A stretch of DNA of 64,000 bases from an uncultured SAR86 cluster bacterium (GTDB taxonomy: Bacteria > Pseudomonadota > Gammaproteobacteria > Magnimaribacterales > D2472): positions 1-64,000 of the forward strand of contig CABZRR010000001.1 in NCBI GenBank assembly GCA_902528215.1, in the 5' to 3' direction. How positions within the stretch are numbered: position 1 is the stretch's first letter; each line of letters opens with the position of its first letter. Below, one piece after another: positions 1 through 64,000 of this stretch. The notes under the pieces are model-generated. The model had not been told where the DNA came from. It ran no database searches and worked only from the letters and a program-made list of their open reading frames with translations. Both the position numbers and the translations under genes were made by a program.

Positions 1-579
1 TCAAGAAATGATGAGCTTGCAACTGCATGTTATAGCAAGGTAGCTTTCTACGATGTTATTGAAAATAAAACAAAGCAAACGCTTCAATGGAAAGGGTCTC
101 TTATTTCAATGAAACTTAGCGCTGATGGAGATATTGTTGCTTGTGGGAGTCAAGATAATACAGTTCACTTTTGGCGTCGATCAACTGGACAGGACTCGAT
201 GATGTCGGGATATCGTGGAAAACCAAGCAGTATTGCTTTTGATTCTACTGGAAAACTTCTTGCAACAGGTGGATCTGAAACTATAACGGTTTGGAGTTTT
301 GAAAATGATGGTCCAGAGGGAACAACTCCGGGGCAACTCTATCACCATCAATCATTTGTTTCTGACTTTTCATTTGCTCCACAAGGAAAGCGACTTGCAT
401 CAGGTGCAAGAGATGGTTCGCTAGCGGTTTGGGGATTAAAGAATGATGGTCATGGAGGATCCATAGGCACTTCTCAGATGAGTGCTCAAGTTAGCACTAT
501 TGCCTGGAGAAAAGATTCAAGAGCTTTAGCAGCTGGAGATGCAAGGGGTTTAGTGGTCACATGGAAAGTAAAGACATAA
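1..579 (+). CDS. WD40 repeat protein, 5'-truncated by window edge (frame open from base 1)
   Basis: Repeated WD-type motifs (DNTVHFWRR, ETITVWSF, DGSLAVWGL, GLVVTWKV); frame is open upstream of the listed ATG at 109. Confidence 0.8.
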   Translation, partial: SRNDELATACYSKVAFYDVIENKTKQTLQWKGSLISMKLSADGDIVACGSQDNTVHFWRRSTGQDSMMSGYRGKPSSIAFDSTGKLLATGGSETITVWSFENDGPEGTTPGQLYHHQSFVSDFSFAPQGKRLASGARDGSLAVWGLKNDGHGGSIGTSQMSAQVSTIAWRKDSRALAAGDARGLVVTWKVKT

Positions 580-622
580 TTGCGAAAACACTTAATAAAT
601 ATACTAATCTAAAGTAATTAAG

Positions 623-699
623 TGGTGGGCCCGGGAGGACTCGAACCTCCGACCAATGGATTATGAGTCCACTGCTCTAACCAACTGAGCTACAGGCCC
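623..699 (-). tRNA. tRNA with CAT anticodon, probably tRNA-Ile2 (lysidine-modified) rather than elongator Met
   Basis: Reverse complement GGGCCTGTAGCTCAGTTGGTTAGAGCAGTGGACTCATAATCCATTGGTCGGAGGTTCGAGTCCTCCCGGGCCCACCA; 7-bp acceptor stem, encoded CCA, anticodon CAT; position just downstream of rpoD is like ileX in E. coli. Confidence 0.9.
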
Positions 700-704
700 A
701 AAAA

Positions 705-2510
705 TTATTCGTCTAGGAAATTTTTCAGGTGACTTGATCTTGAAGGATGCCTTAACTTTCTCAACGCTTTAGCTTCTATTTGACGAATTCTTTCTCTGGT
801 TACATCAAATTGTTTTCCAACCTCTTCTAATGTATGGTCTGTATTCATGCCAATACCAAACCTCATTCTTAAAACCTTAGCCTCTCTTGCGGTCAATGAG
901 GAAAGCACATCATCTGTCGCGAAGTGAAGGCTGCCCTCGGTAGCATTTTTTAGCGGTGAGTGAATAACAGTATCTTCAATAAAATCTCCTAAATTTGAAT
1001 CTTCGTCATCACCAATTGGTGTCTCCATCGAAATTGGCTCTTTAGCAATTTTGAGAACTTTCCTTACCTTATCCTCAGGCATATCAAGCTCTTTACTCAG
1101 TTCTTCTGGCGTCGGCTCTCTACCCATGTCTTGCATCATTTGACGAGAAACTCTGTTGAGTTTATTAATGGTCTCAATCATATGCACTGGAATTCTTATG
1201 GTTCTTGCCTGATCGGCTATGGATCTTGTTATTGCCTGTCTTATCCACCAGGTTGCATATGTAGAAAATTTATAACCCCTTCTATATTCAAACTTATCTA
1301 CAGCTTTCATAAGTCCTATGTTGCCTTCCTGAATTAAATCTAAAAACTGCAGACCTCTGTTTGTATATTTTTTAGCAATTGAAATAACAAGTCTGAGGTT
1401 GGCTTCAACCATGTCTTTTTTGGCGCGTCTCATTTTTGTTTCACCCATAGACATGGCACGATTTATATCTTTAATGTCTTTTACATTAAGCCCTACTCTC
1501 TCTTCAATTGCTTTTATGGCTTTTTGAGCAATCACAACGTCTGACTTAATGTGCTCCAAAGATTTTTTTGAATACTTTTTGTTGCTCATTAAAGAATCAA
1601 CCCACTTTACTTTGGTGATATTGTCTTTATACATGGCGATAAAATCTTTTCTTGGAACCCTTGCTGATTTGACAAATAAAAATTGGATTCTTTTTTCATG
1701 AAGACGTATTTCAGCTAAATCACTTCTAGCAAAAAACGCTAGATCTTCAAACATTTTGGGTGAAAATTTAAGAAATTGAAAAATTAGACCTAATTTGGTG
1801 AATTCTGCTTTGGCTTCTTTAGAATGCCTACCTTTGGATTCAACCACTTTATTCGTTTTATTGAACTGACGCTTAAGATTTGTCATGCGTCTTTGGACTT
1901 CAGCTAAATCTGGTCCGTTATCGACCTCTTCATCGCTCTCTTCTAATTGTTTCGCTTTTTCACTTCCGGGTCCTGCAGACGGAACCTCCTCCATCTCCTC
2001 AAGAAACCCTGTTAGCAGCTCACTAAGTTTTTTATCTTCACTTTTAACTTGCTCGTAAAAAGAAATTATATGCTCAACAATTCCTGGATAATGAACGCTT
2101 GCATCCAAAAGGTCACGCATACCTTCTTCAATCCGCTTTGCGATTTCAATTTCACCTTCTCTAGTTAGAAGATCAACTGTACCCATTTCTCGCATGTACA
2201 TTCTTACTGGATCAGTTGTTCTGCCAGTTTCATTTTCTACAGCAGCCAATGCTTCAGCAGCTTGCTCTAACGCAATATCATCCTGATCATCGGAAGATTC
2301 AGATAGCATTAGTGTATCTGCATCAGGAGCTGTCTCGTGAACCTGAAGACCCAAGTCATTGATCATGCCAATTATTTCATCAACTTGATCTGGATCGGAA
2401 ATATCCTCTGGAAGATGATCATTTACATCTGCGTATGTTAAATAACCTTGTTCTCGGCCTTTATCAATTAACTCCGCAATTCTTGAACCTTGTTTTTTTA
2501 ACTTATCCAC
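705..2510 (-). CDS. rpoD: RNA polymerase sigma-70 factor RpoD
   Basis: Sigma70 regions 1.1-4.2 ([52 protein letters not shown]). Confidence 0.98.
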
Positions 2511-2562
2511 TGAGCCCCTCTTTTTAAATTCTTATCAATATGTGATGCCAATTTTCATTTTT

Positions 2563-4320
2563 TCAATCTTGTTTTGAACTTAATTTCCTTAATAAACCTC
2601 TGTCATTTTCAGTGATTTCTTGCTTTTTTAAGATGATTTGTTGTAAATCTCTTCTTTCTATTGCCGAAATCGATCCGACATTATACTTATCTTTGAGTGT
2701 TTGCTCTCTATCTTTCTGATTTTTTATCAAAATCTTTACGCAGTCATTTGCAAGCTTTAATGCATTTTTTTCTGATAATTCTAATCCTGCCACCACGGCT
2801 TCCGAAAAGTATCCCTTAATCTGATCAGATTCAATATTTTCGATAACTCTTGAAGGTTTTATGTCTGGTGTTTGTTTATATAAATCTAAAATTAAAAATA
2901 AAAAGTTAAACTTAGGATCAACTTTCAATTCGTCGAATAATTTTTCTTTGGCAATCGATGGAAAAGCTAAAATAGAACTAAAGATGTTAATAACAGCTTT
3001 TATTCTGATAGGAGTATTTGAGCTTGCTTTAATTTCATTACTAGTTTCTTGTCTTTTTGGAGAAATTAGGGGCGTATCCATGGTTTTGATATCCATGCCA
3101 CATAAGTTTGAGATTTCATGTGCATATACCTCCTTGATTACTGAATTATTAATTTTATTTACAATAGGAATTGCAAATGCTGCTGCTTGTGCTCGACCCT
3201 CCAAAGTTTCTAAATTAAATTCTTTTATTTTCGATAAAAAAAATGATGAAAGTGAAATTGACTCATCAAGAAGTTTTTGGAAAGCTTTTAGGCCATGTTC
3301 AGCGATGTATGAATCTGGGTCATAACCTTGCTCAAAGAAAACAAAATGGATGTTGATGTCTTCTCTGATGATTGGAAAAGTGTTTTCAACTGCTTTCCAA
3401 GCGGCTTTTCCACCAGCTAAATCTCCATCGAATGCAAAAAATATCTTATTGGTATATCGCATAATTTTTGAAATATGATTTGGTGTTACAGCTGTACCGA
3501 GGGTTGCAACTGCATTTTTAATGCCATGCTCATACAAACCTATTACATCCATGTAACCCTCTACAACAATTAATGAATCAATATTTTTTTCTGAATCTTT
3601 TACTTCGAATAAGCCAAACAACTCGTTTGATTTATTAAAAAAAGAAGTCTCTGGAGAATTTAGATATTTGGGCTCTCCCTGATCAATTATTCTTCCACCC
3701 ATAGCAATGAAATCACCTTTTATGTTTCTTATTGGAAAGATAATCCTGCCTCTAAATCGATCGTAAAATCGATCGTCTTTTTGACTAAATAGACCTGAAT
3801 TACTAAGCTCTTTTACTGAAGTAGCCGACCCAAAATGATTTAAAAGTCCATCCCATTTATCTTGAGCATATCCTATATTAAATTTCTTGGCAGTAACTCC
3901 GGAAATCTTCCTATCTTTGAGATATTTAATAGCTTGAGGTGCAATTTTTTCGTTTAAATTTCCTTTGTAGAAGTTCACAGCCTTTTCAACTAGGCCACTT
4001 GGTTTTGATTTCTCATGCTTATTTGTTTCATAAGGAACTGTTATACCAGCCGAGCTGGCAAGAGTTTCGATTGCATCGACAAAATCTAAATTTTCATATC
4101 GTCTAATAAAGTGGATAGCATTTCCAGATTCTTGACATACAAAACAATAAAAAAACTGTTTATCTTGATTTACAGCCATGGAGGGATTTGAATCATCGTG
4201 GAATGGGCATTGACACCAAAAATTTGATCCCTTTTTATTGAGGGGTATGCGACGCCCTACTACATCTACAATATCGGTTTGATCTAACAATTGATCAATA
4301 AAACTAGTCGGAATTGACAT
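2563..4320 (-). CDS. dnaG: DNA primase
   Basis: CHC2 zinc finger (CPFHDDSNPSMAV..FYCFVC) and TOPRIM (VVEGYMDVIGL; FAFDGDLAG). Confidence 0.97.
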   Translation of the reverse strand: MSIPTSFIDQLLDQTDIVDVVGRRIPLNKKGSNFWCQCPFHDDSNPSMAVNQDKQFFYCFVCQESGNAIHFIRRYENLDFVDAIETLASSAGITVPYETNKHEKSKPSGLVEKAVNFYKGNLNEKIAPQAIKYLKDRKISGVTAKKFNIGYAQDKWDGLLNHFGSATSVKELSNSGLFSQKDDRFYDRFRGRIIFPIRNIKGDFIAMGGRIIDQGEPKYLNSPETSFFNKSNELFGLFEVKDSEKNIDSLIVVEGYMDVIGLYEHGIKNAVATLGTAVTPNHISKIMRYTNKIFFAFDGDLAGGKAAWKAVENTFPIIREDINIHFVFFEQGYDPDSYIAEHGLKAFQKLLDESISLSSFFLSKIKEFNLETLEGRAQAAAFAIPIVNKINNSVIKEVYAHEISNLCGMDIKTMDTPLISPKRQETSNEIKASSNTPIRIKAVINIFSSILAFPSIAKEKLFDELKVDPKFNFLFLILDLYKQTPDIKPSRVIENIESDQIKGYFSEAVVAGLELSEKNALKLANDCVKILIKNQKDREQTLKDKYNVGSISAIERRDLQQIILKKQEITENDRGLLRKLSSKQD

Positions 4321-4711
4321 GATGCTCTATCCAGTTATCTAAAAATATTTTGGCAGCCAAATGATCTATTCGATCAGATTTAGAATCAATTTTCGCCAAC
4401 TCTTTTGCCTCAAATGAGGTTAATCTTTCATCAACCAATTCACAAGGAATATTTGTTATCTTTTTAATTTTTTTAAAAAATGTATCGATTTTCTTCATCA
4501 TAGCGCTGGGGCTTCCGTCCATGTTCAAAGGTTTACCAATCAGTATCTGATCAGGTTTCCACTCTTCGATGAGATTAGAAATTAAGTCCCATATTTCTTT
4601 TTCCTCACGATCGACTTTCAGTACAACCAATGGAGAGGATGTGTTGGTTACTGTTTGTCCAACCGCAACACCGATGTATTGGGTACCAAAATCAAAAGCT
4701 AATATTTGCAT
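4304..4711 (-). CDS. ruvX: Putative pre-16S rRNA nuclease / Holliday junction resolvase-like YqgF
   Basis: MQILAFDFGTQYIGVAVG; ILIGKPLNMDGSPS; LVDERLTS. Confidence 0.93.
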   Translation of the reverse strand: MQILAFDFGTQYIGVAVGQTVTNTSSPLVVLKVDREEKEIWDLISNLIEEWKPDQILIGKPLNMDGSPSAMMKKIDTFFKKIKKITNIPCELVDERLTSFEAKELAKIDSKSDRIDHLAAKIFLDNWIEHHVNSD

Positions 4712-4713
4712 TT

Positions 4714-5331
4714 CTAAGAATTAGTAAAATTCCAATCTCGAATAATCTCAAGCTGCTGATAATTGACTGCCATGTCTTGAGGAAATGGTTCAAACGGTGC
4801 TGATTGTTGCAAAATTTTCAAAGCCAAAGCATCCATTGATGAATTACCGGATGATTTTAAAATATCAGCGCCAATTAAATTCCCCATGGAGTCGATAATT
4901 GATCTGATTTGTAATTTAAAATTGCCTTGGGTTATATCTTTTCGAGAAATTTCATAATGCCCTGCTGTTTCAACCTTTCTTTGCCATGCATTTAAATAAA
5001 TTGTTTCATAACTCTCTAAAGTTGAGTTAGATTCTAAGCGTCTAACACTAAACTGAGATTGATCTTGAGAGCTAGAATCTTTTGAGACCATTGCAACTTG
5101 TTGATTATTTTTTTGAAGTGAGTCAAGGCCATTATTAGAGCTGCCTGGCATGTCAAACTCCCCATTAGCAAATCTAATATTGACAATAACTTCCTCATTG
5201 AATTCCCAAGGTTGCTGAATTACAACAAAACTAATTCCAAAAATAACTACTACATGAAATATTAAAGAAACAAACATTGATTGTTTAAATCCCCATCTTT
5301 GAATTCTTTCTTTATAAATTAACGGTTGCAT
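4714..5331 (-). CDS. TonB-family energy transducer (single N-terminal TM, TonB C-terminal domain)
   Basis: N-terminal TM helix, linker, C-terminal GNLIGADILKSSGNSSMDALALKILQQSAPFEPFP. Confidence 0.8.
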   Translation of the reverse strand: MQPLIYKERIQRWGFKQSMFVSLIFHVVVIFGISFVVIQQPWEFNEEVIVNIRFANGEFDMPGSSNNGLDSLQKNNQQVAMVSKDSSSQDQSQFSVRRLESNSTLESYETIYLNAWQRKVETAGHYEISRKDITQGNFKLQIRSIIDSMGNLIGADILKSSGNSSMDALALKILQQSAPFEPFPQDMAVNYQQLEIIRDWNFTNS

Positions 5332-5332
5332 T

Positions 5333-6265
5333 TTAAATGGATTGAAGCAAAGCCTTTATTGGATTTTGACCAGTTTGGGAGAGAATTTCTCTTGCACCTG
5401 TCGGGCTTGTTATATTAATTTCAGTTAAATAGTTACCGATCATATCAATTCCAGCAAACAAAATACCCTCTTGGACTAGCATCTTGCCAATTTCCTTGCT
5501 TGCTTTAATTTGATCATGAGATAATTCTCGGGCTTCGCCTCTGCCACCAGCTGCAAGATTGCCCTTGAAGCTTCCTTTTTGAGGAATTCTTGCCAATGCT
5601 ATAGGAAAAGGCTCACCATGAATTATAAGTATTCTGTAATCTCCATCATAAATTTCAGGTAAAAAATTTTGAACCATAACCATTGTTTGATAATTGTTAG
5701 TAAGCAATTTAAAAATTTTTAGATGATCTTCTGAGGTCTTATCAAACTTATAGATCGAATCTCCACCCATCCCATTAAGGGGTTTAAGAATAACGTTAGA
5801 GTATTTTTCTTTAAATAACTTGAAGTCCTCTTCTTTGCATATAACGCTTGTATCAGTCATCCAATCAGCAAACTGAAGAGCAAAAACCTTTTCATTAAAT
5901 TTCATTAAAGCTGAAGGTCTATTTAATATATTTGCGCCTTCAGATTCGGCCTGAGATAAGATGTGTAAGGCATTCATATAGTCCTCATCGACCGGTGGGT
6001 CTTTTCTCATAAATATATAATCAAAATCTTTAAGCGGTTTAATTTCGTCAACTATCTCACCAACTTGCGGATGCTTAAAAGGATCTTTGATTATTGAAAA
6101 TTCTGTGAAAGTTTGTTGCTCCTTATAAAGGAGGTCTTTCATTTCGCATTGAAGGATTTGTCCTCCCATTCTAAAAACTTCTTGCATCCATAAAACAGTT
6201 GTATCTTTTTTTGGATCTAAGTTCTTTAAGGCGTCAGTAATAAATAGTGAGCAAGTATCTTGCAT
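5333..6265 (-). CDS. gshB: Glutathione synthetase
   Basis: ATP-grasp; DYIFMRKDPPVDEDY, VILKPLNGMGGDSIY, INITSPTGAREI. Confidence 0.95.
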   Translation of the reverse strand: MQDTCSLFITDALKNLDPKKDTTVLWMQEVFRMGGQILQCEMKDLLYKEQQTFTEFSIIKDPFKHPQVGEIVDEIKPLKDFDYIFMRKDPPVDEDYMNALHILSQAESEGANILNRPSALMKFNEKVFALQFADWMTDTSVICKEEDFKLFKEKYSNVILKPLNGMGGDSIYKFDKTSEDHLKIFKLLTNNYQTMVMVQNFLPEIYDGDYRILIIHGEPFPIALARIPQKGSFKGNLAAGGRGEARELSHDQIKASKEIGKMLVQEGILFAGIDMIGNYLTEINITSPTGAREILSQTGQNPIKALLQSI

Positions 6266-7008
6266 TAATGTTCTCCAAGCAAAGTATGAAATTTAGAAAT
6301 TCCAATAACAGGGGCAGTTTCTGCTCGCAACACATAATGTCCAATTTTTAGAGACTTTAATCCTAACGCATTCATAGTTTTGCGTTCTTTTTCTGAGTAA
6401 CCCGATTCAGGTCCTGTGATAATACTAATTTCATTTAATTTCAAGCTTTCATGGTTTTTAAGAAATTGATTAGCAATTGTATCAAGAACGAATAATCCTT
6501 CGAAATTTGTATTTCCCTCAATGCTTTTAAGGCATTGTTTGAGGTTGTTAAAAAAATTTATTTTGGGGAGATGATTACAGCCAGATTGTTCACACGCTAG
6601 AATCGCAGCTTCCTTAAGGCGATCATTAAATTTTGATAGATCTTTTTTGGCCAATGATTGATCTAGAAGTTCGGGTTTGTAGATCAATAGTGAATTGACT
6701 CCAAGCTCAACAAGCTTTTGCAATGAATAAATTAGATTTTCTTTTTTAATGTATGGAATGATTGCTTGATAAAATTTTAAATGAGGATTTCGCATTAATA
6801 AAATGCTATCAACTTCGAATTTGATATAAGCTTTAGCAATCTCCTGAATAGCTCCATTAGCTAAAGAACCCTTACCATCAAATAGTTCCACAGGATCATT
6901 TGGTTTCAGCCTAAGAACCTTGGCAAGATGATGTATTTGTTTTATGTTGGTGCACTTATAAGTTGGTGAAGATAGTTCAGGACAAAAAATTCTTGGCTTT
7001 CTCATCAT
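6265..7008 (-). CDS. rsmE: 16S rRNA m3U1498 methyltransferase
   Basis: SPOUT motif IITGPESGYSEKE, LGHYVLRAETAP-like (KIGHYVLRAETAPVIGI). Confidence 0.92.
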   Translation of the reverse strand: MMRKPRIFCPELSSPTYKCTNIKQIHHLAKVLRLKPNDPVELFDGKGSLANGAIQEIAKAYIKFEVDSILLMRNPHLKFYQAIIPYIKKENLIYSLQKLVELGVNSLLIYKPELLDQSLAKKDLSKFNDRLKEAAILACEQSGCNHLPKINFFNNLKQCLKSIEGNTNFEGLFVLDTIANQFLKNHESLKLNEISIITGPESGYSEKERKTMNALGLKSLKIGHYVLRAETAPVIGISKFHTLLGEH

Positions 7009-7033
7009 TCAATTATAATTAAAATTTTTAAAA

Positions 7034-7594
7034 ATGAGTCAAAGTCACATCATTCTTGTCAGGCACGGAGAGGCATCTGCTGGCTGGGCAACACATCCTG
7101 ACCCTGGTTTAAGTAAAAAAGGTCAACTGCAAGCTAAAATTACTGGGGATGATTTAATTGATAAAATTTCTTGCTATCAGCTTTGTTCTAGTCCAAAAAA
7201 AAGAGCTCTTGAAACCATGGAAATTATTAATCATGAAAATAGATATCCTGTAGAAATTAATTCTCATTTTATTGAGATTCCTTCAGATAACATTGACAAA
7301 AATAAGAAAAATGACTGGTTAGGATATATTTTCACCTGTCCAATTGGAGAACTTCCTAGTGCAGTAAAAGAGTGGCGGGATAATTTAGTACGCTGGCTGC
7401 AAAATGCTGAGGGTAATTATATTATCACCACACACTTTATGGTGATCAATGCATTGGTCTCTTATATCTTCGATAATGATGTAATTTCATATTTTCAACC
7501 AAATTATGCCTCTCGAACAGAAATATTTATAAAAAATGAAGAGTTGGTGCAATTAATTTTAGGAGATGATAAAAAAACCGTCATAAATCTCTAA
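7034..7594 (+). CDS. Histidine phosphatase family protein (SixA/phosphoglycerate mutase-like)
   Basis: IILVRHGEASA; TTHFMVINALV. Confidence 0.85.
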   Translation: MSQSHIILVRHGEASAGWATHPDPGLSKKGQLQAKITGDDLIDKISCYQLCSSPKKRALETMEIINHENRYPVEINSHFIEIPSDNIDKNKKNDWLGYIFTCPIGELPSAVKEWRDNLVRWLQNAEGNYIITTHFMVINALVSYIFDNDVISYFQPNYASRTEIFIKNEELVQLILGDDKKTVINL

Positions 7595-7657
7595 AATTAG
7601 TTGAGCAATTTTTAATCAACTGTAAAATTTAAATTTTGCATAAAAAATTTCTAATTA

Positions 7658-7924
7658 ATGGCCAAATCAGTTTCAAAGAAAATAAAAAAAAAGCCTCTTA
7701 GCGAACAGGTCAAAAAAGCTATGAAAAAATATTTTGCCACTCTTGATGATACCAACCCAAAAAATGTCTATGAATTGGTGATGGCTGAAGTTGAACCTGA
7801 ACTTCTGAGAGCAGTAATGAGTTATACAAATAATAATCAGTCAAAGGCTGCAAATGTATTAGGATTAAATAGAGCAACCCTTAGAAAAAAATTACATAGA
7901 TATAACATTCTAGAAAAATCATGA
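7658..7924 (+). CDS. fis: DNA-binding protein Fis
   Basis: C-terminal HTH YTNNNQSKAANVLGLNRATLRKKLHRYNI; fis-purH-purD order. Confidence 0.93.
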   Translation: MAKSVSKKIKKKPLSEQVKKAMKKYFATLDDTNPKNVYELVMAEVEPELLRAVMSYTNNNQSKAANVLGLNRATLRKKLHRYNILEKS

Positions 7925-9459
7925 GTCTAATTTTGCCAAAAACTGCACTGGTTAGTCTTTCAGATAAATCTAATTTAGAACAATTAATAGAATTCTTAGT
8001 AAATAAAAAAGTAAAAATTATTTCAACTGGGGGAACTTATAATGCCATTAAAGAAATTACTGATGAGGTATTAGAAGTTTCTGAATTTACCGGCTTTAAT
8101 GAAATGATGGATGGTCGAGTGAAAACTTTGCATCCAAAAATTCATGCTGGGATTCTAGCAAGAAGAGAGACCGACATAGAGGTTTTAGCAGATAGAGGAT
8201 TTGAGGTCATTGATATAGTTATTGTTAACCTATATCCATTTCAAGAGACGATTGCCTCAGATTGCTCATTCGAGGAAGCCATTGAAAAAATTGATATTGG
8301 TGGACCAACCATGATTAGAGCTGCAGCAAAAAACTTTAAGGATGTTGCAGTAGTAACTGATCCAAATGATTACAGTCGATTAATACAAGAGTGGGAAACT
8401 CAAGGCGGCATTTCGTATACATTTAGAAAGGAGCTTTCACAAAAAGTATTTCAGCTTATGGCTGAATATAATGCTTCTATTGCAAATTACTTAAGAGATA
8501 TTTCTTCAAATGCTCATCAATATGACTTTGAAAAAAGTGAATCATTGAGATATGGGGAAAACCCTCATCAAACTGCGGATTTATTGACATTTTCCAATTT
8601 AAAGCATAAAAATATTGCCAATGCGGATGTGCTTCAGGGCAAAGAGCTTTCATATAATAATATAGTTGACGGTGACGCTGCATGGGAGTGTGTTAGGGCA
8701 TTTGATGAACCAGCATGTGTAATCGTTAAACATGCTAATCCCTGCGGAGTTGCTGAAGCTAAGAGTATTTATGATGCTTATGACTTAGCCTTTAAAACTG
8801 ATCCAACTTCAGCATTTGGTGGAATCATTGCCTTTAATAGAGAGCTAGACAAAGCAACTGCTGAAGAAATTAATACTCGTCAATTTGTCGAGGTTGTCTT
8901 GGCAACTGGTTTTGAGAAAGCTGCATTAAATGAGCTTGCTAAAAAAAAGAATATCAGGGTGCTATGTTTGGACCTTGAGCAAGATAATCCATACCCAGGA
9001 GTAATTAAAAAAGTCTCTGGCGGAATATTAATCCAAAGTGATGATACTTTAATTGTTCCCGAGGCAAACCTTAAATGCGTAACAAAAAGACAACCTTCGA
9101 AAGATGAAATCAATGATCTTATGTTTGCATGGAGGGTTGCAAAATTTGTTAAATCTAATGCAATTATTTATGCAAAAAACAAACAAACCATTGGAATTGG
9201 TGCTGGACAAATGAGTAGAGTAATTAGCGCTGAAATTGCTAATCTTAAGGCAAAAGAGGAAGGGTTAGAGGTGAAAGGAGCCGTAATGGCATCAGACGCC
9301 TTTTTTCCATTCAGAGATGGGATAGACAAAGCAGCCTCAAGTGGAATCGCAGCTATTATTCAGCCAGGTGGGTCAATCAGAGATGAAGAGGTCATATCGG
9401 CTGCTGATGAGAATAATATAGCTATGATGTTTACTTCAAATCGCCACTTCAGACACTAA
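7921..9459 (+). CDS. purH: Bifunctional AICAR formyltransferase/IMP cyclohydrolase
   Basis: ISTGGTYNAIKE, DGRVKTLHPKIHAGIL, KHANPCGVA. Confidence 0.98.
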   Translation: MSLILPKTALVSLSDKSNLEQLIEFLVNKKVKIISTGGTYNAIKEITDEVLEVSEFTGFNEMMDGRVKTLHPKIHAGILARRETDIEVLADRGFEVIDIVIVNLYPFQETIASDCSFEEAIEKIDIGGPTMIRAAAKNFKDVAVVTDPNDYSRLIQEWETQGGISYTFRKELSQKVFQLMAEYNASIANYLRDISSNAHQYDFEKSESLRYGENPHQTADLLTFSNLKHKNIANADVLQGKELSYNNIVDGDAAWECVRAFDEPACVIVKHANPCGVAEAKSIYDAYDLAFKTDPTSAFGGIIAFNRELDKATAEEINTRQFVEVVLATGFEKAALNELAKKKNIRVLCLDLEQDNPYPGVIKKVSGGILIQSDDTLIVPEANLKCVTKRQPSKDEINDLMFAWRVAKFVKSNAIIYAKNKQTIGIGAGQMSRVISAEIANLKAKEEGLEVKGAVMASDAFFPFRDGIDKAASSGIAAIIQPGGSIRDEEVISAADENNIAMMFTSNRHFRH

Positions 9460-9460
9460 G

Positions 9461-10729
9461 ATGAATATTCTAGTTATTGGATCCGGCGGAAGAGAGCATG
9501 CTTTGGCATGGAAAGCGGCGCAAGACCAATCTGTTTTAGAGGTATTTGTTTGCCCCGGAAATGCAGGGACATCGTTAGAAAAAAAACTGTCTAATGTTTC
9601 TATCAATATAAATAAATTTAAAGCTGTAAAAGATTTTTGTATTGAAAAAAATATTGCCTTAGTTATTGTTGGTCCCGAGCAACCCCTTGTAGACGGAATG
9701 GTAGATTATTTGCAAAAAAGTAATATTAAAACCTTTGGGCCTTCAAGTGCTGCAGCTCAATTAGAGGGATCAAAAACATTTTCAAAAGATTTTTTTGTAA
9801 AGTATGGGATACCTACCGCTAATTATGCTGCATTTAGCAATTTTGAAAGTGCAAAAGATCACTTAGATAAAATTCCCTATCCAACTGTAGTAAAAGCAGA
9901 CGGCTTAGCTGCTGGGAAAGGAGTAATTATTTGTCAAAGTAAAGCTGAGGCGTTGCAAGCTTTAGTAAGTATTTTTAAAGATAATACGTTTGGTATTGCT
10001 GGGGCAAGTGTTGTCATTGAAGAATTTCTTAGTGGTGAAGAGGCAAGTTTTATTGCTGTCGTAAGCAAAGATAAAATTATTCCATTGGCGACAAGTCAAG
10101 ATCATAAAGCCGTTGGTGATGGCGATGTGGGACTTAATACTGGTGGAATGGGCGCATATTCACCGGCGCCAATAGTTGATGAAAGAATGCATAAAAAAAT
10201 TCTTAATGAGGTAATGCAGCCTACTATGCATGGCTTAATTAATGAAGGTTCACCATATTTAGGATTTCTATATGCTGGACTGATGATCAAAGATGGTGAG
10301 TTAAAGGTTCTTGAATTCAATTGCAGATTTGGCGATCCTGAAACTCAACCTATATTGTTGAGATTAAAATCAAGTTTAGTTGAATTATGCATTGCTGCAA
10401 TTGATGATGATCTTGATAACCATAAGATTGAATGGACCAAGCAACATGCCTGTGGTGTTGTAATTGCTAGCGAAGGCTATCCTGAAAATTATAAAAAAAA
10501 TAATGAAGTCACAATTAAAGTCATAGATTTAGATGGAGTAAAACTTTTTCATGCCGGCACAAAGCTTAATCAAAATAAAATTTTTACATCAGGCGGCAGA
10601 GTGTTTTGTGCCACTGCCCTTGGTAATAATCTTAGAGAGGCTCAACAAAAAGCATATAGTTTGGTAGAATCCATTACATTTAATGGTGCTTTTTGTAGAA
10701 AAGATATTGGAGATAAAGGAATAAGATGA
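9461..10729 (+). CDS. purD: Phosphoribosylamine-glycine ligase
   Basis: MNILVIGSGGREHALAWKA; VKADGLAAGKGVI; NCRFGDPETQ. Confidence 0.98.
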   Translation: MNILVIGSGGREHALAWKAAQDQSVLEVFVCPGNAGTSLEKKLSNVSININKFKAVKDFCIEKNIALVIVGPEQPLVDGMVDYLQKSNIKTFGPSSAAAQLEGSKTFSKDFFVKYGIPTANYAAFSNFESAKDHLDKIPYPTVVKADGLAAGKGVIICQSKAEALQALVSIFKDNTFGIAGASVVIEEFLSGEEASFIAVVSKDKIIPLATSQDHKAVGDGDVGLNTGGMGAYSPAPIVDERMHKKILNEVMQPTMHGLINEGSPYLGFLYAGLMIKDGELKVLEFNCRFGDPETQPILLRLKSSLVELCIAAIDDDLDNHKIEWTKQHACGVVIASEGYPENYKKNNEVTIKVIDLDGVKLFHAGTKLNQNKIFTSGGRVFCATALGNNLREAQQKAYSLVESITFNGAFCRKDIGDKGIR

Positions 10730-11361
10730 ATCTAATAGATAACTTTATAAATGAATGCGATATCGCATTAAAAACGCTTTCAAACAAAAAATCTGGAACA
10801 GGTAGGACATATCCTCCAGAATCCTGTGAAAAAAATAAAGAGCAAATGACCACTGATGAAAAAAAAATTTCTATCCAAATGATGCGGGTAAATCTTGCTG
10901 GAGAGGTAGCAGCTCAAGCTCTTTATAGGGGGCAGTCATTAGTCTGTAAAGATGCGCATATTAAAAAACATCTTATTGAGGCAGGGGAAGAAGAAACCGA
11001 TCATCTGGTGTGGTGTAAAAAACGCTTAGATGAATTGGAGGGAAGTGGCTCCATTCTTAATCCTATTTGGTATGCCGGTTCCTTTGCAATTGGAGCAATC
11101 TTTGGAAGGTTTGGAGAAAAAGTTAGCTTAGGTTTTGTTGAAGAAACTGAGAAACAAGTCGTTGCTCATCTCGATCGTCACCTTGATAAAATATCACCTA
11201 AAGACAAAGAAACCATAGAAATATTAAAAACGATGAAAGAGGATGAAGATCTTCATGCTCGTCAAGCAGTAGATAAGGGTAGCGAAGAACTAAAAATTCC
11301 AGTAAAAAAAATCATGCAATTTACAGCAAAAATGATGACCTCTACAAGTAAATATATATGA
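10726..11361 (+). CDS. coq7: Demethoxyubiquinone hydroxylase (COQ7 family)
   Basis: Di-iron ligands in VNLAGEVAAQALYRGQ, EAGEEETDHL, DEDLHARQA. Confidence 0.93.
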   Translation: MNLIDNFINECDIALKTLSNKKSGTGRTYPPESCEKNKEQMTTDEKKISIQMMRVNLAGEVAAQALYRGQSLVCKDAHIKKHLIEAGEEETDHLVWCKKRLDELEGSGSILNPIWYAGSFAIGAIFGRFGEKVSLGFVEETEKQVVAHLDRHLDKISPKDKETIEILKTMKEDEDLHARQAVDKGSEELKIPVKKIMQFTAKMMTSTSKYI

Positions 11362-11840
11362 CGAGATTGTTTTTTTTTATTTATTTTCTAAGTATTAATT
11401 TATTTGCAGAAAATAATGAAAAGGCGCTTAAAGATAGCCTATTAAAATTTTGGGAGGCAAGGAATACCCGAGACTTTGAAACTATTTATTTTTATGAAAG
11501 TAAAATAGGAGCAATTACTGGCTCATCATCTGAAAATCATTTTTATGAGGATCCGCCCCCTGACTTCGAATCCGTTATAAATTACTACTCAAGAGTTGAA
11601 TCAGATGTTACTCCATCTAACATCAGAATAATCCAACTTGCTGAAAAGGTATATTTAACTTTGTATTACCTTTCTGGAAGCTATACATACTCTAATGGGA
11701 AAATTAATAATGAGTATCAAGCAAGAGTATCGAATATTTGGTTATATGAAAATGGCGGTTTTAAGCTTTACTATAAAAACTTTAATAAGCTTAAGAAGGA
11801 ACTAAAACCTATGGATATTATTGCCTATCCAATGGAATAA
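11358..11840 (+). CDS. Hypothetical exported protein, NTF2/SnoaL-like
   Basis: N-terminal signal peptide; overall size and NTF2-like pattern only. Confidence 0.55.
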   Translation: MTRLFFFIYFLSINLFAENNEKALKDSLLKFWEARNTRDFETIYFYESKIGAITGSSSENHFYEDPPPDFESVINYYSRVESDVTPSNIRIIQLAEKVYLTLYYLSGSYTYSNGKINNEYQARVSNIWLYENGGFKLYYKNFNKLKKELKPMDIIAYPME

Positions 11841-11868
11841 ATATTCTTTGAATACAAAAGATAGTTGT

Positions 11869-12624
11869 CTATTTTTTAAAAAAGTTCCCTCTCATAAGAC
11901 TCTCGCCAATTAAGAAAACGTTGATATTATGTAGTTTTAAATAATTAATATCATCTATAGATTTTATTCCTGACTCAGCAATAAATATATTTTTTTCTTT
12001 AAATAAATTTTTCATTCGAATCGAATTATCCAAATCTACTTTAAAAGTATTTAAATCTCTGTTGTTAACCCCGATTAATGCATCTTTGTAACGCTCTACT
12101 CTCTTGAGTTCTTTTTCATCATGAATCTCAATGAGATAATCTAATTCTAGTTTTTTTGTAATTTTCACGAATTCTTCTATTTGTTGATCCGAAAGAATTG
12201 ATGCAATTAATAAAATACAATCTGCTCCGATTAGTTTTGACTCATATATTTGATATTCATCAATGATGAAGTCTTTTCTTAATATTGGAAGAGAGGTTAT
12301 CCTTTTAACTGCTTTCAAATAATCATTGCTCCCCAAGAAGAAATCCTCTTCAGTTAAAATCGATAGAGCTGCAGCTCCAAAAAATTCGTATTCTTTTGCT
12401 TTTTCAACTGGGTTAAAATTTTTTGAAATAACTCCAGCGCTTGGTGAAGCTTTTTTTATTTCCGCAATGATGGCCTCATCTTTATTAGAAATACTACTTT
12501 TAAAATTACTTTTTGGAAGATCTAGTTCTTTTAAAGAAGATTTGACCTCCTCTAAAGATAATTTTGCTTTCTTCACCTTCAAGTTCTCTCTTGTATTTTC
12601 AACGATTTTTTTAAGAATACTCAT
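11869..12624 (-). CDS. trpC: Indole-3-glycerol phosphate synthase
   Basis: IAEIKKASPSAGVI, LPILRKDFIID, IGVNNRDLNTFKVD; next to trpD. Confidence 0.96.
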   Translation of the reverse strand: MSILKKIVENTRENLKVKKAKLSLEEVKSSLKELDLPKSNFKSSISNKDEAIIAEIKKASPSAGVISKNFNPVEKAKEYEFFGAAALSILTEEDFFLGSNDYLKAVKRITSLPILRKDFIIDEYQIYESKLIGADCILLIASILSDQQIEEFVKITKKLELDYLIEIHDEKELKRVERYKDALIGVNNRDLNTFKVDLDNSIRMKNLFKEKNIFIAESGIKSIDDINYLKLHNINVFLIGESLMRGNFFKK

Positions 12625-13634
12625 TAACTATTTGATACTCTCACATATGAGGCTAATTTGTCTGCTGCCATGCCATTATTCATAAGCTCAAAAGAGAGCT
12701 CAACACCATCAGCAATTGAATGAACAACCTTCGCTAGATATAAAGCTGCTCCTGAATTGAGGGCAATCATATCTTGAACTGCAGATTTTTCTCCTGAAAA
12801 TGCCTCTCTTATTAATTTTAAGCTGTCATCAGATGATTGAGCGATTATTTCTGAAAGCTGACCAAAATTTAAGCCAAAGTCTTTTGGGGAGATTTCGTAT
12901 TCATTAATAGAATTGTTTTTTAGTTCTGCTACATAGGTTTTATTTGTAATTGTAATTTCATCTAATCCATCAAACCCATGGACTATGAGAACATGCTCCA
13001 TAGATAAGTTTTTTGAAACAGAAGCAAAAGATTTAACTAAATCTTTTTCATAAACACCTAAAATTTGTCTTTTAGCACCACAAGGATTGGTATGAGGTCC
13101 AAGTAAATTAAATAAGGTTTTTTTGCCGATCTTTTGTCTTGCAGGCATTACGTATTTCATAGACTGGTGATGCAAGGGAGCAAAAAGAAAAACAAATCCA
13201 ACTCGATTAAATATGCTTTCTAGCTTTTCTCTGTCATGAGCAATATTAGCTCCAGCAGCTATCAATAAATCTGCGCTTCCTGATTTACTGGTGACAGCTT
13301 TATTGCCATGTTTGGTAACTAAAGCCCCGCCAGCAGCCGCGACAAATGAAGATGCGGTAGAGCAATTAAAGGTATTAAGTCCTGAGCCACCAGTTCCACA
13401 AGTATCAATATGATCACCATTGCCAATATTAAAAGTTAGAGATTTGTCCTGCATAACTATTGCAGCTGCCGTTATCTCCTTTTCACTGATGCCTTTTTCA
13501 TTTAATGCTAATAAAAACTTTTCAATGGAAAGGTCATCAACTTCTCCAGTCATAATAAATTCAATAGCAGATTGCATTGAATGAGGATCAAGATCCTCTT
13601 TTTTTTTCAGTTGATCAATAAATTCTTTAATCAT
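12624..13634 (-). CDS. trpD: Anthranilate phosphoribosyltransferase
   Basis: DTCGTGGSGLNTFNCST, KHGNKAVTSKSGSADLL. Confidence 0.97.
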   Translation of the reverse strand: MIKEFIDQLKKKEDLDPHSMQSAIEFIMTGEVDDLSIEKFLLALNEKGISEKEITAAAIVMQDKSLTFNIGNGDHIDTCGTGGSGLNTFNCSTASSFVAAAGGALVTKHGNKAVTSKSGSADLLIAAGANIAHDREKLESIFNRVGFVFLFAPLHHQSMKYVMPARQKIGKKTLFNLLGPHTNPCGAKRQILGVYEKDLVKSFASVSKNLSMEHVLIVHGFDGLDEITITNKTYVAELKNNSINEYEISPKDFGLNFGQLSEIIAQSSDDSLKLIREAFSGEKSAVQDMIALNSGAALYLAKVVHSIADGVELSFELMNNGMAADKLASYVRVSNS

Positions 13635-14194
13635 AGATTTAAAAAGTTTGATATCAATTTCATACCATGGTCAGTATCAATTGATTCGGGATGAAACTGA
13701 ACACCGTATATTGGTCTTGAAATATGTTCTATGCCCATAATGATATCAGCATCATCAACCAGTGAACTTGTAACTTTTAAATCCATGGGCAGTGATGAGC
13801 TATCGATCACAAGACTATGATATCTGACAACCGAATATGGATTGGGAATGCCTTGATATAAGACTGAATCAGAATGCCAAATTTCTGACTTTTTTCCATG
13901 AAAAACATATGGAGCTTTAATAATCTTTGCTCCAAAGGCTGCGCCGATCGATTGATGACCTAGACATACACCTAATAAGGGGACGCAAGAATCTTTAACA
14001 ACCTCAACCGAAATCCCAGCTTCTTTTGGAGTGCAAGGACCAGGCGAAATAACAATCTTATCTGGATTCATTTGAGCAATTTCTGCAAGAGTCACTTCAT
14101 CATTTCTTTTAACTAAAACTTCATGATCACACTCTCCAATATAATGAACCAAGTTATAGGTAAACGAATCATAGTTATCAATAACTAGGATCAT
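13631..14194 (-). CDS. trpG: Anthranilate synthase component II (glutamine amidotransferase)
   Basis: VIDNYDSFTYNLVHYIGE, SPGPCTP, LLGVCLGHQSIG, QFHPES. Confidence 0.96.
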   Translation of the reverse strand: MILVIDNYDSFTYNLVHYIGECDHEVLVKRNDEVTLAEIAQMNPDKIVISPGPCTPKEAGISVEVVKDSCVPLLGVCLGHQSIGAAFGAKIIKAPYVFHGKKSEIWHSDSVLYQGIPNPYSVVRYHSLVIDSSSLPMDLKVTSSLVDDADIIMGIEHISRPIYGVQFHPESIDTDHGMKLISNFLNL

Positions 14195-15657
14195 GTAATC
14201 ATCTCCATGGCATCAACAAATACCTTAGATTTTTGTTTGCACTCTTCCCATTCATTCACTGGAACTGAGTCTGCTACAACTCCAGCACCAGCGCCAACAT
14301 GTATTTTGTTATCTTTAATAACTGCAGTTCTAATGGCAATTGCTGTATCCATGTTGCCATTCCAACCAATGTATCCTATTGCCCCGCCATATATACCTCT
14401 TGAGCTTGGTTCTAGTTCATTAATGACTTCCATAGCTCTTATTTTTGGAGCACCAGATAATGTACCTGCAGGTAAGGCTGCCTTGAGAACGTCAAATGAG
14501 GTAAGTCCTGTTTGAAGTCTTCCAACAATATTAGAGACTATATGCATCACATGAGAATATTTTTCAATAATCATTTTTTCTGTAACATTCACTGTACCAA
14601 TCTCTGACACCCTTCCAACATCATTTCTACCAAGATCGATTAACATTAAGTGTTCTGCAATTTCTTTGGGATCATTCAGTAGTTCCTCTTCATTTGATTT
14701 ATCTTCCTCAAGATTTTTTCCACGAACTCTTGTTCCAGCTATTGGTCTCAAGGTTACTTCTTCATTTTCTAATCTAACTAAAATTTCAGGTGAAGCGCCA
14801 ACTATTTGAAACTCTCCAAGATTTAAAAAGTACATGTATGGTGAGGGATTCAGTTTTCTAATTGCTTTATATAATTCAAATGGATCTTTATCAAAATTTG
14901 CTGAAAAATCCTGCGCTAATACAACCTGCATTACGTCACCCTCTTCAATATAATGCTTAACCTTTTTGACAGCTTGAAGATATTCTTCTTTTGAAAAATT
15001 TGACTCAAAATCAGATGTATTTGTTATTTCATTAAATTTCTCAACCTGGTTTACTGTTGAGTTTAAAATTAAGTTTTCAATCTCATTTAACCTTGCTTGT
15101 GCAAATGAATAGGACATGTTTCTTAAATTTGCATTAAAAATTATTTTTATTGAGTTTGTTAAATTATCAAAAATGATTAATTGATCTGCTTTGACCAAAA
15201 GGACATCAGGCATATGATCTGAGAATTTTGAGTTTTTTTGAGGCAAGCAAGATATTTTTTTTTCAGCATATTGGGCGCTTTCGTAAGCAAAAAAACCTAC
15301 GTATCCTCCATAAAAACGTGGCAAGTCGTCTAAATTAGGTGATTGATCTTTAGAAGTTAATTTTTCAATATCTTTTAAAGGCTGATCAGAAACAAATCTT
15401 TCATTCATCCCATTGATTGATGTCTCAATTACGTTCCCATATGCCTTGATAGTATCCAAGCAACCAAAACCGATAATTGAGTATTGAGCCCACTTATCTC
15501 CACCTTCAACTGATTCAAGCAAGAAATTATTTTTTTTATCAGAAATTTTTTTGAATAAAGATAACGGGTTATCATCAGGTGAAATAACTTCTCTTGCCAT
15601 AGGAAGCATAGAAAAGTCATTATTTTTGAAATCTTCAAATTTTTCTTTTGTGATCAT
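14191..15657 (-). CDS. trpE: Anthranilate synthase component I
   Basis: Chorismate-binding domain ([33 protein letters not shown]). Confidence 0.97.
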
Positions 15658-15665
15658 TTTGTTTT

Positions 15666-16094
15666 TTAGAAATTTATTGTATCTCCAACAATAATATTAT
15701 TCTTTTTAAACCATCCCTGATTAACTTCAACTGCCATTCGAGCTCTTTGAATTGAACAGATAGATTCTTCAGAAAAAGGGACCATATCATAAATTTCTAA
15801 AATTCTCCCATTACCAGAAATGAATGCAACGCTCAACGGAAGTGGAGTATCTTTCATCCACATACATTGTCTTTTGCTAGATGGCCAAATAAAAATCATG
15901 CCGGTATTTTTTTCTAATATTTTTTGATTCATCAAGCCTTTACGCCTTGTTGCATCTGTATTGGATACTATTAAAGTTATAGAAACGTTTTTATTTATGA
16001 AGGTTGCATCAATCTGAGCGATCGATGAAAGAGAAAATATTATTAATAAAAAGCTAAGAAATTTTTTGTCGAAAGCTTTCAATAGTTTGCTCAT
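15666..16094 (-). CDS. DUF192 family exported protein (start revised from 16190 to MSKLLKAF at 16094)
   Basis: ATRRKGLMNQ..NTGMIFIWPSSKRQCMWMKDTPLPLSVAFI is the DUF192 core; the upstream part of the ORF lies inside rpe. Confidence 0.85.
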   Translation of the reverse strand: MSKLLKAFDKKFLSFLLIIFSLSSIAQIDATFINKNVSITLIVSNTDATRRKGLMNQKILEKNTGMIFIWPSSKRQCMWMKDTPLPLSVAFISGNGRILEIYDMVPFSEESICSIQRARMAVEVNQGWFKKNNIIVGDTINF

Positions 16095-16719
16095 AATCTG
16101 ATGATCCAAAAATAGCAGACCCCGCAACAAAAACATCTGCTCCAGCCATTGAAACTCTTGAAATAGTTTCAGTGTTGATACCACCATCAACCTCTAAGTA
16201 AATTTTATGGTCTTGTTTGTCTATTAGCTCTCTAGCAGCCTGAATTTTTTCAATTGTATCCTCAATAAACTCTTGTCCACCAAATCCTGGATAAACACTC
16301 ATTAATAAAATTAAATCAATCTCATCAACAATACCATCCAAAACAGACAAAGAAGTATCAGGATTTATTGCAATGCCAACCTTGCATGAACATTCTTTAA
16401 TTATTTCTATTGTATCCTTTGTACTTTCTACTGCTTCAGGATGAAAGCTAATCAGATCTGCTCCCGCACTTGCAAAACTTTTTGCTAGTTCGTTTACAGG
16501 CTCAATCATTAAATGCACATCAATAAAATCCTTGATTCCATCGTCTCTTAATGACTTACAAACCATCGGGCCAACTGTAAGATTTGGTACATAGTGATTG
16601 TCCATAACATCAAAGTGTATCCAGTCCGCGCCAGCAGACATAACTGAATTGATCTCTTCGCCTAATCTAGCAAAATTTGCAGATAAAATAGACGGAGCGA
16701 TTAAAGACTTAGATTTCAT
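16054..16719 (-). CDS. rpe: Ribulose-phosphate 3-epimerase
   Basis: IAPSILSANFARLGEE, WIHFDVMDNHYVPNLT, VNPGFGGQ-like (VYPGFGGQEFI), LEVDGGIN. Confidence 0.97.
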   Translation of the reverse strand: MKSKSLIAPSILSANFARLGEEINSVMSAGADWIHFDVMDNHYVPNLTVGPMVCKSLRDDGIKDFIDVHLMIEPVNELAKSFASAGADLISFHPEAVESTKDTIEIIKECSCKVGIAINPDTSLSVLDGIVDEIDLILLMSVYPGFGGQEFIEDTIEKIQAARELIDKQDHKIYLEVDGGINTETISRVSMAGADVFVAGSAIFGSSDYEQTIESFRQKIS

Positions 16720-16724
16720 TGTTG

Positions 16725-17396
16725 TTAATTTTGATCTTTTAGAACTGTCCTTGCAAGCTTTAATCTATAAGGAGTGCCGACATCTATCCAAAATGAATTA
16801 TCTAAATGACCGGTAACTTTAGAAGTTTTTATTAACGGTATCAATATAGTGCTCCAAAGATCGAATGGATAATCTTTAGAAACGTGCTTTTCTAAAATTC
16901 TGGGATTGATAACACACACTCCCGAATAAGTGTAATCATTGAACCCTTCATTTATAAAAACTGATTCGTCATTCAGTGAAAAATCTCCTTCATTGTTATG
17001 GTCAGGGTTTTTGGTAGCTATTAAATGAACGTTATCTACCCTATCAGGAATTTTTGTTAGATCTGGACTAAACAAGATATCTGAAGTGCTTAAAATGAAA
17101 GGGGCAGATCCAAGATAATCCTTAGCATTCAATAAAGCGCCCCCAGTTCCATAAGGAAATGGTTCATCTAAAAAAATTATATTGGATGCATTCTCAATGG
17201 ATTTTAAGGCAAGTTTAATTTTTTCTCCAAGATACGAAACATTAATGATGAATTCATTGATGCCGTAATTTGTTAAATTATTTATTGTGTATTCAATTAA
17301 CGATAATCCATTTATGTCAAGCAAAGGTTTAGGAATCTCCCTAGTTAGGGGTTTCATTCTTGAGCCAAGGCCTGCAGCTAAAATCATAGCTTTCAT
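16725..17396 (-). CDS. murU: N-acetylmuramate alpha-1-phosphate uridylyltransferase-like nucleotidyltransferase
   Basis: MKAMILAAGLGSRMKPLTREIPKPLL; paired with an AmgK-like kinase. Confidence 0.85.
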   Translation of the reverse strand: MKAMILAAGLGSRMKPLTREIPKPLLDINGLSLIEYTINNLTNYGINEFIINVSYLGEKIKLALKSIENASNIIFLDEPFPYGTGGALLNAKDYLGSAPFILSTSDILFSPDLTKIPDRVDNVHLIATKNPDHNNEGDFSLNDESVFINEGFNDYTYSGVCVINPRILEKHVSKDYPFDLWSTILIPLIKTSKVTGHLDNSFWIDVGTPYRLKLARTVLKDQN

Positions 17397-18367
17397 ATTT
17401 TTAATAATTCCTTATCTAAAGTTTGTGATACATCATCAAGAAGGAAATCAGCAAGCTTAACTTGATTTAATTCTTTCGATAATAAAGCAGTATTAGAAAC
17501 AATTTGAGGTAAATCCTTCATCCTAAATGCGCGTTGTGAAAAAATATAAAGTTCTGTAAGGGTGCCCATGATCCTGAGATTTCTCTGGAGACCACCCCAT
17601 AATGTAGCTTTAAAAATGTCCTCTGCAGAAATATCGTAAATGGAAATTTCTGCAAAGCTTTTGCAATATTTTTTTAATGTATCTAGGTTTAAAGGAATGT
17701 AATGATCGATGAGAATCCCAGCCAAATCAATTCCAATTGGGCCGTGACACAAATCTTGAAAATCCAAAAGTGCTAACTCAGAGTTATTTATCAATTGTAT
17801 ATTTCTTCTTTCAAAATCAAAGTGACAATTTGTCCATTGCTGATCCATAATTTCAGTTCGAAGATCAGGAAAAATATCTTCATATTCATCAAACATCTCA
17901 ATTTTTAAAAATTCTTGGCAAAAAATTTTAGAAAATTTCTTTGTATGAGATTCTAAACCCATCCAAAATGTTGAATGCAGATCAACATGACTGGATTGAT
18001 GCATTTTGTTGAGCAACTCTAAAGCAGAAATAACAAGTTCTTCATTTTGATAAAAATCCTTTTCATTTATTAATGAATGGTCTCCTAAATCTTCTAATAT
18101 AGTTAAGAAGTTTGCTGTATCGTGCTTAAAAATCTTTGGAACTCTTACGTTTGAAGCAGCAAGCTCATTCGCCCTGTTAATAAAGACATTCTGTCCATTA
18201 ATTGGTCTGTCATCAAAGGAAATGACGTAGGAAAGATTTTTAGAAGTAACTCTAAAGTATTTCCTTCCGCTTGCCTCAATTTTCAAAGGCTCTATGGATG
18301 CTAATTCTTGATTGAATTCTTGAGCGTATTCAAGAATCTTATTTTCTAATGCTTCAGCTATTTTCAA
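17393..18367 (-). CDS. amgK: AmgK-like sugar kinase / aminoglycoside phosphotransferase family (start revised to TTG at 18367)
   Basis: APH-type kinase core NCHFDFERRNIQLINNSELALLDFQDLCHGPIGIDLA; adjacent to murU near lptD. Confidence 0.8.
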   Translation of the reverse strand: MKIAEALENKILEYAQEFNQELASIEPLKIEASGRKYFRVTSKNLSYVISFDDRPINGQNVFINRANELAASNVRVPKIFKHDTANFLTILEDLGDHSLINEKDFYQNEELVISALELLNKMHQSSHVDLHSTFWMGLESHTKKFSKIFCQEFLKIEMFDEYEDIFPDLRTEIMDQQWTNCHFDFERRNIQLINNSELALLDFQDLCHGPIGIDLAGILIDHYIPLNLDTLKKYCKSFAEISIYDISAEDIFKATLWGGLQRNLRIMGTLTELYIFSQRAFRMKDLPQIVSNTALLSKELNQVKLADFLLDDVSQTLDKELLKI

Positions 18368-19211
18368 TCTCCGATGGCAAAGGAGTATCTTCGGGTAAAA
18401 AGAAATCAAGAGCTAATTGAGCAAATGGTAAATCAGCATACTTTTTAAAATCTCTAACGCCTGCTTCATACAAGACTAAATCATCGATACAAAAATTACC
18501 CGTAAAACTCGCTGGATCCTTAATAAAAATTTCATATGCTGCATCAGCCATAATCTCAGGAGTTCTGGAAATATTCATTAGCGCCTCTCCACCTAAAACA
18601 TTTTTAACTGCAGCTGTTGCAATAGCTGTTCTCGGCCATAATCCATTTACAGCTATGCCATCAGACTTAAGTTCCTCGGCCATTCCTAATACACACATAC
18701 TCATTGTGTATTTTGCCATGGTGTAAGCAAGATGAGGTCCAAACCACTTGGGCTTCATATCCAAAGGAGGAGCCAAGTTTAATATATGAGCGCCATTAGA
18801 TTGCTTAAGGTGAGGAATGCAATATTTACTGACCAAATATGTACCCCTTCCATTAATTTGATGCATCAAATCGTATCTTTTCATATCCGTATCAGGCGTA
18901 GTTGTTAAAGAAATAGCTGAAGCATTGTTTACACAAATATCAATACCCCCGAAATGACTAATTGTTTGTTCCACAGCATCAATAACATTCTTTTCATCTC
19001 GAACATCTAAAACTATAGGTAACGCTTCACCACCAGCCTCAACAATTTCATCTGCAGCAGTAAAAATAGTTCCTGGTAGTTTTGGATGAGGTTCAGCAGT
19101 TTTTGCGGCTAAAACTACTTTAGCTCCATCTTTTGCAGCTCTCTTCCCTATTGCGAGACCAATTCCTCTACTGCCTCCAGTAATAAATAATACTCTTCCT
19201 TTTAAACTCAT
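18354..19211 (-). CDS. Short-chain dehydrogenase/reductase (HSDL2-like)
   Basis: LFITGGSRGIGLAIGKRAAKDGA; NNASAI; YTMAKYTMS. Confidence 0.88.
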   Translation of the reverse strand: MSLKGRVLFITGGSRGIGLAIGKRAAKDGAKVVLAAKTAEPHPKLPGTIFTAADEIVEAGGEALPIVLDVRDEKNVIDAVEQTISHFGGIDICVNNASAISLTTTPDTDMKRYDLMHQINGRGTYLVSKYCIPHLKQSNGAHILNLAPPLDMKPKWFGPHLAYTMAKYTMSMCVLGMAEELKSDGIAVNGLWPRTAIATAAVKNVLGGEALMNISRTPEIMADAAYEIFIKDPASFTGNFCIDDLVLYEAGVRDFKKYADLPFAQLALDFFLPEDTPLPSEIENS

Positions 19212-19314
19212 TTCGTATCTCCTGTGTTAACAATAATTGTTGATTGATGTTGCATTTTTAAACTGGTTGATGCAAGTTAAAGGGTTATTATAAGCTTAAG
19301 AAGTGAGGACGACT

Positions 19315-19917
19315 ATGAATGTAGATTTTATTTTTGACTTTGCCAGTCCAAATGCATATCTGTGTCATAAGGCAATTCAGAATATTGAACAAACCCATGA
19401 CATAAAATTTAATTACGTACCGTGCCTACTTGGCGGTATCATGAAGTTGACCAATAACCAACCTCCAATGGTTTCCTTGGCTGAAATTCCCAATAAGATG
19501 AAATATGAATTTGAAACTGCTTTTAATCGATTCATGGAAGAGCACAACATTACAGAATTTAAAATGAATGAGCACTTTCCTGTTAATACTATTTCTCTTA
19601 TAAGGGGAGCAATAGTGGCTCAAAAGCATGGATTTTTTGAAACTTACCTTGAAATAGTCTTAAGTGGGCTTTGGGAACAATCACTGAAATTAGATACTCC
19701 AGAAGCACTGCATGAGCTTTTAACCAAGCACAACTGTAATGCTGATCTTGTCATAGAAGAAATTGCTAAAGATGAAACTAAACAAGAATTAATCAAAAAT
19801 ACCAGTGAAGCTGCTGAAAAAGGTGCTTTTGGAATTCCTACATTTTTTGTTGAAGAGGAAATGTTTTACGGTAAGGATACTTTAAGAGAACTTAAAGAAA
19901 TGGCATCCTCAGCCTAA
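19315..19917 (+). CDS. 2-hydroxychromene-2-carboxylate isomerase-like (DsbA superfamily)
   Basis: MNVDFIFDFASPNAYLCHKAI; GAFGIPTFFVEEEMFYGKDTL. Confidence 0.85.
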   Translation: MNVDFIFDFASPNAYLCHKAIQNIEQTHDIKFNYVPCLLGGIMKLTNNQPPMVSLAEIPNKMKYEFETAFNRFMEEHNITEFKMNEHFPVNTISLIRGAIVAQKHGFFETYLEIVLSGLWEQSLKLDTPEALHELLTKHNCNADLVIEEIAKDETKQELIKNTSEAAEKGAFGIPTFFVEEEMFYGKDTLRELKEMASSA

Positions 19918-19922
19918 AATTT

Positions 19923-22241
19923 TTGAAATTCCGTAAAAAACAATTAAGCCTCATAAAGCATAAATATAAATATCTTTTTATGCTTCTTTGTGCTACATCT
20001 GGAAATATGTATGCTATTGATGGTAGCAACTTTTTAAATTTTCAAGATCGTGTTCCGAATTGTAGTTACCCTCAATATCCATTATTAATTAACGAAGATA
20101 AATCTGATGTGCTAAATGCAAGTTCGATGGATATTAAATCAAATGGTGAAATGTATCTAAATGGAAATGTATTTATTGGACTGAATGAGGGCAAAATAAA
20201 TGCTGATAGTGCAACTTTTATACAAGAACAAAATTCTGTTAAAGATATAAAAAATGGGAGCATCTATCACTCCAATAATTATTTTAATTTTTTGACTGGC
20301 TCTTTAGAGAAAAAATCTGGACAACTTAAGCTTGATAATGGGATAACTTTCCTGAGCGAAAGAAACCTATTAATTAGTTACGAGTCATTAGATGGGAACT
20401 TAGGAGAATTTTTGGAATTTAAGAATGCCACTCTGACCACTTGCAGTATTAGTAACCAGAGCTGGGAAATTGAAGCTGCAAGTATAAATATTGATGAGAA
20501 TACTAGTCGGGGATCTATTAAAGATATGAAGCTTAAAATTTTTAACAAAAAGGTCCTTATGCTTCCGTACCTACCCTTCCCTGCAACAACTAAAAGATTA
20601 AGCGGTTTTTTAGAGCCGGAGTTGAACCTTACATCAGATGGCTTGGACTTATTCTTACCTTACTTTTGGGTATTATCAAAGAAATCTGACGTAACCATTG
20701 CGCCAAGAATACTTAATGATAGAGGTACTGGTATTGAAGGAAATTTTCGCTATCTTACGAACGCTGAGTCTGAGAATTATTTAGATCTAATATTTTTTCC
20801 TAAAGATAAAGAATTTAAAAAAGACTTTGGAAATAACAAAGATCAAAGATGGGCATTTCGATTCAAAGAGAATAGGCAATTATCAAAATTTTCAACATAT
20901 ATTGACTGGTCTAAATCATCAGACTCTATGGTATTGCTTGATTTACCATCAAGCATTACAAATATTGCAAATCAAAGAGATCATTATCTAAATCAAACCT
21001 TTTCAATGAATTTCATATCAAAGAATTTTTACGTAAGCTTAAGTCGAGAGGGATATCAAAGCTTAAATCCATTTATAAATAATGGATACATTAAAAATCC
21101 TGGCATTCATATTGAATATTTTAACAACACCTCAAAAATTTCTTATTTTACTAAGATTGATTATGCAAGTTTTGATACTGATAAAAGTACAAATCAATTT
21201 TTTAGAAATAATTCTATTTCCGAAACTGGAAAAAGATCGATTGCTGAAATAGGAGCCGAAATTCTCTATGATTTTAAATATTTAAATATCGAAATCAGCG
21301 GTTCAACATTACATAAAAAATATAACCTGGATAAAAAAAACTCGCAGTCTTTTTCATCCTCAATACCCTCATTTAAAATAAATCTTTCATCATTGTTAAA
21401 AAAATCAACTGCCTCAGGGATCTCGTTAATAATGCCTGAATTTGTTTATCAGAAAACCAATTATAAAGATCAAAGCTTAAATCCTATTTTTGATCTTCAT
21501 CAGCGTAACTCGGGTAATCTAAATGCACTCAGAAATGAATACTTTTTTGGGAAAGATAGGGTTCCAGATACAGAATTTCTAGCTGCAAAATTGAGCTGGC
21601 AAAAAAAGATGCATAAAAATCAAAAATTTGCTTTTCAATTAATAAAAAAGAATGAACTGGAAACAAGCAGAGTAATCAACGCTATGTTGAAAAGTCCGTT
21701 AGGAAAAGATAGTCAAATTGGTTCAAAACTATCTTTTGAAAACAATAGTCTAAAAACATACGTTGCTGCGAATTATTCTCAAAAAAGAAATATTCTCAAT
21801 TATGGAGAAACCGGATTAGAGATTAAATACTCAAATATGAACATAGGCATATCGAGAAATTTCCTGAGAAATATTCCTATATTAGACATAGAAAGTGAAT
21901 TAGATTATGCCGAGTTTTCCTTGGAACGTCTTATGCCAAAGGGTTACAAAATTATCGGTGGAATAAGTAAAGACTTAGTATCGAAAAAAAACTTAGAAAC
22001 TTATTTTGGCTTTGGTTTTGAAAACTGTTGTCTTGCTTTTAAAATATATGCGTCTGATAAAAGACTTTCGAAATATAATTTTTTGAATATTCAGTCTCAA
22101 GAATTTAATCAAATTTATTGGGAAAAAATGATTTCAGTTGAAAACAAAAGTAGAATTAACTTTGAATTTGAACTTAAAGGTCTGACTGGGTCAAACAAAA
22201 GAATTAATAGGTTTTTCTCTAATGCTTTTTTAGATCTTTAG
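19923..22241 (+). CDS. lptD: LPS-assembly protein LptD
   Basis: OstA-like N-terminal domain and long beta-barrel; synteny lptD-surA-pdxA-rsmA-apaH. Confidence 0.92.
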   Translation: MKFRKKQLSLIKHKYKYLFMLLCATSGNMYAIDGSNFLNFQDRVPNCSYPQYPLLINEDKSDVLNASSMDIKSNGEMYLNGNVFIGLNEGKINADSATFIQEQNSVKDIKNGSIYHSNNYFNFLTGSLEKKSGQLKLDNGITFLSERNLLISYESLDGNLGEFLEFKNATLTTCSISNQSWEIEAASINIDENTSRGSIKDMKLKIFNKKVLMLPYLPFPATTKRLSGFLEPELNLTSDGLDLFLPYFWVLSKKSDVTIAPRILNDRGTGIEGNFRYLTNAESENYLDLIFFPKDKEFKKDFGNNKDQRWAFRFKENRQLSKFSTYIDWSKSSDSMVLLDLPSSITNIANQRDHYLNQTFSMNFISKNFYVSLSREGYQSLNPFINNGYIKNPGIHIEYFNNTSKISYFTKIDYASFDTDKSTNQFFRNNSISETGKRSIAEIGAEILYDFKYLNIEISGSTLHKKYNLDKKNSQSFSSSIPSFKINLSSLLKKSTASGISLIMPEFVYQKTNYKDQSLNPIFDLHQRNSGNLNALRNEYFFGKDRVPDTEFLAAKLSWQKKMHKNQKFAFQLIKKNELETSRVINAMLKSPLGKDSQIGSKLSFENNSLKTYVAANYSQKRNILNYGETGLEIKYSNMNIGISRNFLRNIPILDIESELDYAEFSLERLMPKGYKIIGGISKDLVSKKNLETYFGFGFENCCLAFKIYASDKRLSKYNFLNIQSQEFNQIYWEKMISVENKSRINFEFELKGLTGSNKRINRFFSNAFLDL

Positions 22242-22268
22242 TGAATTAACTCGAATAAAATAAAAATA

Positions 22269-23516
22269 ATGAAATTAAAAATATTTATCTTGCTACCATT
22301 TTTTGTGATGGCGCCTTTAATGATAGCAAAAATTGAAATCCTTGATAGAGTTGCAATTATTGTCGGGGATGGTGTTGTGCTTGAATCTCAAGTTGAAGGC
22401 ATGATGCAAAATATTAAGAAAAGGTACTCTGAGCAAGGTGCTGATTTACCACCTGATGAAGTGCTATTGGAACAAGTGCATGAACGCTTAATTATTCAAG
22501 AGTTGCAGCTCCAAATGGCTGATAGAGCTGGCATTAGAGTCAGTGATACCGAGCTAAATGCATCATTCCAAAATATTGCACAAAATAATCAATTAAGCTT
22601 AGAAGAATTCATTGAGACTGTAGAGTCTGAGGGTGAGTCTTATAAAGATTTAAGAGAACAGGTAAGAGAGGAAATGATTATTCAAAGAGTACAAAGAGGA
22701 AGGGTTGGAAGAGAAGTTGATATCACTGAACAAGAACTTAATGGCTTTCTAGCAACTGAAGGAGTGATCAATCAATTATCACCCGAGCTATTTGTGAGAC
22801 AAATACTTGTATCTACTGAAAATCAAGCTTTGGAATTAATTCAAAAAATCCATGATGGCTCAGACTTTGCTGAACTAGCAAAGTCAAACTCTAAGAGCAA
22901 TAATGCTTCTCAAGGTGGAGAAATGGGTTGGAGAAATTTAGCCGATATGCCCTCATTATTTGCTGGTGCACTCCAAAATAAAAAAAAAGGTTTTATTTCC
23001 GAACCTTTGAAAGCTGGTTCTGGTTTTTATATTTTAAAGCTTGAAGATAAAAGAGGTGATTTGGTTAAATTTGAAGAGCAATGGAATGTGCGACATATAC
23101 TAATGATGGAAACCAAGCTAAGAGATAGGATGTTTACAAAAAAAGAACTTGAAGCTGTTAGAAATAGAGTGCTGGCAGGAGAAGATTTTAGTTTGCTTGC
23201 TAAAGAGTTCTCCGAAGATCCTGGCTCAGCATCACGAGGCGGTGATCTTGATTGGTTAAGTATTGGTACGACAGCTCCTGCATTTGAGAAAATGATGCTA
23301 GCATCTCCTATTGATGAAATTTCTCCTGTTTTTGAATCAGAATTCGGTTTTCATTTTCTTCAAGTGCTTGATAAGCGGACAGAGGATCTAACTGAAGAAG
23401 TTATAAAAGATAGAGCCTATGGAATTTTATTTTCTAGAAAATTTGATGAAGCGCTTGAAAATACTCTCAGAACTATTCGCTCTGAAGCATTTGTAGAATT
23501 TAAAAAATTAGATTGA
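22269..23516 (+). CDS. surA: Periplasmic chaperone/peptidyl-prolyl isomerase SurA
   Basis: SurA N-domain plus two parvulin domains (QGGEMGWRNLADMP; SRGGDLDWLSIG). Confidence 0.96.
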   Translation: MKLKIFILLPFFVMAPLMIAKIEILDRVAIIVGDGVVLESQVEGMMQNIKKRYSEQGADLPPDEVLLEQVHERLIIQELQLQMADRAGIRVSDTELNASFQNIAQNNQLSLEEFIETVESEGESYKDLREQVREEMIIQRVQRGRVGREVDITEQELNGFLATEGVINQLSPELFVRQILVSTENQALELIQKIHDGSDFAELAKSNSKSNNASQGGEMGWRNLADMPSLFAGALQNKKKGFISEPLKAGSGFYILKLEDKRGDLVKFEEQWNVRHILMMETKLRDRMFTKKELEAVRNRVLAGEDFSLLAKEFSEDPGSASRGGDLDWLSIGTTAPAFEKMMLASPIDEISPVFESEFGFHFLQVLDKRTEDLTEEVIKDRAYGILFSRKFDEALENTLRTIRSEAFVEFKKLD

Positions 23517-24499
23517 AACAATTACTTTACTCTCCCGGTGAACCTGCAGGTATTGGAGTGGATTCAATTCTGTATATATCTAAACTAAAATTTTGGGAGG
23601 AAATGAATGTAAATTTAATATGTATTGCTGATGAAGATTTACTTCAATCAAGGGCAAAAGCGCTAAATTTGAACGTTAAATTTAAAGAACTTAAATCATT
23701 AAATACGGCTAAGAAAAATAAAAAAGGCATTGTTCAATTCGTGCAAGTGGCTGAATGCAAAGATTTCACTCCTGGCCAATTAAATTCTGAAAATGCTCAA
23801 TATATTATTAAAAATTTAAATTTTGGAATCGATCAAGCTTTAAAAAATAAAAAAATAGGTTTGGTTACCGGTCCCATACAAAAAAGCAATATCATCGAGG
23901 GTGGATTTAAGGATTTTCAAGGTCATACAGAATGGATTAAAAAGCAAACTAAATCAAAAGAAGTAGTAATGCTCCTTGCAGCTAAAAATATAAAAGTAGC
24001 CCTTGCCACAACTCACATACCACTAGCAGAAGTTTCAAAAAATATTCAAAAATCAAGGCTTGTAGAAATTATTAAAATATTAAATTTTAGTCTTAAAAAT
24101 AATTTCAAGATAAAGCATCCTCGTATAAAAGTTCTTGGTTTAAATCCACATGCTGGAGAAAATGGTAAAATCGGCGAGGATGAGCTATTAAAAATTGATC
24201 CTGCAGTAAAAATATGTCGGGAAATGGGAATTAAAGTTTCCTATGCGATATCAGCAGATACAGCCTTTAATAGCAATCAATTAAAAGAAACTGATGCTTA
24301 TCTTGCCATGTATCACGATCAAGCTTTGCCAGTATTAAAAGCTTTAAGCTTTGGAAAGGCAGTTAATATTACACTTGGTACGCCTTTAGTAAGAACTTCT
24401 GTTGATCATGGAACAGCCCTTGACATTGCTGGCAAAATTAAACCAAACCTAGGATCAATTAAAGAAGCTATTATGCTTGCTGAGATGCAACTTCAATGA
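23513..24499 (+). CDS. pdxA: 4-hydroxythreonine-4-phosphate dehydrogenase
   Basis: SPGEPAGIGVD; LGLNPHAGENGKIGEDE; DHGTALDIAG. Confidence 0.95.
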   Translation: MKQLLYSPGEPAGIGVDSILYISKLKFWEEMNVNLICIADEDLLQSRAKALNLNVKFKELKSLNTAKKNKKGIVQFVQVAECKDFTPGQLNSENAQYIIKNLNFGIDQALKNKKIGLVTGPIQKSNIIEGGFKDFQGHTEWIKKQTKSKEVVMLLAAKNIKVALATTHIPLAEVSKNIQKSRLVEIIKILNFSLKNNFKIKHPRIKVLGLNPHAGENGKIGEDELLKIDPAVKICREMGIKVSYAISADTAFNSNQLKETDAYLAMYHDQALPVLKALSFGKAVNITLGTPLVRTSVDHGTALDIAGKIKPNLGSIKEAIMLAEMQLQ

Positions 24500-25263
24500 G
24501 TGATAGGTCTCAAAGACGAAAATTAGGTCAAAACTACCTTATCGATCCTGTAATTTTATTTGAGATTGAACAAGCGATAAATCCCCAAAAAAATAATTTA
24601 TTTTTTGAAATTGGTCCTGGTAAAGGGGCGCTCACTGAGAAATTAATGAATCAAAGTATAAAAATTATTGCAATGGATATTGATCAAAAAAATATAGATA
24701 TGCTTAAGCAGAAATATAGTACTTCTAAATACAAATTCATACATGGTGATGTATTAAAAGAATCTCTAAGTTTTTTAAATACAAAAAAGCACAGGATCGT
24801 TGGGAATCTTCCATACAATATTTCTACTCAGATAATTTTGAAGTTTTTAAAATATTTTAATGCGATTGAAGATATGCATTTTTTGGTACAAAAAGAAGTT
24901 GCTAATAGAATTTGCGCCTCACACCTTTCAGGCGACTGGGGCAGGCTAGGAGTAAAAATTTCTGCTTTTTTCCAAACCGATATACTATTTGATGTTCCAC
25001 CAGAATCCTTCGATATAAAACCTAAAGTTCAGTCTTCTTTTGTTAGATTAATACCTCGATCAGCGCCATACATTTCAAAAAACGAATATATAAAATTTTC
25101 TACTTTAATAGATCAATCTTTTGCAAATAAAAGGAAAGGCATTAAGAATAACCTAAAGAAATTTGATATTGATTTTCAACAACTTGCTATCAATCCACTT
25201 TCAAGAGCACAAGAATTATCAATTGAGGAATTTATTTCAATTTTTAGAGTTATTGAAATTTAA
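24496..25263 (+). CDS. rsmA: 16S rRNA dimethyladenosine transferase (KsgA)
   Basis: RRKLGQNYLIDP; FEIGPGKGALTE; GNLPYNIST. Confidence 0.97.
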   Translation: MSDRSQRRKLGQNYLIDPVILFEIEQAINPQKNNLFFEIGPGKGALTEKLMNQSIKIIAMDIDQKNIDMLKQKYSTSKYKFIHGDVLKESLSFLNTKKHRIVGNLPYNISTQIILKFLKYFNAIEDMHFLVQKEVANRICASHLSGDWGRLGVKISAFFQTDILFDVPPESFDIKPKVQSSFVRLIPRSAPYISKNEYIKFSTLIDQSFANKRKGIKNNLKKFDIDFQQLAINPLSRAQELSIEEFISIFRVIEI

Positions 25264-26067
25264 ATGAGTACATACGTTATTGGTGATATACATGGTTGTT
25301 TTGATCAGTTTACAGAGTTGCTGAAAAGGATTAATTATAAAAAAGATAAAGATAAACTCATTTTATTAGGCGACTTGGTAAACAGAGGCCCAGACTCTCT
25401 TTCAGTCATTAATTATTGTATGGCTGATTCGAGTATTGTCACGGTTTTGGGCAATCATGATTTATATTTGCTTTATCTATTGAGCATAGACAAGGCTAGA
25501 GGAAGCTTAAAAGAAGTTATTGAGGCTGACAGAAATAAACAAATTTTTAAATGGCTCCTAAAAATGCCTCTTATGTTAGAGATTGTTGATAAATTAACTG
25601 GAAATTCCTTTCTTATTGCACATGCCGGTATTCCTGAAATATGGTCACCTAAAAAAACTAAGGAGCTTGCCTCTGAAGTGACTTCATTGCTTCAAAAAAA
25701 TCCTTTGAAGGTTCTGCAATCAATGTGGGGAGATAATCCCAATGAATGGAATGAAGAATTGGTTGATGATGAAAGATGCAGAATAATTATTAATTATCTA
25801 ACAAGAATGAGATTTGTAGATAAAAATTGCAAGTTAGATCTTAAAAATAATACTGTTAAAGCTTCTGCCGGTTTCAAACCATGGTTCAAATATAGCTCCA
25901 AAGTTCATGAAGAGAAGAAACAATATTATGTATTTGGTCATTGGGCAGCTTTGAATGGCCAAACAGATGATCCTCATTTCATTGGACTTGATACTGGTTG
26001 TGTCTGGAAAGGCAAACTTACCGCTCTAAGGTTAAATGACCTAGAAAAAATATCGGTGGACTTCTAA
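25264..26067 (+). CDS. apaH: Symmetrical bis(5'-nucleosyl)-tetraphosphatase
   Basis: YVIGDIHGCFDQF; LLGDLVNRGPDS; VLGNHD. Confidence 0.96.
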   Translation: MSTYVIGDIHGCFDQFTELLKRINYKKDKDKLILLGDLVNRGPDSLSVINYCMADSSIVTVLGNHDLYLLYLLSIDKARGSLKEVIEADRNKQIFKWLLKMPLMLEIVDKLTGNSFLIAHAGIPEIWSPKKTKELASEVTSLLQKNPLKVLQSMWGDNPNEWNEELVDDERCRIIINYLTRMRFVDKNCKLDLKNNTVKASAGFKPWFKYSSKVHEEKKQYYVFGHWAALNGQTDDPHFIGLDTGCVWKGKLTALRLNDLEKISVDF

Positions 26068-26068
26068 C

Positions 26069-27085
26069 ATGGAAATATTTCAAGTAGGTGGATCAGTTAG
26101 AGATGAATTAATGGGTGTTCAGCCAAAGGATAGAGATTGGGTTGTTATTAACTCTAGTCCAGATGAAATGGAAAAAAATGGATTTAAACCTATTGGAAAA
26201 GATTTCCCAGTATTTTTGCATCCAAATACAAATGAGGAATATGCTCTTGCAAGAACTGAAAAAAAATCTGGTGTTGGATACAAGGGCTTTGAGTTTTATT
26301 TTGATCCAAATGTGACTCTTGAACAGGATCTTAAGCGTAGAGACTTTACTATAAACTCAATTGCAAAAGATAAGAATGGTAATATTATTGATCCCTTCTG
26401 TGGGCAATTAGACATAGAAAAAAAGATTTTTAGACATACTTCCTCGGCTTTTATAGAAGATCCACTTAGGGTAATTAGATTTGCTAGGTTTAAATCATAC
26501 GATCAGCTTTGTGACTTTGAGCTATGCAGCGAAACCATTGATTATTTTAAGAAAGTTGTAAATGCTGGAGAACTAAAGGAGCTCTCACCTGAAAGAGTTT
26601 GGATAGAAACAAAAAAAGCGCTTGAAAACAAACATTCAGATAAGTTCTTTAATGCAATAATTAAATATCGATTAATTGATCCATGGTTTAAAAAATTAAA
26701 TCAGGTTTCATGTGATGGAAGATCACCTGAACTAAAATGGGCAGATATTCAAAGAATTAATGATTTTCAACTATCTGATTTACTCCCCATCCCAAATTCA
26801 TTCCAGAGGACTCAAGACCTTTTAAGGCAGGTATTAGATTTTTTTCAATGTAACAAAATACAAGAGAGGCTTGAGCTTATAGAAGCAATGAATATTCATA
26901 GAAATATTGAAATCTTAATGGAAATTAAAAATTATAAGTGCTTGCAAAATAAAAAAAGTTATTTAGAAGAAATATTTAAGTCTGTATTGGAGATTGATTT
27001 TTCTTGTCTTGGTGACATTCCTACTTCAGAAGTTTCCCATAAAAAACAATTCCTTTATCATGAAACTTTGAAGGGAGTCTTATGA
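26069..27085 (+). CDS. cca: CCA tRNA nucleotidyltransferase
   Basis: FQVGGSVRDELMGVQPKDRDWVV; RRDFTINSIA; DPLRVIRFARF. Confidence 0.96.
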   Translation: MEIFQVGGSVRDELMGVQPKDRDWVVINSSPDEMEKNGFKPIGKDFPVFLHPNTNEEYALARTEKKSGVGYKGFEFYFDPNVTLEQDLKRRDFTINSIAKDKNGNIIDPFCGQLDIEKKIFRHTSSAFIEDPLRVIRFARFKSYDQLCDFELCSETIDYFKKVVNAGELKELSPERVWIETKKALENKHSDKFFNAIIKYRLIDPWFKKLNQVSCDGRSPELKWADIQRINDFQLSDLLPIPNSFQRTQDLLRQVLDFFQCNKIQERLELIEAMNIHRNIEILMEIKNYKCLQNKKSYLEEIFKSVLEIDFSCLGDIPTSEVSHKKQFLYHETLKGVL

Positions 27086-27807
27086 GTAAAACTATTCTAA
27101 TTACTGGTGCTGCAAAACGAGTTGGGAAAGAAATGGCCCTATCATTTTTTAAAAAAGGTTGGAATATTATTATTCATTACAATCGCTCAATCAAAGATGC
27201 ACAATCTTTAGCTGATGAGATGAATGCAAAAAGAGAAAATAGCGCTTTTCTAATTCAAGGAAATCTTGATAACGCAGATGATGTTTTAAGACTCGCAGAA
27301 ACATCACTTTCAATCGGTGGGAGTATTGATGGATTAATAAATAATGCGTCAACATTTTATCCAACCCCAATGGGATCTTTATCTCAAGAACACTGGGACG
27401 CTTTAATGGGAAGCAATTTGAAGGCTCCTCTTTTCTTGATCCAGTCCTTGTGTGACTCACTGAGAAAGAATAAGGGTTTTGTTATTAATATAACTGATAT
27501 TAATGTTAACAGAGCCTTAATAAACCATTCGATTTATCTAGCTGCAAAATCAGGGCTTCAAACAATCACACAATCATTAGCTAAAGAGTTAGCTCCAGAC
27601 ATCAGAGTCAATGCAATTGCTCCAGGAGCTATTCTTGAGCCACCAGATGTAACTTGGACAAAAGAACAAAAAGATAGCATTATTAAATTAATACCAATGT
27701 CTAGGATGGGGAACGAAAAAGACATTGCAGATGCTGCAATATATTTATCTGAAGCTGAGTACGTAACTGGACAAATATTAAATGTAGATGGAGGTAAATC
27801 TCTTTAA
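27082..27807 (+). CDS. Pteridine reductase/FolM-like SDR
   Basis: ILITGAAKRVGKEMALSFFKKGWNIIIHYNRS; ASTFYPTPMG. Confidence 0.85.
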   Translation: MSKTILITGAAKRVGKEMALSFFKKGWNIIIHYNRSIKDAQSLADEMNAKRENSAFLIQGNLDNADDVLRLAETSLSIGGSIDGLINNASTFYPTPMGSLSQEHWDALMGSNLKAPLFLIQSLCDSLRKNKGFVINITDINVNRALINHSIYLAAKSGLQTITQSLAKELAPDIRVNAIAPGAILEPPDVTWTKEQKDSIIKLIPMSRMGNEKDIADAAIYLSEAEYVTGQILNVDGGKSL

Positions 27808-28880
27808 TGGGTGATATTAATTTAGAGAATGCTAACAATACTTTAATTTTTTCGGGCACTAAGGAAGTTGCTGAAAATCTTAAGTTTGATGAATTAAAGC
27901 TTCAAGAATGGTTTGGAGATAATGTTCCATCTGCAGGAAAGATAGAAAAAGTGGTTCAGTTTAAAGGTGGGCAATCAAATCCAACCTATAAGATATCCTC
28001 AACAAATCAAGAGTTTGTTCTGCGCAGGAAACCTCCAGGAATTTTACTTCCATCTGCCCACGCAGTTGATAGAGAATATAAAGTTATAACAGCTCTTCAA
28101 AATACTGAGGTGCCTGTTCCTAAAACTTATGGTTTATGTGAAGACGCAGATATTATTGGAACTCCTTTTTTTGTAATGGATTTCCTAGATGGCACTGTTT
28201 ATTGGGATCTATTATTATCAGAAAAATCTCCACAAGAAAGAATGGAGATTTATGCAAGCAAAAACAAGGTTATTGCTGAATTGCATAATGTTGATTATGA
28301 GAGTGTTGGGCTATCTAATTATGGCAAACCTGGAAATTACATCGCGAGACAGGTTTCAAGATGGACAAAGCAATATATAGCATCTGAAACTGAGAAGATC
28401 CCGGCTATGAATAATCTAATCGATTGGTTGCCACCAAATATTCCTGATGAAGATGAAACATCAATCGTTCATGGTGACTACAGGCTTGATAACATGGTCT
28501 TTTGTTCTAATAATAATGTTATGGGTGTGCTTGATTGGGAGCTGTCAACACTTGGTCATCCTATTGCTGATTTTAATTATCATTGCATTAGTTGGAAAAA
28601 CATACCTCAATTAGCTGATCAAAAGTTTTGTAATGAAAATGGTATACCCACTGAAGAGGAATACAGAAACATGTATTCAAGACATACCGGTAAAAAGCTA
28701 GATGAAAACTGGGAGTTCTATACTATATTTAATATTTTCAAGCTTGCAGGAATTCTTCAAGGCATTATGGGCAGGGTGAGAGATGGAACCGCAGCAAGCA
28801 AACATGCAGAGGATAGGGGTAATCAAGTTGCTCCATTAGCAAAAACTGCATGGGATTTAGTTGAAAAGCACTACAAATAA
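27807..28880 (+). CDS. Phosphotransferase family protein (ACAD10/11 N-terminal-like kinase)
   Basis: QFKGGQSNPTYKI; FVLRRKPPGILLPSAHAVDREY; VHGDYRLDNMVF; GVLDWELSTLGHP. Confidence 0.9.
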   Translation: MGDINLENANNTLIFSGTKEVAENLKFDELKLQEWFGDNVPSAGKIEKVVQFKGGQSNPTYKISSTNQEFVLRRKPPGILLPSAHAVDREYKVITALQNTEVPVPKTYGLCEDADIIGTPFFVMDFLDGTVYWDLLLSEKSPQERMEIYASKNKVIAELHNVDYESVGLSNYGKPGNYIARQVSRWTKQYIASETEKIPAMNNLIDWLPPNIPDEDETSIVHGDYRLDNMVFCSNNNVMGVLDWELSTLGHPIADFNYHCISWKNIPQLADQKFCNENGIPTEEEYRNMYSRHTGKKLDENWEFYTIFNIFKLAGILQGIMGRVRDGTAASKHAEDRGNQVAPLAKTAWDLVEKHYK

Positions 28881-28882
28881 AT

Positions 28883-29260
28883 CTATAACAGTTCCTTTAA
28901 AGGCTCAGAAACAAAACTATATTTAGCTATTTCATCGCTCTCATAGAGTATCTCCTCTTCATCATCTATTTGTAAAACTATATCTATATCAAGAGTTCTG
29001 GCAGAAAATTTGGGAGCCTCTCTATCACGGCCGGCTTTATCTTCAATAGACTTAAGCTTTTTATTAAGAGATTTAAAAGACAAAGAAGAATTTCCAGAAA
29101 TTACGAGATTTAAGAAGTCTTCACCCTCAAAGCCCTCTGCTATTGTCTGATGCGTTGTAGAGCAATTCATTTCATCGAGTAGTGCACCAAGTGCGCTTAT
29201 AGCTAAATCTAAATTTTTTCTAGGTTCAATATTGCTTCCAAGGGAAAGATAGTACTTCAT
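28883..29260 (-). CDS. folK: 2-amino-4-hydroxy-6-hydroxymethyldihydropteridine pyrophosphokinase (short)
   Basis: YYLSLGSNIEPRKNL; ARTLDIDIVL; next to folB. Confidence 0.88.
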   Translation of the reverse strand: MKYYLSLGSNIEPRKNLDLAISALGALLDEMNCSTTHQTIAEGFEGEDFLNLVISGNSSLSFKSLNKKLKSIEDKAGRDREAPKFSARTLDIDIVLQIDDEEEILYESDEIAKYSFVSEPLKELL

Positions 29261-29607
29261 TATCTATAAATTATGACTCCAACGTCTTCTGCATATCGTA
29301 ACGCGCCCGGTTTTGAGACCCTCAGCTTGATAAATGAACTTTTGTATTCATTCTTCACTAATTTAGCAATTCCCTCTGCTAGAGATTCTTGAAGCTGAAA
29401 TGAAGATCCCTCAACAAACTTGATAATATTTTTTGTTATCTTTTTATAATCAATGGTATCTTCTATTGAATCAGTTTTTGCAGCTTTTTTGCAATCAAAA
29501 GAAATTTCTAAATCAATGCTTACTTCTTGTCTTACCTCCCTCTCCCATCCAAAGATTCCTATAATCGTTTGAACTCTTAAATCTTTTATATAGATAATAT
29601 CTTTCAT
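29260..29607 (-). CDS. folB: Dihydroneopterin aldolase
   Basis: IIYIKDLRVQTIIGIFGWEREVRQEV; SLAEGIAKLV. Confidence 0.92.
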   Translation of the reverse strand: MKDIIYIKDLRVQTIIGIFGWEREVRQEVSIDLEISFDCKKAAKTDSIEDTIDYKKITKNIIKFVEGSSFQLQESLAEGIAKLVKNEYKSSFIKLRVSKPGALRYAEDVGVIIYR

Positions 29608-29608
29608 T

Positions 29609-30607
29609 TTATTTTGTTTCTAATGGCCAACGCGGCCTAGCATAGGAGTTTAGTTTATAAGTTGCTACCTTAGCTTTAAGACTGCCTAAGTATGCAATCA
29701 TTGCGGCATTATCTGTGCAATGTGCAATTGGTGGATATAAAACCTTAATTTTTAATGATTCTTGCAGGTTGGTCATCTTTTCTCTTAGAAGTTTATTTGC
29801 TGCAACACCTCCTGCTAATATAATTCCCTCTCTTCCAGTGTCTGCAAGCGCTTTAGATATCTTTTTTGTTAATACTTCAGTTGCTGCATGCTGAAATGAT
29901 GCACATATATCTGCCTTTATTTGATCAGTCATTTTATCTAAATCTTGAACAGCATATAGCACTGCAGTTTTCAAACCACTAAAACTAAAATCATAATCGT
30001 TACTATTTAACATTGGCTGGGGAAAAGTAAATTTCTTTGGATCTCCTTTATGTGACATCTTCTCTATTTCTGGTCCACCTGGATAACCTAAGCCAAGAAG
30101 CTTAGCAACTTTATCAAATGCCTCACCAACTGCATCATCTCTGGATTGGCCAAGGATTTTGTAATCATCTAGATTCCTTACATCAACAATTAATGAATGC
30201 CCTCCAGAGACTAGAAGTGTTAAAAAAGGAAAATCTAATTTATCGCCGCCTAAAAATGGTGCAACTAAATGGCCTTCTAGATGGTTAACAGGTATTAATG
30301 GTTTTTTTAAAGAAAGGGCAAGGCCCTGAGCAAAATTTTCTCCAATAAGCAAGGTGCCCAGTAAGCCTGGTCCTGCTGTGTAAGCAATTTGATCAATTGA
30401 GCTAAGAGAAATATCTCCTAAAGCTTGTCTGAAAATATAAATTATTTTTTGACAATGGTCTCGGGAAGCGAGCTCAGGAATAACTCCGCCATATTCAGCA
30501 TGAATATCTATTTGAGAAAAAACTGCTTCTCCAAGTAAGCCTTTGTCGGAATCAAACAAAGCAATTGCAGTCTCATCACATGACGTTTCAATACCTAATG
30601 TAATCAT
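29609..30607 (-). CDS. tsaD: tRNA N6-adenosine threonylcarbamoyltransferase TsaD (start revised to MITLGIETS)
   Basis: LGIETSCDETAIAL; NHLEGHLVAP; LLVSGGHS; DNAAMIAY. Confidence 0.97.
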   Translation of the reverse strand: MITLGIETSCDETAIALFDSDKGLLGEAVFSQIDIHAEYGGVIPELASRDHCQKIIYIFRQALGDISLSSIDQIAYTAGPGLLGTLLIGENFAQGLALSLKKPLIPVNHLEGHLVAPFLGGDKLDFPFLTLLVSGGHSLIVDVRNLDDYKILGQSRDDAVGEAFDKVAKLLGLGYPGGPEIEKMSHKGDPKKFTFPQPMLNSNDYDFSFSGLKTAVLYAVQDLDKMTDQIKADICASFQHAATEVLTKKISKALADTGREGIILAGGVAANKLLREKMTNLQESLKIKVLYPPIAHCTDNAAMIAYLGSLKAKVATYKLNSYARPRWPLETK

Positions 30608-30657
30608 AAAAAGTTTTTTGCATTCCCTCAATAAAAAGAATAAACTACAACGCAATT

Positions 30658-30876
30658 ATGCCTTCTATAATAATAAAAGATACAGAATACTTCGACGTTG
30701 GTCTTAGAAAATTTAAGCGTGCTTGTGAAAAAGCTGCAATTGTTCCTGAAATTCGTGCCAGAGAGTTTTATGAAAAGCCTACAGCTGTAAGAAAGCGAAA
30801 AATGGCTGCTGCAATTAAGCGTGCTCATAAGACTAATAGAAAATTTAGTTTCTCTAGGCAAAGATCATATCGCTGA
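30658..30876 (+). CDS. rpsU: 30S ribosomal protein S21
   Basis: 72-aa bS21: [37 protein letters not shown]. Confidence 0.96.
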
Positions 30877-30877
30877 T

Positions 30878-31321
30878 TTGTCCCTTCTAGATACAATCAA
30901 TCAAGATTTAAAAGCTGCAATGCTTAGCAAAGACGTAACAGTGCGCGACACCTTGCGAATGTTGATTGCAGATATTAAAAGATTTGAGATCGATGAGAGA
31001 GTTGAGGCTGATGATACAAAAGTATCTGATTTGATAAATAAAAATGTTAAGCAACGAAGGGATTCTATAGCTCAATTTAAGAGTGGTGGAAGAGAAGATT
31101 TAGTTGCCACTGAAGAGGAGCAGCTCAACGTAATTTTAAAATATTTACCTGAGCAGTTATCAGAAGAAGAAATACAAAAACTAGTTCAAGAAGGAATTGC
31201 TTCTGTTTCAGCTGAAAGCATTAAGGATATGGGCAAGCTTATGGGTCACCTAAAACCAATTTTTGAAGGAAAAGCTGACATGTCAATTGTTAGCAAGCTT
31301 GTAAAAGAACTATTGAGTTAA
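30878..31321 (+). CDS. yqeY: GatB/YqeY domain protein (TTG start 2 nt after the rpsU stop)
   Basis: LKAAMLSKDVTVRDTLRMLIADIKR; KDMGKLMGHLKPIFEGKADMSIVSKLVKELL. Confidence 0.9.
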   Translation: MSLLDTINQDLKAAMLSKDVTVRDTLRMLIADIKRFEIDERVEADDTKVSDLINKNVKQRRDSIAQFKSGGREDLVATEEEQLNVILKYLPEQLSEEEIQKLVQEGIASVSAESIKDMGKLMGHLKPIFEGKADMSIVSKLVKELLS

Positions 31322-31328
31322 ACGCCAA

Positions 31329-32573
31329 CTAATGCTTGTAGGAGGAGGGCTTGTCCTCAGTGTTGGTATACCTTTCAGTTAATTTAGATGATCGTGAGGC
31401 CAGATCATGCAATTTTCCCTCAATCATTACGATTTTAGGAAATGATGATGGCTCTAATGGATCTCCGTCCCAGACAATAATGTCTGCAAATTTACCAGAT
31501 TCGATTGATCCTCTATTATTGAGTTGGAAGGTTCTTGCTACTGTATTTGTCATACCTTCTATCGCAGTTTCATAAGACATTCCATAAGCAACGGCATTTC
31601 CTGATCCCTGTCTCATAAGGTGATAGTTATGACTTCTTTGAGTACTGAACATAATTGGAATGCCGGCCTCATCAAGAATCTTACCAAGATTTAAGTTTGA
31701 ACCCAGCTCATCAAATGAATTGGGTATATTATCCATTGGATCTATTATCACAGGAGTATTACTATTTTTGAGCTGATCCAAAACCATCGGAGCTTCCTCG
31801 ACACTCGCTAGGACAAGATTCAAGGAATACTTTTCTTTCATGGATATTGCCTGCAAGATATCTACTGCTCTATTTGTCTCCAGAACAAATGGCATGTAAT
31901 CATTCACAACTTTTCCTAAAGCAATAATGTCTTCAGTCTGCAATTCAAGTTTTTCAGCTAAAGTCATTTCCAATATTTCATCAACGGTTAAATTTTTTAA
32001 CATGCTGCCTGCCTCCAGCAATGATTCAAGAATTGCAAGAGTTTCTGCTCTTGATCCATCGGAGGGCCCTAATCTTCCATACATGGCAATATCTTTTAAA
32101 CCTTTTACCTCAAGACTCCCATCAAGAACAAAATAAGAGCCTAAACCAAAAATTGGAAAAGATGACGGGCTTGGAGTGCTAATTGCACTTGTCACTCCAT
32201 TGCTTCTATTCCAGGGTATGCCTGTAGAATTTGGATTGAACGCATTAAAAATACTAAATCCCGCATTTAAAATATTTGATTCATCATCACGAGTTACATC
32301 AAGAGAATTAATTTCAACTATCCCTAAATTACTCATCGGGGAAATCAATCCAGGTGTTACATGCAGTCCATTAACTTCAATAACCCTTGTATTTCCATCA
32401 ATAATTAAGTTTTTACCTACACCAACAATTCTATTATCAGCAATTAAAATATCTTTAGTTTTTGCAACCTCTCCGTTACCTTGATGAACCAAACCGCCTT
32501 TGAGTAGAATTGTTTCTGATAGAACATTTGCTGCAAACAGAATTAAAAATATATTAATTGTGAATCTTTTCAT
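31329..32573 (-). CDS. Exported amidohydrolase-fold protein lacking canonical metal-ligand motifs
   Basis: Composite-domain amidohydrolase pattern (LLKGGLVHQGNGE; GSIESGKFADIIVWDGDPLEP), but VTPGLISPMSNLG replaces the usual GLIDxHxHxG. Confidence 0.8.
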   Translation of the reverse strand: MKRFTINIFLILFAANVLSETILLKGGLVHQGNGEVAKTKDILIADNRIVGVGKNLIIDGNTRVIEVNGLHVTPGLISPMSNLGIVEINSLDVTRDDESNILNAGFSIFNAFNPNSTGIPWNRSNGVTSAISTPSPSSFPIFGLGSYFVLDGSLEVKGLKDIAMYGRLGPSDGSRAETLAILESLLEAGSMLKNLTVDEILEMTLAEKLELQTEDIIALGKVVNDYMPFVLETNRAVDILQAISMKEKYSLNLVLASVEEAPMVLDQLKNSNTPVIIDPMDNIPNSFDELGSNLNLGKILDEAGIPIMFSTQRSHNYHLMRQGSGNAVAYGMSYETAIEGMTNTVARTFQLNNRGSIESGKFADIIVWDGDPLEPSSFPKIVMIEGKLHDLASRSSKLTERYTNTEDKPSSYKH

Positions 32574-32574
32574 G

Positions 32575-33978
32575 TTATTGGACCCTGTTTTCCTCTGGCT
32601 GGATAATTCCTAAATCAAAGTCAGTAATTGGTTGAATTTTGGGATCATTGATATCGAATGCCAAAGCACCATCTATCAAAACTTTTTCTGCTCTAGAGTA
32701 AACACTAAAAGGGTTACCTGACCAAAGAACTATGTCAGCATCTTTTCCAACCTCTATACTTCCAGTTTGATCAAGTATCCCTGCAGCTTTTGCAGGATTG
32801 CTCGTAATCCAGCGCATTGCATGAGCTTTCGATATATTGAAGCCTGCCCTATTACCTGCAGCCATAGCCTTGGCCGCTTCTTCATTGAGATGCTGAATTC
32901 CAACCGGATCATCAGAGTGCACAATGGCGCATCCAGTTCCATTGCGAGCTTGATCTACAATCGCAACGTTCGCTTGAACCATATCATATGCCTCATGCTT
33001 AAAGCCCCACCAATCTGCCCATAATGCTGCACAAATTCCCTCATCAGCTAATAAATCTGCAATTTTATAAGCTTCAACTGCATGATGAAAAGCAGTAATT
33101 TTATAATCAAATTCTTTTGATAGTTCAATCATCATTGCCATCTCATCAGCACGATAACAATGATTCTGTACCAGAATTTCACCATTTAAGACACCCATCA
33201 AAGTATCTAAAGCTAGGTCTCTTTTTGGATGACGATCTTCATTAGTTTCACTCATGCCGTCAGCGTATTCAACTGCATCTATCCATGCACTTCTATAACC
33301 TGCCATATTACCCATTCTTGTTGCAGGAGATTGCCTACGGCTACCATAAACTCTTTTTGGATTTTCGCCACAAGCCATCTTTAACGAATGCGGAGCTCCA
33401 GGAAATTTCATCGCCTGAATGGTATTTTGAGAAATATTTTTAAAAGTTGCACCTCTGCCTCCAAATAAATTTGCAGATCCAGGCAAAACATGAAAAGTAG
33501 TAACTCCTCCTTTAAGTGCTAAGGCAAATTGAGGATCCTGAGTCCATAGTGAATGCTCAGCCCAAACCTCAGCCGTCACAGGAGAAGTTGCTTCATTTCC
33601 ATCAGAACTAGTGGATACTCCTGGTGCAGAATAAACTCCCATATGCGAGTGAATATCAATAATTCCTGGAGTAATCCACTTATTGACTGCATCAACAACC
33701 ATGACTCCCGGAGCAGAGATAGATTTACCAATCTCCTTAATAGATCCATCTGAAAGTAGTAAATCATAATTTAAGAATTCATTGCCAAGACCATCATATA
33801 TGTTAGCTGACCTAAAAAGAATTGGTTGAGAGTTCATTGGCACATATGTTGACTCGAATGCGTTATCAATTCCTTGATCTGTAGAATCTGATGATCTAAA
33901 TGAAACATCGATATCAAAACTTTCGGAACACCCAACTAAGGTAATAAGCAAAAAAGATAAAAATAATTTATATGTCAT
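32575..33978 (-). CDS. Lipoprotein amidohydrolase (start revised to MTYKLFLSF)
   Basis: Lipobox LLITLVGCSE; ITPGIIDIHSHMGV; NHCYRADEM; IVHSDDPVGIQ. Confidence 0.85.
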   Translation of the reverse strand: MTYKLFLSFLLITLVGCSESFDIDVSFRSSDSTDQGIDNAFESTYVPMNSQPILFRSANIYDGLGNEFLNYDLLLSDGSIKEIGKSISAPGVMVVDAVNKWITPGIIDIHSHMGVYSAPGVSTSSDGNEATSPVTAEVWAEHSLWTQDPQFALALKGGVTTFHVLPGSANLFGGRGATFKNISQNTIQAMKFPGAPHSLKMACGENPKRVYGSRRQSPATRMGNMAGYRSAWIDAVEYADGMSETNEDRHPKRDLALDTLMGVLNGEILVQNHCYRADEMAMMIELSKEFDYKITAFHHAVEAYKIADLLADEGICAALWADWWGFKHEAYDMVQANVAIVDQARNGTGCAIVHSDDPVGIQHLNEEAAKAMAAGNRAGFNISKAHAMRWITSNPAKAAGILDQTGSIEVGKDADIVLWSGNPFSVYSRAEKVLIDGALAFDINDPKIQPITDFDLGIIQPEENRVQ

Positions 33979-34037
33979 TGTAGATTTTCCTTTTGATAAA
34001 AAGATTATAGGACCATTTATAGAGATATAATATTTAA

Positions 34038-34742
34038 ATGACAAGAAAAAATAATAGGTCAAACGTTGAAATGAGACCTCTAGAAATTCAGGTTGGAGTA
34101 AATAAACATGCTGAAGGATCTGCCCTAATAAAATTTGGAGATACACATGTTATTTGTACTGCAACTATTGAGAACCATATACCCAGATGGATGCGAGGAT
34201 CAAATGAGGGCTGGATCACTGCAGAATATGGCATGCTCCCACGCTCAACTCATGAGCGAATGAATCGAGAGGCTTCTCGAGGAAAACAAAGTGGCAGAAC
34301 GATGGAAATTCAAAGATTGATAGGCAGATCATTAAGGCAAGCTGTTGATTTAAAATATTTAAAAGAGAAAACAATTAATATAGATTGCGATGTAATACAG
34401 GCAGACGGTGGAACAAGAACTGCATCTATATCGGGTGCTTGCGTTGCATTATTTGCCGCTATCAAAAGCTCGCATGATGATCAAAGGGCTATCAAAGAAC
34501 ATGTTGCAGCAGTTTCTATTGGATTAAAAGACGGCTCTCCTCTTTTGGATTTAGATTATGATGAGGATAGCTCTGCAGAGACAGATTTAAATGTGGTTAT
34601 GACCGAAAGTGGTGGCATCATAGAAATCCAAGGCACGGCCGAAAAATATCCTTTTACCAAGGAACAACTTGACGAAATGATTGAATCCGCCTCAGATGGC
34701 ATATCAAATATAATAGCTCTCCAAAAATCATGTCTAGCTTAA
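34038..34742 (+). CDS. rph: Ribonuclease PH
   Basis: [63 protein letters not shown]. Confidence 0.97.
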
Positions 34743-35377
34743 AAGAGCATCAGAAAATATTTATTGAATTAGCTCTTCAATCAAATGCATTGGAGTTTGG
34801 AAAATTCAAACTAAAATCTGGAAGAGTCAGTCCATATTTTTTCAATGCAGCAAAAATGCTTAATGGCTGCAATCTTTATGAACTTGCTAAATGTTATATA
34901 GAAGCAATAAAAGATATTAATCTTGAATTTGACTGCCTTTATGGTCCTGCGTATAAAGGAATCTTTCTGGGGTCAATTGTTGCAACAGTTTTGAGTCAGG
35001 AAAGAACCCCATGCTGCCTTTCCTTCAATCGAAAAGAAATCAAAGATCATGGAGAGGGTGGAAACATTATTGGGCCTGACCCAACTGGAAACGTATTGAT
35101 TATTGATGATGTCTTGTCTGCTGGAACTGCTGCAAGAGAGTCCATAAAAATTTTAGACAATTTTAATGCAACACCTCTGGTTTTTCTTGTTGGTCTAGAT
35201 AGACAAGAAAAAGGAGAAAGCGATCTGTCTGCAAAATCAGAGCTTGAGAAAGATTTTGGTATTCAGGTCTCATCCATAATAAATTTAGATGCACTAATAG
35301 AGTACTCTCAAAATAATCAAAACTTTAATAATTACATATTAGAACTTGAAGAATATAGAAAAAGCTGGGGTGCATAA
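34730..35377 (+). CDS. pyrE: Orotate phosphoribosyltransferase
   Basis: [42 protein letters not shown]. Confidence 0.96.
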
Positions 35378-35988
35378 TGTTTACTGGAATTGTTAACGGT
35401 AAGGGAAATCTTAAAAAAATAATCAAATGTGAGGATTACATCTCCTTGATTATTCAGGCACCAAAAAGCTTTGCTAAAAATTTATCTAGAGGGGCAAGCG
35501 TATCTGTTAATGGAGTCTGTCTAACAGTCAAAAAAGGTGGAACAGATCTTTTAGAGTTTGACGTCATTGAAGAGACTCTAAAGAAAACAAATTTAAAGAA
35601 TATAAGTAGATCATCAAAAGTTAATTTAGAACGCTCTATGACTGCTAATACTGAAATAGGTGGGCATCTTGTCTCTGGTCACATCCATGGAACAGGGGAA
35701 GTCTTAAAAGTAATTAACAGAAAAAAAACAAAAGACTTGCTGATAAAAATTCCTACAGAATTAAGGGAATATTTTTTTTACAAGGGTTACGTAGCTTTAA
35801 ATGGGTGTAGTTTGACCATAGGAAAAGTACTTAAGTCTTCATTTTATATCCATCTCATCCCTGAAACTGTCTCAGTAACTAATTTTAAAGAGATTAAAAA
35901 AGGAGACCTTGTAAATATTGAAGTTGAACAAACAACAATAAATACTGTTGAGACTGTAAAAAGAGTTATGCTTGAGAGAAAAGCTTAG
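35377..35988 (+). CDS. ribE: Riboflavin synthase alpha chain
   Basis: [37 protein letters not shown]. Confidence 0.95.
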   Translation: MFTGIVNGKGNLKKIIKCEDYISLIIQAPKSFAKNLSRGASVSVNGVCLTVKKGGTDLLEFDVIEETLKKTNLKNISRSSKVNLERSMTANTEIGGHLVSGHIHGTGEVLKVINRKKTKDLLIKIPTELREYFFYKGYVALNGCSLTIGKVLKSSFYIHLIPETVSVTNFKEIKKGDLVNIEVEQTTINTVETVKRVMLERKA

Positions 35989-36880
35989 TAAAAACTGCCA
36001 TTCTCATCCCTACACCATTAAAAATTTGATCTCGAATTTTACAGTTTTCCAACTCACTTGCATCTTTACTCAATTCAATACCGAAGTTTACAGGTCCTGG
36101 GTGTAATAAAATCATTTCCGGATCTGCTACTTGTAGTGAATCAACATTAATTTGATACCTATCAATATAGTCTTTAGCTCCGATAGTTAGTTTTTCAGAA
36201 AGTCTCTCATTCTGAATCCTAAGTCCCATCACAACGTCCGCATTTTGTAATGCGGTATCTAATTCAGGTTCAAAATTGCCAATTGAGCTATCTATAAAAT
36301 TTTTACAAAGATCAGGATGGCCACAAAAAGTTAAACTTTTATATCCCACAATTTTAATCGCCTCAATAAAAGAGTTCACAACTCTAGAGTGGTCAAGATC
36401 ACCAACAATCGTAATATTGAGGTCCTGAAATTTTACTTTTGATTCATGAATGGTCATAAGATCAATCAATGTTTGTGTTGGATGAGAAATCGAGCCTTCT
36501 CCTGCATTAATAAATTGCATATTTGAAAAATCTTTTACAAAGTCATGAATTACTGATTCAGTATGACGCAGAATACATAAATCTACTCCCATCATCTCTA
36601 CAGCATTCATAGTATCCTCAAGGGTCTCTCCTTTGTTCATTGAGGAGTTAGTTAAATCAAAGTCTATAAATTTTGCCCCCAAATTATGGGCTGCTATTTC
36701 AAAAGATAATTTTGTTCTGGTGCTCGGCTCGCAGAAGATCGAAACAATCTTTTTATCAGGAAACAGATTTTCACTCCGATAATCTAATGAATCCTCTGAC
36801 TTAAAATTATTTGCTAGTTCAATCAAATCAAAAATATCTTTCTTAGTTAGATCAGATAAATTAATTAAGTTTTTAGACAT
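35966..36880 (-). CDS. pyrB: Aspartate carbamoyltransferase catalytic subunit
   Basis: FCEPSTRTKLSFEIAAHNLGA; HPTQTLIDL; LHPGPVNFGIE. Confidence 0.95.
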   Translation of the reverse strand: MSKNLINLSDLTKKDIFDLIELANNFKSEDSLDYRSENLFPDKKIVSIFCEPSTRTKLSFEIAAHNLGAKFIDFDLTNSSMNKGETLEDTMNAVEMMGVDLCILRHTESVIHDFVKDFSNMQFINAGEGSISHPTQTLIDLMTIHESKVKFQDLNITIVGDLDHSRVVNSFIEAIKIVGYKSLTFCGHPDLCKNFIDSSIGNFEPELDTALQNADVVMGLRIQNERLSEKLTIGAKDYIDRYQINVDSLQVADPEMILLHPGPVNFGIELSKDASELENCKIRDQIFNGVGMRMAVFTKLFSQA

Positions 36881-37263
36881 TACACCTCAATAGATAAAAT
36901 AGCATCAATTTCAATATCAACTCCTTTTGGAAGTTTGGAGATTTCTATGGTTGCTCTTGCTGGGAAAGGCTCAGAGAACCTTTTGCTCATGATCTTATTG
37001 ACTTCATCAAATTTTGCAAGGTCAGTTAAAAAAATTGTTAGCTTAAGAATATTATCAAGCCCACCACCAGCTTCTATGCAAATTGCCTCAAGATTATCTA
37101 TTACTTGAGAGGCTTGATCGAGAAAAGTTTTGTTATTAAGCTCTCCTGAACTTGCTACTAGCGGTATTTGTCCAGAGATAAAAACTACATCTCCCCATTG
37201 AATTGCCTGTGAATATGGGCCAATAGCCGCAGGTGCCTTATTGGTAAAAATTTGTTTTTTCAT
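36880..37263 (-). CDS. ridA: RidA/YjgF family reactive-intermediate deaminase
   Basis: NKAPAAIGPYSQAI; VFISGQIPL; FPARATIEISKLPKGVDIEIDAI. Confidence 0.94.
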   Translation of the reverse strand: MKKQIFTNKAPAAIGPYSQAIQWGDVVFISGQIPLVASSGELNNKTFLDQASQVIDNLEAICIEAGGGLDNILKLTIFLTDLAKFDEVNKIMSKRFSEPFPARATIEISKLPKGVDIEIDAILSIEV

Positions 37264-39460
37264 TTTTTGATCTTTTATCATTTACTATTCTTGAGCAACT
37301 TGTTACGTATCTTAATGAGCGCAATTTTACCATTAGTCGATTGATTGAATCGGTATTTAGAACTTCCACTTCCATGACAAATTCAATAATCATAGAATCA
37401 ATGTCTCTGCTGTGGATGTTAACTATATTAAGATTAGATTTTGTAACAATTGATGCAATGTCTGCCAATATTCCTGGCCTATCTTCTGCATGAATTTTCA
37501 CATGGCCCTTGTAATGCAGCTCTTTACTGTCACTGCCCCACATTGCAGGAAAATATCTAGCTGATAATTTATCACTTCTGGATATGGTAACTTGCCTGCA
37601 TCTTGAATGATGAATCACTATCCCCCTATCAGTATCCGTATGAGCTGTAATTGGATCCCCATGGACCGGCATACAACACTTTGCATATGTAACAGACACG
37701 CCTTCAATCTGATGATCAGATAAAACCATTGATTTAAATTTTGGTTTTTTATTTTTTTTAATTCTTAACCCTGAAAAAAACCTCTCTGCAATTAATGCTC
37801 CTGTCTTTTTTCCAGAGCCCAAGTCAATTAAAAGCTCATTTAAGGATTTAACTCCTATCATTTCTAAGATCCTAGACATTTTACTTCCACGATATTGATC
37901 TAAAGTTACTCCACCTCTTCTCAATTCATTCTCTAACATTAATTTACCCGCTTTTCTTGATTTCGAAATCTTTTGATTTCTCAATGCAAACCTGATGGAG
38001 GACCGAGCCTTGCTTGTTACTACAAAGTTTAACCAGTCTGGACTAACCTCTTGGCTATCAGAAGTAATAATTTCAATTGATTGACCATTCTCGAGGCTTA
38101 TATTAAGAGGTGCAAACTTTCTATTAACTCGGCATGCAATTGCTTTATTACCTAGCTCCGTATGAAGTTCATAGGCAAAATCAATTGGAGTCGAGCCAGA
38201 TTTTAGATTCACAATCTTTCCTTTGGGAGTAAAAACATATACATCGTCATAAATTAGATCCGTTTTAATTGCTTCAACAAATTCATGAGAATTAATGGTT
38301 GCTTTATCTAAATCAGTAAAGCTCTCAATCCATTTTCTTGCACCAATTGCATCTAACTTCACATTATCTTTTGTCTTATATGACCAATGAGCAGAAATTC
38401 CATTCTCTGCTATTATTTCCATGCTCTTGGTTTGTATTTGAACTTCAATTGGCACTCCATCTAAAGCAATAAGTGAAGTATGAATGGCTTGATAGCCATT
38501 TGACTTTGGAATAGCAATATAATCTTTAAACCTTTTGCCAATAGGCTTATGCAAATTATGAATAACTCCTAATGCCCTGTAGGCATCGTCAACCGAATCA
38601 ACGATTACCCTAAATGCGTAGACATCTAATATTTGAGAAAATGGCTTTTTCTTAATTTTTATCTTCCTATAGATACTATATAGAGATTTTTGCCTTCCTT
38701 GAACTATCGCCGCAATCTCGCTATTTTTCAGGTAATACTTAAACTGTTTTCTAAGCTTTGAGATAATTTTCTGCCTACCCCCCACTGCTTGTTTTATAGC
38801 AGAATTGAGCATTCTAGCTCGCATAGGATACATGCATTGAAAAGCTAAATCTTCAAGCTCCACGCGAATATTTTGCATGCCAATTCTAATTGCAATAGGT
38901 CCATATAAGTCTAGAGTTTCTCTTGATTTAGTAATTTGCTTTTCTCTTGGCAAAAACTCGATGGTACGCATGTTATGCAGCCGATCACATAACTTTACAA
39001 TAATCACTCTTATATCTTTTGACATTGCTAAGGCCATTTTTTGCAAATTATTTGCATTACGATCTTCTATGCTTTCAAAATCAAGTTTATTCAAGTTACT
39101 TACTCCATCAACAATTGCAACGATATCTTTACCAAAAAGTTTTTCTAGATAAGATTTTTGAATAAAGCTATCCTCAAGAACGTCATGCATAAGCCCTGCG
39201 CAAACTGTTTCAATGTCTAGATTAAGTTCTATTAAAATTGATGCTACTGCAACAGGATGAGTTATGTAAGCTGAGCCATCTTTTCTTATTTGTTCCTTAT
39301 GAGCCTGGAAGGCAACATTGTATGCAGTTTCAAGAAGTTCTAATTCTCTGTTACTAAAATATGATTTTGCTGATTTAAATAGCTTTCTTGGAACCGGTGA
39401 AAGAAGTTTTCTATTCGAGAAATCTAAGAGTACTTGATTGGGAAGGGCCCGTTCACTCAA
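37238..39460 (-). CDS. spoT: RelA/SpoT bifunctional (p)ppGpp synthetase/hydrolase
   Basis: HD domain THPVAVASILIELNLDIETVCAGLMHDVLEDS; synthetase, TGS and ACT domains; followed by rpoZ/gmk synteny. Confidence 0.95.
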   Translation of the reverse strand: MSERALPNQVLLDFSNRKLLSPVPRKLFKSAKSYFSNRELELLETAYNVAFQAHKEQIRKDGSAYITHPVAVASILIELNLDIETVCAGLMHDVLEDSFIQKSYLEKLFGKDIVAIVDGVSNLNKLDFESIEDRNANNLQKMALAMSKDIRVIIVKLCDRLHNMRTIEFLPREKQITKSRETLDLYGPIAIRIGMQNIRVELEDLAFQCMYPMRARMLNSAIKQAVGGRQKIISKLRKQFKYYLKNSEIAAIVQGRQKSLYSIYRKIKIKKKPFSQILDVYAFRVIVDSVDDAYRALGVIHNLHKPIGKRFKDYIAIPKSNGYQAIHTSLIALDGVPIEVQIQTKSMEIIAENGISAHWSYKTKDNVKLDAIGARKWIESFTDLDKATINSHEFVEAIKTDLIYDDVYVFTPKGKIVNLKSGSTPIDFAYELHTELGNKAIACRVNRKFAPLNISLENGQSIEIITSDSQEVSPDWLNFVVTSKARSSIRFALRNQKISKSRKAGKLMLENELRRGGVTLDQYRGSKMSRILEMIGVKSLNELLIDLGSGKKTGALIAERFFSGLRIKKNKKPKFKSMVLSDHQIEGVSVTYAKCCMPVHGDPITAHTDTDRGIVIHHSRCRQVTISRSDKLSARYFPAMWGSDSKELHYKGHVKIHAEDRPGILADIASIVTKSNLNIVNIHSRDIDSMIIEFVMEVEVLNTDSINRLMVKLRSLRYVTSCSRIVNDKRSKNEKTNFYQ

Positions 39461-39478
39461 TTAGCAACTCCAGGATTT

Positions 39479-39754
39479 TCATTGGCCTATAACATCGTCT
39501 CTTGGCTTATCTCTTTCAATAGAGAATTCATCTAATAAAAGGTCTTCCTCAAGGGTCTTATCAAGAATTTCTCTTGTTATTAAGCCCTCCTCTATCTCTC
39601 TTAAAGCAACAATAGTTGGTTTATCATCCTCCCATTCAACCATGGGTTCTCTGCTTGTTGTTGAGAGTTGTCTTGCTCTTCCAGAGGCCAGTAAGATTAG
39701 TTCAAATCTACTATTCACCTTGTCTAAACAACCTTCTACTGTAATTCTTGCCAT
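39479..39754 (-). CDS. rpoZ: RNA polymerase omega subunit
   Basis: [30 protein letters not shown]. Confidence 0.95.
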
Positions 39755-39791
39755 ATTTTTTCCTCGAGCGCGTATTTTAGTGTTTATTTGC

Positions 39792-40421
39792 CTAATAAGA
39801 CAATAGCTGAGCTAAAAACTTTTGTACTTCTTCGTCATTTGACTCATTCAGGGATTCGTTTTGAGAAATAATATTAAATAATTCCTTAGCTGCCTTATCG
39901 AAATAATCATTAATAATAATATGTTTATATTCACTTGCATGAACCAATTCGTCTTTTGCATTTTTTAATCTAAGGTCAATTGCCTTGAGATCTTCATCTC
40001 CTCTATTTCTTATGCGTTCTTCTAAAGAATGCATCGAGGGAGGGAGAATAAAGATAGACTCATTATTCACTGACAAATCATCAATTTGTCGAAATCCCTG
40101 CACATCAATTTCAAGTATTAAATTTATTCCCGAAGACAGTTTTGATTCTACAAAATCAATAGAAGTACCATATAAGTTGCCATGAACTTCAGCGCACTCA
40201 AGAAAAAAATTAGAATCTTTTTTACCTAAAAAGTCTTCATTTGATATGAAAAAATAATCCTTAGCATTAGATTCTCCTTTTCTGGGTATTCTGGTTGTAT
40301 AAGAAATAGATAACTCTAAGGGTAAATCAGATTTATTTGCTTTGACTAAAGCAGCATCTATCAAAGAGGATTTACCTGCACCAGATGGAGCAGAAACTAA
40401 AAAAAGTTTAGCATCTTTCAT
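39792..40421 (-). CDS. gmk: Guanylate kinase
   Basis: [39 protein letters not shown]. Confidence 0.96.
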
Positions 40422-41272
40422 TACTCTAAATTAAGCGCTTGTTCACGCAATTCCTCAACTTTCAATTTCATTGTAAGAGCTAAATCTTTTAGATCTGATT
40501 TTTCAATCTTTACAGAAAGCGTATTTACTTCTCTGAACAGCTCCTGAAGTATAAAGTCCATTTTTTTTCCATGCGCATTTTTAAGCTTGAATAATTTACT
40601 TAAAGATTCAATATGAAAACCAATTCTTTCGAGTTCTTCAGCTATATCATGCTTAATAGCTATATTAGAAACTTCGTTTGCGATCTCGTCCTTGCTCATA
40701 TCAAGTTTTTTTTGAATAAACTTGCTCCTAATGGCTTTTTCCCGATGTCTCAACAACGAAGGCGCTGATTTGAATAATTTATGATGTGCGTTTTTTAAGA
40801 AAAGTGTCTTTGCTAATATTATTTTTTCTATTTGATAACCCTCTCTGGCTCTTGATTCAACCAATTTCTTTATTGCAATGTTCAATGCCTTCTTTCCCAG
40901 CACAGCAACGTCTTTTTTTGAAGTCTTCACTGCTAATAAACCAGGAATATCCTTAAGGTCACTTAATTTGAGATTGATATGTTTAAAATCTTTGCTGGAT
41001 TTTAAGGTTTTCTTAAAGTTTCTAATACTTTCTTCATTCAACTCGTAGGAATAATCTGATTGAAAATTATCAAAAATTTTGACTTCAAAAGAGCCTCTTA
41101 AGAATTTTTTCTTTATTTGATTTTTTATATACTCCTCTAGATCATTGGGAAGGCTGTAACCTTTGAAAGAAATATCTATAAATCGGTTGTTAACAGACTT
41201 AATTTCGCACAAAACCTCCATCTTCTTTGATATAGCTTGTCCAGAGCCGTATCCTGTCATGCTAAAAAACAT
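40421..41272 (-). CDS. yicC: YicC family endoribonuclease-like protein
   Basis: FSMTGYGSGQA; EIKSVNNRFIDISFKG; KKMDFILQELFREVNTLSVK. Confidence 0.93.
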   Translation of the reverse strand: MFFSMTGYGSGQAISKKMEVLCEIKSVNNRFIDISFKGYSLPNDLEEYIKNQIKKKFLRGSFEVKIFDNFQSDYSYELNEESIRNFKKTLKSSKDFKHINLKLSDLKDIPGLLAVKTSKKDVAVLGKKALNIAIKKLVESRAREGYQIEKIILAKTLFLKNAHHKLFKSAPSLLRHREKAIRSKFIQKKLDMSKDEIANEVSNIAIKHDIAEELERIGFHIESLSKLFKLKNAHGKKMDFILQELFREVNTLSVKIEKSDLKDLALTMKLKVEELREQALNLE

Positions 41273-41297
41273 ATAACTCCTAAATATTTCTTAATTA

Positions 41298-42077
41298 TTA
41301 TCTCATTAAACCACTGTCTAATAACTTTTGTGAATCGAATGATTTGCCAACAACATCTGAACTAATAAAAAAATCTTCAAAGGAATATTCAGGACATATG
41401 CGAGAAAATATTTCACTGTAGCTTAGAGCTTTTTCACTGCAAATTAATGGTCCAGATATTTTTATTGATTCATAATTAGAAATGTAGTTTGCCATAACCA
41501 AAGCAAGATTATCTCTGCTAAACATATTTGCTTCACTAAAAGGAAGAGAATATTTTTTTCCATTAAAAGCTTCAATATAGCTTTTCATCCAATGTTTGTT
41601 TTCACTATATAGTCCTGAGGGTCTGAGTATTAAAGGCTCAACTTTAGATTCTCTGAATACAAAGTTTTCAAAATCTAAGATTATTTTTCCTTGTTCATCA
41701 TCAGGTATTGGCATTACTAATTCAGTAATGTTTCTTCCATTGCTCAAACCATAAACTCTGGTTGAACTCACAATAATTAATTTTTCAAAAATAATGTTGT
41801 GATTTAAAAAATCAATGATTTTATGAGATGCCTCTAGAAAACCTGTTTGATATCCACTCACATCTGAGGACGTTGGTTTAAATATTAAAACCACTGTTGA
41901 AATTTGTTCTTTAGAAAAATTATGAATTGAGTCTTTGATCCAATCTAATTGAATAAATTCAACATTATCTTGTTGCTGGGATATGCTTCTGGAAACTCCA
42001 ATAAATTCTTGCTGTGGACACATTAGAGCTAAACGTTTACCAATATCTCCATAGCCTATAATTAAAACTTTTTTCAT
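41298..42077 (-). CDS. NAD(P)-binding Rossmann protein (YeeZ-like epimerase family)
   Basis: MKKVLIIGYGDIGKRLAL; VSSTRVYGLSNG. Confidence 0.8.
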   Translation of the reverse strand: MKKVLIIGYGDIGKRLALMCPQQEFIGVSRSISQQQDNVEFIQLDWIKDSIHNFSKEQISTVVLIFKPTSSDVSGYQTGFLEASHKIIDFLNHNIIFEKLIIVSSTRVYGLSNGRNITELVMPIPDDEQGKIILDFENFVFRESKVEPLILRPSGLYSENKHWMKSYIEAFNGKKYSLPFSEANMFSRDNLALVMANYISNYESIKISGPLICSEKALSYSEIFSRICPEYSFEDFFISSDVVGKSFDSQKLLDSGLMR

Positions 42078-42120
42078 ATATATGTTTCTAAAGTTCATAT
42101 ATTAAAAGTATTATCGGTAA

Positions 42121-44184
42121 GTGGCTAATATTGAACTAAAACAATTAAAAGGTATCGGACCCTCTGTAGTTGAAAAACTAAATCTCATAGGAATTTTTAA
42201 CTTAAGAGATTTATGCTTTCATCTTCCATTTGGATATCAAGATAGAACAAAGATTTCAAATATTAGTGACCTTCATCCCGGAGATGAGAGACTAATAAAG
42301 GTAAAAATTATTTCTGCTCAATCCATTTATAGACCTCGAAAGATGATGGTGCTTAAAGCTGCTGATTCATATTCTAATATTAATATTCGCTTTTTTTACT
42401 TCCATCCTGCTCAAACTAAACAGCTTAAAGCAGGAATTGAACTTTTATGTTATGGGAAAGTAAGCTTGAGTAGATATGGGTTAGAAATGATCCATCCAGA
42501 GTACGAGGTTATAGCAAATGATCATGAATTAAAAGATAAAAAATTAACTCCTGTATACAGAGTGCCTAAGGGAATTGGGCAAAAAAAAATAAGGGGATTT
42601 ATTCAATCGGCAATTTCAAAACTAAATTTCGAAGAAGATTTTCTTAATGTAGAAAGATATGACGCATCTTTAAATATGAAAATTATTGATGCCTTAGGAA
42701 TCATCCATAATCCTGAAGCAAACATAGATATTGATGAGATCCTGCCAGGCGGGTCTCATCCAGCTAGAGTGAGGTTATTAAAAGAAGAAATGATTGCTTT
42801 TCAGGCTGGTATGACTTTCTTGAAAAGCAAACAAAAACGGAATCATGCCTTTTCACTAACTAAAGAGAGTGATTGGACAGCGGAAGTTAAATCAAATTTT
42901 CCTTTTAAATTAACGCGAGCACAAGCAAAAGTAATAAGCGAAATCAAAGAGGATCTATCTCAAGAAGTACCCATGATGAGGTTAGTGCAAGGAGATGTTG
43001 GATCAGGAAAAACAGTTGTAGGTGCATTAGCAGCTGCTTTAGCACTTGATTCATCATTTCAGGTCGCTTTTATGGCACCAACCACATTGCTTGCAGAGCA
43101 ACATTATCTTAGTTTGAAATCTTTTTTTTGCAAACATACAGAAAAGATAATCCTTCTTACTGGCAGTACGTCTACAAGCAAAAGAAAAAAAATCCTTCAA
43201 GATCTAAAGGATAGTAAGATCAAATTAGTGATTGGAACTCATGCTTTGTTTCAAAAAAACGTTGAGTTTTCCAATCTTGCTCTAATTATCATAGATGAGC
43301 AACATAGGTTTGGAGTGAATCAGCGTCTAGCTTTAAGAAAGAAAAATGGTTCTGAAAGGTCAGCGCCTCATCAACTAACATTAACAGCTACTCCAATTCC
43401 GAGAACCCTCTCGATGAGCGTATATGCAAATATGGATGTCTCCGTGATAGATGAATTACCGCCTGGTAGAAAGCCAATTCAAACATCATGCTTGCCTTTA
43501 AGTGCAAAAGATAGGCTAATTAAAAGAATCTCTGCTGCTATAAAAAAAGATAGTAAGGTATACTGGATATGTCCTTTAATTGAGGAATCTGAGAATTTAG
43601 ATCTAAATGCTGTCATGGAAACTCATGAAGATTTATCAGAGCATTTCGGTCAAGACAAAGTTGGTTGCCTGCATGGAAAATTATCAGCATTAAAGAAACA
43701 AGATCAAATCCAAGCTTTCAAAGATTCTAAAACCTCAATCTTAGTATCAACAACCGTGGTTGAGGTCGGAGTGGATATCCCTGATGCTGATATCATGGTA
43801 ATTGAAAATGCTGAAAGATTTGGTTTAGCCCAACTACATCAATTAAGAGGCAGAATAGGCAGAGGATCTAAAGAGAGCTATTGCATTCTTTTACACAAAG
43901 ATAAAATTCAGGATATTTCAGCCCAAAGACTGAAAGTGTTAGTAGACTCTCAAGATGGTTTTAAAATTGCTGAAGAAGATCTTGTAATAAGAGGGCCTGG
44001 AGAAATTATGGGCGCACAACAAACTGGGATTGTACCTATGAAATATACCAATCTAGTTAGGGACAGTCAGTATCTCATGGAAACTAAAAAAGTTGCTGAG
44101 TCAATATGCAACGAAGACCCAGAACTTGCTAATCAGCTCATTGAGAGATGGATTTCTGGATCTATAGCTTTTGCTGACGCTTAA
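42121..44184 (+). CDS. recG: ATP-dependent DNA helicase RecG (GTG start)
   Basis: LVQGDVGSGKTVVGALAA; IIDEQHRFGVNQR; QLHQLRGRIGRGSKESYCILL. Confidence 0.97.
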   Translation: MANIELKQLKGIGPSVVEKLNLIGIFNLRDLCFHLPFGYQDRTKISNISDLHPGDERLIKVKIISAQSIYRPRKMMVLKAADSYSNINIRFFYFHPAQTKQLKAGIELLCYGKVSLSRYGLEMIHPEYEVIANDHELKDKKLTPVYRVPKGIGQKKIRGFIQSAISKLNFEEDFLNVERYDASLNMKIIDALGIIHNPEANIDIDEILPGGSHPARVRLLKEEMIAFQAGMTFLKSKQKRNHAFSLTKESDWTAEVKSNFPFKLTRAQAKVISEIKEDLSQEVPMMRLVQGDVGSGKTVVGALAAALALDSSFQVAFMAPTTLLAEQHYLSLKSFFCKHTEKIILLTGSTSTSKRKKILQDLKDSKIKLVIGTHALFQKNVEFSNLALIIIDEQHRFGVNQRLALRKKNGSERSAPHQLTLTATPIPRTLSMSVYANMDVSVIDELPPGRKPIQTSCLPLSAKDRLIKRISAAIKKDSKVYWICPLIEESENLDLNAVMETHEDLSEHFGQDKVGCLHGKLSALKKQDQIQAFKDSKTSILVSTTVVEVGVDIPDADIMVIENAERFGLAQLHQLRGRIGRGSKESYCILLHKDKIQDISAQRLKVLVDSQDGFKIAEEDLVIRGPGEIMGAQQTGIVPMKYTNLVRDSQYLMETKKVAESICNEDPELANQLIERWISGSIAFADA

Positions 44185-44511
44185 TTATCTTGTCAATATT
44201 TCCATGGCTTTTTTATCATCTACTACAGGAACTATTAATGACTCACAGACTTCGCTCCATCCATTTGCAAATTCAATTACAAGAGCTGGATCATCGGCTT
44301 CAACTAAAACTATACCGCTGCCAGTCGTTAGGTCGTGATATCTAGCTAGCTTTGAGGAGCCCTCTAGAAATTGACCATCAAGTTCGTCTAAAGTCATGGT
44401 AGCAAAAACTTTATATGCCTCTTGATCGCATTTGAAATCAATAAGATATACAGCTGCTTGTGAGATATTACAAAACAACAAAGTAATTGCTAGAACAAAA
44501 TATTTTTTCAT
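44185..44511 (-). CDS. Small exported hypothetical protein
   Basis: Signal peptide MKKYFVLAITLLFCNISQA; no family recognised. Confidence 0.55.
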   Translation of the reverse strand: MKKYFVLAITLLFCNISQAAVYLIDFKCDQEAYKVFATMTLDELDGQFLEGSSKLARYHDLTTGSGIVLVEADDPALVIEFANGWSEVCESLIVPVVDDKKAMEILTR

Positions 44512-44593
44512 TTTAAGTCTCCAATGTATTTAATAATAATTTATTATAAGAAATGTTTAGCAAACTGCCAGAAACTATAAATAGGTACAAAAA

Positions 44594-45241
44594 ATGAATC
44601 TTTTAGCAGGCTCAACCGGATTTTTAGGCAACCTTATCCTAAAAGAATTAGGCTTAAATAAAAGCCCAATTATAGCTTTGGGAAGAAGAGCCATTCCTAA
44701 TTTGCCAGATAACGCACAAGAATTAATTATTGACTTTGATAACATCTCAGCATTGAAACTTCCTAAGTTAGAAACAGTTTATCTTTCACTAGGATATCCC
44801 TTGTATTATCAAAACGTTTTAGGTGTAATGAACCGAACTCTCAAAGACAACTTTTTTAAAGTAGATTTTACTTATCAACTACAGATAGCTGAAAAAGCTA
44901 AGGAGGCCGGCGCTAATAACATTGTTCTTATTTCAGCAGCTGGAGCTAATCCAAATTCTTGGAACTATTATTTAAAAACTAAAGGTAAGCTTGAAATGGA
45001 AATAATTAAACTAGGATTTGAGAGCACAAATTTTTTTCAACCCGGACATCTCATGGGAAATAAGCCTAGACTGGACATTCTTATTGCTGATGTAGTATCT
45101 ATGATTGCTGATCCTTTTTTGTATGGGCCTTTAAAGAAATTTAGAAGCATTTCAGCGAATAAATTATCTAATTCAGTTGTGCAAAAATCAGAATATAAAA
45201 AAGCTGGAATAAACTATTATGAATTAAAAGACATCATTTAA
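44594..45241 (+). CDS. NAD(P)H-binding oxidoreductase (HTATIP2-like)
   Basis: LLAGSTGFLGNLIL; LISAAGANPNSWNYYLKTKGKLE. Confidence 0.8.
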   Translation: MNLLAGSTGFLGNLILKELGLNKSPIIALGRRAIPNLPDNAQELIIDFDNISALKLPKLETVYLSLGYPLYYQNVLGVMNRTLKDNFFKVDFTYQLQIAEKAKEAGANNIVLISAAGANPNSWNYYLKTKGKLEMEIIKLGFESTNFFQPGHLMGNKPRLDILIADVVSMIADPFLYGPLKKFRSISANKLSNSVVQKSEYKKAGINYYELKDII

Positions 45242-45250
45242 ACAAAATAA

Positions 45251-45278
45251 AAAACCCGCAGATGCGGATCATTTTTAC
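45251..45278 (+). terminator. Weak candidate intrinsic terminator
   Basis: A-tract, CCGC-AGAT-GCGG hairpin, then ATTTTTAC. Confidence 0.4.
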
Positions 45279-45296
45279 TTTCTAATTAAGTTATTT

Positions 45297-47288
45297 TTAA
45301 AATATTCCGTTCAATGTTAACAATGGAGCAATAACTAGACTAACGATTGCCATTACATTTATTAAGATATTCATTGAAGGGCCAGATGTATCTTTGAATG
45401 GATCGCCAACAGTATCTCCGACAACAGCTGCAGCATGGGTATCAGAACCCTTTCCACCGAGGTTGCCCTTCTCAACATATTTCTTGGCATTGTCCCAAGC
45501 GCCGCCAGCATTTGCCATAAACAAGGCAAGCGCAACGCAACCTAAAAGACCGCCTGCAAGCATTCCACCCAGTGCCATAGCACCTAAACCAAACCCAACA
45601 ACTGCTGGCATTGCTACTGCAATAACACCAGGTAACATCATTTTCTTTAAGGCGGCTTTGGTTGCTATCTCAACACATTTTTCTGAGTCAGGATCAGCAT
45701 TGCCCTCCATTAAGCCAACAATTTCTCTGAACTGCCTTCTAATTTCGTTAATCATTTCAAACGCAGCATCTCCAACAGCCGTCATGGTAATTGAAGAAAT
45801 TAAGAAAGGAATACATATTCCTATAAACATTCCAACTAATACAATTGGTTGGCCAAGAGACAAGGTAAAAGCTTCGCCGAAGTTAAGACTCACAACTGCT
45901 GAGAATGCAGAAATAATTGCTAGTGCAGCAAGAGCTGCAGCTCCAATTGCAAAACCTTTTCCGATGGCTGCTGTTGTATTGCCGAGCTCATCCAATGAAT
46001 CGGTAATCTCTCTTACATCCTCACCCATGCCAGCCATCTCTGCTATTCCGCCAGCATTATCTGCCACCGGACCATATGCATCGATAGCCATGGTTATGCC
46101 AACAGTTGAAAGCATGCCGACTGCAGCAACACCAACTCCATAAACGCCTGATAAACTTGTGGATATAAGAATAATGGTTGCCAATACTAAAATCGGAATT
46201 ACGACAGACTGCATTCCAACAGAAAGGCCTGAAATCATAACCGTTGCTGAACCAGTTTCTCCAGACTCAGCAATTTTTTGCACAGGGGCTCCCCCGGTAT
46301 AGTATTCAGTAATTAATCCAATAAGGACTCCACCAACGGCTCCGCAAACCACAGCCCACCAAACATTCATTGAAACACCAACCATGCTGTTTGTTAAAAA
46401 ATAAGCCAAGATGATAAAAATGACTGGGGCTAAAAGGGTTCCTGATCTTAAAGCGCTTGCTGGAGCTTTTGCTGATTGCAATTTAACAATCATTATCCCA
46501 ATAATAGAAGCTATGAGGCCAATTGAAGTTAGTGCCAATGGATACATCATCATTTCTTTGGAGCCTAAAGTATAAGCTATAGCTATAGAAGCAATCATTG
46601 AACCACAATAGGATTCAAAAATATCTGAGCCCATTCCTGCGACATCACCAACATTATCGCCAACATTATCTGCAATAACTCCTGGATTCCTTGGATCATC
46701 CTCGGGAATACCGGCCTCAATCTTGCCAACCAAGTCAGCTCCAACATCTGCACTCTTTGTAAAAATGCCTCCACCAACTCGAGAGAATAATGCAACAACT
46801 GACGCGCCCATACCAAATCCTTCAAGTGCATGAACATGAGATTCACTGAAAAAATAAAAGAGACTGCCAAGACCAATTAAGCCTAGTGAGGCGACACATA
46901 ATCCCATTACAGAACCCCCATAGAAAGAAACACTTAATGCAGCGGCTGCACCATCTTGCTGAGCTGCAGTTGCAGTTCTAACATTAGCTTTTGTTGCTGC
47001 ATACATTCCAATAAATCCTGCTAATGATGAACATGCTGCACCAACAATAACTGCAATAGCTGATTGAATTGTAAGAAAAGTTGCGACCAGAATAACTAAT
47101 ACAGCAACAAAAATTAGTAGATAGGTATATTCGGTTTTCATGAATTTCATTGCACCCTTATGAATTTCGTCACCAATCTTTTTAACTTGGTCTGTTCCAT
47201 CTGAATAACGCATGACCAAACTAAATACCACAAAAGCAGCAACTAAACCAATAATACCTAATGCAGGTGCAATTAATACATTCATCAT
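45297..47288 (-). CDS. hppA: Membrane-bound proton/sodium-translocating pyrophosphatase
   Basis: [75 protein letters not shown]. Confidence 0.97.
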
Positions 47289-47345
47289 TTCTCTCCTTTT
47301 AACAAGCGTAAGATTTTATCAAATAAAATTAAGTTTAATTAGTAA

Positions 47346-48608
47346 TTAAGCCTTTGAATTAAAAATATTTTCATCCAGTTGATTCTCTGTTTTCGCAACT
47401 ATACATGCAATTGCGGCATCACCGGTGACATTTACCGATGTTCTAATCATATCTAGAACTCTATCAACTGCCAAAATAATCCCTATTGCCTCAAGTGGTA
47501 AGTTAAATTGCTGCAAAATTATTATTAAAGTAATCGTTCCTGCTGATGGAACAGCAGCTGTTCCAATTGAGGTTGCAACAGCTAGCAATACAACTTGCAT
47601 ATACTGAAATAGTGTTAGATCAATGCCAGACATCTGAGCAATAAATACAGTTGCTAAACCTTGCATGATTGCTGTGCCATCCATATTGATAGTAGCTCCA
47701 ACAGGCACCACAAAAGAAGCTACATTCTGATTAACGCCTAAATCTTGATTAGCGGTTTTGAGAGTTACTGGAATTGTTGCCGCGCTCGATGAAGTAGAAA
47801 ATGCAAATAAAGCAACATCTTTCATCTTTTTGAAAAAAATTATTGGATTTAAGCCAGCTAAAGCCTTGAGAAAAAAAGAGTAGGTAAAAGCTGCGTGAAA
47901 TAAAAGCAAGGTAATTAATAAAACAACATATGCAACAACGTCTTGGAATATATCAAGCCCATCAGCGACAACAAATTTTCCAATTAAACAAAAAACACCC
48001 AAGGGTGCAAAACCCATTATCATTACAATTAATTGTAAAAATACAGTATTTAATTTAGAAAACGAATCACTTAAATTACCTGTTAAATGATTAGTCTTGT
48101 TCAGTGCTAAGCCAAATATAATACTAAAGAAAACTATTGCTAGCATTTGGTTTTCTGCCATAGCTTGAATAATATTTGATGGAAAAATTCCCACAATAGT
48201 AGAATAAATTCCTTGACCCTCAGGCAAGGAGCTTGGTGCAACCATTGCTAATTCAGACGAGTAATTAGAGCCTGGTTTAAGTAGCGAACCTGCAAGTAAG
48301 GCTAAAGATACTGCTATGGCAGTTGTTAACAAATAGAATCCAACAGTCTTAAATGTTAACTTTCCTAAAGACTGTTCGCTTCCTAAAGAGGCAATGCCCG
48401 ATACCAAAGAAAAGAAAACTAAAGGTACAACTAACATCTTAAGGAGATTCATGAAGATATCTCCCCCAAGATTAAAAATATATTTTTCAATGAAGTCATC
48501 AACCAGGCTTGGTAAAAAATCAGTGTAAAAAAGGAAAGAACCAACAACAAAACCAAGAATCAGACCAATAAGTATGTTTCTGGTAAGGTTTTTTGGGGTA
48601 TCAATCAT
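47346..48608 (-). CDS. Dicarboxylate/amino acid:cation symporter (DAACS/SLC1 family)
   Basis: [47 protein letters not shown]. Confidence 0.93.
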
Positions 48609-48778
48609 TCAATTTCTATCATTTCAAAATCTTCTTTACCGACTCCACAATCTGGGCATAACCAATCATCAGGAACATCATCCCATGCAGTACCAGGCTC
48701 AATACCATCATCAGGCCAGCCTTGTTCTTCATCATATATCAGTCCGCAAACAATGCATTCCCATTTTTTATATTGCAT
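48605..48778 (-). CDS. Rubredoxin (57 aa; absent from supplied ORF track)
   Basis: Translates to [57 protein letters not shown]; two CxxCG knuckles; ATGA overlap with the symporter gene. Confidence 0.95.
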
Positions 48779-48817
48779 TTTTTCCTCTTAGTTAATCGGT
48801 GTTAAAAGTCTCATTTT

Positions 48818-49357
48818 ATGAAAATTAAGCAGGCTATAATATCAGATTTTAAAAAACTAATTTTAATGCAACTTACAAGAAAAAATAAATGGCTAAATTC
48901 TTCGGAATTAAAACACCGCTTGAAAGAACAAAGAATTCTTGATTGGTTGAATGAGGAGTATTCAATTACAAAAAAAATTTCATCTAAAGCCGAATTCAAG
49001 CTAGAAATTTTGCGAGATGATATTGGAATAGCAGAAGAAGATGAATATGCGGCTCTTAAAATCTCTCCTGAAAAGGTTCGGATTAGAGAAGTATTACTGT
49101 ACGGAAATTTATTGCCATTGGTTTATGCAAGAAGCATCATCCCAAATCGTACATCATCTAAGGGATATCCAGGATTGGGATCAATAGGGTCTAAGCCACT
49201 GGGAGATCTGATCTTTCAAAGTAAATTATTTGTTAAAACTAATCGTGAATTTGCAGAATTTACTATGGCTGATAGAAGTGATGTTTGGGGAAGAAGAACA
49301 CAATACCTTGTTCGTGATTACCCATTAAGTGTTATGGAGGTTTTCTTATCCCCATGA
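48818..49357 (+). CDS. ubiC: Chorismate lyase
   Basis: VREVLLYGN-like (RIREVLLYGNLLPLVYARSIIP), LGDLIF; directly upstream of ubiA. Confidence 0.88.
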   Translation: MKIKQAIISDFKKLILMQLTRKNKWLNSSELKHRLKEQRILDWLNEEYSITKKISSKAEFKLEILRDDIGIAEEDEYAALKISPEKVRIREVLLYGNLLPLVYARSIIPNRTSSKGYPGLGSIGSKPLGDLIFQSKLFVKTNREFAEFTMADRSDVWGRRTQYLVRDYPLSVMEVFLSP

Positions 49358-50196
49358 ACAAAGCACATGCATTCTTTGAACTAATGAGACTTGATAAGCC
49401 TATTGGAATATATCTTTTACTTTGGCCAGCATTATTAGCATTAATTGTAAGTACTGGTGGTAATTTTATATATTCTGATTTTTTAATAGTTGTTGTAGGA
49501 AGCATCTTGGTTAGATCTGCAGGTTGCGTAATTAACGACATATGGGATAAAGACTTTGATGGCGGTGTAGAAAGAACAAAATTAAGGCCGATTCCAAGCA
49601 AAAGAGTATCAATATATGAAAGCTGGGCTCTATTTTTAATTCTTGGATTTTTAAGTTTGATTTTACTCAGCCTAACTAATGCGAATACAATTTTTATAAG
49701 TTTTTGCTTTAGTTTATTGATAATTTTATATCCTCTCACAAAAAGATTTTTAATGGGACCGCAAATATTTCTTGGTCTCACTTTTAATCCAACGATTATT
49801 GTTTATGCCATGACAGATGAATTAAATAATTCAACAATGATATTTCTTTACTTTGCAATTGCTGCGATGACTGTTGCTTTTGATACGCTTTATGGATTAT
49901 GTGATATAGATGATGATAAAAAACTAGGCATTAACTCGACACCAATTTGGTGGGGATCAAATACTTTAAAAATTGTTGCTTGCTTTCAATTTATGGCAAT
50001 TTTTCTTCTGCTGATTGTGGGATGGCAGGCTGCACTAAAGTTTATTTGGTTCTTAGGAGTATTTTTCTTAATTGGGTTTTACTTATATCAACATCACCTT
50101 GCTAATCAAAGGAAATATTTCCTAGCATTTAAAAACAATCATTGGGCATCTTTTTATTTACTGATTCTCTCAGTATTATGTTTTCTAGTAATCTAA
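49354..50196 (+). CDS. ubiA: 4-hydroxybenzoate octaprenyltransferase
   Basis: LDKPIGIYLLLWPALLAL; RSAGCVINDIWDKDFDGGVERTKLRPI. Confidence 0.95.
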   Translation: MNKAHAFFELMRLDKPIGIYLLLWPALLALIVSTGGNFIYSDFLIVVVGSILVRSAGCVINDIWDKDFDGGVERTKLRPIPSKRVSIYESWALFLILGFLSLILLSLTNANTIFISFCFSLLIILYPLTKRFLMGPQIFLGLTFNPTIIVYAMTDELNNSTMIFLYFAIAAMTVAFDTLYGLCDIDDDKKLGINSTPIWWGSNTLKIVACFQFMAIFLLLIVGWQAALKFIWFLGVFFLIGFYLYQHHLANQRKYFLAFKNNHWASFYLLILSVLCFLVI

Positions 50197-50200
50197 TTTC

Positions 50201-51325
50201 ATGAAATCTGAAATCCAAAAAATTAATTTAAACGATAAATCTTATTCATTTAAAGCAAATAATCCTTTTGAAGATTTTGCATATCTTAGAGCGATGGAGC
50301 AAAGTGAATCTGCTTCAGAAATCTCTGGATGGATTCCAAATCATCTAGGAGAACTTAAAGGTGAAAAATTGATCAGTTTTATGCCATTATATAAAAAGTC
50401 TAACAGTTATGGTGAATTCATTTTCGATCAGCAATGGGCAAATGCCTTACAAAGGACGGGTAGAAGTTATTACCCTAAATTACTAACAGCAATTCCTTTT
50501 ACTCCTTGTGAGGGAGATAGAATTCTAGCTAAAAATAAAAAAAATAAAATTGGCCTAATTGATGCGGGTATAAAAAAAATGGAGGCAGAGCAAATAGAGT
50601 CTTGGCATATTCTTTTTCCAAATGAAGATTGTAAAGCCATTTTGCGTGATAGAAACTTTATTGAAAGATTTAATTACAGATTTACATGGATCAATAATAA
50701 TTTTTCTGACTTTGATCATTTCTTGTCAATTTTTACATCTCGTCAAAGATCTACCATTCGAAAAGAGAGAAATAGCATTAAGAAATTAAACATTAAAATT
50801 AATTGCAAAAAATGTGACGAAATTACCATTGAAGATTGGGATTTATTTTATAAATTTTATCAAAGGACTTACTATGAGAGAGCCCAAAATCCATATCTAA
50901 ATAGAGAATTCTTTTATTTAATAAATACCGGAAATCAAAATGTTAAACCAGTTATTTTTTTTGCGGAGCTTGCAGGAGAAACAATTGGCGCATCACTTTG
51001 TTTTGAAGGTGAAAATACCCTATATGGAAGACATTGGGGAACAATAAAAAAAATAAAAAACCTACACTTTGAATGTTGTTATTATCAAGGAATAGAATAC
51101 TGCATAAAAAACAACCTCAAATATTTTGATCCAGGAGTTCAAGGTGAGCATAAAATTAGGAGAGGGTTTCAGCCACATTCAAGCTCATCATTTCATTATT
51201 TTTTAAAAAAAGATTTTGATGAAGCTGTAATTCAATTTTGTTTATCAGAAAAAATACAAATAGATAATTATATTGATGCATGCAAATCCTATACTCCTTT
51301 TAACAAAAATTATAAGATTTCTTAA
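50201..51325 (+). CDS. FemAB-like/GNAT family N-acetyltransferase (DUF482)
   Basis: GWIPNHLGELKGEKLISFMPLYKKSNSYGEFIFDQQWANA; FDPGVQGEHKIRRGFQP. Confidence 0.88.
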   Translation: MKSEIQKINLNDKSYSFKANNPFEDFAYLRAMEQSESASEISGWIPNHLGELKGEKLISFMPLYKKSNSYGEFIFDQQWANALQRTGRSYYPKLLTAIPFTPCEGDRILAKNKKNKIGLIDAGIKKMEAEQIESWHILFPNEDCKAILRDRNFIERFNYRFTWINNNFSDFDHFLSIFTSRQRSTIRKERNSIKKLNIKINCKKCDEITIEDWDLFYKFYQRTYYERAQNPYLNREFFYLINTGNQNVKPVIFFAELAGETIGASLCFEGENTLYGRHWGTIKKIKNLHFECCYYQGIEYCIKNNLKYFDPGVQGEHKIRRGFQPHSSSSFHYFLKKDFDEAVIQFCLSEKIQIDNYIDACKSYTPFNKNYKIS

Positions 51326-51760
51326 ATGTATAAAATTTTAAAAACAAAGAATCATCTAACAACATGCAGTGCAAATTATTCTAGACTGAGAAAAATTCTT
51401 TGCAGCTTTAAACATGATGTTTATGTTTTTGAAATTCTTAATCATTCACAAAAAAAAAGCATAGCTGAATTTATAGTAATCTCAAGAACAAAACACACTC
51501 TATCTATTGAGGCTAAATTTAAGAACAATGATCTAACTTTGGTGAATTTTTTATTAAGAATAAATATTTACATCGATGCAAAATTAGCTGAAGTAATTTC
51601 TTATCAACAGGAAAAACCAGTTCCATTTTTTTCTCCTCCACAATTCAGTCACTCGCAAGATGAGAAATATCAACAAAATAGAATTCTAACTGAATGGCTA
51701 GAGAATATTTTTACAAACGGAGCGGTTGAATTTAAGAAAATAAATTTTTTAAATGGGTAA
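51326..51760 (+). CDS. DUF1249 family protein
   Basis: NYSRLRKIL; YIDAKLAEVISYQ; NRILTEWLENIF; adjacent to yqiA. Confidence 0.75.
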   Translation: MYKILKTKNHLTTCSANYSRLRKILCSFKHDVYVFEILNHSQKKSIAEFIVISRTKHTLSIEAKFKNNDLTLVNFLLRINIYIDAKLAEVISYQQEKPVPFFSPPQFSHSQDEKYQQNRILTEWLENIFTNGAVEFKKINFLNG

Positions 51761-52325
51761 AATTTTATACCTGCACGGATTTGCTTCTTCTGCTAATTCA
51801 ACAAAAGCTAACTTAATAAATACTTTTATTAAAAAGAATACCAAAGCAACTCAGATTTTAATTCCAGATTTAGATAATGATATAGAAAGTGCATACCATC
51901 AAATTGATTTAATTATAAAAAAAGAATCTCCTTCATCTATTCTTGGAAGCTCTTTAGGTGGTTTTTATGCTACATATTTTTCAGATAAGTATAACCTTCT
52001 ATGTGTAAATATTAATCCAGCCGTTCCACCAATAGATATGTCAATGTACTTAGGTGAGAATCAAAATTTTTCCACAGGTGAGAAATTTGTTGTTAGTAAA
52101 CATCACCTAGATTTGCTTGAAACAATGAGTCAGAAAATTCAATCTTTAAATAGAACTAAAAATTTTTTGACCTTAATTCAATCCGGTGATGAGGTTCTGA
52201 ATTATAAAAATGCAATAAAATATTTTGCTGCTAGTCGAGTTGAGATTAAATTTGGTGGGAATCATTCATTTGTGGAATTTGAAAAATACTTTACAAAAAT
52301 AAAAAGATTTTTAAATTTGCGTTAA
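51753..52325 (+). CDS. yqiA: YqiA-like esterase
   Basis: ILYLHGFASSANSTKA; ILGSSLGGFYATY; GGNHSFVEFEKYF. Confidence 0.88.
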   Translation: MGKILYLHGFASSANSTKANLINTFIKKNTKATQILIPDLDNDIESAYHQIDLIIKKESPSSILGSSLGGFYATYFSDKYNLLCVNINPAVPPIDMSMYLGENQNFSTGEKFVVSKHHLDLLETMSQKIQSLNRTKNFLTLIQSGDEVLNYKNAIKYFAASRVEIKFGGNHSFVEFEKYFTKIKRFLNLR

Positions 52326-52458
52326 GTTGCTTGATTATAAAAATGCAATAAAATATTTTGCTGCTAGTCGAGTTGAGATTAAATTTAGTGGAAATCATTC
52401 ATTTGGGGACTTTGAAAGATACTTTACAAAAGTAAAAATATTCTTAAATTTGCACTAA
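52201..52458 (+). repeat. Tandem partial duplication (period 133 bp) of the yqiA 3' end
   Basis: 52201-52325 and 52334-52458 align without gaps; first 53 bp identical, 10 substitutions in the remaining 72 bp. Confidence 0.95.
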
Positions 52459-52467
52459 TATTATTCA
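52451..52467 (+). promoter_or_regulatory. Candidate distal NtrC site (imperfect)
   Basis: TGCACTAATATTATTCA versus NtrC consensus TGCACYAWWWTRGTGCA (14/17). Confidence 0.45.
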
Positions 52468-52502
52468 TATTTTATCGTCATGCTCTATAATTAATCTAAT
52501 CT

Positions 52503-52519
52503 TGCACAAATAGTGTGCA
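52503..52519 (+). promoter_or_regulatory. NtrC-type binding palindrome
   Basis: TGCAC-AAATAGT-GTGCA: perfect half-sites with 7-bp spacer, upstream of a glutamine synthetase-ntrBC cluster. Confidence 0.8.
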
Positions 52520-52525
52520 ACAATA

Positions 52526-52543
52526 TTGGCATAAATGTTGCAT
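52526..52543 (+). promoter_or_regulatory. Sigma54 -24/-12 promoter
   Basis: TTGGCAT-AAATG-TTGCAT matches TTGGCAC-N5-TTGCW with correct GG/GC spacing. Confidence 0.85.
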
Positions 52544-52589
52544 CTAGAATAAGGCACGTAAGAATTTTAAATATTTAAGGAGAAAAAGA

Positions 52590-53570
52590 ATGTCAAAATA
52601 CAAAACATATGAATACATCTGGCTTGATGGTTATCAACCAGAGCCGTTCATGAGAAGCAAAGTTAAAGCAACAGATTCGGATACTCCTCCTGATTGGTCT
52701 TTTGACGGCTCATCAACACAACAAGCTGAAGGTGGAAGCTCAGATTGCCTTCTTCTTCCAGTTCAAACTTATGAAAATCCAAATGGCCATGATTTAGTTA
52801 TGACCCAAGTTCAAGCAGCTGATCATACTGCTCACCCCTCCAATTTTAGGGCAGCAGCTGCCGAGGTTGTAACAGATGACTGGTGGTTTGGATTTGAACA
52901 GGAATTTTTCTTTACTGACCCTGAAACAGGCGAACCTCTTGGATGGGAAAATGGAGAGCCTAGAGCACAAGGAGAATTTTATTGTGGTGTAGGAGCCGGA
53001 AATGTTGTTGGCAGAGAAATTTCTGATCATCATCTTCAGGCTTGTCTTGATTTAGGAATCACACTTACAGGAACAAATGCAGAAGTTGCTCTCGGTCAAT
53101 GGGAATATCAATGTTTTGGTACTGGAATTAAAGCAGCGGATGACCTATGGATTAGTAGATATCTTCTTTACAAAGTTGCAGAAGAGTATGGCGTTGGTGT
53201 AAACATTCATCCAAAACCAAAAACTGGTGATTGGAATGGTTCCGGAATGCACACCAATTTTTCTAACGAAGAAATGAGATCAAAAGGCTCGGAAGAATTG
53301 TTTTCGTCATTGTGCGACAAACTTGGTGAAGTTCATGAAGAAGGAATTGCTGCCTATGGCTCTGACAATGATATGAGATTGACAGGTCTTCATGAAACTC
53401 AAAGCATTGATCAATTCTCATATGGAGTAAGCGATAGAGGAGCTAGTATAAGAATCCCAGTATATACAGTAGAGCATAACTGGAATGGTTATTTAGAGGA
53501 TAGAAGGCCTGCTTCAAATGCAGATCCATATAAAATTTTAGCCCACATTGTTGGAACTCTTACTAAATAG
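52590..53570 (+). CDS. glnII: Glutamine synthetase, type II (GSII, eukaryote/rhizobial GlnII-like)
   Basis: YEYIWLDGYQP; WSFDGSSTQQAEGGSSDCLL; WFGFEQEFFF; NAEVALGQWEYQ; WNGSGMHTNFS; LTGLHET; GVSDRGASIRIP; YLEDRRPASNADPY; 326 aa. Confidence 0.95.
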   Translation: MSKYKTYEYIWLDGYQPEPFMRSKVKATDSDTPPDWSFDGSSTQQAEGGSSDCLLLPVQTYENPNGHDLVMTQVQAADHTAHPSNFRAAAAEVVTDDWWFGFEQEFFFTDPETGEPLGWENGEPRAQGEFYCGVGAGNVVGREISDHHLQACLDLGITLTGTNAEVALGQWEYQCFGTGIKAADDLWISRYLLYKVAEEYGVGVNIHPKPKTGDWNGSGMHTNFSNEEMRSKGSEELFSSLCDKLGEVHEEGIAAYGSDNDMRLTGLHETQSIDQFSYGVSDRGASIRIPVYTVEHNWNGYLEDRRPASNADPYKILAHIVGTLTK

Positions 53571-53609
53571 ATCATAGTTTGATCGGGTCTTATACGGAGA
53601 GTAAACAAA

Positions 53610-53630
53610 AGCCCTCTATTCAAGAGGGCT
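53610..53630 (+). terminator. Hairpin between glutamine synthetase and ntrB; attenuator/terminator candidate with weak U-tract
   Basis: AGCCCTCT-ATTCA-AGAGGGCT, 8-bp stem, followed by CAATTTCTC. Confidence 0.55.
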
Positions 53631-53648
53631 CAATTTCTCTGGAAAAGT

Positions 53649-54737
53649 ATGAATTTTTCTAATTTTGAAGCATTTGATAATTTAAATACTGAAATTATTA
53701 TCTTAGATGGAAATAATTTTGACTTATTGTGGATGAATGAAGCTGCAAAAGCCGCACATTGGATTGATGATTCATCCAAACTTAGTGGTAAAAAAATTTC
53801 ATCATTACTGGATAATCAAACAAAGCATCAAATTGATCAAATTCTTCAAAAAACAAAAAAGAAATCTGGATCGGTTACAAGAAGAGATTTTGAGGTTCTT
53901 TATCAGTCTGGCAACTCAAGAACAGTTGATCTCACAATATCCTTCTCAGACAAAAAAAATCTTGTATTTATTGAAGCAGTTAATATTGATAACCTAAATA
54001 AAATTATTGATTCTACAAGAAATTTTTCAACTCAAAAAATCGCTGCAGGTTTAGCTAGAACTCTGGCACATGAGGTAAAAAATCCTTTATCGGGTATTAA
54101 AGGAAGCGCTCAAATTCTAAAATCTAAATACGAAGATGATTTTTCAAAAAAGTTTTTAAAAATCATTGAAGAGGAGACTGATAGGCTTAACGAGATTGTT
54201 ACCAAAATATTAACTCCTGCAAAAAAACCAACTTTTGAATATTTTAATCTCCATGAATCTTTGCAGCGAGTATTAGCATTAAGCACTGCTGAATCTCAAG
54301 AAAATTTAATAATTGAAAGAGACTATGATCCAAGCATCCCCGAAATTTATGGAGATAAAAATTTATTTATTCAAGCCCTTATTAATATAACCCAAAATGC
54401 TATTCATGCCTGTTCAAACTTTGCAGAGGAACCTTGTCTTCAAATTCAAACAAAAGTTGCATACCGACAACCAATCAATGGAACTGTTCACAAAACACTA
54501 GCTGAAATTATTGTAAGAGATAATGGGCCTGGAGTAAGCTCAGAAATTAAAGATCAAATCTTCTTTCCAATGATATCAGGTAAAGAAAATGGATCAGGAA
54601 TTGGCCTTTCAATCTCTCAAGACATTGTAAGGATTCACGGAGGTGCAATATCTTTTGATCGTAAGGATAATCAAACAATATTTTCGATTTTAATACCTAT
54701 TTCTAGCAACAACATTAATGGAGCTAAAAGTGCCTAA
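53649..54737 (+). CDS. ntrB: Nitrogen regulation sensor histidine kinase NtrB
   Basis: PAS-like N-terminus; H-box LARTLAHEVKNPLSGIKGSAQIL; G-boxes RDNGPGV, GSGIGLSI; adjacent to ntrC. Confidence 0.93.
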   Translation: MNFSNFEAFDNLNTEIIILDGNNFDLLWMNEAAKAAHWIDDSSKLSGKKISSLLDNQTKHQIDQILQKTKKKSGSVTRRDFEVLYQSGNSRTVDLTISFSDKKNLVFIEAVNIDNLNKIIDSTRNFSTQKIAAGLARTLAHEVKNPLSGIKGSAQILKSKYEDDFSKKFLKIIEEETDRLNEIVTKILTPAKKPTFEYFNLHESLQRVLALSTAESQENLIIERDYDPSIPEIYGDKNLFIQALINITQNAIHACSNFAEEPCLQIQTKVAYRQPINGTVHKTLAEIIVRDNGPGVSSEIKDQIFFPMISGKENGSGIGLSISQDIVRIHGGAISFDRKDNQTIFSILIPISSNNINGAKSA

Positions 54738-56106
54738 AATTTGGATAGCCGATGATGATGAAGCTATTCGTATAGTGCTCGAAGAAGGTCTGAAAAGTGA
54801 TGGTCTTGAAATAAAGACATTTTCTGACGGCCAATCATTAATAGATAACTTAAATATAGATAAACCAGATCTTATTATTTCAGATATAAAAATGCCTGGA
54901 ATGCACGGCTATGATCTTTTAAAGCACATAAAAAATAATTATGAAAAACTACCAGTGATAATTATGACTGCTTTTACAGATATGCAAGCCGCAATTGATT
55001 CCTACGGAGGTGGTGCTTTCGAATATATTCCTAAACCTTTTGATTTGGAGGAAGCTATTGTTACTGTGCAAAAAGCTCTCGAAGAACATAAAGAACCGAA
55101 AACAAAAAAAGTTTCTAAATCAGAAATCATTGGTTCGGCACCTTCCATGCAAATTGTTTTTAGATCCATAGGTAAACTTGCAAACACCAACGCTACTGTT
55201 TTAATACAAGGTGAGTCTGGAACAGGGAAAGAATTAGTTTCTAAATCATTACACAAAAATAGCCCAAGGCATGATATGCCATTCATAGCATTAAACATGG
55301 CAGATATTCCGAAGGAGCTGATTGAATCAGAATTATTTGGTCATGAAAAAGGAGCTTTTACTGGTGCAGTAGAACAAAGAATAGGTAGGTTTGAGCAAGC
55401 AAATGGTGGGACTCTTTTCCTTGACGAAATTGGAGACATGCCCCTTGAAACTCAAACACGTTTATTAAGAGTCTTATCTAACAAGGAATTTTTTAGAGTT
55501 GGTGGTGACAAGCCCATTAAGGTAGATGTTCGAATCTTAGCGGCAACACATCAAAGTCTAGAATCATTAGTTGCCTCTGGCACATTTAGAGAAGATCTCT
55601 ATTACAGATTAAATGTTATTAGAATTGATGTGCCGCCATTAAGACAAAGAAAAGAAGATATTGGCGACCTATCCTCTGCTTTCTTAAAAAGACATGCAGA
55701 TTCATTAATGGATGATCAAAAAGTACTTTCGAAAGAAGCCCTTCTTGCTTTCAAGCAATATAATTGGCCAGGAAACGTTAGACAATTGGAAAATACATGT
55801 TATTGGATTGCCCTCATGGCGCCTACTCAAAACGTAAATTTAGAGGATCTACCTGCTGAAATTAAAAATAATGATCTGCCTGCTGAAATTGAAAATGGAA
55901 ATTGGCAATCAGGACTGTCTAATTGGCTTGGTGAGATTTATCAAAGCAACTCAGAGAATATGCTTCAAATTATTGAACCGGAATTGGATAAAGTAATCAT
56001 TGATTTTGCCTTAAAAAAAACAGGTGGAAAAAAACAAGATGCTGCTAAAGTCTTAGGCATTGGTAGAAATACTCTCTCAAAAAAAATAAAGGCTCAAAAA
56101 GCTTAA
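54718..56106 (+). CDS. ntrC: Nitrogen regulation response regulator NtrC (sigma54 activator; GTG at 54730 is an alternative start)
   Basis: Receiver DLIISDIKMPG; GESGTGKE; ELFGHEKGAFTGA; C-terminal Fis-type HTH. Confidence 0.95.
   Translation: MELKVPKIWIADDDEAIRIVLEEGLKSDGLEIKTFSDGQSLIDNLNIDKPDLIISDIKMPGMHGYDLLKHIKNNYEKLPVIIMTAFTDMQAAIDSYGGGAFEYIPKPFDLEEAIVTVQKALEEHKEPKTKKVSKSEIIGSAPSMQIVFRSIGKLANTNATVLIQGESGTGKELVSKSLHKNSPRHDMPFIALNMADIPKELIESELFGHEKGAFTGAVEQRIGRFEQANGGTLFLDEIGDMPLETQTRLLRVLSNKEFFRVGGDKPIKVDVRILAATHQSLESLVASGTFREDLYYRLNVIRIDVPPLRQRKEDIGDLSSAFLKRHADSLMDDQKVLSKEALLAFKQYNWPGNVRQLENTCYWIALMAPTQNVNLEDLPAEIKNNDLPAEIENGNWQSGLSNWLGEIYQSNSENMLQIIEPELDKVIIDFALKKTGGKKQDAAKVLGIGRNTLSKKIKAQKA
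55846..55899 (+). repeat. 27-bp in-frame tandem duplication in ntrC linker (DLPAEIKNN-DLPAEIENG)
   Basis: gatctacctgctgaaattaaaaataat / gatctgcctgctgaaattgaaaatgga. Confidence 0.85.
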
Positions 56107-56354
56107 CGCAAAGCCTTTAATAAATTTTTAGCTTCATGAAGATCATGCAAATCGTCACAGCCTCCAATATGATTATCACCAAACCAAATTTGAGGCACAG
56201 ATGTTTTTCCAGCTTTTGCAGCCATTTCCGCTCTTAGCTTAGGATTAAAATCAACAGAAATTTCTTTATAAACAATATTTAATTTTTTTAATAATCTCTT
56301 AGCTTTATAGCAGTATGGGCAAGTTTTTGTTGTGAAGATAGTTACTTCTTTCAT
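56103..56354 (-). CDS. grxC: Glutaredoxin 3
   Basis: VTIFTTKTCPYCYKAKRLL; TSVPQIWFGDNHIGGCDDL. Confidence 0.95.
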   Translation of the reverse strand: MKEVTIFTTKTCPYCYKAKRLLKKLNIVYKEISVDFNPKLRAEMAAKAGKTSVPQIWFGDNHIGGCDDLHDLHEAKNLLKALR

Positions 56355-56364
56355 TAGTATGAGA

Positions 56365-56802
56365 TTATTTTAATTTTATATTTTGTATAGAATTTCCTTT
56401 GACCTGAAACTTTGCTTGTTCAAAAGAGGGGCCAGATAGATTTCCCATTGCGTTGTTAGAAAAGCCATATTGTTCTTTTGGAATGCCAAGAAAATTTTTA
56501 TCAATTTTCATATTTTTATTTGAATCAATGAAAAGCGCAATAGCATAAATCCCCTCGGGAACATTAATAATAAACTTGTGACTTTCTTTGAGCTCAATAA
56601 AAGAATCTATGCCTGAAAAGAAACCGCCCTCTGATCTCCCCTCTCCTTTTACAGAACGGTTATAAGCTTCTTCATTATTATAAATTGCTAAATTTAATAT
56701 GCCTTCTTTATTTTGTCCGGTTATATTTATAGTTAGTTCATCTGCAGAAATATTAAAAGCAATCAAAAAATAGAAGAATAAAAATTTATTATAAAAATTC
56801 AT
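56365..56802 (-). CDS. DUF2141 family exported protein
   Basis: Signal peptide; YAIALFIDSNKNMKIDKNFLGIPKEQYGFSNN. Confidence 0.85.
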   Translation of the reverse strand: MNFYNKFLFFYFLIAFNISADELTINITGQNKEGILNLAIYNNEEAYNRSVKGEGRSEGGFFSGIDSFIELKESHKFIINVPEGIYAIALFIDSNKNMKIDKNFLGIPKEQYGFSNNAMGNLSGPSFEQAKFQVKGNSIQNIKLK

Positions 56803-56805
56803 ATG

Positions 56806-57282
56806 CTATTTTACTTTCACCAATGGAAGTCCTTCTTGTTGCCAGGTTGAAATCCCGCCCTTTAATATATGAGTTTCTTCATAGCCAAATTTCTGCATTT
56901 TTTCTCCAGCTAAAGCGGCATTTCTTCCCATTTTGCAAATAAGTACTATCGGTTTATCCTGAGCTTTCAATAATTCTTCATTTCTATTTTCTAATTCATT
57001 GAAAGGAATATTGACAGATCCTGCAATTGCTCCAGTTTCAAATTCATTCTTAGGTCTGACATCTAATAAAAGGGCAGATTTTTTGTTAACCAAGTTAGTA
57101 AGTTGATCGCAATCCACTCTATTCCCGCCCCTTCTTGTTTCAGAGCGAAACCAAAGAATAATTGATAGAAACAATGGTACTGAAAAATACCAATACTCCA
57201 TTAAAAATAAATTGAATTCCAGCATTAGTCTATTATCGCTTAAAATATATTCATTGGTGAAATTTATATTATGAAAGGTCAA
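56806..57282 (-). CDS. Membrane-anchored rhodanese-like domain protein
   Basis: LLDVRPKNEFETGAIAGSVNIPF; VLICKMGRNA. Confidence 0.9.
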   Translation of the reverse strand: MTFHNINFTNEYILSDNRLMLEFNLFLMEYWYFSVPLFLSIILWFRSETRRGGNRVDCDQLTNLVNKKSALLLDVRPKNEFETGAIAGSVNIPFNELENRNEELLKAQDKPIVLICKMGRNAALAGEKMQKFGYEETHILKGGISTWQQEGLPLVKVK

Positions 57283-57897
57283 AATTTTTTAGTGCTGGTT
57301 CGTCATGGGCAAAGTGAATGGAATGCCAAAAACCTTTTCACTGGATGGAAAGATCCTGGTTTGACATCTGATGGTAAGAAAGAAGCAATTAAAGCGGGCT
57401 CGTTAATTAAGCAAAGAAATATTCAATTCTCAATGATGTTCACTTCAGCTCTTAAGAGAGCACAAATTACAGGTCAAATAATTTTAGATGGCATAGAGCA
57501 AACTGATATTGAAGTTGTAAAAGATAAAGCTCTGAATGAAAGAGATTACGGAGATCTTTCTGGCCTTAATAAAGATGATGCAAGAAAAGAATGGGGAGAA
57601 GATCAGGTTCATATTTGGAGGAGATCTTTTGATGTATCGCCACCAGGTGGGGAGAGTTTGAAAGACACAGCAGAAAGAGTATTACCATTTTTTAATATCT
57701 CAATCCTGCCGAAAATCGTAGAGGGTAAAAATATTTTAGTTACTGCTCATGGAAATTCACTCAGATCTTTAGTTATGAAGCTTGATAACTTATCAAAGGA
57801 AGAAGTAATAGCTTTAGAAATTCCAACAGGCGCACCAATAATCTACTCCTTTGAAGCTAATGAAAAACCAACTTTCAAAGAGAATCTTTTTGAATAA
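57271..57897 (+). CDS. gpmA: 2,3-bisphosphoglycerate-dependent phosphoglycerate mutase
   Basis: VLVRHGQSEWNAKNLFTGWKDPGLT; ALNERDYGDLSGLNKD; VTAHGNSLRSLV. Confidence 0.96.
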   Translation: MKGQNFLVLVRHGQSEWNAKNLFTGWKDPGLTSDGKKEAIKAGSLIKQRNIQFSMMFTSALKRAQITGQIILDGIEQTDIEVVKDKALNERDYGDLSGLNKDDARKEWGEDQVHIWRRSFDVSPPGGESLKDTAERVLPFFNISILPKIVEGKNILVTAHGNSLRSLVMKLDNLSKEEVIALEIPTGAPIIYSFEANEKPTFKENLFE

Positions 57898-58891
57898 TCA
57901 AACACAACTAATCTCGCAAAAAATCGTTCAGTGGTACTCAGTTAATGGAAGACATGATTTACCATGGAGACATAAGATCACGCCATATAAAATTTGGATT
58001 TCTGAGATAATGCTCCAACAGACTCAGGTAAAAACAGCAACGCCATATTTTAAAAGTTTCATTAAAAAATATCCTACTCAAAAAAAATTATCTGAGGCAA
58101 GTGAAGATCAAATCTTAGCCTTGTGGTCTGGACTTGGCTTTTACAAAAGAGCTAGAAATATATTCAAGACTAAAGAAATCATAAAAGAAAAATATAACAA
58201 TAGATTCCCAAAAGAATTTCATCAATTACTAGAACTTCCAGGAATTGGTAAATCAACTGCTGGAGCAATTATGTCTTTAGGTTACCAAAATCCACATCCA
58301 ATACTAGATGGAAATGTTAAAAGAGTAATAACAAGATTAATCAATCAGAACCTTGATTTAATTAAGGAAAGTGAATTATGGAAACTGTCTAGCCAATTTC
58401 TTAATAAGGATAATTGCTTCGCTTATACTCAAGGCATCATGGACTTAGGAGCAACAATCTGCACCCCAACCAACCCATCATGTAAAGATTGCCCTTTACA
58501 AAATCAATGTAAGTCTGCTTTTAATGTAACTATCAATAAAAATAAGAAAGTTGCCAAGCTAAAAAAAATTATTCCAATGAATTTATCTTTAATTCAAACC
58601 AAAAATTCGTTATTACTTGTAAAAAATGAAGATAGCTCGATCTGGAAAAATCTATGGATCCCTTTTGAGTCAAGATCGTTAAAGAACTATGCCGAACTTT
58701 TTAAACTAACATCGAGTCAAGAAATTCAGCATGAACTTACACACAGAGTTCTAAATATCAACTTAAATACATATCTTTCTAAAAGTGAACCTAAAATTAA
58801 CACAAATAAAAAATACAAATGGATAAAAAAGGATAGAATAGATCAGTATGGTCTTCCTAAGCCTATTAGCAAAGTAATAAATGAACTATGA
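57890..58891 (+). CDS. mutY: A/G-specific adenine glycosylase (start revised to TTG at 57890)
   Basis: LPWRHKITPYKIWISEIMLQQTQVKTATPYF; LPGIGKSTAGAIMSL; Fe-S cysteines CTPTNPSCKDCPLQNQC. Confidence 0.96.
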   Translation: MNNQTQLISQKIVQWYSVNGRHDLPWRHKITPYKIWISEIMLQQTQVKTATPYFKSFIKKYPTQKKLSEASEDQILALWSGLGFYKRARNIFKTKEIIKEKYNNRFPKEFHQLLELPGIGKSTAGAIMSLGYQNPHPILDGNVKRVITRLINQNLDLIKESELWKLSSQFLNKDNCFAYTQGIMDLGATICTPTNPSCKDCPLQNQCKSAFNVTINKNKKVAKLKKIIPMNLSLIQTKNSLLLVKNEDSSIWKNLWIPFESRSLKNYAELFKLTSSQEIQHELTHRVLNINLNTYLSKSEPKINTNKKYKWIKKDRIDQYGLPKPISKVINEL

Positions 58892-59157
58892 ATAAAACAG
58901 TTTTTTGTAAGAAACTTCAAAAAGAATTACCCGCAATGACAATACCTCCAATGCCAGGTAGGAAAGGAATAGAGTTAATGGAAACTGTATCATCAGAAGC
59001 ATGGGAATCTTGGAAATCTCATCAGACAACTCTTATTAATGAAAAACATTTAGATCTTTCAAAGGATGAAGACCGTCAATGGCTACTAGAGCAAATGGAA
59101 AAATACTTTAATAATGAAGAAGTAGAACAAGCATCTGGATTTAAAGCATTGGATTAA
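58888..59157 (+). CDS. yggX: Fe(2+)-trafficking protein YggX
   Basis: VFCKKLQKELPAMTIPPMPGRKG; next to mutY. Confidence 0.94.
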   Translation: MNKTVFCKKLQKELPAMTIPPMPGRKGIELMETVSSEAWESWKSHQTTLINEKHLDLSKDEDRQWLLEQMEKYFNNEEVEQASGFKALD

Positions 59158-59224
59158 ACCTTAAATGATAATTAAATATCATCGAAAGATTTCTAATTGA
59201 TTGGATTGAATATAAAAAACTAAA

Positions 59225-59989
59225 CTAACTATTCCACCAAGCTACATCTGAGAAGGCCCTTACATCAATTTCATGTGTCCAAGCAGAACGATGTTGTTGA
59301 GATAAATAGTAGTAGGTATCTGCAACGCTTGAAGGCAGAATCAAGCCGTCATGTTCCATTCCCTTTGTTTCACGCAGTTGTTGAAATAATTCTTCACCAA
59401 GCATTTTTCCCAATGTATCAGGAGCATCCACCATGCCATCAACGACAATATGTACTATGTGAATTCCCTTTGGTGCAAATTCTGCATTTAAAGTTTGACA
59501 TAACAACCTTCTTCCACCCATGGCCGCAGCATGAGAGTGCTGATTTTTATTGCCTCTCATTGCTGCTGTTGCTGAAGTTACAAGAAATGTTCCCGCATTC
59601 CTATCTTCCATGATTGGCATTAAAACTTTTGCTACCCTAAATAGCCCAAGATCTGCCATTCTCCAACCCCATTCGAACTCTTTTAAAGACGTTTCGTTTA
59701 GTAACTTCATTCCTGTTTGAGCACCAAGATTGTAGACAAGGACATCAATAGGACCAATGTCTTGTTCAATCTTTAAAATTAATTCTTCTAAGACATTATC
59801 TTCAATTGCATTAATTAAATAGCCTGTTGCTGATCCACCTTCCTGTTTTATGTCAGAAACAAGTTGATCTAATCCTTTTTGATCAGATCTTCTGCACAAA
59901 CATGAATGGTAGCCTTCTTTGGCAAATTTCTTTGCAACGGTCCCACCAATGCCTGCGCCTGCTCCTAAAACTAAACATACTGGTTTCAT
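59225..59989 (-). CDS. Short-chain dehydrogenase
   Basis: VCLVLGAGAGIGGTVAKKFAKEGY; VYNLGAQTG. Confidence 0.85.
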   Translation of the reverse strand: MKPVCLVLGAGAGIGGTVAKKFAKEGYHSCLCRRSDQKGLDQLVSDIKQEGGSATGYLINAIEDNVLEELILKIEQDIGPIDVLVYNLGAQTGMKLLNETSLKEFEWGWRMADLGLFRVAKVLMPIMEDRNAGTFLVTSATAAMRGNKNQHSHAAAMGGRRLLCQTLNAEFAPKGIHIVHIVVDGMVDAPDTLGKMLGEELFQQLRETKGMEHDGLILPSSVADTYYYLSQQHRSAWTHEIDVRAFSDVAWWNS

Positions 59990-60087
59990 GATTCCTAATT
60001 TAACTTTTTATTTTTAATATTCAAAGCAGAGATTAAATATTTGCGTTTTTCTGATTATTTAAAAAAAATGAAAATTTATTCATTAAA

Positions 60088-60119
60088 TAAAAAAGGAAGG
60101 TAATAACCTTCCTTTTTTT
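60088..60119. terminator. Strong (bidirectional-type) intrinsic terminator downstream of the DUF4278 gene
   Basis: AAAAAAGGAAGGT-AATA-ACCTTCCTTTTTTT. Confidence 0.85.
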
Positions 60120-60133
60120 AACTTAAATATAAG

Positions 60134-60304
60134 TTATGCTGACCAGCTTACACCGCGATAAATACCGCTTGATGGTTTAGCTGACTTGCTTAGTTTTAAA
60201 GCATTATATTTAGCACCTCTATAATTCAATACTTTATCAACAGCTGAGCTGTGATTAGTATTGTTTTGGCGAGTTACTTTAATGCCTCTGTAGTACGAAG
60301 TCAT
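60134..60304 (-). CDS. 56-aa DUF4278-like YRG-repeat protein (start revised to MTSYYRG at 60304)
   Basis: MTSYYRGIKVTRQNNTNHSSAVDKVLNYRGAKYNALKLSKSAKPSSGIYRGVSWSA*: three YRG motifs; strong SD GGAGG 5 nt before ATG. Confidence 0.85.
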   Translation of the reverse strand: MTSYYRGIKVTRQNNTNHSSAVDKVLNYRGAKYNALKLSKSAKPSSGIYRGVSWSA

Positions 60305-60366
60305 ATTAGCCTCCAGTTTTCGTCGATTAAAATAATATATCTTTCGATATACACCAATTAACAACG

Positions 60367-60413
60367 CGTTCCTTCAGTATCATTACCTACTTCCGTCTCT
60401 TTCGAGATGAACG
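60367..60413 (-). promoter_or_regulatory. Glutamine riboswitch aptamer 2 (proximal to the gene)
   Basis: RNA CGUUCAUCUCGAAAGAGACGGAAGUAGGUAAUGAUACUGAAGGAACG; P1 CGUUC/GAACG, P2 UCUC-GAAA-GAGA, P3 GGUA-AUGA-UACU, conserved GACGGAAGUAG and GAAGGAACG. Confidence 0.88.
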
Positions 60414-60419
60414 ATAATG

Positions 60420-60474
60420 CGTTCCTTCGTCTTGCGACTACTTCCGTCCTAATTTGAACAAACTAGGATGAACG
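60420..60474 (-). promoter_or_regulatory. Glutamine riboswitch aptamer 1 (promoter-proximal)
   Basis: RNA CGUUCAUCCUAGUUUGUUCAAAUUAGGACGGAAGUAGUCGCAAGACGAAGGAACG; same P1 and core, different but base-paired P2 (UCCUAGUUU/AAAUUAGGA) and P3 (GUC-GCAA-GAC). Confidence 0.88.
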
Positions 60475-60559
60475 AAATACATATATTAAATAATTTTAAA
60501 AAAAATTACAAAATTGTAGATAAAATTTAAACATAGTTATTTTTCTCTAACATTATTTG

Positions 60560-62902
60560 CTAATATGAAAGCTTATAGGGATATCCGTGAAAAACTATCT
60601 GATTAATTCCTGCTGCAAATGCATTGCCAGCCAACCTTTCATAATCTTCAATCTTCAGCCTATTATAATTAAAGTCTATTTTGATAAATGACTCTGAACT
60701 AACAATCTTTTTATTTGCAATATTTCCAGCTGAGGATGCTAATTTTAAGAAATCAAAACTTCCTCCTGCAAAAAGACCTTCACTTTCAGGAATATCGGCA
60801 ACGGCATATGCATCCAAATAATTACCATATCCTCCATGCGCTTGAAGCCTTAACTTAATATTTAAAGAGTTAGTCCAGTTTTTTATTGGTAGGAGAAACT
60901 CAGTCATAAAAAGCTTTTCTCTTGTATGCAGATAATCCTCATATACCCTCTCTCTAAGGTTATATTCTGACTGATATAAAAATTCTTCACCGAATATTGC
61001 ATACAGGTACTTCGATTCTCCATTCTTTTTAAAAATTAAAGGCAGGTATGGACCAATACTATAGCCATGCATCTCCTCAAAGGTTTTAAAAAACTCTTTT
61101 GACCAGGGTAGCTCGCCAATTAGCTCAAAACTATCAATAAAAAAATTTCTTGGCTTATAAGGTTTTATTTTTTCTATCCAATTATTTCCAAGCTTCTTGA
61201 TATACTCCTCAACACCTCCTTTATTTAAATGATCTAACACTAAAGATTCATCCCATGCTCCTTTATATGCAGAACCCAGCGTATTATGAGAAACATTATT
61301 CTGATATATAAAAAACAATTTGTATTTCCCTGCAGGGACATCTAATTTCAATCCATCTTCATTCAAGGAATGGCTTACATCTAGAAACTCAGTCAAAATG
61401 TCTTTTTTTTGTGATTGTTTAACTTTTGCCAGAGTAACTTTCATTAAATCAATATCTTGATCAAACTTACCTATTGTTTTATTTACAATGAAATTTGTTT
61501 TATTTATATAAGAGGGCTCTTGAATTTTAGGAGGTTTAATTGTTCCGTTTACAGGCCCGATGATCTCTAACTCAGATTTTATTAGTTGCTTTGAGGGAAA
61601 ATCTTTAATGAATGGGCCTCCGCTCGACCAACCACTTCCAAGAGTAAGATCTACATTCAATTTTAAAGCATTAGCCTGTGAAAATAGATATTTAAGATTA
61701 TCAAAAAAGGGTTGTTCTCCCACTTGAAAGATTTCATTTTTATTTTGCATTAAATATTTTTTTGGCATTCCAATTGTCAATGTTTGTAGCTCAATCGAAG
61801 AAAACTTAGCTTTTTTAAATTTCTTCAGCTCTGTTTGAATCTGAGCTTTTTCTACTGCATTTCCAGGCCACCACCATCTTAAAATTGGAAAGTATCTATC
61901 ATCTGGATTAATCCACTCATTAGCTTGAAAACAATTCTTATTATTTGAATCTGTTCTTTGGCTAAGAATTAATATTTTTGCTTTGCCTGCTCCTATTGAC
62001 ATTGTTATATTTTCAAATGAATTTAGGTTAGAAAATTCATCTATGCTTCCGTCAAAAGGATCAAGAACCTTTATGTCCTTAAATGATTTATTTAAGTAAA
62101 AATTTTTTTTCTGTGCCTCATAAGAATCATTATAAAAATAAATAATTTTATGTGAGCCACATGACCTAGTGGCAGATCTAAAGTAATTTTTGTCTTTATC
62201 TAATAAAGTTATAAATGGATCAATATTTAGATCCTTTAAAGTATTAGCCAGTTCTTGGATATCATTGAGTTGAAACACGAGTTTAGAAATCTTTTCTACA
62301 TATCTAACGATTTCTGCATCTCTAATTTTAAAATTAGAAAGTCCAGTTGCGCGTTGCGGAAAATCACCTATGAATATTACTTTCAGCCCTGCATCTGCAA
62401 GGGCTAGAATCTTTCTCAAAATGCTTGGAGATGTATGCTCTAAATTAGTCACAAGCAAAGCTTGATATGAGCCATTTCCAATATTTAATTTATTCCCAGA
62501 AATATTTGACGACAAAAGATTCTTCTTACTTATCCTGTCATAGGTATAACCATTTAAATTAATATGTTTACTAATTTCAGACTCTTGATAATTTGAATTT
62601 AGTCTTCGAAACTGAAAATTCGGTTCATCTGGCCATGCTCCATCTTGAAGAAACCATGCAATATTTACTTCAGGTGCTCCTAGCTGCATAACGTACGACA
62701 TCCTGGCAAAGCTTGTATTTAACTCGTTTATATTTTGCCAAATGCTTATTTGATTTAAATTGCTTGTTAAAGCGATTGGGCCTGCTGTATAGGTTTGACC
62801 AAAGAATGAGTTAGGAAAAGGATACCAATTTTTATCCTCTGAGCTACAGCTGATAAATAAGATAAGTGAAATACAGAACGAAATTTTTTTTAATTTATCC
62901 AA
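60560..62902 (-). CDS. GH106-like (alpha-L-rhamnosidase family) glycoside hydrolase lipoprotein, apparent permuted domain order
   Basis: Lipobox LILFISCSS; RWWWPGNAVEKAQIQTELKKFKKAKFSSIELQ; LTLGSGWSSGGPFI; FFIDSFELIGELPWSKEFFKTFEEMHGYSIGPYLP; NAFAAGINQIVFHGYPY. Confidence 0.7.
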   Translation of the reverse strand: MDKLKKISFCISLILFISCSSEDKNWYPFPNSFFGQTYTAGPIALTSNLNQISIWQNINELNTSFARMSYVMQLGAPEVNIAWFLQDGAWPDEPNFQFRRLNSNYQESEISKHINLNGYTYDRISKKNLLSSNISGNKLNIGNGSYQALLVTNLEHTSPSILRKILALADAGLKVIFIGDFPQRATGLSNFKIRDAEIVRYVEKISKLVFQLNDIQELANTLKDLNIDPFITLLDKDKNYFRSATRSCGSHKIIYFYNDSYEAQKKNFYLNKSFKDIKVLDPFDGSIDEFSNLNSFENITMSIGAGKAKILILSQRTDSNNKNCFQANEWINPDDRYFPILRWWWPGNAVEKAQIQTELKKFKKAKFSSIELQTLTIGMPKKYLMQNKNEIFQVGEQPFFDNLKYLFSQANALKLNVDLTLGSGWSSGGPFIKDFPSKQLIKSELEIIGPVNGTIKPPKIQEPSYINKTNFIVNKTIGKFDQDIDLMKVTLAKVKQSQKKDILTEFLDVSHSLNEDGLKLDVPAGKYKLFFIYQNNVSHNTLGSAYKGAWDESLVLDHLNKGGVEEYIKKLGNNWIEKIKPYKPRNFFIDSFELIGELPWSKEFFKTFEEMHGYSIGPYLPLIFKKNGESKYLYAIFGEEFLYQSEYNLRERVYEDYLHTREKLFMTEFLLPIKNWTNSLNIKLRLQAHGGYGNYLDAYAVADIPESEGLFAGGSFDFLKLASSAGNIANKKIVSSESFIKIDFNYNRLKIEDYERLAGNAFAAGINQIVFHGYPYKLSY

Positions 62903-62922
62903 GTTATGAATATCTTATAACA

Positions 62923-62998
62923 TGGTGCCCAGAGGTGGAATCGAACCACCGACACAAGGATTTTCAGTCCTTTGCTCTACCGACTGAGCTATCTGGGC
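62923..62998 (-). tRNA. tRNA-Phe (GAA)
   Basis: Reverse complement GCCCAGATAGCTCAGTCGGTAGAGCAAAGGACTGAAAATCCTTGTGTCGGTGGTTCGATTCCACCTCTGGGCACCA; encoded CCA. Confidence 0.96.
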
Positions 62999-63114
62999 AT
63001 TTAAAGAGGAAGAATTATAACTGAACTGCGCTTGGTGGAGAATAGTTAATCAGAATATAAATTCTAACTTAAAAAATATTTCACAGACTTTTAAATTTAA
63101 CCTAAACTGAATCT

Positions 63115-64000
63115 ATGAGTATTCAACATGTAAGTGCAGATACAGACTTAGACAGTATTTTAGAAATCATTGATCATGACGCAGCAGTCGTGATTGATAA
63201 TGTTTTATCTGAGGGCGATCTAATTGAAATTCAAAATGAACTTCAGCCCTTCCTCAATAATGATATTGAAGGTGACAATGAATTTACAGGATTCCAAACA
63301 AAAAGAGTTGGCGCTCTTATGGCTAGATCTCCAAAATGTCGTGAGCTTGCTCTTAATCCTAAAATCAATGCTTTATCAAAAAAGTTTTTAGAGCCTCACT
63401 GTGATGGTTATCAGCTTCATTTCACATCAGCAATACAGATAGGTCCAAAAGAAACTGCTCAAATCCTTCATAGAGATAGAGGCGTTTGGGGTGGTTATGT
63501 ACCACGAAAAATTGAAACACAGTTTGCTACTGTCTGGGCAATTACAGATTTCACAAAAGAAAATGGAGCAACTCAGGTTGTGCCTGGATCTCATAAATGG
63601 GATAAAAACAGGATGCCTTTAGACGAAGAAATTGAAAGCGCCGAAATGACTGCTGGATCAGTATTTATTTATACTGGCTCTGTTATTCATGGGGGCGGAG
63701 CTAATCAAACTTCAAAAAACAGACTAGGCGTTTTTCTGCACTATGCACCTAATTGGTTACGACAAGAAGAGAATCAGTACCTGTCATGCCCTCCCTCAAT
63801 TGCAAAGGATTTGTCTCCTGAATTAAGAGATTTAATGGGTTATTCTCAAGGAGGCTATGTGCTTGGATTTTTTACTGATCCAACAGATACCGAAGGTAAG
63901 TTTGAGTCAGTATCCCCGAAAAAATTATTTGGAGAAGATGTTGATCCATTTAAAATTGGATCGTCTGAAGAGCTTTTAGATAGTTCAACCAAAAAAAATT
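63115..64000 (+). CDS. Phytanoyl-CoA dioxygenase family protein, 3'-truncated by window edge (absent from ORF track)
   Basis: Open frame from ATG 63115: MSIQHVSADTDLDSILEIIDHDAAVVIDNVLSEGDL...ILHRDRGVW...NGATQVVPGSHKW...GSVIHGGGANQT. Confidence 0.88.
   Translation, partial: MSIQHVSADTDLDSILEIIDHDAAVVIDNVLSEGDLIEIQNELQPFLNNDIEGDNEFTGFQTKRVGALMARSPKCRELALNPKINALSKKFLEPHCDGYQLHFTSAIQIGPKETAQILHRDRGVWGGYVPRKIETQFATVWAITDFTKENGATQVVPGSHKWDKNRMPLDEEIESAEMTAGSVFIYTGSVIHGGGANQTSKNRLGVFLHYAPNWLRQEENQYLSCPPSIAKDLSPELRDLMGYSQGGYVLGFFTDPTDTEGKFESVSPKKLFGEDVDPFKIGSSEELLDSSTKKN

What the first reader, a model, noticed from the sequence alone, without database searches (positions are those of the whole stretch)
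60088..60540. Self-contained riboswitch - YRG peptide - terminator cassette: candidate small-protein nitrogen regulator
The unit is monocistronic on the minus strand: AT-rich promoter region, two aptamers, a hairpin-forming linker, strong SD (GGAGG), a 56-aa protein with three YRG motifs (YYRGIKV, NYRGAKY, IYRGVSW), and a strong terminator at 60088-60119. DUF4278-type proteins include cyanobacterial PirA, reported to bind PII and tune arginine/ornithine flux, and short peptides are the typical cargo of Downstream-peptide RNAs. Hypothesis: a glutamine-controlled small protein acts on PII or a nitrogen enzyme in a heterotroph, possibly acquired laterally from picocyanobacteria or their phages.
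Basis: partly seen in the sequence, partly recalled or inferred. Interest (0 to 1): 0.8.

Follow-up and report, generated by a model that had tools for sequence, protein, structure and literature searches.

The report
Glutamine-switched YRG microprotein in SAR86
An abundant non-photosynthetic ocean bacterium (SAR86) carries a tiny gene that is switched by glutamine-sensing RNA, and its relatives and many marine viruses carry the same gene behind an unusual version of that RNA with a second conserved RNA module built into it, pointing to a shared but still unproven way of controlling nitrogen use.

Summary
On the minus strand at 60088-60476 lie two adjacent type-1 glutamine aptamers (RF01739), a linker hairpin, GGAGG, a 56-aa ORF matching DUF4278 and a strong terminator. 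The genome belongs to SAR86, a heterotrophic gammaproteobacterium. Single-cell genomes and one complete genome carry the cassette, so it is not an assembly chimera. The gene is under purifying selection.

Beyond the window, most other SAR86 copies, two other gammaproteobacterial copies and most phage copies replace the tandem pair with one aptamer. Its P3 arm holds a conserved, covarying module of about 75 nt that matches no Rfam family. In viral contigs, 80 of 80 such modules sit inside a glutamine aptamer and 76 of 76 intact ones drive a YRG microprotein, often just downstream of the T4-like capsid gene.

SAR86 lacks GlnE. One family also lacks GlnD. PII-less lineages mostly place glutamine synthetase itself under the aptamer, while YRG occurs only in genomes with PII. 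A glutamine-controlled regulator of GSII or PII fits best, but target and ON direction are inferred.

The PirA link is not supported: DUF4278 is the IF17/GifB domain. The aptamers are type 1, not Downstream-peptide. New variant of a known kind.

The parts
60477..60540 (-). AT-rich region with the presumed promoter
   Evidence: sequence; sigma-70-like match at 60520-60493, 9 of 12, not above chance
60416..60476 (-). glutamine aptamer 1 (type 1, RF01739), ordinary short P3
   Evidence: cmscan 62.4 bits, E 2.1e-11
60363..60415 (-). glutamine aptamer 2 (type 1, RF01739), directly abutting aptamer 1
   Evidence: cmscan 59.9 bits, E 1e-10
60335..60352 (-). linker hairpin GUAUAUC-GAAA-GAUAUAU, part of the presumed expression platform
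   Evidence: the same hairpin occurs at this place in most other cassettes with 28 distinct, mostly covarying stems
60310..60314 (-). Shine-Dalgarno GGAGG, in the conserved context CGAAAACUGGAGG
   Evidence: sequence; context conserved in the SAR86 cassettes
60134..60304 (-). 56-aa DUF4278 / YRG microprotein ORF
   Evidence: Pfam PF14105 30.2 bits over cut-off 25.3; dN/dS 0.13 among same-genus copies
60088..60119 (-). intrinsic terminator
   Evidence: -16.6 kcal/mol, z -4.7
52590..53570 (+). context: glnII (type II glutamine synthetase), the only glutamine-synthetase match found in this genome
   Evidence: best NCBIfam match GlnII 351 bits (below its 500 cut-off), Pfam Gln-synt_C; the single TIGR00653 hit of the genome lies here
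53649..54737 (+). context: ntrB (glnL) sensor kinase
   Evidence: best NCBIfam match NR(II) 231.7 bits, just under its cut-off of 240
54718..56106 (+). context: ntrC (glnG) response regulator
   Evidence: NCBIfam TIGR01818 639 bits over cut-off 558.6

Best explanation
The cassette is a self-contained glutamine-responsive regulator gene of SAR86. Shown: two type-1 glutamine aptamers and a conserved linker hairpin precede a DUF4278 (triple-YRG) microprotein gene under purifying selection that ends in its own terminator. Inferred: glutamine binding changes access to the start site, most likely turning translation ON when glutamine is plentiful, as reported for type-1 switches in cyanobacteria; the tandem pair sharpens the response. 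Inferred: the microprotein then binds a component of nitrogen assimilation and damps it. The likeliest target is the cell's type II glutamine synthetase, with PII second. It would thus provide feedback in cells that lack the adenylyltransferase GlnE. SAR86 relatives and T4-like marine phages use the same cargo behind a single aptamer with an extra conserved RNA module nested in P3.
For: Aptamers, ORF, terminator. Conservation across SAR86 families and single-cell or complete genomes. Purifying selection. DUF4278 is the N-terminal domain of a GS inactivating factor under the same riboswitch type in cyanobacteria (PMC6316151). GlnE absent in 150 of 150 relatives while the control rings in E. coli. 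GSII is the GS of nearly all. In the PII-less lineages (f4, genus g7) the aptamer sits directly on the GS gene in most genomes. All 29 YRG-bearing genomes within the PII sample have PII and none of the PII-less has YRG. Family f3, where the cassette is nearly universal, lacks GlnD in 8 of 8 sampled.
Against: No experiment. The DUF4278 part of IF17 is reported as dispensable for its function in Synechocystis (PMC6316151), so GS inhibition by DUF4278 alone is not established. Folding of leaders did not settle ON versus OFF: the window shows no change when P1 is forced, and only the Halieaceae leaders consistently favour ON. Within the window's genus only 3 of 26 genomes have the gene, so it is dispensable there. 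The PII, GlnD and GlnE correlations are confounded by shared ancestry. The AlphaFold model has pTM 0.22, so no interface can be read from it.
Confidence: 0.5

Rival explanations
1. The microprotein acts on PII (GlnB/GlnK), competing with its normal partners, rather than on glutamine synthetase; glutamine then tunes PII signalling through protein abundance where GlnD-type uridylylation is missing or as an extra layer.
For: YRG occurs only in PII-containing genomes; in family f3 PII is present but GlnD absent, a situation like cyanobacteria; the genome has two PII genes.
Against: No structural or sequence link between DUF4278 and PII binders; PirA, the known small PII binder, is not described as a DUF4278 protein (PMC8092223); most genomes with PII lack YRG.
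Confidence: 0.25
2. The YRG microprotein is primarily a phage-derived or phage-associated factor that phages use to reprogramme the host during infection, and SAR86 chromosomal copies are domesticated phage genes, with no dedicated role in host nitrogen homeostasis.
For: Phage copies are very common (more than 120 stretches), lie near gp23, uvsW or gp20 in 85 of 141 contigs and interleave with SAR86 copies in the tree (9 changes, at least 2 forced); patchy presence in the window's genus.
Against: Near-universal, single-copy presence in SAR86 family f3 and purifying selection there argue for a host function; cyanobacteria carry DUF4278 under glutamine control chromosomally (PMC6316151).
Confidence: 0.2
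3. The P3 insert of the related cassettes is only a structural stabiliser of the glutamine aptamer, with no second ligand, functionally equal to the tandem pair in the window.
For: It is never seen outside the glutamine aptamer (80 of 80); genomes have either tandem or nested in front of the YRG gene, not both.
Against: Unpaired core sequences are almost invariant over dozens of distinct sequences (GAAAACCU 88 of 89; GAGACCGA in all) while the helices vary freely, as in ligand-binding or protein-binding RNAs; ordinary aptamers do without it, also in four phage contigs.
Confidence: 0.35
4. The window cassette is a chance ORF behind a riboswitch relic, or an assembly chimera with cyanobacterial DNA.
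For: Only 56 codons; sigma-70-like promoter matches not above chance.
Against: Same cassette and downstream neighbour in G004 and in G021 (= single-cell genome AG-453-K07), and the cassette in the complete genome CP097973; DUF4278 over cut-off; dN/dS 0.13.
Confidence: 0.01

Closest known systems
Type-1 glutamine riboswitch (glnA RNA, RF01739) upstream of gifB (IF17) in cyanobacteria
   Same: Same aptamer class and a DUF4278-containing product; three gifB-like cyanobacterial loci came up in the same pattern scan (PMC6316151).
   Different: The cyanobacterial products found are 94-100 aa with a C-terminal part beyond DUF4278; SAR86 has only the 52-56-aa domain, often behind tandem or nested aptamers, in a GSII heterotroph without GlnE.
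Downstream-peptide / type-2 glutamine riboswitch with short DUF4278 proteins of Prochlorococcus and Synechococcus (RF01704, e.g. PMM1846)
   Same: Short stand-alone DUF4278 product under glutamine control (PMC6316151, PMC2864571).
   Different: The aptamer here is type 1; RF01704 scores only 16.5-17.3 bits on related loci, cut-off 33, and gives no hit in the window.
Tandem glutamine riboswitches (157 doublets listed in PMC9481103)
   Same: The window has such a doublet.
   Different: The nested P3 architecture of the relatives and phages was not found there by term search and is not part of the Rfam model.
Glutamine riboswitches of T4-like marine phages (Melnitz, Mosig; PMC9004378)
   Same: T4-like marine phages related to the cassette-bearing contigs carry type-1 aptamers.
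   Different: Melnitz and Mosig have one ordinary aptamer in front of unrelated short ORFs, no YRG.
[quoted passage not shown]
   Different: Not described as DUF4278 and stated to be absent from picocyanobacteria (PMC8092223).

Membership tests
Type-1 glutamine riboswitch (RF01739) | Consensus sequence and three-helix aptamer above the gathering score | tested here: met
   62.4 and 59.9 bits, cut-off 35
Type-1 glutamine riboswitch (RF01739) | Binds L-glutamine and changes expression | not testable with these tools
   needs in-line probing or a reporter; SD-accessibility folding was inconclusive
Downstream-peptide (type 2, RF01704) | Match above gathering score | tested here: not met
   no RF01704 hit in the window; 17.3 and 16.5 bits on related loci, cut-off 33
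DUF4278 (PF14105) | Whole-domain match over the curated cut-off | tested here: met
   30.2 bits, cut-off 25.3, profile 1-56 of 57
GS inactivating factor IF17 (GifB) | C-terminal part beyond DUF4278 | tested here: not met
   protein ends at the DUF4278 domain (56 aa)
GS inactivating factor IF17 (GifB) | Inhibits glutamine synthetase by binding | not testable with these tools
   no structure or assay
PirA | Sequence homology to PirA (Ssr0692) | not tested
   PirA sequence not at hand; held literature does not link PirA and DUF4278
Nested-P3 variant of the glutamine riboswitch (described here) | P3 insert with GAAAACCU / AGCnAGUA / GAACGAGACCGA cores | tested here: not met
   window aptamers have ordinary short P3; R1 gives no hit in G000

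The most novel reading that the evidence does not exclude
The P3-nested module is a second, unknown sensor (metabolite or protein) built into the glutamine aptamer, giving a single-RNA two-input switch that SAR86 and T4-like marine phages share to set the dose of a YRG microprotein controlling GSII or PII, with repeated exchange between phage and host.
Probability: 0.3. Interest if true: 0.9.

Novelty: new variant of a known kind. Interest (0 to 1): 0.72.

Why it matters
[quoted passage not shown] Here they are shown to be a recurrent regulatory choice in SAR86, an abundant heterotroph clade of the surface ocean, in a lineage whose nitrogen control lacks GlnE and, in one family, GlnD. The same cargo in T4-like phages next to the major capsid gene could be a riboswitch-controlled host-takeover gene. 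The nested P3 module is a concrete candidate for a new sensing RNA: it is compact, has dozens of distinct sequences with covarying helices, and can be tested in vitro at once.

Tried and rejected
Downstream-peptide aptamer: rejected by Rfam. PirA homology: no literature link to DUF4278. Isolate phages carrying the peptide or the nested leader: tblastn with six peptides found nothing convincing and blastn with one leader found nothing, so the phage hosts are unknown. Stand-alone occurrence of the nested module: none seen; a first pattern for it was mis-specified and found nothing. Known RNA family inside the insert: none at E up to 5 or 2. SD-accessibility folding to decide ON or OFF: inconclusive. 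The AGG-AAAA-CCU hairpin that RNAalifold proposed in the bacterial set is not supported by the phage sequences. Fold search with the AlphaFold model was not run because pTM is 0.22; no solved structure matches by sequence. Klaehn 2018 and Ames and Breaker 2011 are not held, so their content is taken from a review.

Full report
1. What is in the window. Reading the minus strand, cmscan finds two type-1 glutamine aptamers (RF01739) that abut each other, 60476-60416 (62.4 bits) and 60415-60363 (59.9 bits). A hairpin GUAUAUC-GAAA-GAUAUAU (60352-60335), the sequence CGAAAACUGGAGG with GGAGG at 60314-60310, an ATG at 60304, a 56-aa ORF to 60134, and a hairpin plus U-tract at 60119-60088 (z -4.7) follow. 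The ORF is DUF4278 by Pfam (30.2 bits, cut-off 25.3). The promoter claim is untested: sigma-70-like matches are at chance level.

2. Whose genome. A pattern scan of genome contigs (aptamer 3' strand, GGAGG, Tyr-Arg-Gly codons) returned 45 loci. More than thirty are labelled SAR86, many of them from single-cell isolates; the rest are Halieaceae or other Gammaproteobacteria or Proteobacteria, three cyanobacteria, and one chance hit. G021, same genus as the window, equals contig CACKEY010000001 (SAR86 AG-453-K07) by length and cassette; G032 equals the complete genome CP097973. So the window is SAR86 and the cassette is neither chimeric nor unique. Same-genus copies keep the downstream neighbour and show dN/dS 0.13.

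3. How the cassette varies. The window, G004, G021 and G032 have tandem ordinary aptamers. Nearly all other SAR86 cassettes have one aptamer in which P3 is replaced by an insert of about 75 nt: P3a, GAAAACCUC, hairpin P4, AGCnAGUA, hairpin P5, GAACGAGACCGA, P3a'. A covariance model of it (R1; 97.7% of cells paired and 7 pairs with two-sided changes) hits 40 of 199 relatives once each, most of family f3, f2 genus g14 and f1 genera g2/g5; all 30 loci inspected are followed by a YRG peptide. In a sample of 321 genomes of the class it hits only a SAR86 genome, although the pattern scan found two further gammaproteobacterial copies (L085, L088). Four Halieaceae-type loci and L060 have P3 extensions of other sequence.

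4. Phages. The insert motif led to viral contigs, among them a 99-kb contig with T4-like genes that by my reading of the ORFs are gp23, gp22, gp21 and gp20. A wider pattern gave more than 120 stretches. Of 82 parsed, nearly all with a readable P3 carry the insert, and four have an ordinary short P3. A scan with the insert core alone, without glutamine sequences in the pattern, gave 80 stretches: 80 of 80 have the aptamer 5' side, 79 of 80 the 3' side (the other is cut by the contig end), and all 76 that are not truncated drive a YRG microprotein. In 85 of 141 contigs the cassette lies within 4 kb of gp23, uvsW or gp20, often 100-250 bp from gp23. The nearest isolates in these genes are Melnitz, Mosig and HTVC008M, in which no YRG cassette was found: Mosig and Melnitz have one ordinary aptamer before other ORFs, HTVC008M none. 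Under the fast scan the Rfam model stays under its cut-off on the nested phage copies, though it passes with laxer filters, which may explain why they were overlooked. The phage hosts are not known. The peptide tree interleaves phage and bacterial copies (9 changes, at least 2 forced), but 55 columns resolve little.

5. The insert is a real RNA fold. Among about 90 unique sequences P3a has 42 distinct strand pairs; the true partners pair far better than permuted partners (-163 against -80, sd 10; 0 of 10000; the permutation ignores ancestry). The cores barely vary and two core positions change together (AGCUAAGUA with GAACAGAG 14 of 14; AGCGAGUA with GAAAGAG 3 of 3). Nothing else in Rfam overlaps it. 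The linker hairpin covaries too (28 distinct stems) and is shared with the window.

6. The protein. Three YRG units; AlphaFold gives three short beta-hairpins with YRG at each turn, but pTM is 0.22, so the overall fold is unknown. No solved relative by sequence. Phage and SAR86 peptides score near or over the DUF4278 cut-off.

7. Nitrogen context. The window holds glnII-ntrB-ntrC at 52590-56106. GlnE is absent from 150 of 150 relatives; a canonical GSI is present in only 2 of 100. PII is found in 115 of 150, twice in the window's genome, and is missing from family f4 and nearly all of genus g7, where the aptamer lies directly upstream of the GS gene in most genomes examined. GlnD is absent from 8 of 8 family f3 genomes and from the sampled f4 and g7 genomes, present in f2 and most of f1. 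It was not found in the 81%-complete window genome but is present in G004 and G021. YRG is confined to PII-containing genomes. These are lineage-level correlations with few independent events.

8. Mechanism. Shown: anatomy, conservation, coding signature, linkage of aptamer and cargo. From literature: type-1 aptamers activate gifB in Synechocystis with glutamine, and DUF4278 is the IF17 N-terminus, itself dispensable for IF17 function (PMC6316151). Inferred: ON switch; microprotein acting on GSII (my first choice) or PII. Folding did not settle the direction.

9. Novelty. Tandem glutamine aptamers are known (PMC9481103), as are aptamers before GS, gltB and PII genes in environmental DNA (PMC2864571) and ordinary glutamine aptamers in T4-like phages (PMC9004378). 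I found no paper in the held library on SAR86 glutamine riboswitches, YRG cargo in such phages or a nested P3 module; key subscription papers are not held, so this is not proof of absence.

Noticed in passing
L034-L041, L044-L088 (SAR86, Halieaceae), L119-L267 (viral contigs): Glutamine aptamers whose P3 holds a conserved module of about 75 nt (GAAAACCU / AGCnAGUA / GAACGAGACCGA cores, covarying helices), always upstream of a YRG microprotein; no Rfam family.
   Followed up: yes
L003-L011, L014, L017, L022 (SAR86 relatives): Ordinary glutamine aptamers in SAR86 also precede the GSII gene, gltB and a TorF-type porin (TIGR02001).
   Followed up: partly
L015, L016, L021, L023, L024, L026-L031: In most same-genus genomes with an aptamer it precedes a 71-aa protein (MTKWEYKIVDHSN..., weak DUF4177) followed by a membrane protein; not seen at the window's cassette.
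   Followed up: no
L012, L019: Tandem glutamine aptamers in front of 52-54-aa proteins ending VFFPYYL, without convincing Pfam match: a second microprotein cargo.
   Followed up: no
L054, L064, L069, L072 and L060: P3 extensions of similar size but different sequence in Halieaceae-type and one other gammaproteobacterial cassette.
   Followed up: no
relatives G000-G148: No SAR86 genome of 150 has GlnE; family f3 has PII but no GlnD; sampled f4 and genus g7 genomes have neither.
   Followed up: partly
L271 (Melnitz), L272 (Mosig): Ordinary glutamine aptamers precede small unrelated ORFs.
   Followed up: no
L043 (G433, another gammaproteobacterial family): DUF4278-like ORF without a recognisable glutamine aptamer upstream.
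   Followed up: no
window 60560-62902 and L025: A lipoprotein-like GH106 (rhamnosidase family) gene neighbours the cassette in the window, and a similar protein does so in G032 on the other side.
   Followed up: no

Follow-up and report, generated by a model that had tools for sequence, protein, structure and literature searches.

Most known glutamine riboswitches come from cyanobacteria and marine metagenomes, and a 2018 review describes the class as restricted to cyanobacteria, environmental sequences aside (PMC6316151). According to the same source, the gifB and type 2 glutamine switches are activated by glutamine, and the GS inactivating factor IF17 has an N-terminal part that is homologous to DUF4278 and was reported to be dispensable for GS inactivation. 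Tandem arrangements have been described as well: PMC2864571 reports tandem glutamine riboswitches in 2010, and PMC9481103 counts 157 doublets and 4 triplets in marine metagenomes.

The locus considered here provides such riboswitches with a host. It lies in a stretch of 64,000 nucleotides from an uncultured SAR86 cluster bacterium (the window), analysed at its full length. We believe, with a probability of about 0.75, that the leader of a small DUF4278 gene in this window is a tandem RF01739 riboswitch in which the linker and the P3 stem of the second copy would couple the two aptamers, glutamine would switch translation on, and the encoded protein would dampen nitrogen assimilation. The features of the locus, in the order of the transcript, are as follows.

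60416-60476, minus strand: glutamine aptamer copy 1 (RF01739; cmscan 62.4 bits, E = 2.1e-11)
60413-60419, minus strand: linker strand CAUUAUC, proposed strand of the coupling helix, complementary to 60381-60387
60363-60415, minus strand: glutamine aptamer copy 2 (RF01739; cmscan 59.9 bits, E = 1e-10)
60381-60387, minus strand: GGUAAUG, the 5' strand and loop of P3 in copy 2 (a P3 start specific to this copy), partner of the linker
60321-60366, minus strand: post-aptamer hairpin P4, CGUUGUUAA...UUAAUCGACG, with the apical part UAUAUC-GAAA-GAUAUA, predicted in all folds
60310-60316, minus strand: Shine-Dalgarno (SD) motif CUGGAGG, read from the sequence; the start codon is at 60302-60304
60134-60304, minus strand: DUF4278 gene, 56 aa with three YRG motifs (PF14105, 30.2 bits against a cut-off of 25.3)

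The initial annotation had proposed two glnA-type glutamine aptamers 6 nt apart on the minus strand, in front of a DUF4278 gene. All of this is borne out: the Infernal scan of the whole window returns RF01739 twice on that strand, both scores being above the gathering score of 35, the P1 helices are separated by 6 nt in the sequence, and the gene matches PF14105. The P2 and P3 stems are also present in both copies as they had been written. Copy 1 has P1 CGUUC/GAACG, a long P2 UCCUAGUUU/AAAUUAGGA and P3 GUC-GCAA-GAC; copy 2 has P2 UCUC-GAAA-GAGA and P3 GGUA-AUGA-UACU; and both contain the RF01739 core CGUUCA / ACGGAAGUA / GAAGGAACG together with the P1-P2-P3 junction. These two matches are the only ones in the genome. 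RF01704 (type 2, Downstream-peptide) has no match at the gathering threshold within the window, and none was reported in the other loci scanned.

Judged by comparison between genomes, the tandem leader is real and selected, as the initial annotation had also maintained. Two congeners (G069 and G074) share the locus; their aptamers and platform are identical to those of the window at 167-168 of 170 positions (98-99%), compared to 95-98% for the DUF4278 coding sequence and 82-84% for the upstream 90 nt, and purifying selection therefore acts on the leader. That the copies are decayed or chance aptamer-like sequence would agree with the folding z-score of only -1.46, by which thermodynamic folding alone fails to set the leader apart; the case for the element rests on homology and conservation. 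Covariance model scores of 60-62 bits and the conservation of the leader relative to its upstream flank refute this explanation, which we regard as practically negligible. With both the class and its tandem form described before, the window element is a new member of it.

Two expectations of the initial annotation did not hold, namely that the host lineage is exceptional and that the compact tandem is unusual. RF01739 occurs in 95 of the 203 SAR86-order genomes; a core scan of GTDB contigs also finds it in Alphaproteobacteria (SAR11- and SAR116-type), a Porticoccaceae MAG and many cyanobacteria, and the class is present in other gammaproteobacterial MAGs and in phage contigs. We found no published report of the class in SAR86 in the literature searched, many subscription papers being outside its scope. 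The compact layout is recurrent: 41 distinct leaders are tandems whose linkers measure at most 11 nt; they originate from SAR86, Porticoccaceae, other bacterial MAGs and viral contigs and nearly all precede small-protein genes. Tandem glutamine aptamers spaced by 17-18 nt were also noticed in marine Alphaproteobacteria (L036, L045, L059, L067 and similar loci), in front of Amt-like (by eye) and ATP-grasp-like genes.

The 41 short-linker leaders suggest how the two copies may be connected. The strand CAUUAUC comprises the 3' flank of copy 1 and the first base of P1 in copy 2, and its pairing with GGUAAUG appears in both the MFE and the centroid folds predicted for the free window leader. Of the second copies, 38/41 have a P3 starting with GGUAAU, GGUGAU or GGCAAU, as opposed to none of the 41 first copies and 6 of 189 single aptamers. 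Across leaders the two strands change together (CAUUA/UAAUG, CAUUG/CAAUG, UAUUA/UAAUA, and CAUC with GGUG). With leaders taken as independent and relatedness uncontrolled, the pairing energy averages -3.86 kcal/mol for own partners versus -2.35 +/- 0.29 kcal/mol for re-paired leaders (reached in 0 of 20,000 permutations), at three of the seven pairs both bases change and the pairing is preserved, and the covariation score is reached in 0 of 500 shuffles. We infer from these sequences a mutually exclusive helix that would physically couple both copies; such a helix in short-linker tandems looks new.

We hold it possible, while leaning the other way, that the two aptamers are independent and uncoupled (pseudo-cooperative) and that the complementarity is an artefact of the shared ancestry of a transferred leader. 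Tandem glutamine switches are described as pseudo-cooperative in PMC9481103; 17 of the 41 leaders share the linker CAUUAUCAU, so that the independent changes are few; and the pairing shifted to the +3 register also gives a high pair count. Against this explanation are the double changes preserving three of the seven pairs, the near restriction of the GGUAAU-type start to second copies, and the two leaders whose linkers have no CAUU strand (L205 and L254), in which AAUG of P3 is altered as well. If the copies are coupled, CAUUAUC would pair with GGUAAUG without glutamine and hold copy 2 misfolded; glutamine bound to copy 1 would rearrange its 3' flank, leaving copy 2 free to fold and bind, and this would give a steeper glutamine response. 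For cooperative sensing, a suggestion of the initial annotation, the covarying helix may supply an anatomical basis, and it provides a concrete hypothesis that can be addressed by mutation.

The direction and level of the switch concern the region 3' of the aptamers, which is homologous in tandem and nested (see below) SAR86 leaders and in phage leaders, its pairing partners being changed. In the window, P4 abuts P1 of copy 2 directly, and the strand that follows P1 forms P4 instead of an anti-SD pairing. The fold predicted for the leader leaves the SD free, although part of it can pair with the coding sequence once this is added. The predicted SD accessibility in the window is about equal with P1 favoured and penalised (0.31 and 0.36), and this comparison gives no consistent ON or OFF signal in the DUF4278, glnA or nested leaders. 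Two other pairings with the SD were considered and dropped: CCUC of the nested domain pairs with it in some folds, not consistently, and the P2 strand of copy 1, noticed by eye, lacks conservation among the congeners.

Sister cassettes whose leaders are short have, immediately 3' of P1, a strand complementary to the SD region. The pairing energy is -5.3 for own partners versus -3.9 +/- 0.16 for permuted ones, and the strands change together (CAUCU/AGAUG, CACCC/GGGUG, CACUC/GAGUG, CAAUCU/AGAUUG). Because of this complementarity and covariation, translational control in these cassettes is well supported. They use one sensor for tiny proteins that are unrelated, and carry an anti-SD strand right after P1; this arrangement looks new.

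We presume from homology that the window leader is most likely a glutamine ON switch, since glutamine turns on the related gifB and type 2 switches. It is unlikely, in our opinion, that it is an OFF or transcription-level switch lowering DUF4278 at high glutamine: such a switch would be compatible with an SD predicted to be similarly open in both states, but the homologous switches rise with glutamine (PMC6316151), and searching the leader's sense strand revealed no intrinsic terminator. With the ON direction, the glutamine-bound leader would increase DUF4278 translation, and the small protein would dampen nitrogen assimilation at plentiful glutamine.

The DUF4278 match spans residues 1-53 of the 56-aa protein, and its three YRG motifs account for 9 of the 10 columns invariant among 24 cyanobacterial, phage and SAR86 homologues. 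A PDB search found no solved structure matching DUF4278; the AlphaFold2 model consists of three beta-hairpins (pLDDT 74, pTM 0.23) and gives no fold usable for comparison. Compared to IF17 (GifB), the N-terminal DUF4278 part is present in the window protein and the C-terminal GS-binding IF7-like part is absent. Considering that the DUF4278-like part of IF17 was reported to be dispensable, a role as a GS inhibitor is not implied for the window protein; judged from its control, it is likely a nitrogen-excess effector. The initial annotation had suggested seeking the cassette in related SAR86 genomes. A profile search finds DUF4278 in 21 of the 203 genomes, and RF01739 precedes it at 20 of the 21 loci, the exception being one genome (G156, locus L343).

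Outside the tandem cases, the SAR86 DUF4278 leaders have a second architecture: a single aptamer in which a conserved domain of 55-95 nt takes the place of the P3 loop, ordered as AGGAAAACCUC, a variable hairpin, AGCWAGUACC, a variable hairpin and GGGAACGAGACCGA. Its AGUA and GAA strands resemble a bulged-G (sarcin-ricin-type) module. The outer and middle helices covary (9/17 pairs with double changes; score 0.306 versus 0.118 shuffled), and no other Rfam 15 family was reported in the domain. Searching with a covariance model, we find the domain in 42/203 SAR86 genomes, the window genome not being among them; every SAR86 copy examined sits inside a glutamine aptamer, and the gene that follows, where readable, is almost always of the YRG-repeat (DUF4278) type. 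In five divergent genomes of the g14 group the automatic choice fell on another frame. Searching viral contigs with the pattern of the insert alone gives 21 loci; each is nested and precedes a DUF4278-type ORF. The nested cassettes are the loci L342, L345-L361 and L383-L422 in SAR86 and L362-L382 in viral contigs.

No stand-alone copy of the domain outside glutamine aptamers was found in the 21 viral contigs or the 203 SAR86 genomes. Nor was the domain found in 369 sampled gammaproteobacterial genomes save one SAR86 genome, or among 339 genomes drawn from the phylum around a cyanobacterial locus, a search that had no positive control. Compared as sequences, the nested P3 domains of SAR86 and viral aptamers look new, and we consider them a candidate new RNA element common to SAR86 and phages. 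It is tempting, although rather doubtful, to regard the domain as a separate ligand-binding aptamer that would make the DUF4278 leader a two-input device (glutamine and a second metabolite), the second coupled aptamer of the window being an alternative solution on the same gene. The domain may instead stabilise the aptamer or bind a protein. As a separate observation, a PhyH gene adjoins the nested DUF4278 cassette at six loci (L385, L388, L390, L391, L394, L396; f2 and g12), and these PhyH genes are 61-63% identical to 63115-63999 of the window, which suggests a partly shared neighbourhood.

The cassette contigs checked carry T4-type phage genes (tail sheath, terminase, major head protein, portal), and in two of the loci (L250, L375) the cassette lies directly 3' of the major head gene. 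The gp23 major head protein of one nested-cassette contig is 66% identical to gp23 of the Methylophilales phage Melnitz and 64% identical to those of cyanophages. BLAST found neither the cassette nor its protein in GenBank phages, and the nested leader has no blastn match in 50,697 phage records.

The aptamers of SAR86 precede a broader set of genes: glnA of the GSII and GSI types, the gene of the outer-membrane protein gcw_chp, TonB-receptor-like, gltB and ATP-grasp genes, and genes for several small proteins that are unrelated and 43-71 aa long. These class names were assigned by eye from sequence, except for gcw_chp, DUF4278 and the DUF4177-like 71-aa protein, whose DUF4177 match is just under the cut-off. 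Tiny proteins of 71, 54, 46 and 43 aa replace DUF4278 behind the aptamers according to the SAR86 genus (L267-L280, L281-L298, L316-L319 and L329), and the 46-aa ..NPFYP family is found in viral contigs too (L163, L174, L205, L220).

The window itself contains nitrogen genes about 4 kb from the DUF4278 cassette.

52590-53570, plus strand: glnA (GSII-like), the only Gln-synt_C match in the genome
53649-56106, plus strand: ntrB-like histidine kinase (HisKA/HATPase_c) and ntrC-like regulator (by eye), following glnA

No aptamer precedes this glnA. Upstream of it (52500-52545), a sigma-54-like TTGGCATAAATGTTGCA and an inverted repeat TTGCACAAATAGTGTGCAA were noted by eye, consistent with NtrC control; between a 190-aa ORF and this glnA, an imperfect direct copy of the ORF's end was also noted by eye (52200-52325 versus 52330-52460). 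None of the 203 SAR86-order genomes has a match to GlnE (PF03710, the GS adenylyltransferase), the controls being positive. To our knowledge GSII is not a GlnE substrate; hence this absence is suggestive only and may simply follow from the use of GSII. An abundant ocean lineage with no GlnE match in 203 genomes apparently runs RNA-based nitrogen control. Depending on the lineage, its targets are glnA, gltB, the gene of an outer-membrane protein, TonB-like receptors or one of several unrelated tiny proteins.

Among the known systems, the type 1 switch (glnA motif, RF01739; gifB of Synechocystis) shares with the window the aptamer core, the structure and a downstream gene containing DUF4278. The window differs from it in the gammaproteobacterial host, the tandem copies and the complementarity between linker and P3, as well as in a stand-alone 56-aa DUF4278 protein instead of IF17 and a long hairpin between aptamer and SD. 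The type 2 switch (RF01704) of marine picocyanobacteria precedes small ORFs, including DUF4278, and is glutamine-activated (PMC6316151), whereas the window copies match RF01739. For the marine-metagenome tandems, the accessible portions of PMC2864571 and PMC9481103 describe no SAR86 assignment, inter-aptamer helix or nested P3 domain that we could find. The Methylophilales phage Melnitz likewise carries a glutamine switch (PMC9004378); unlike the nested cassettes, which precede DUF4278-type genes, that switch is associated with tmRNA.
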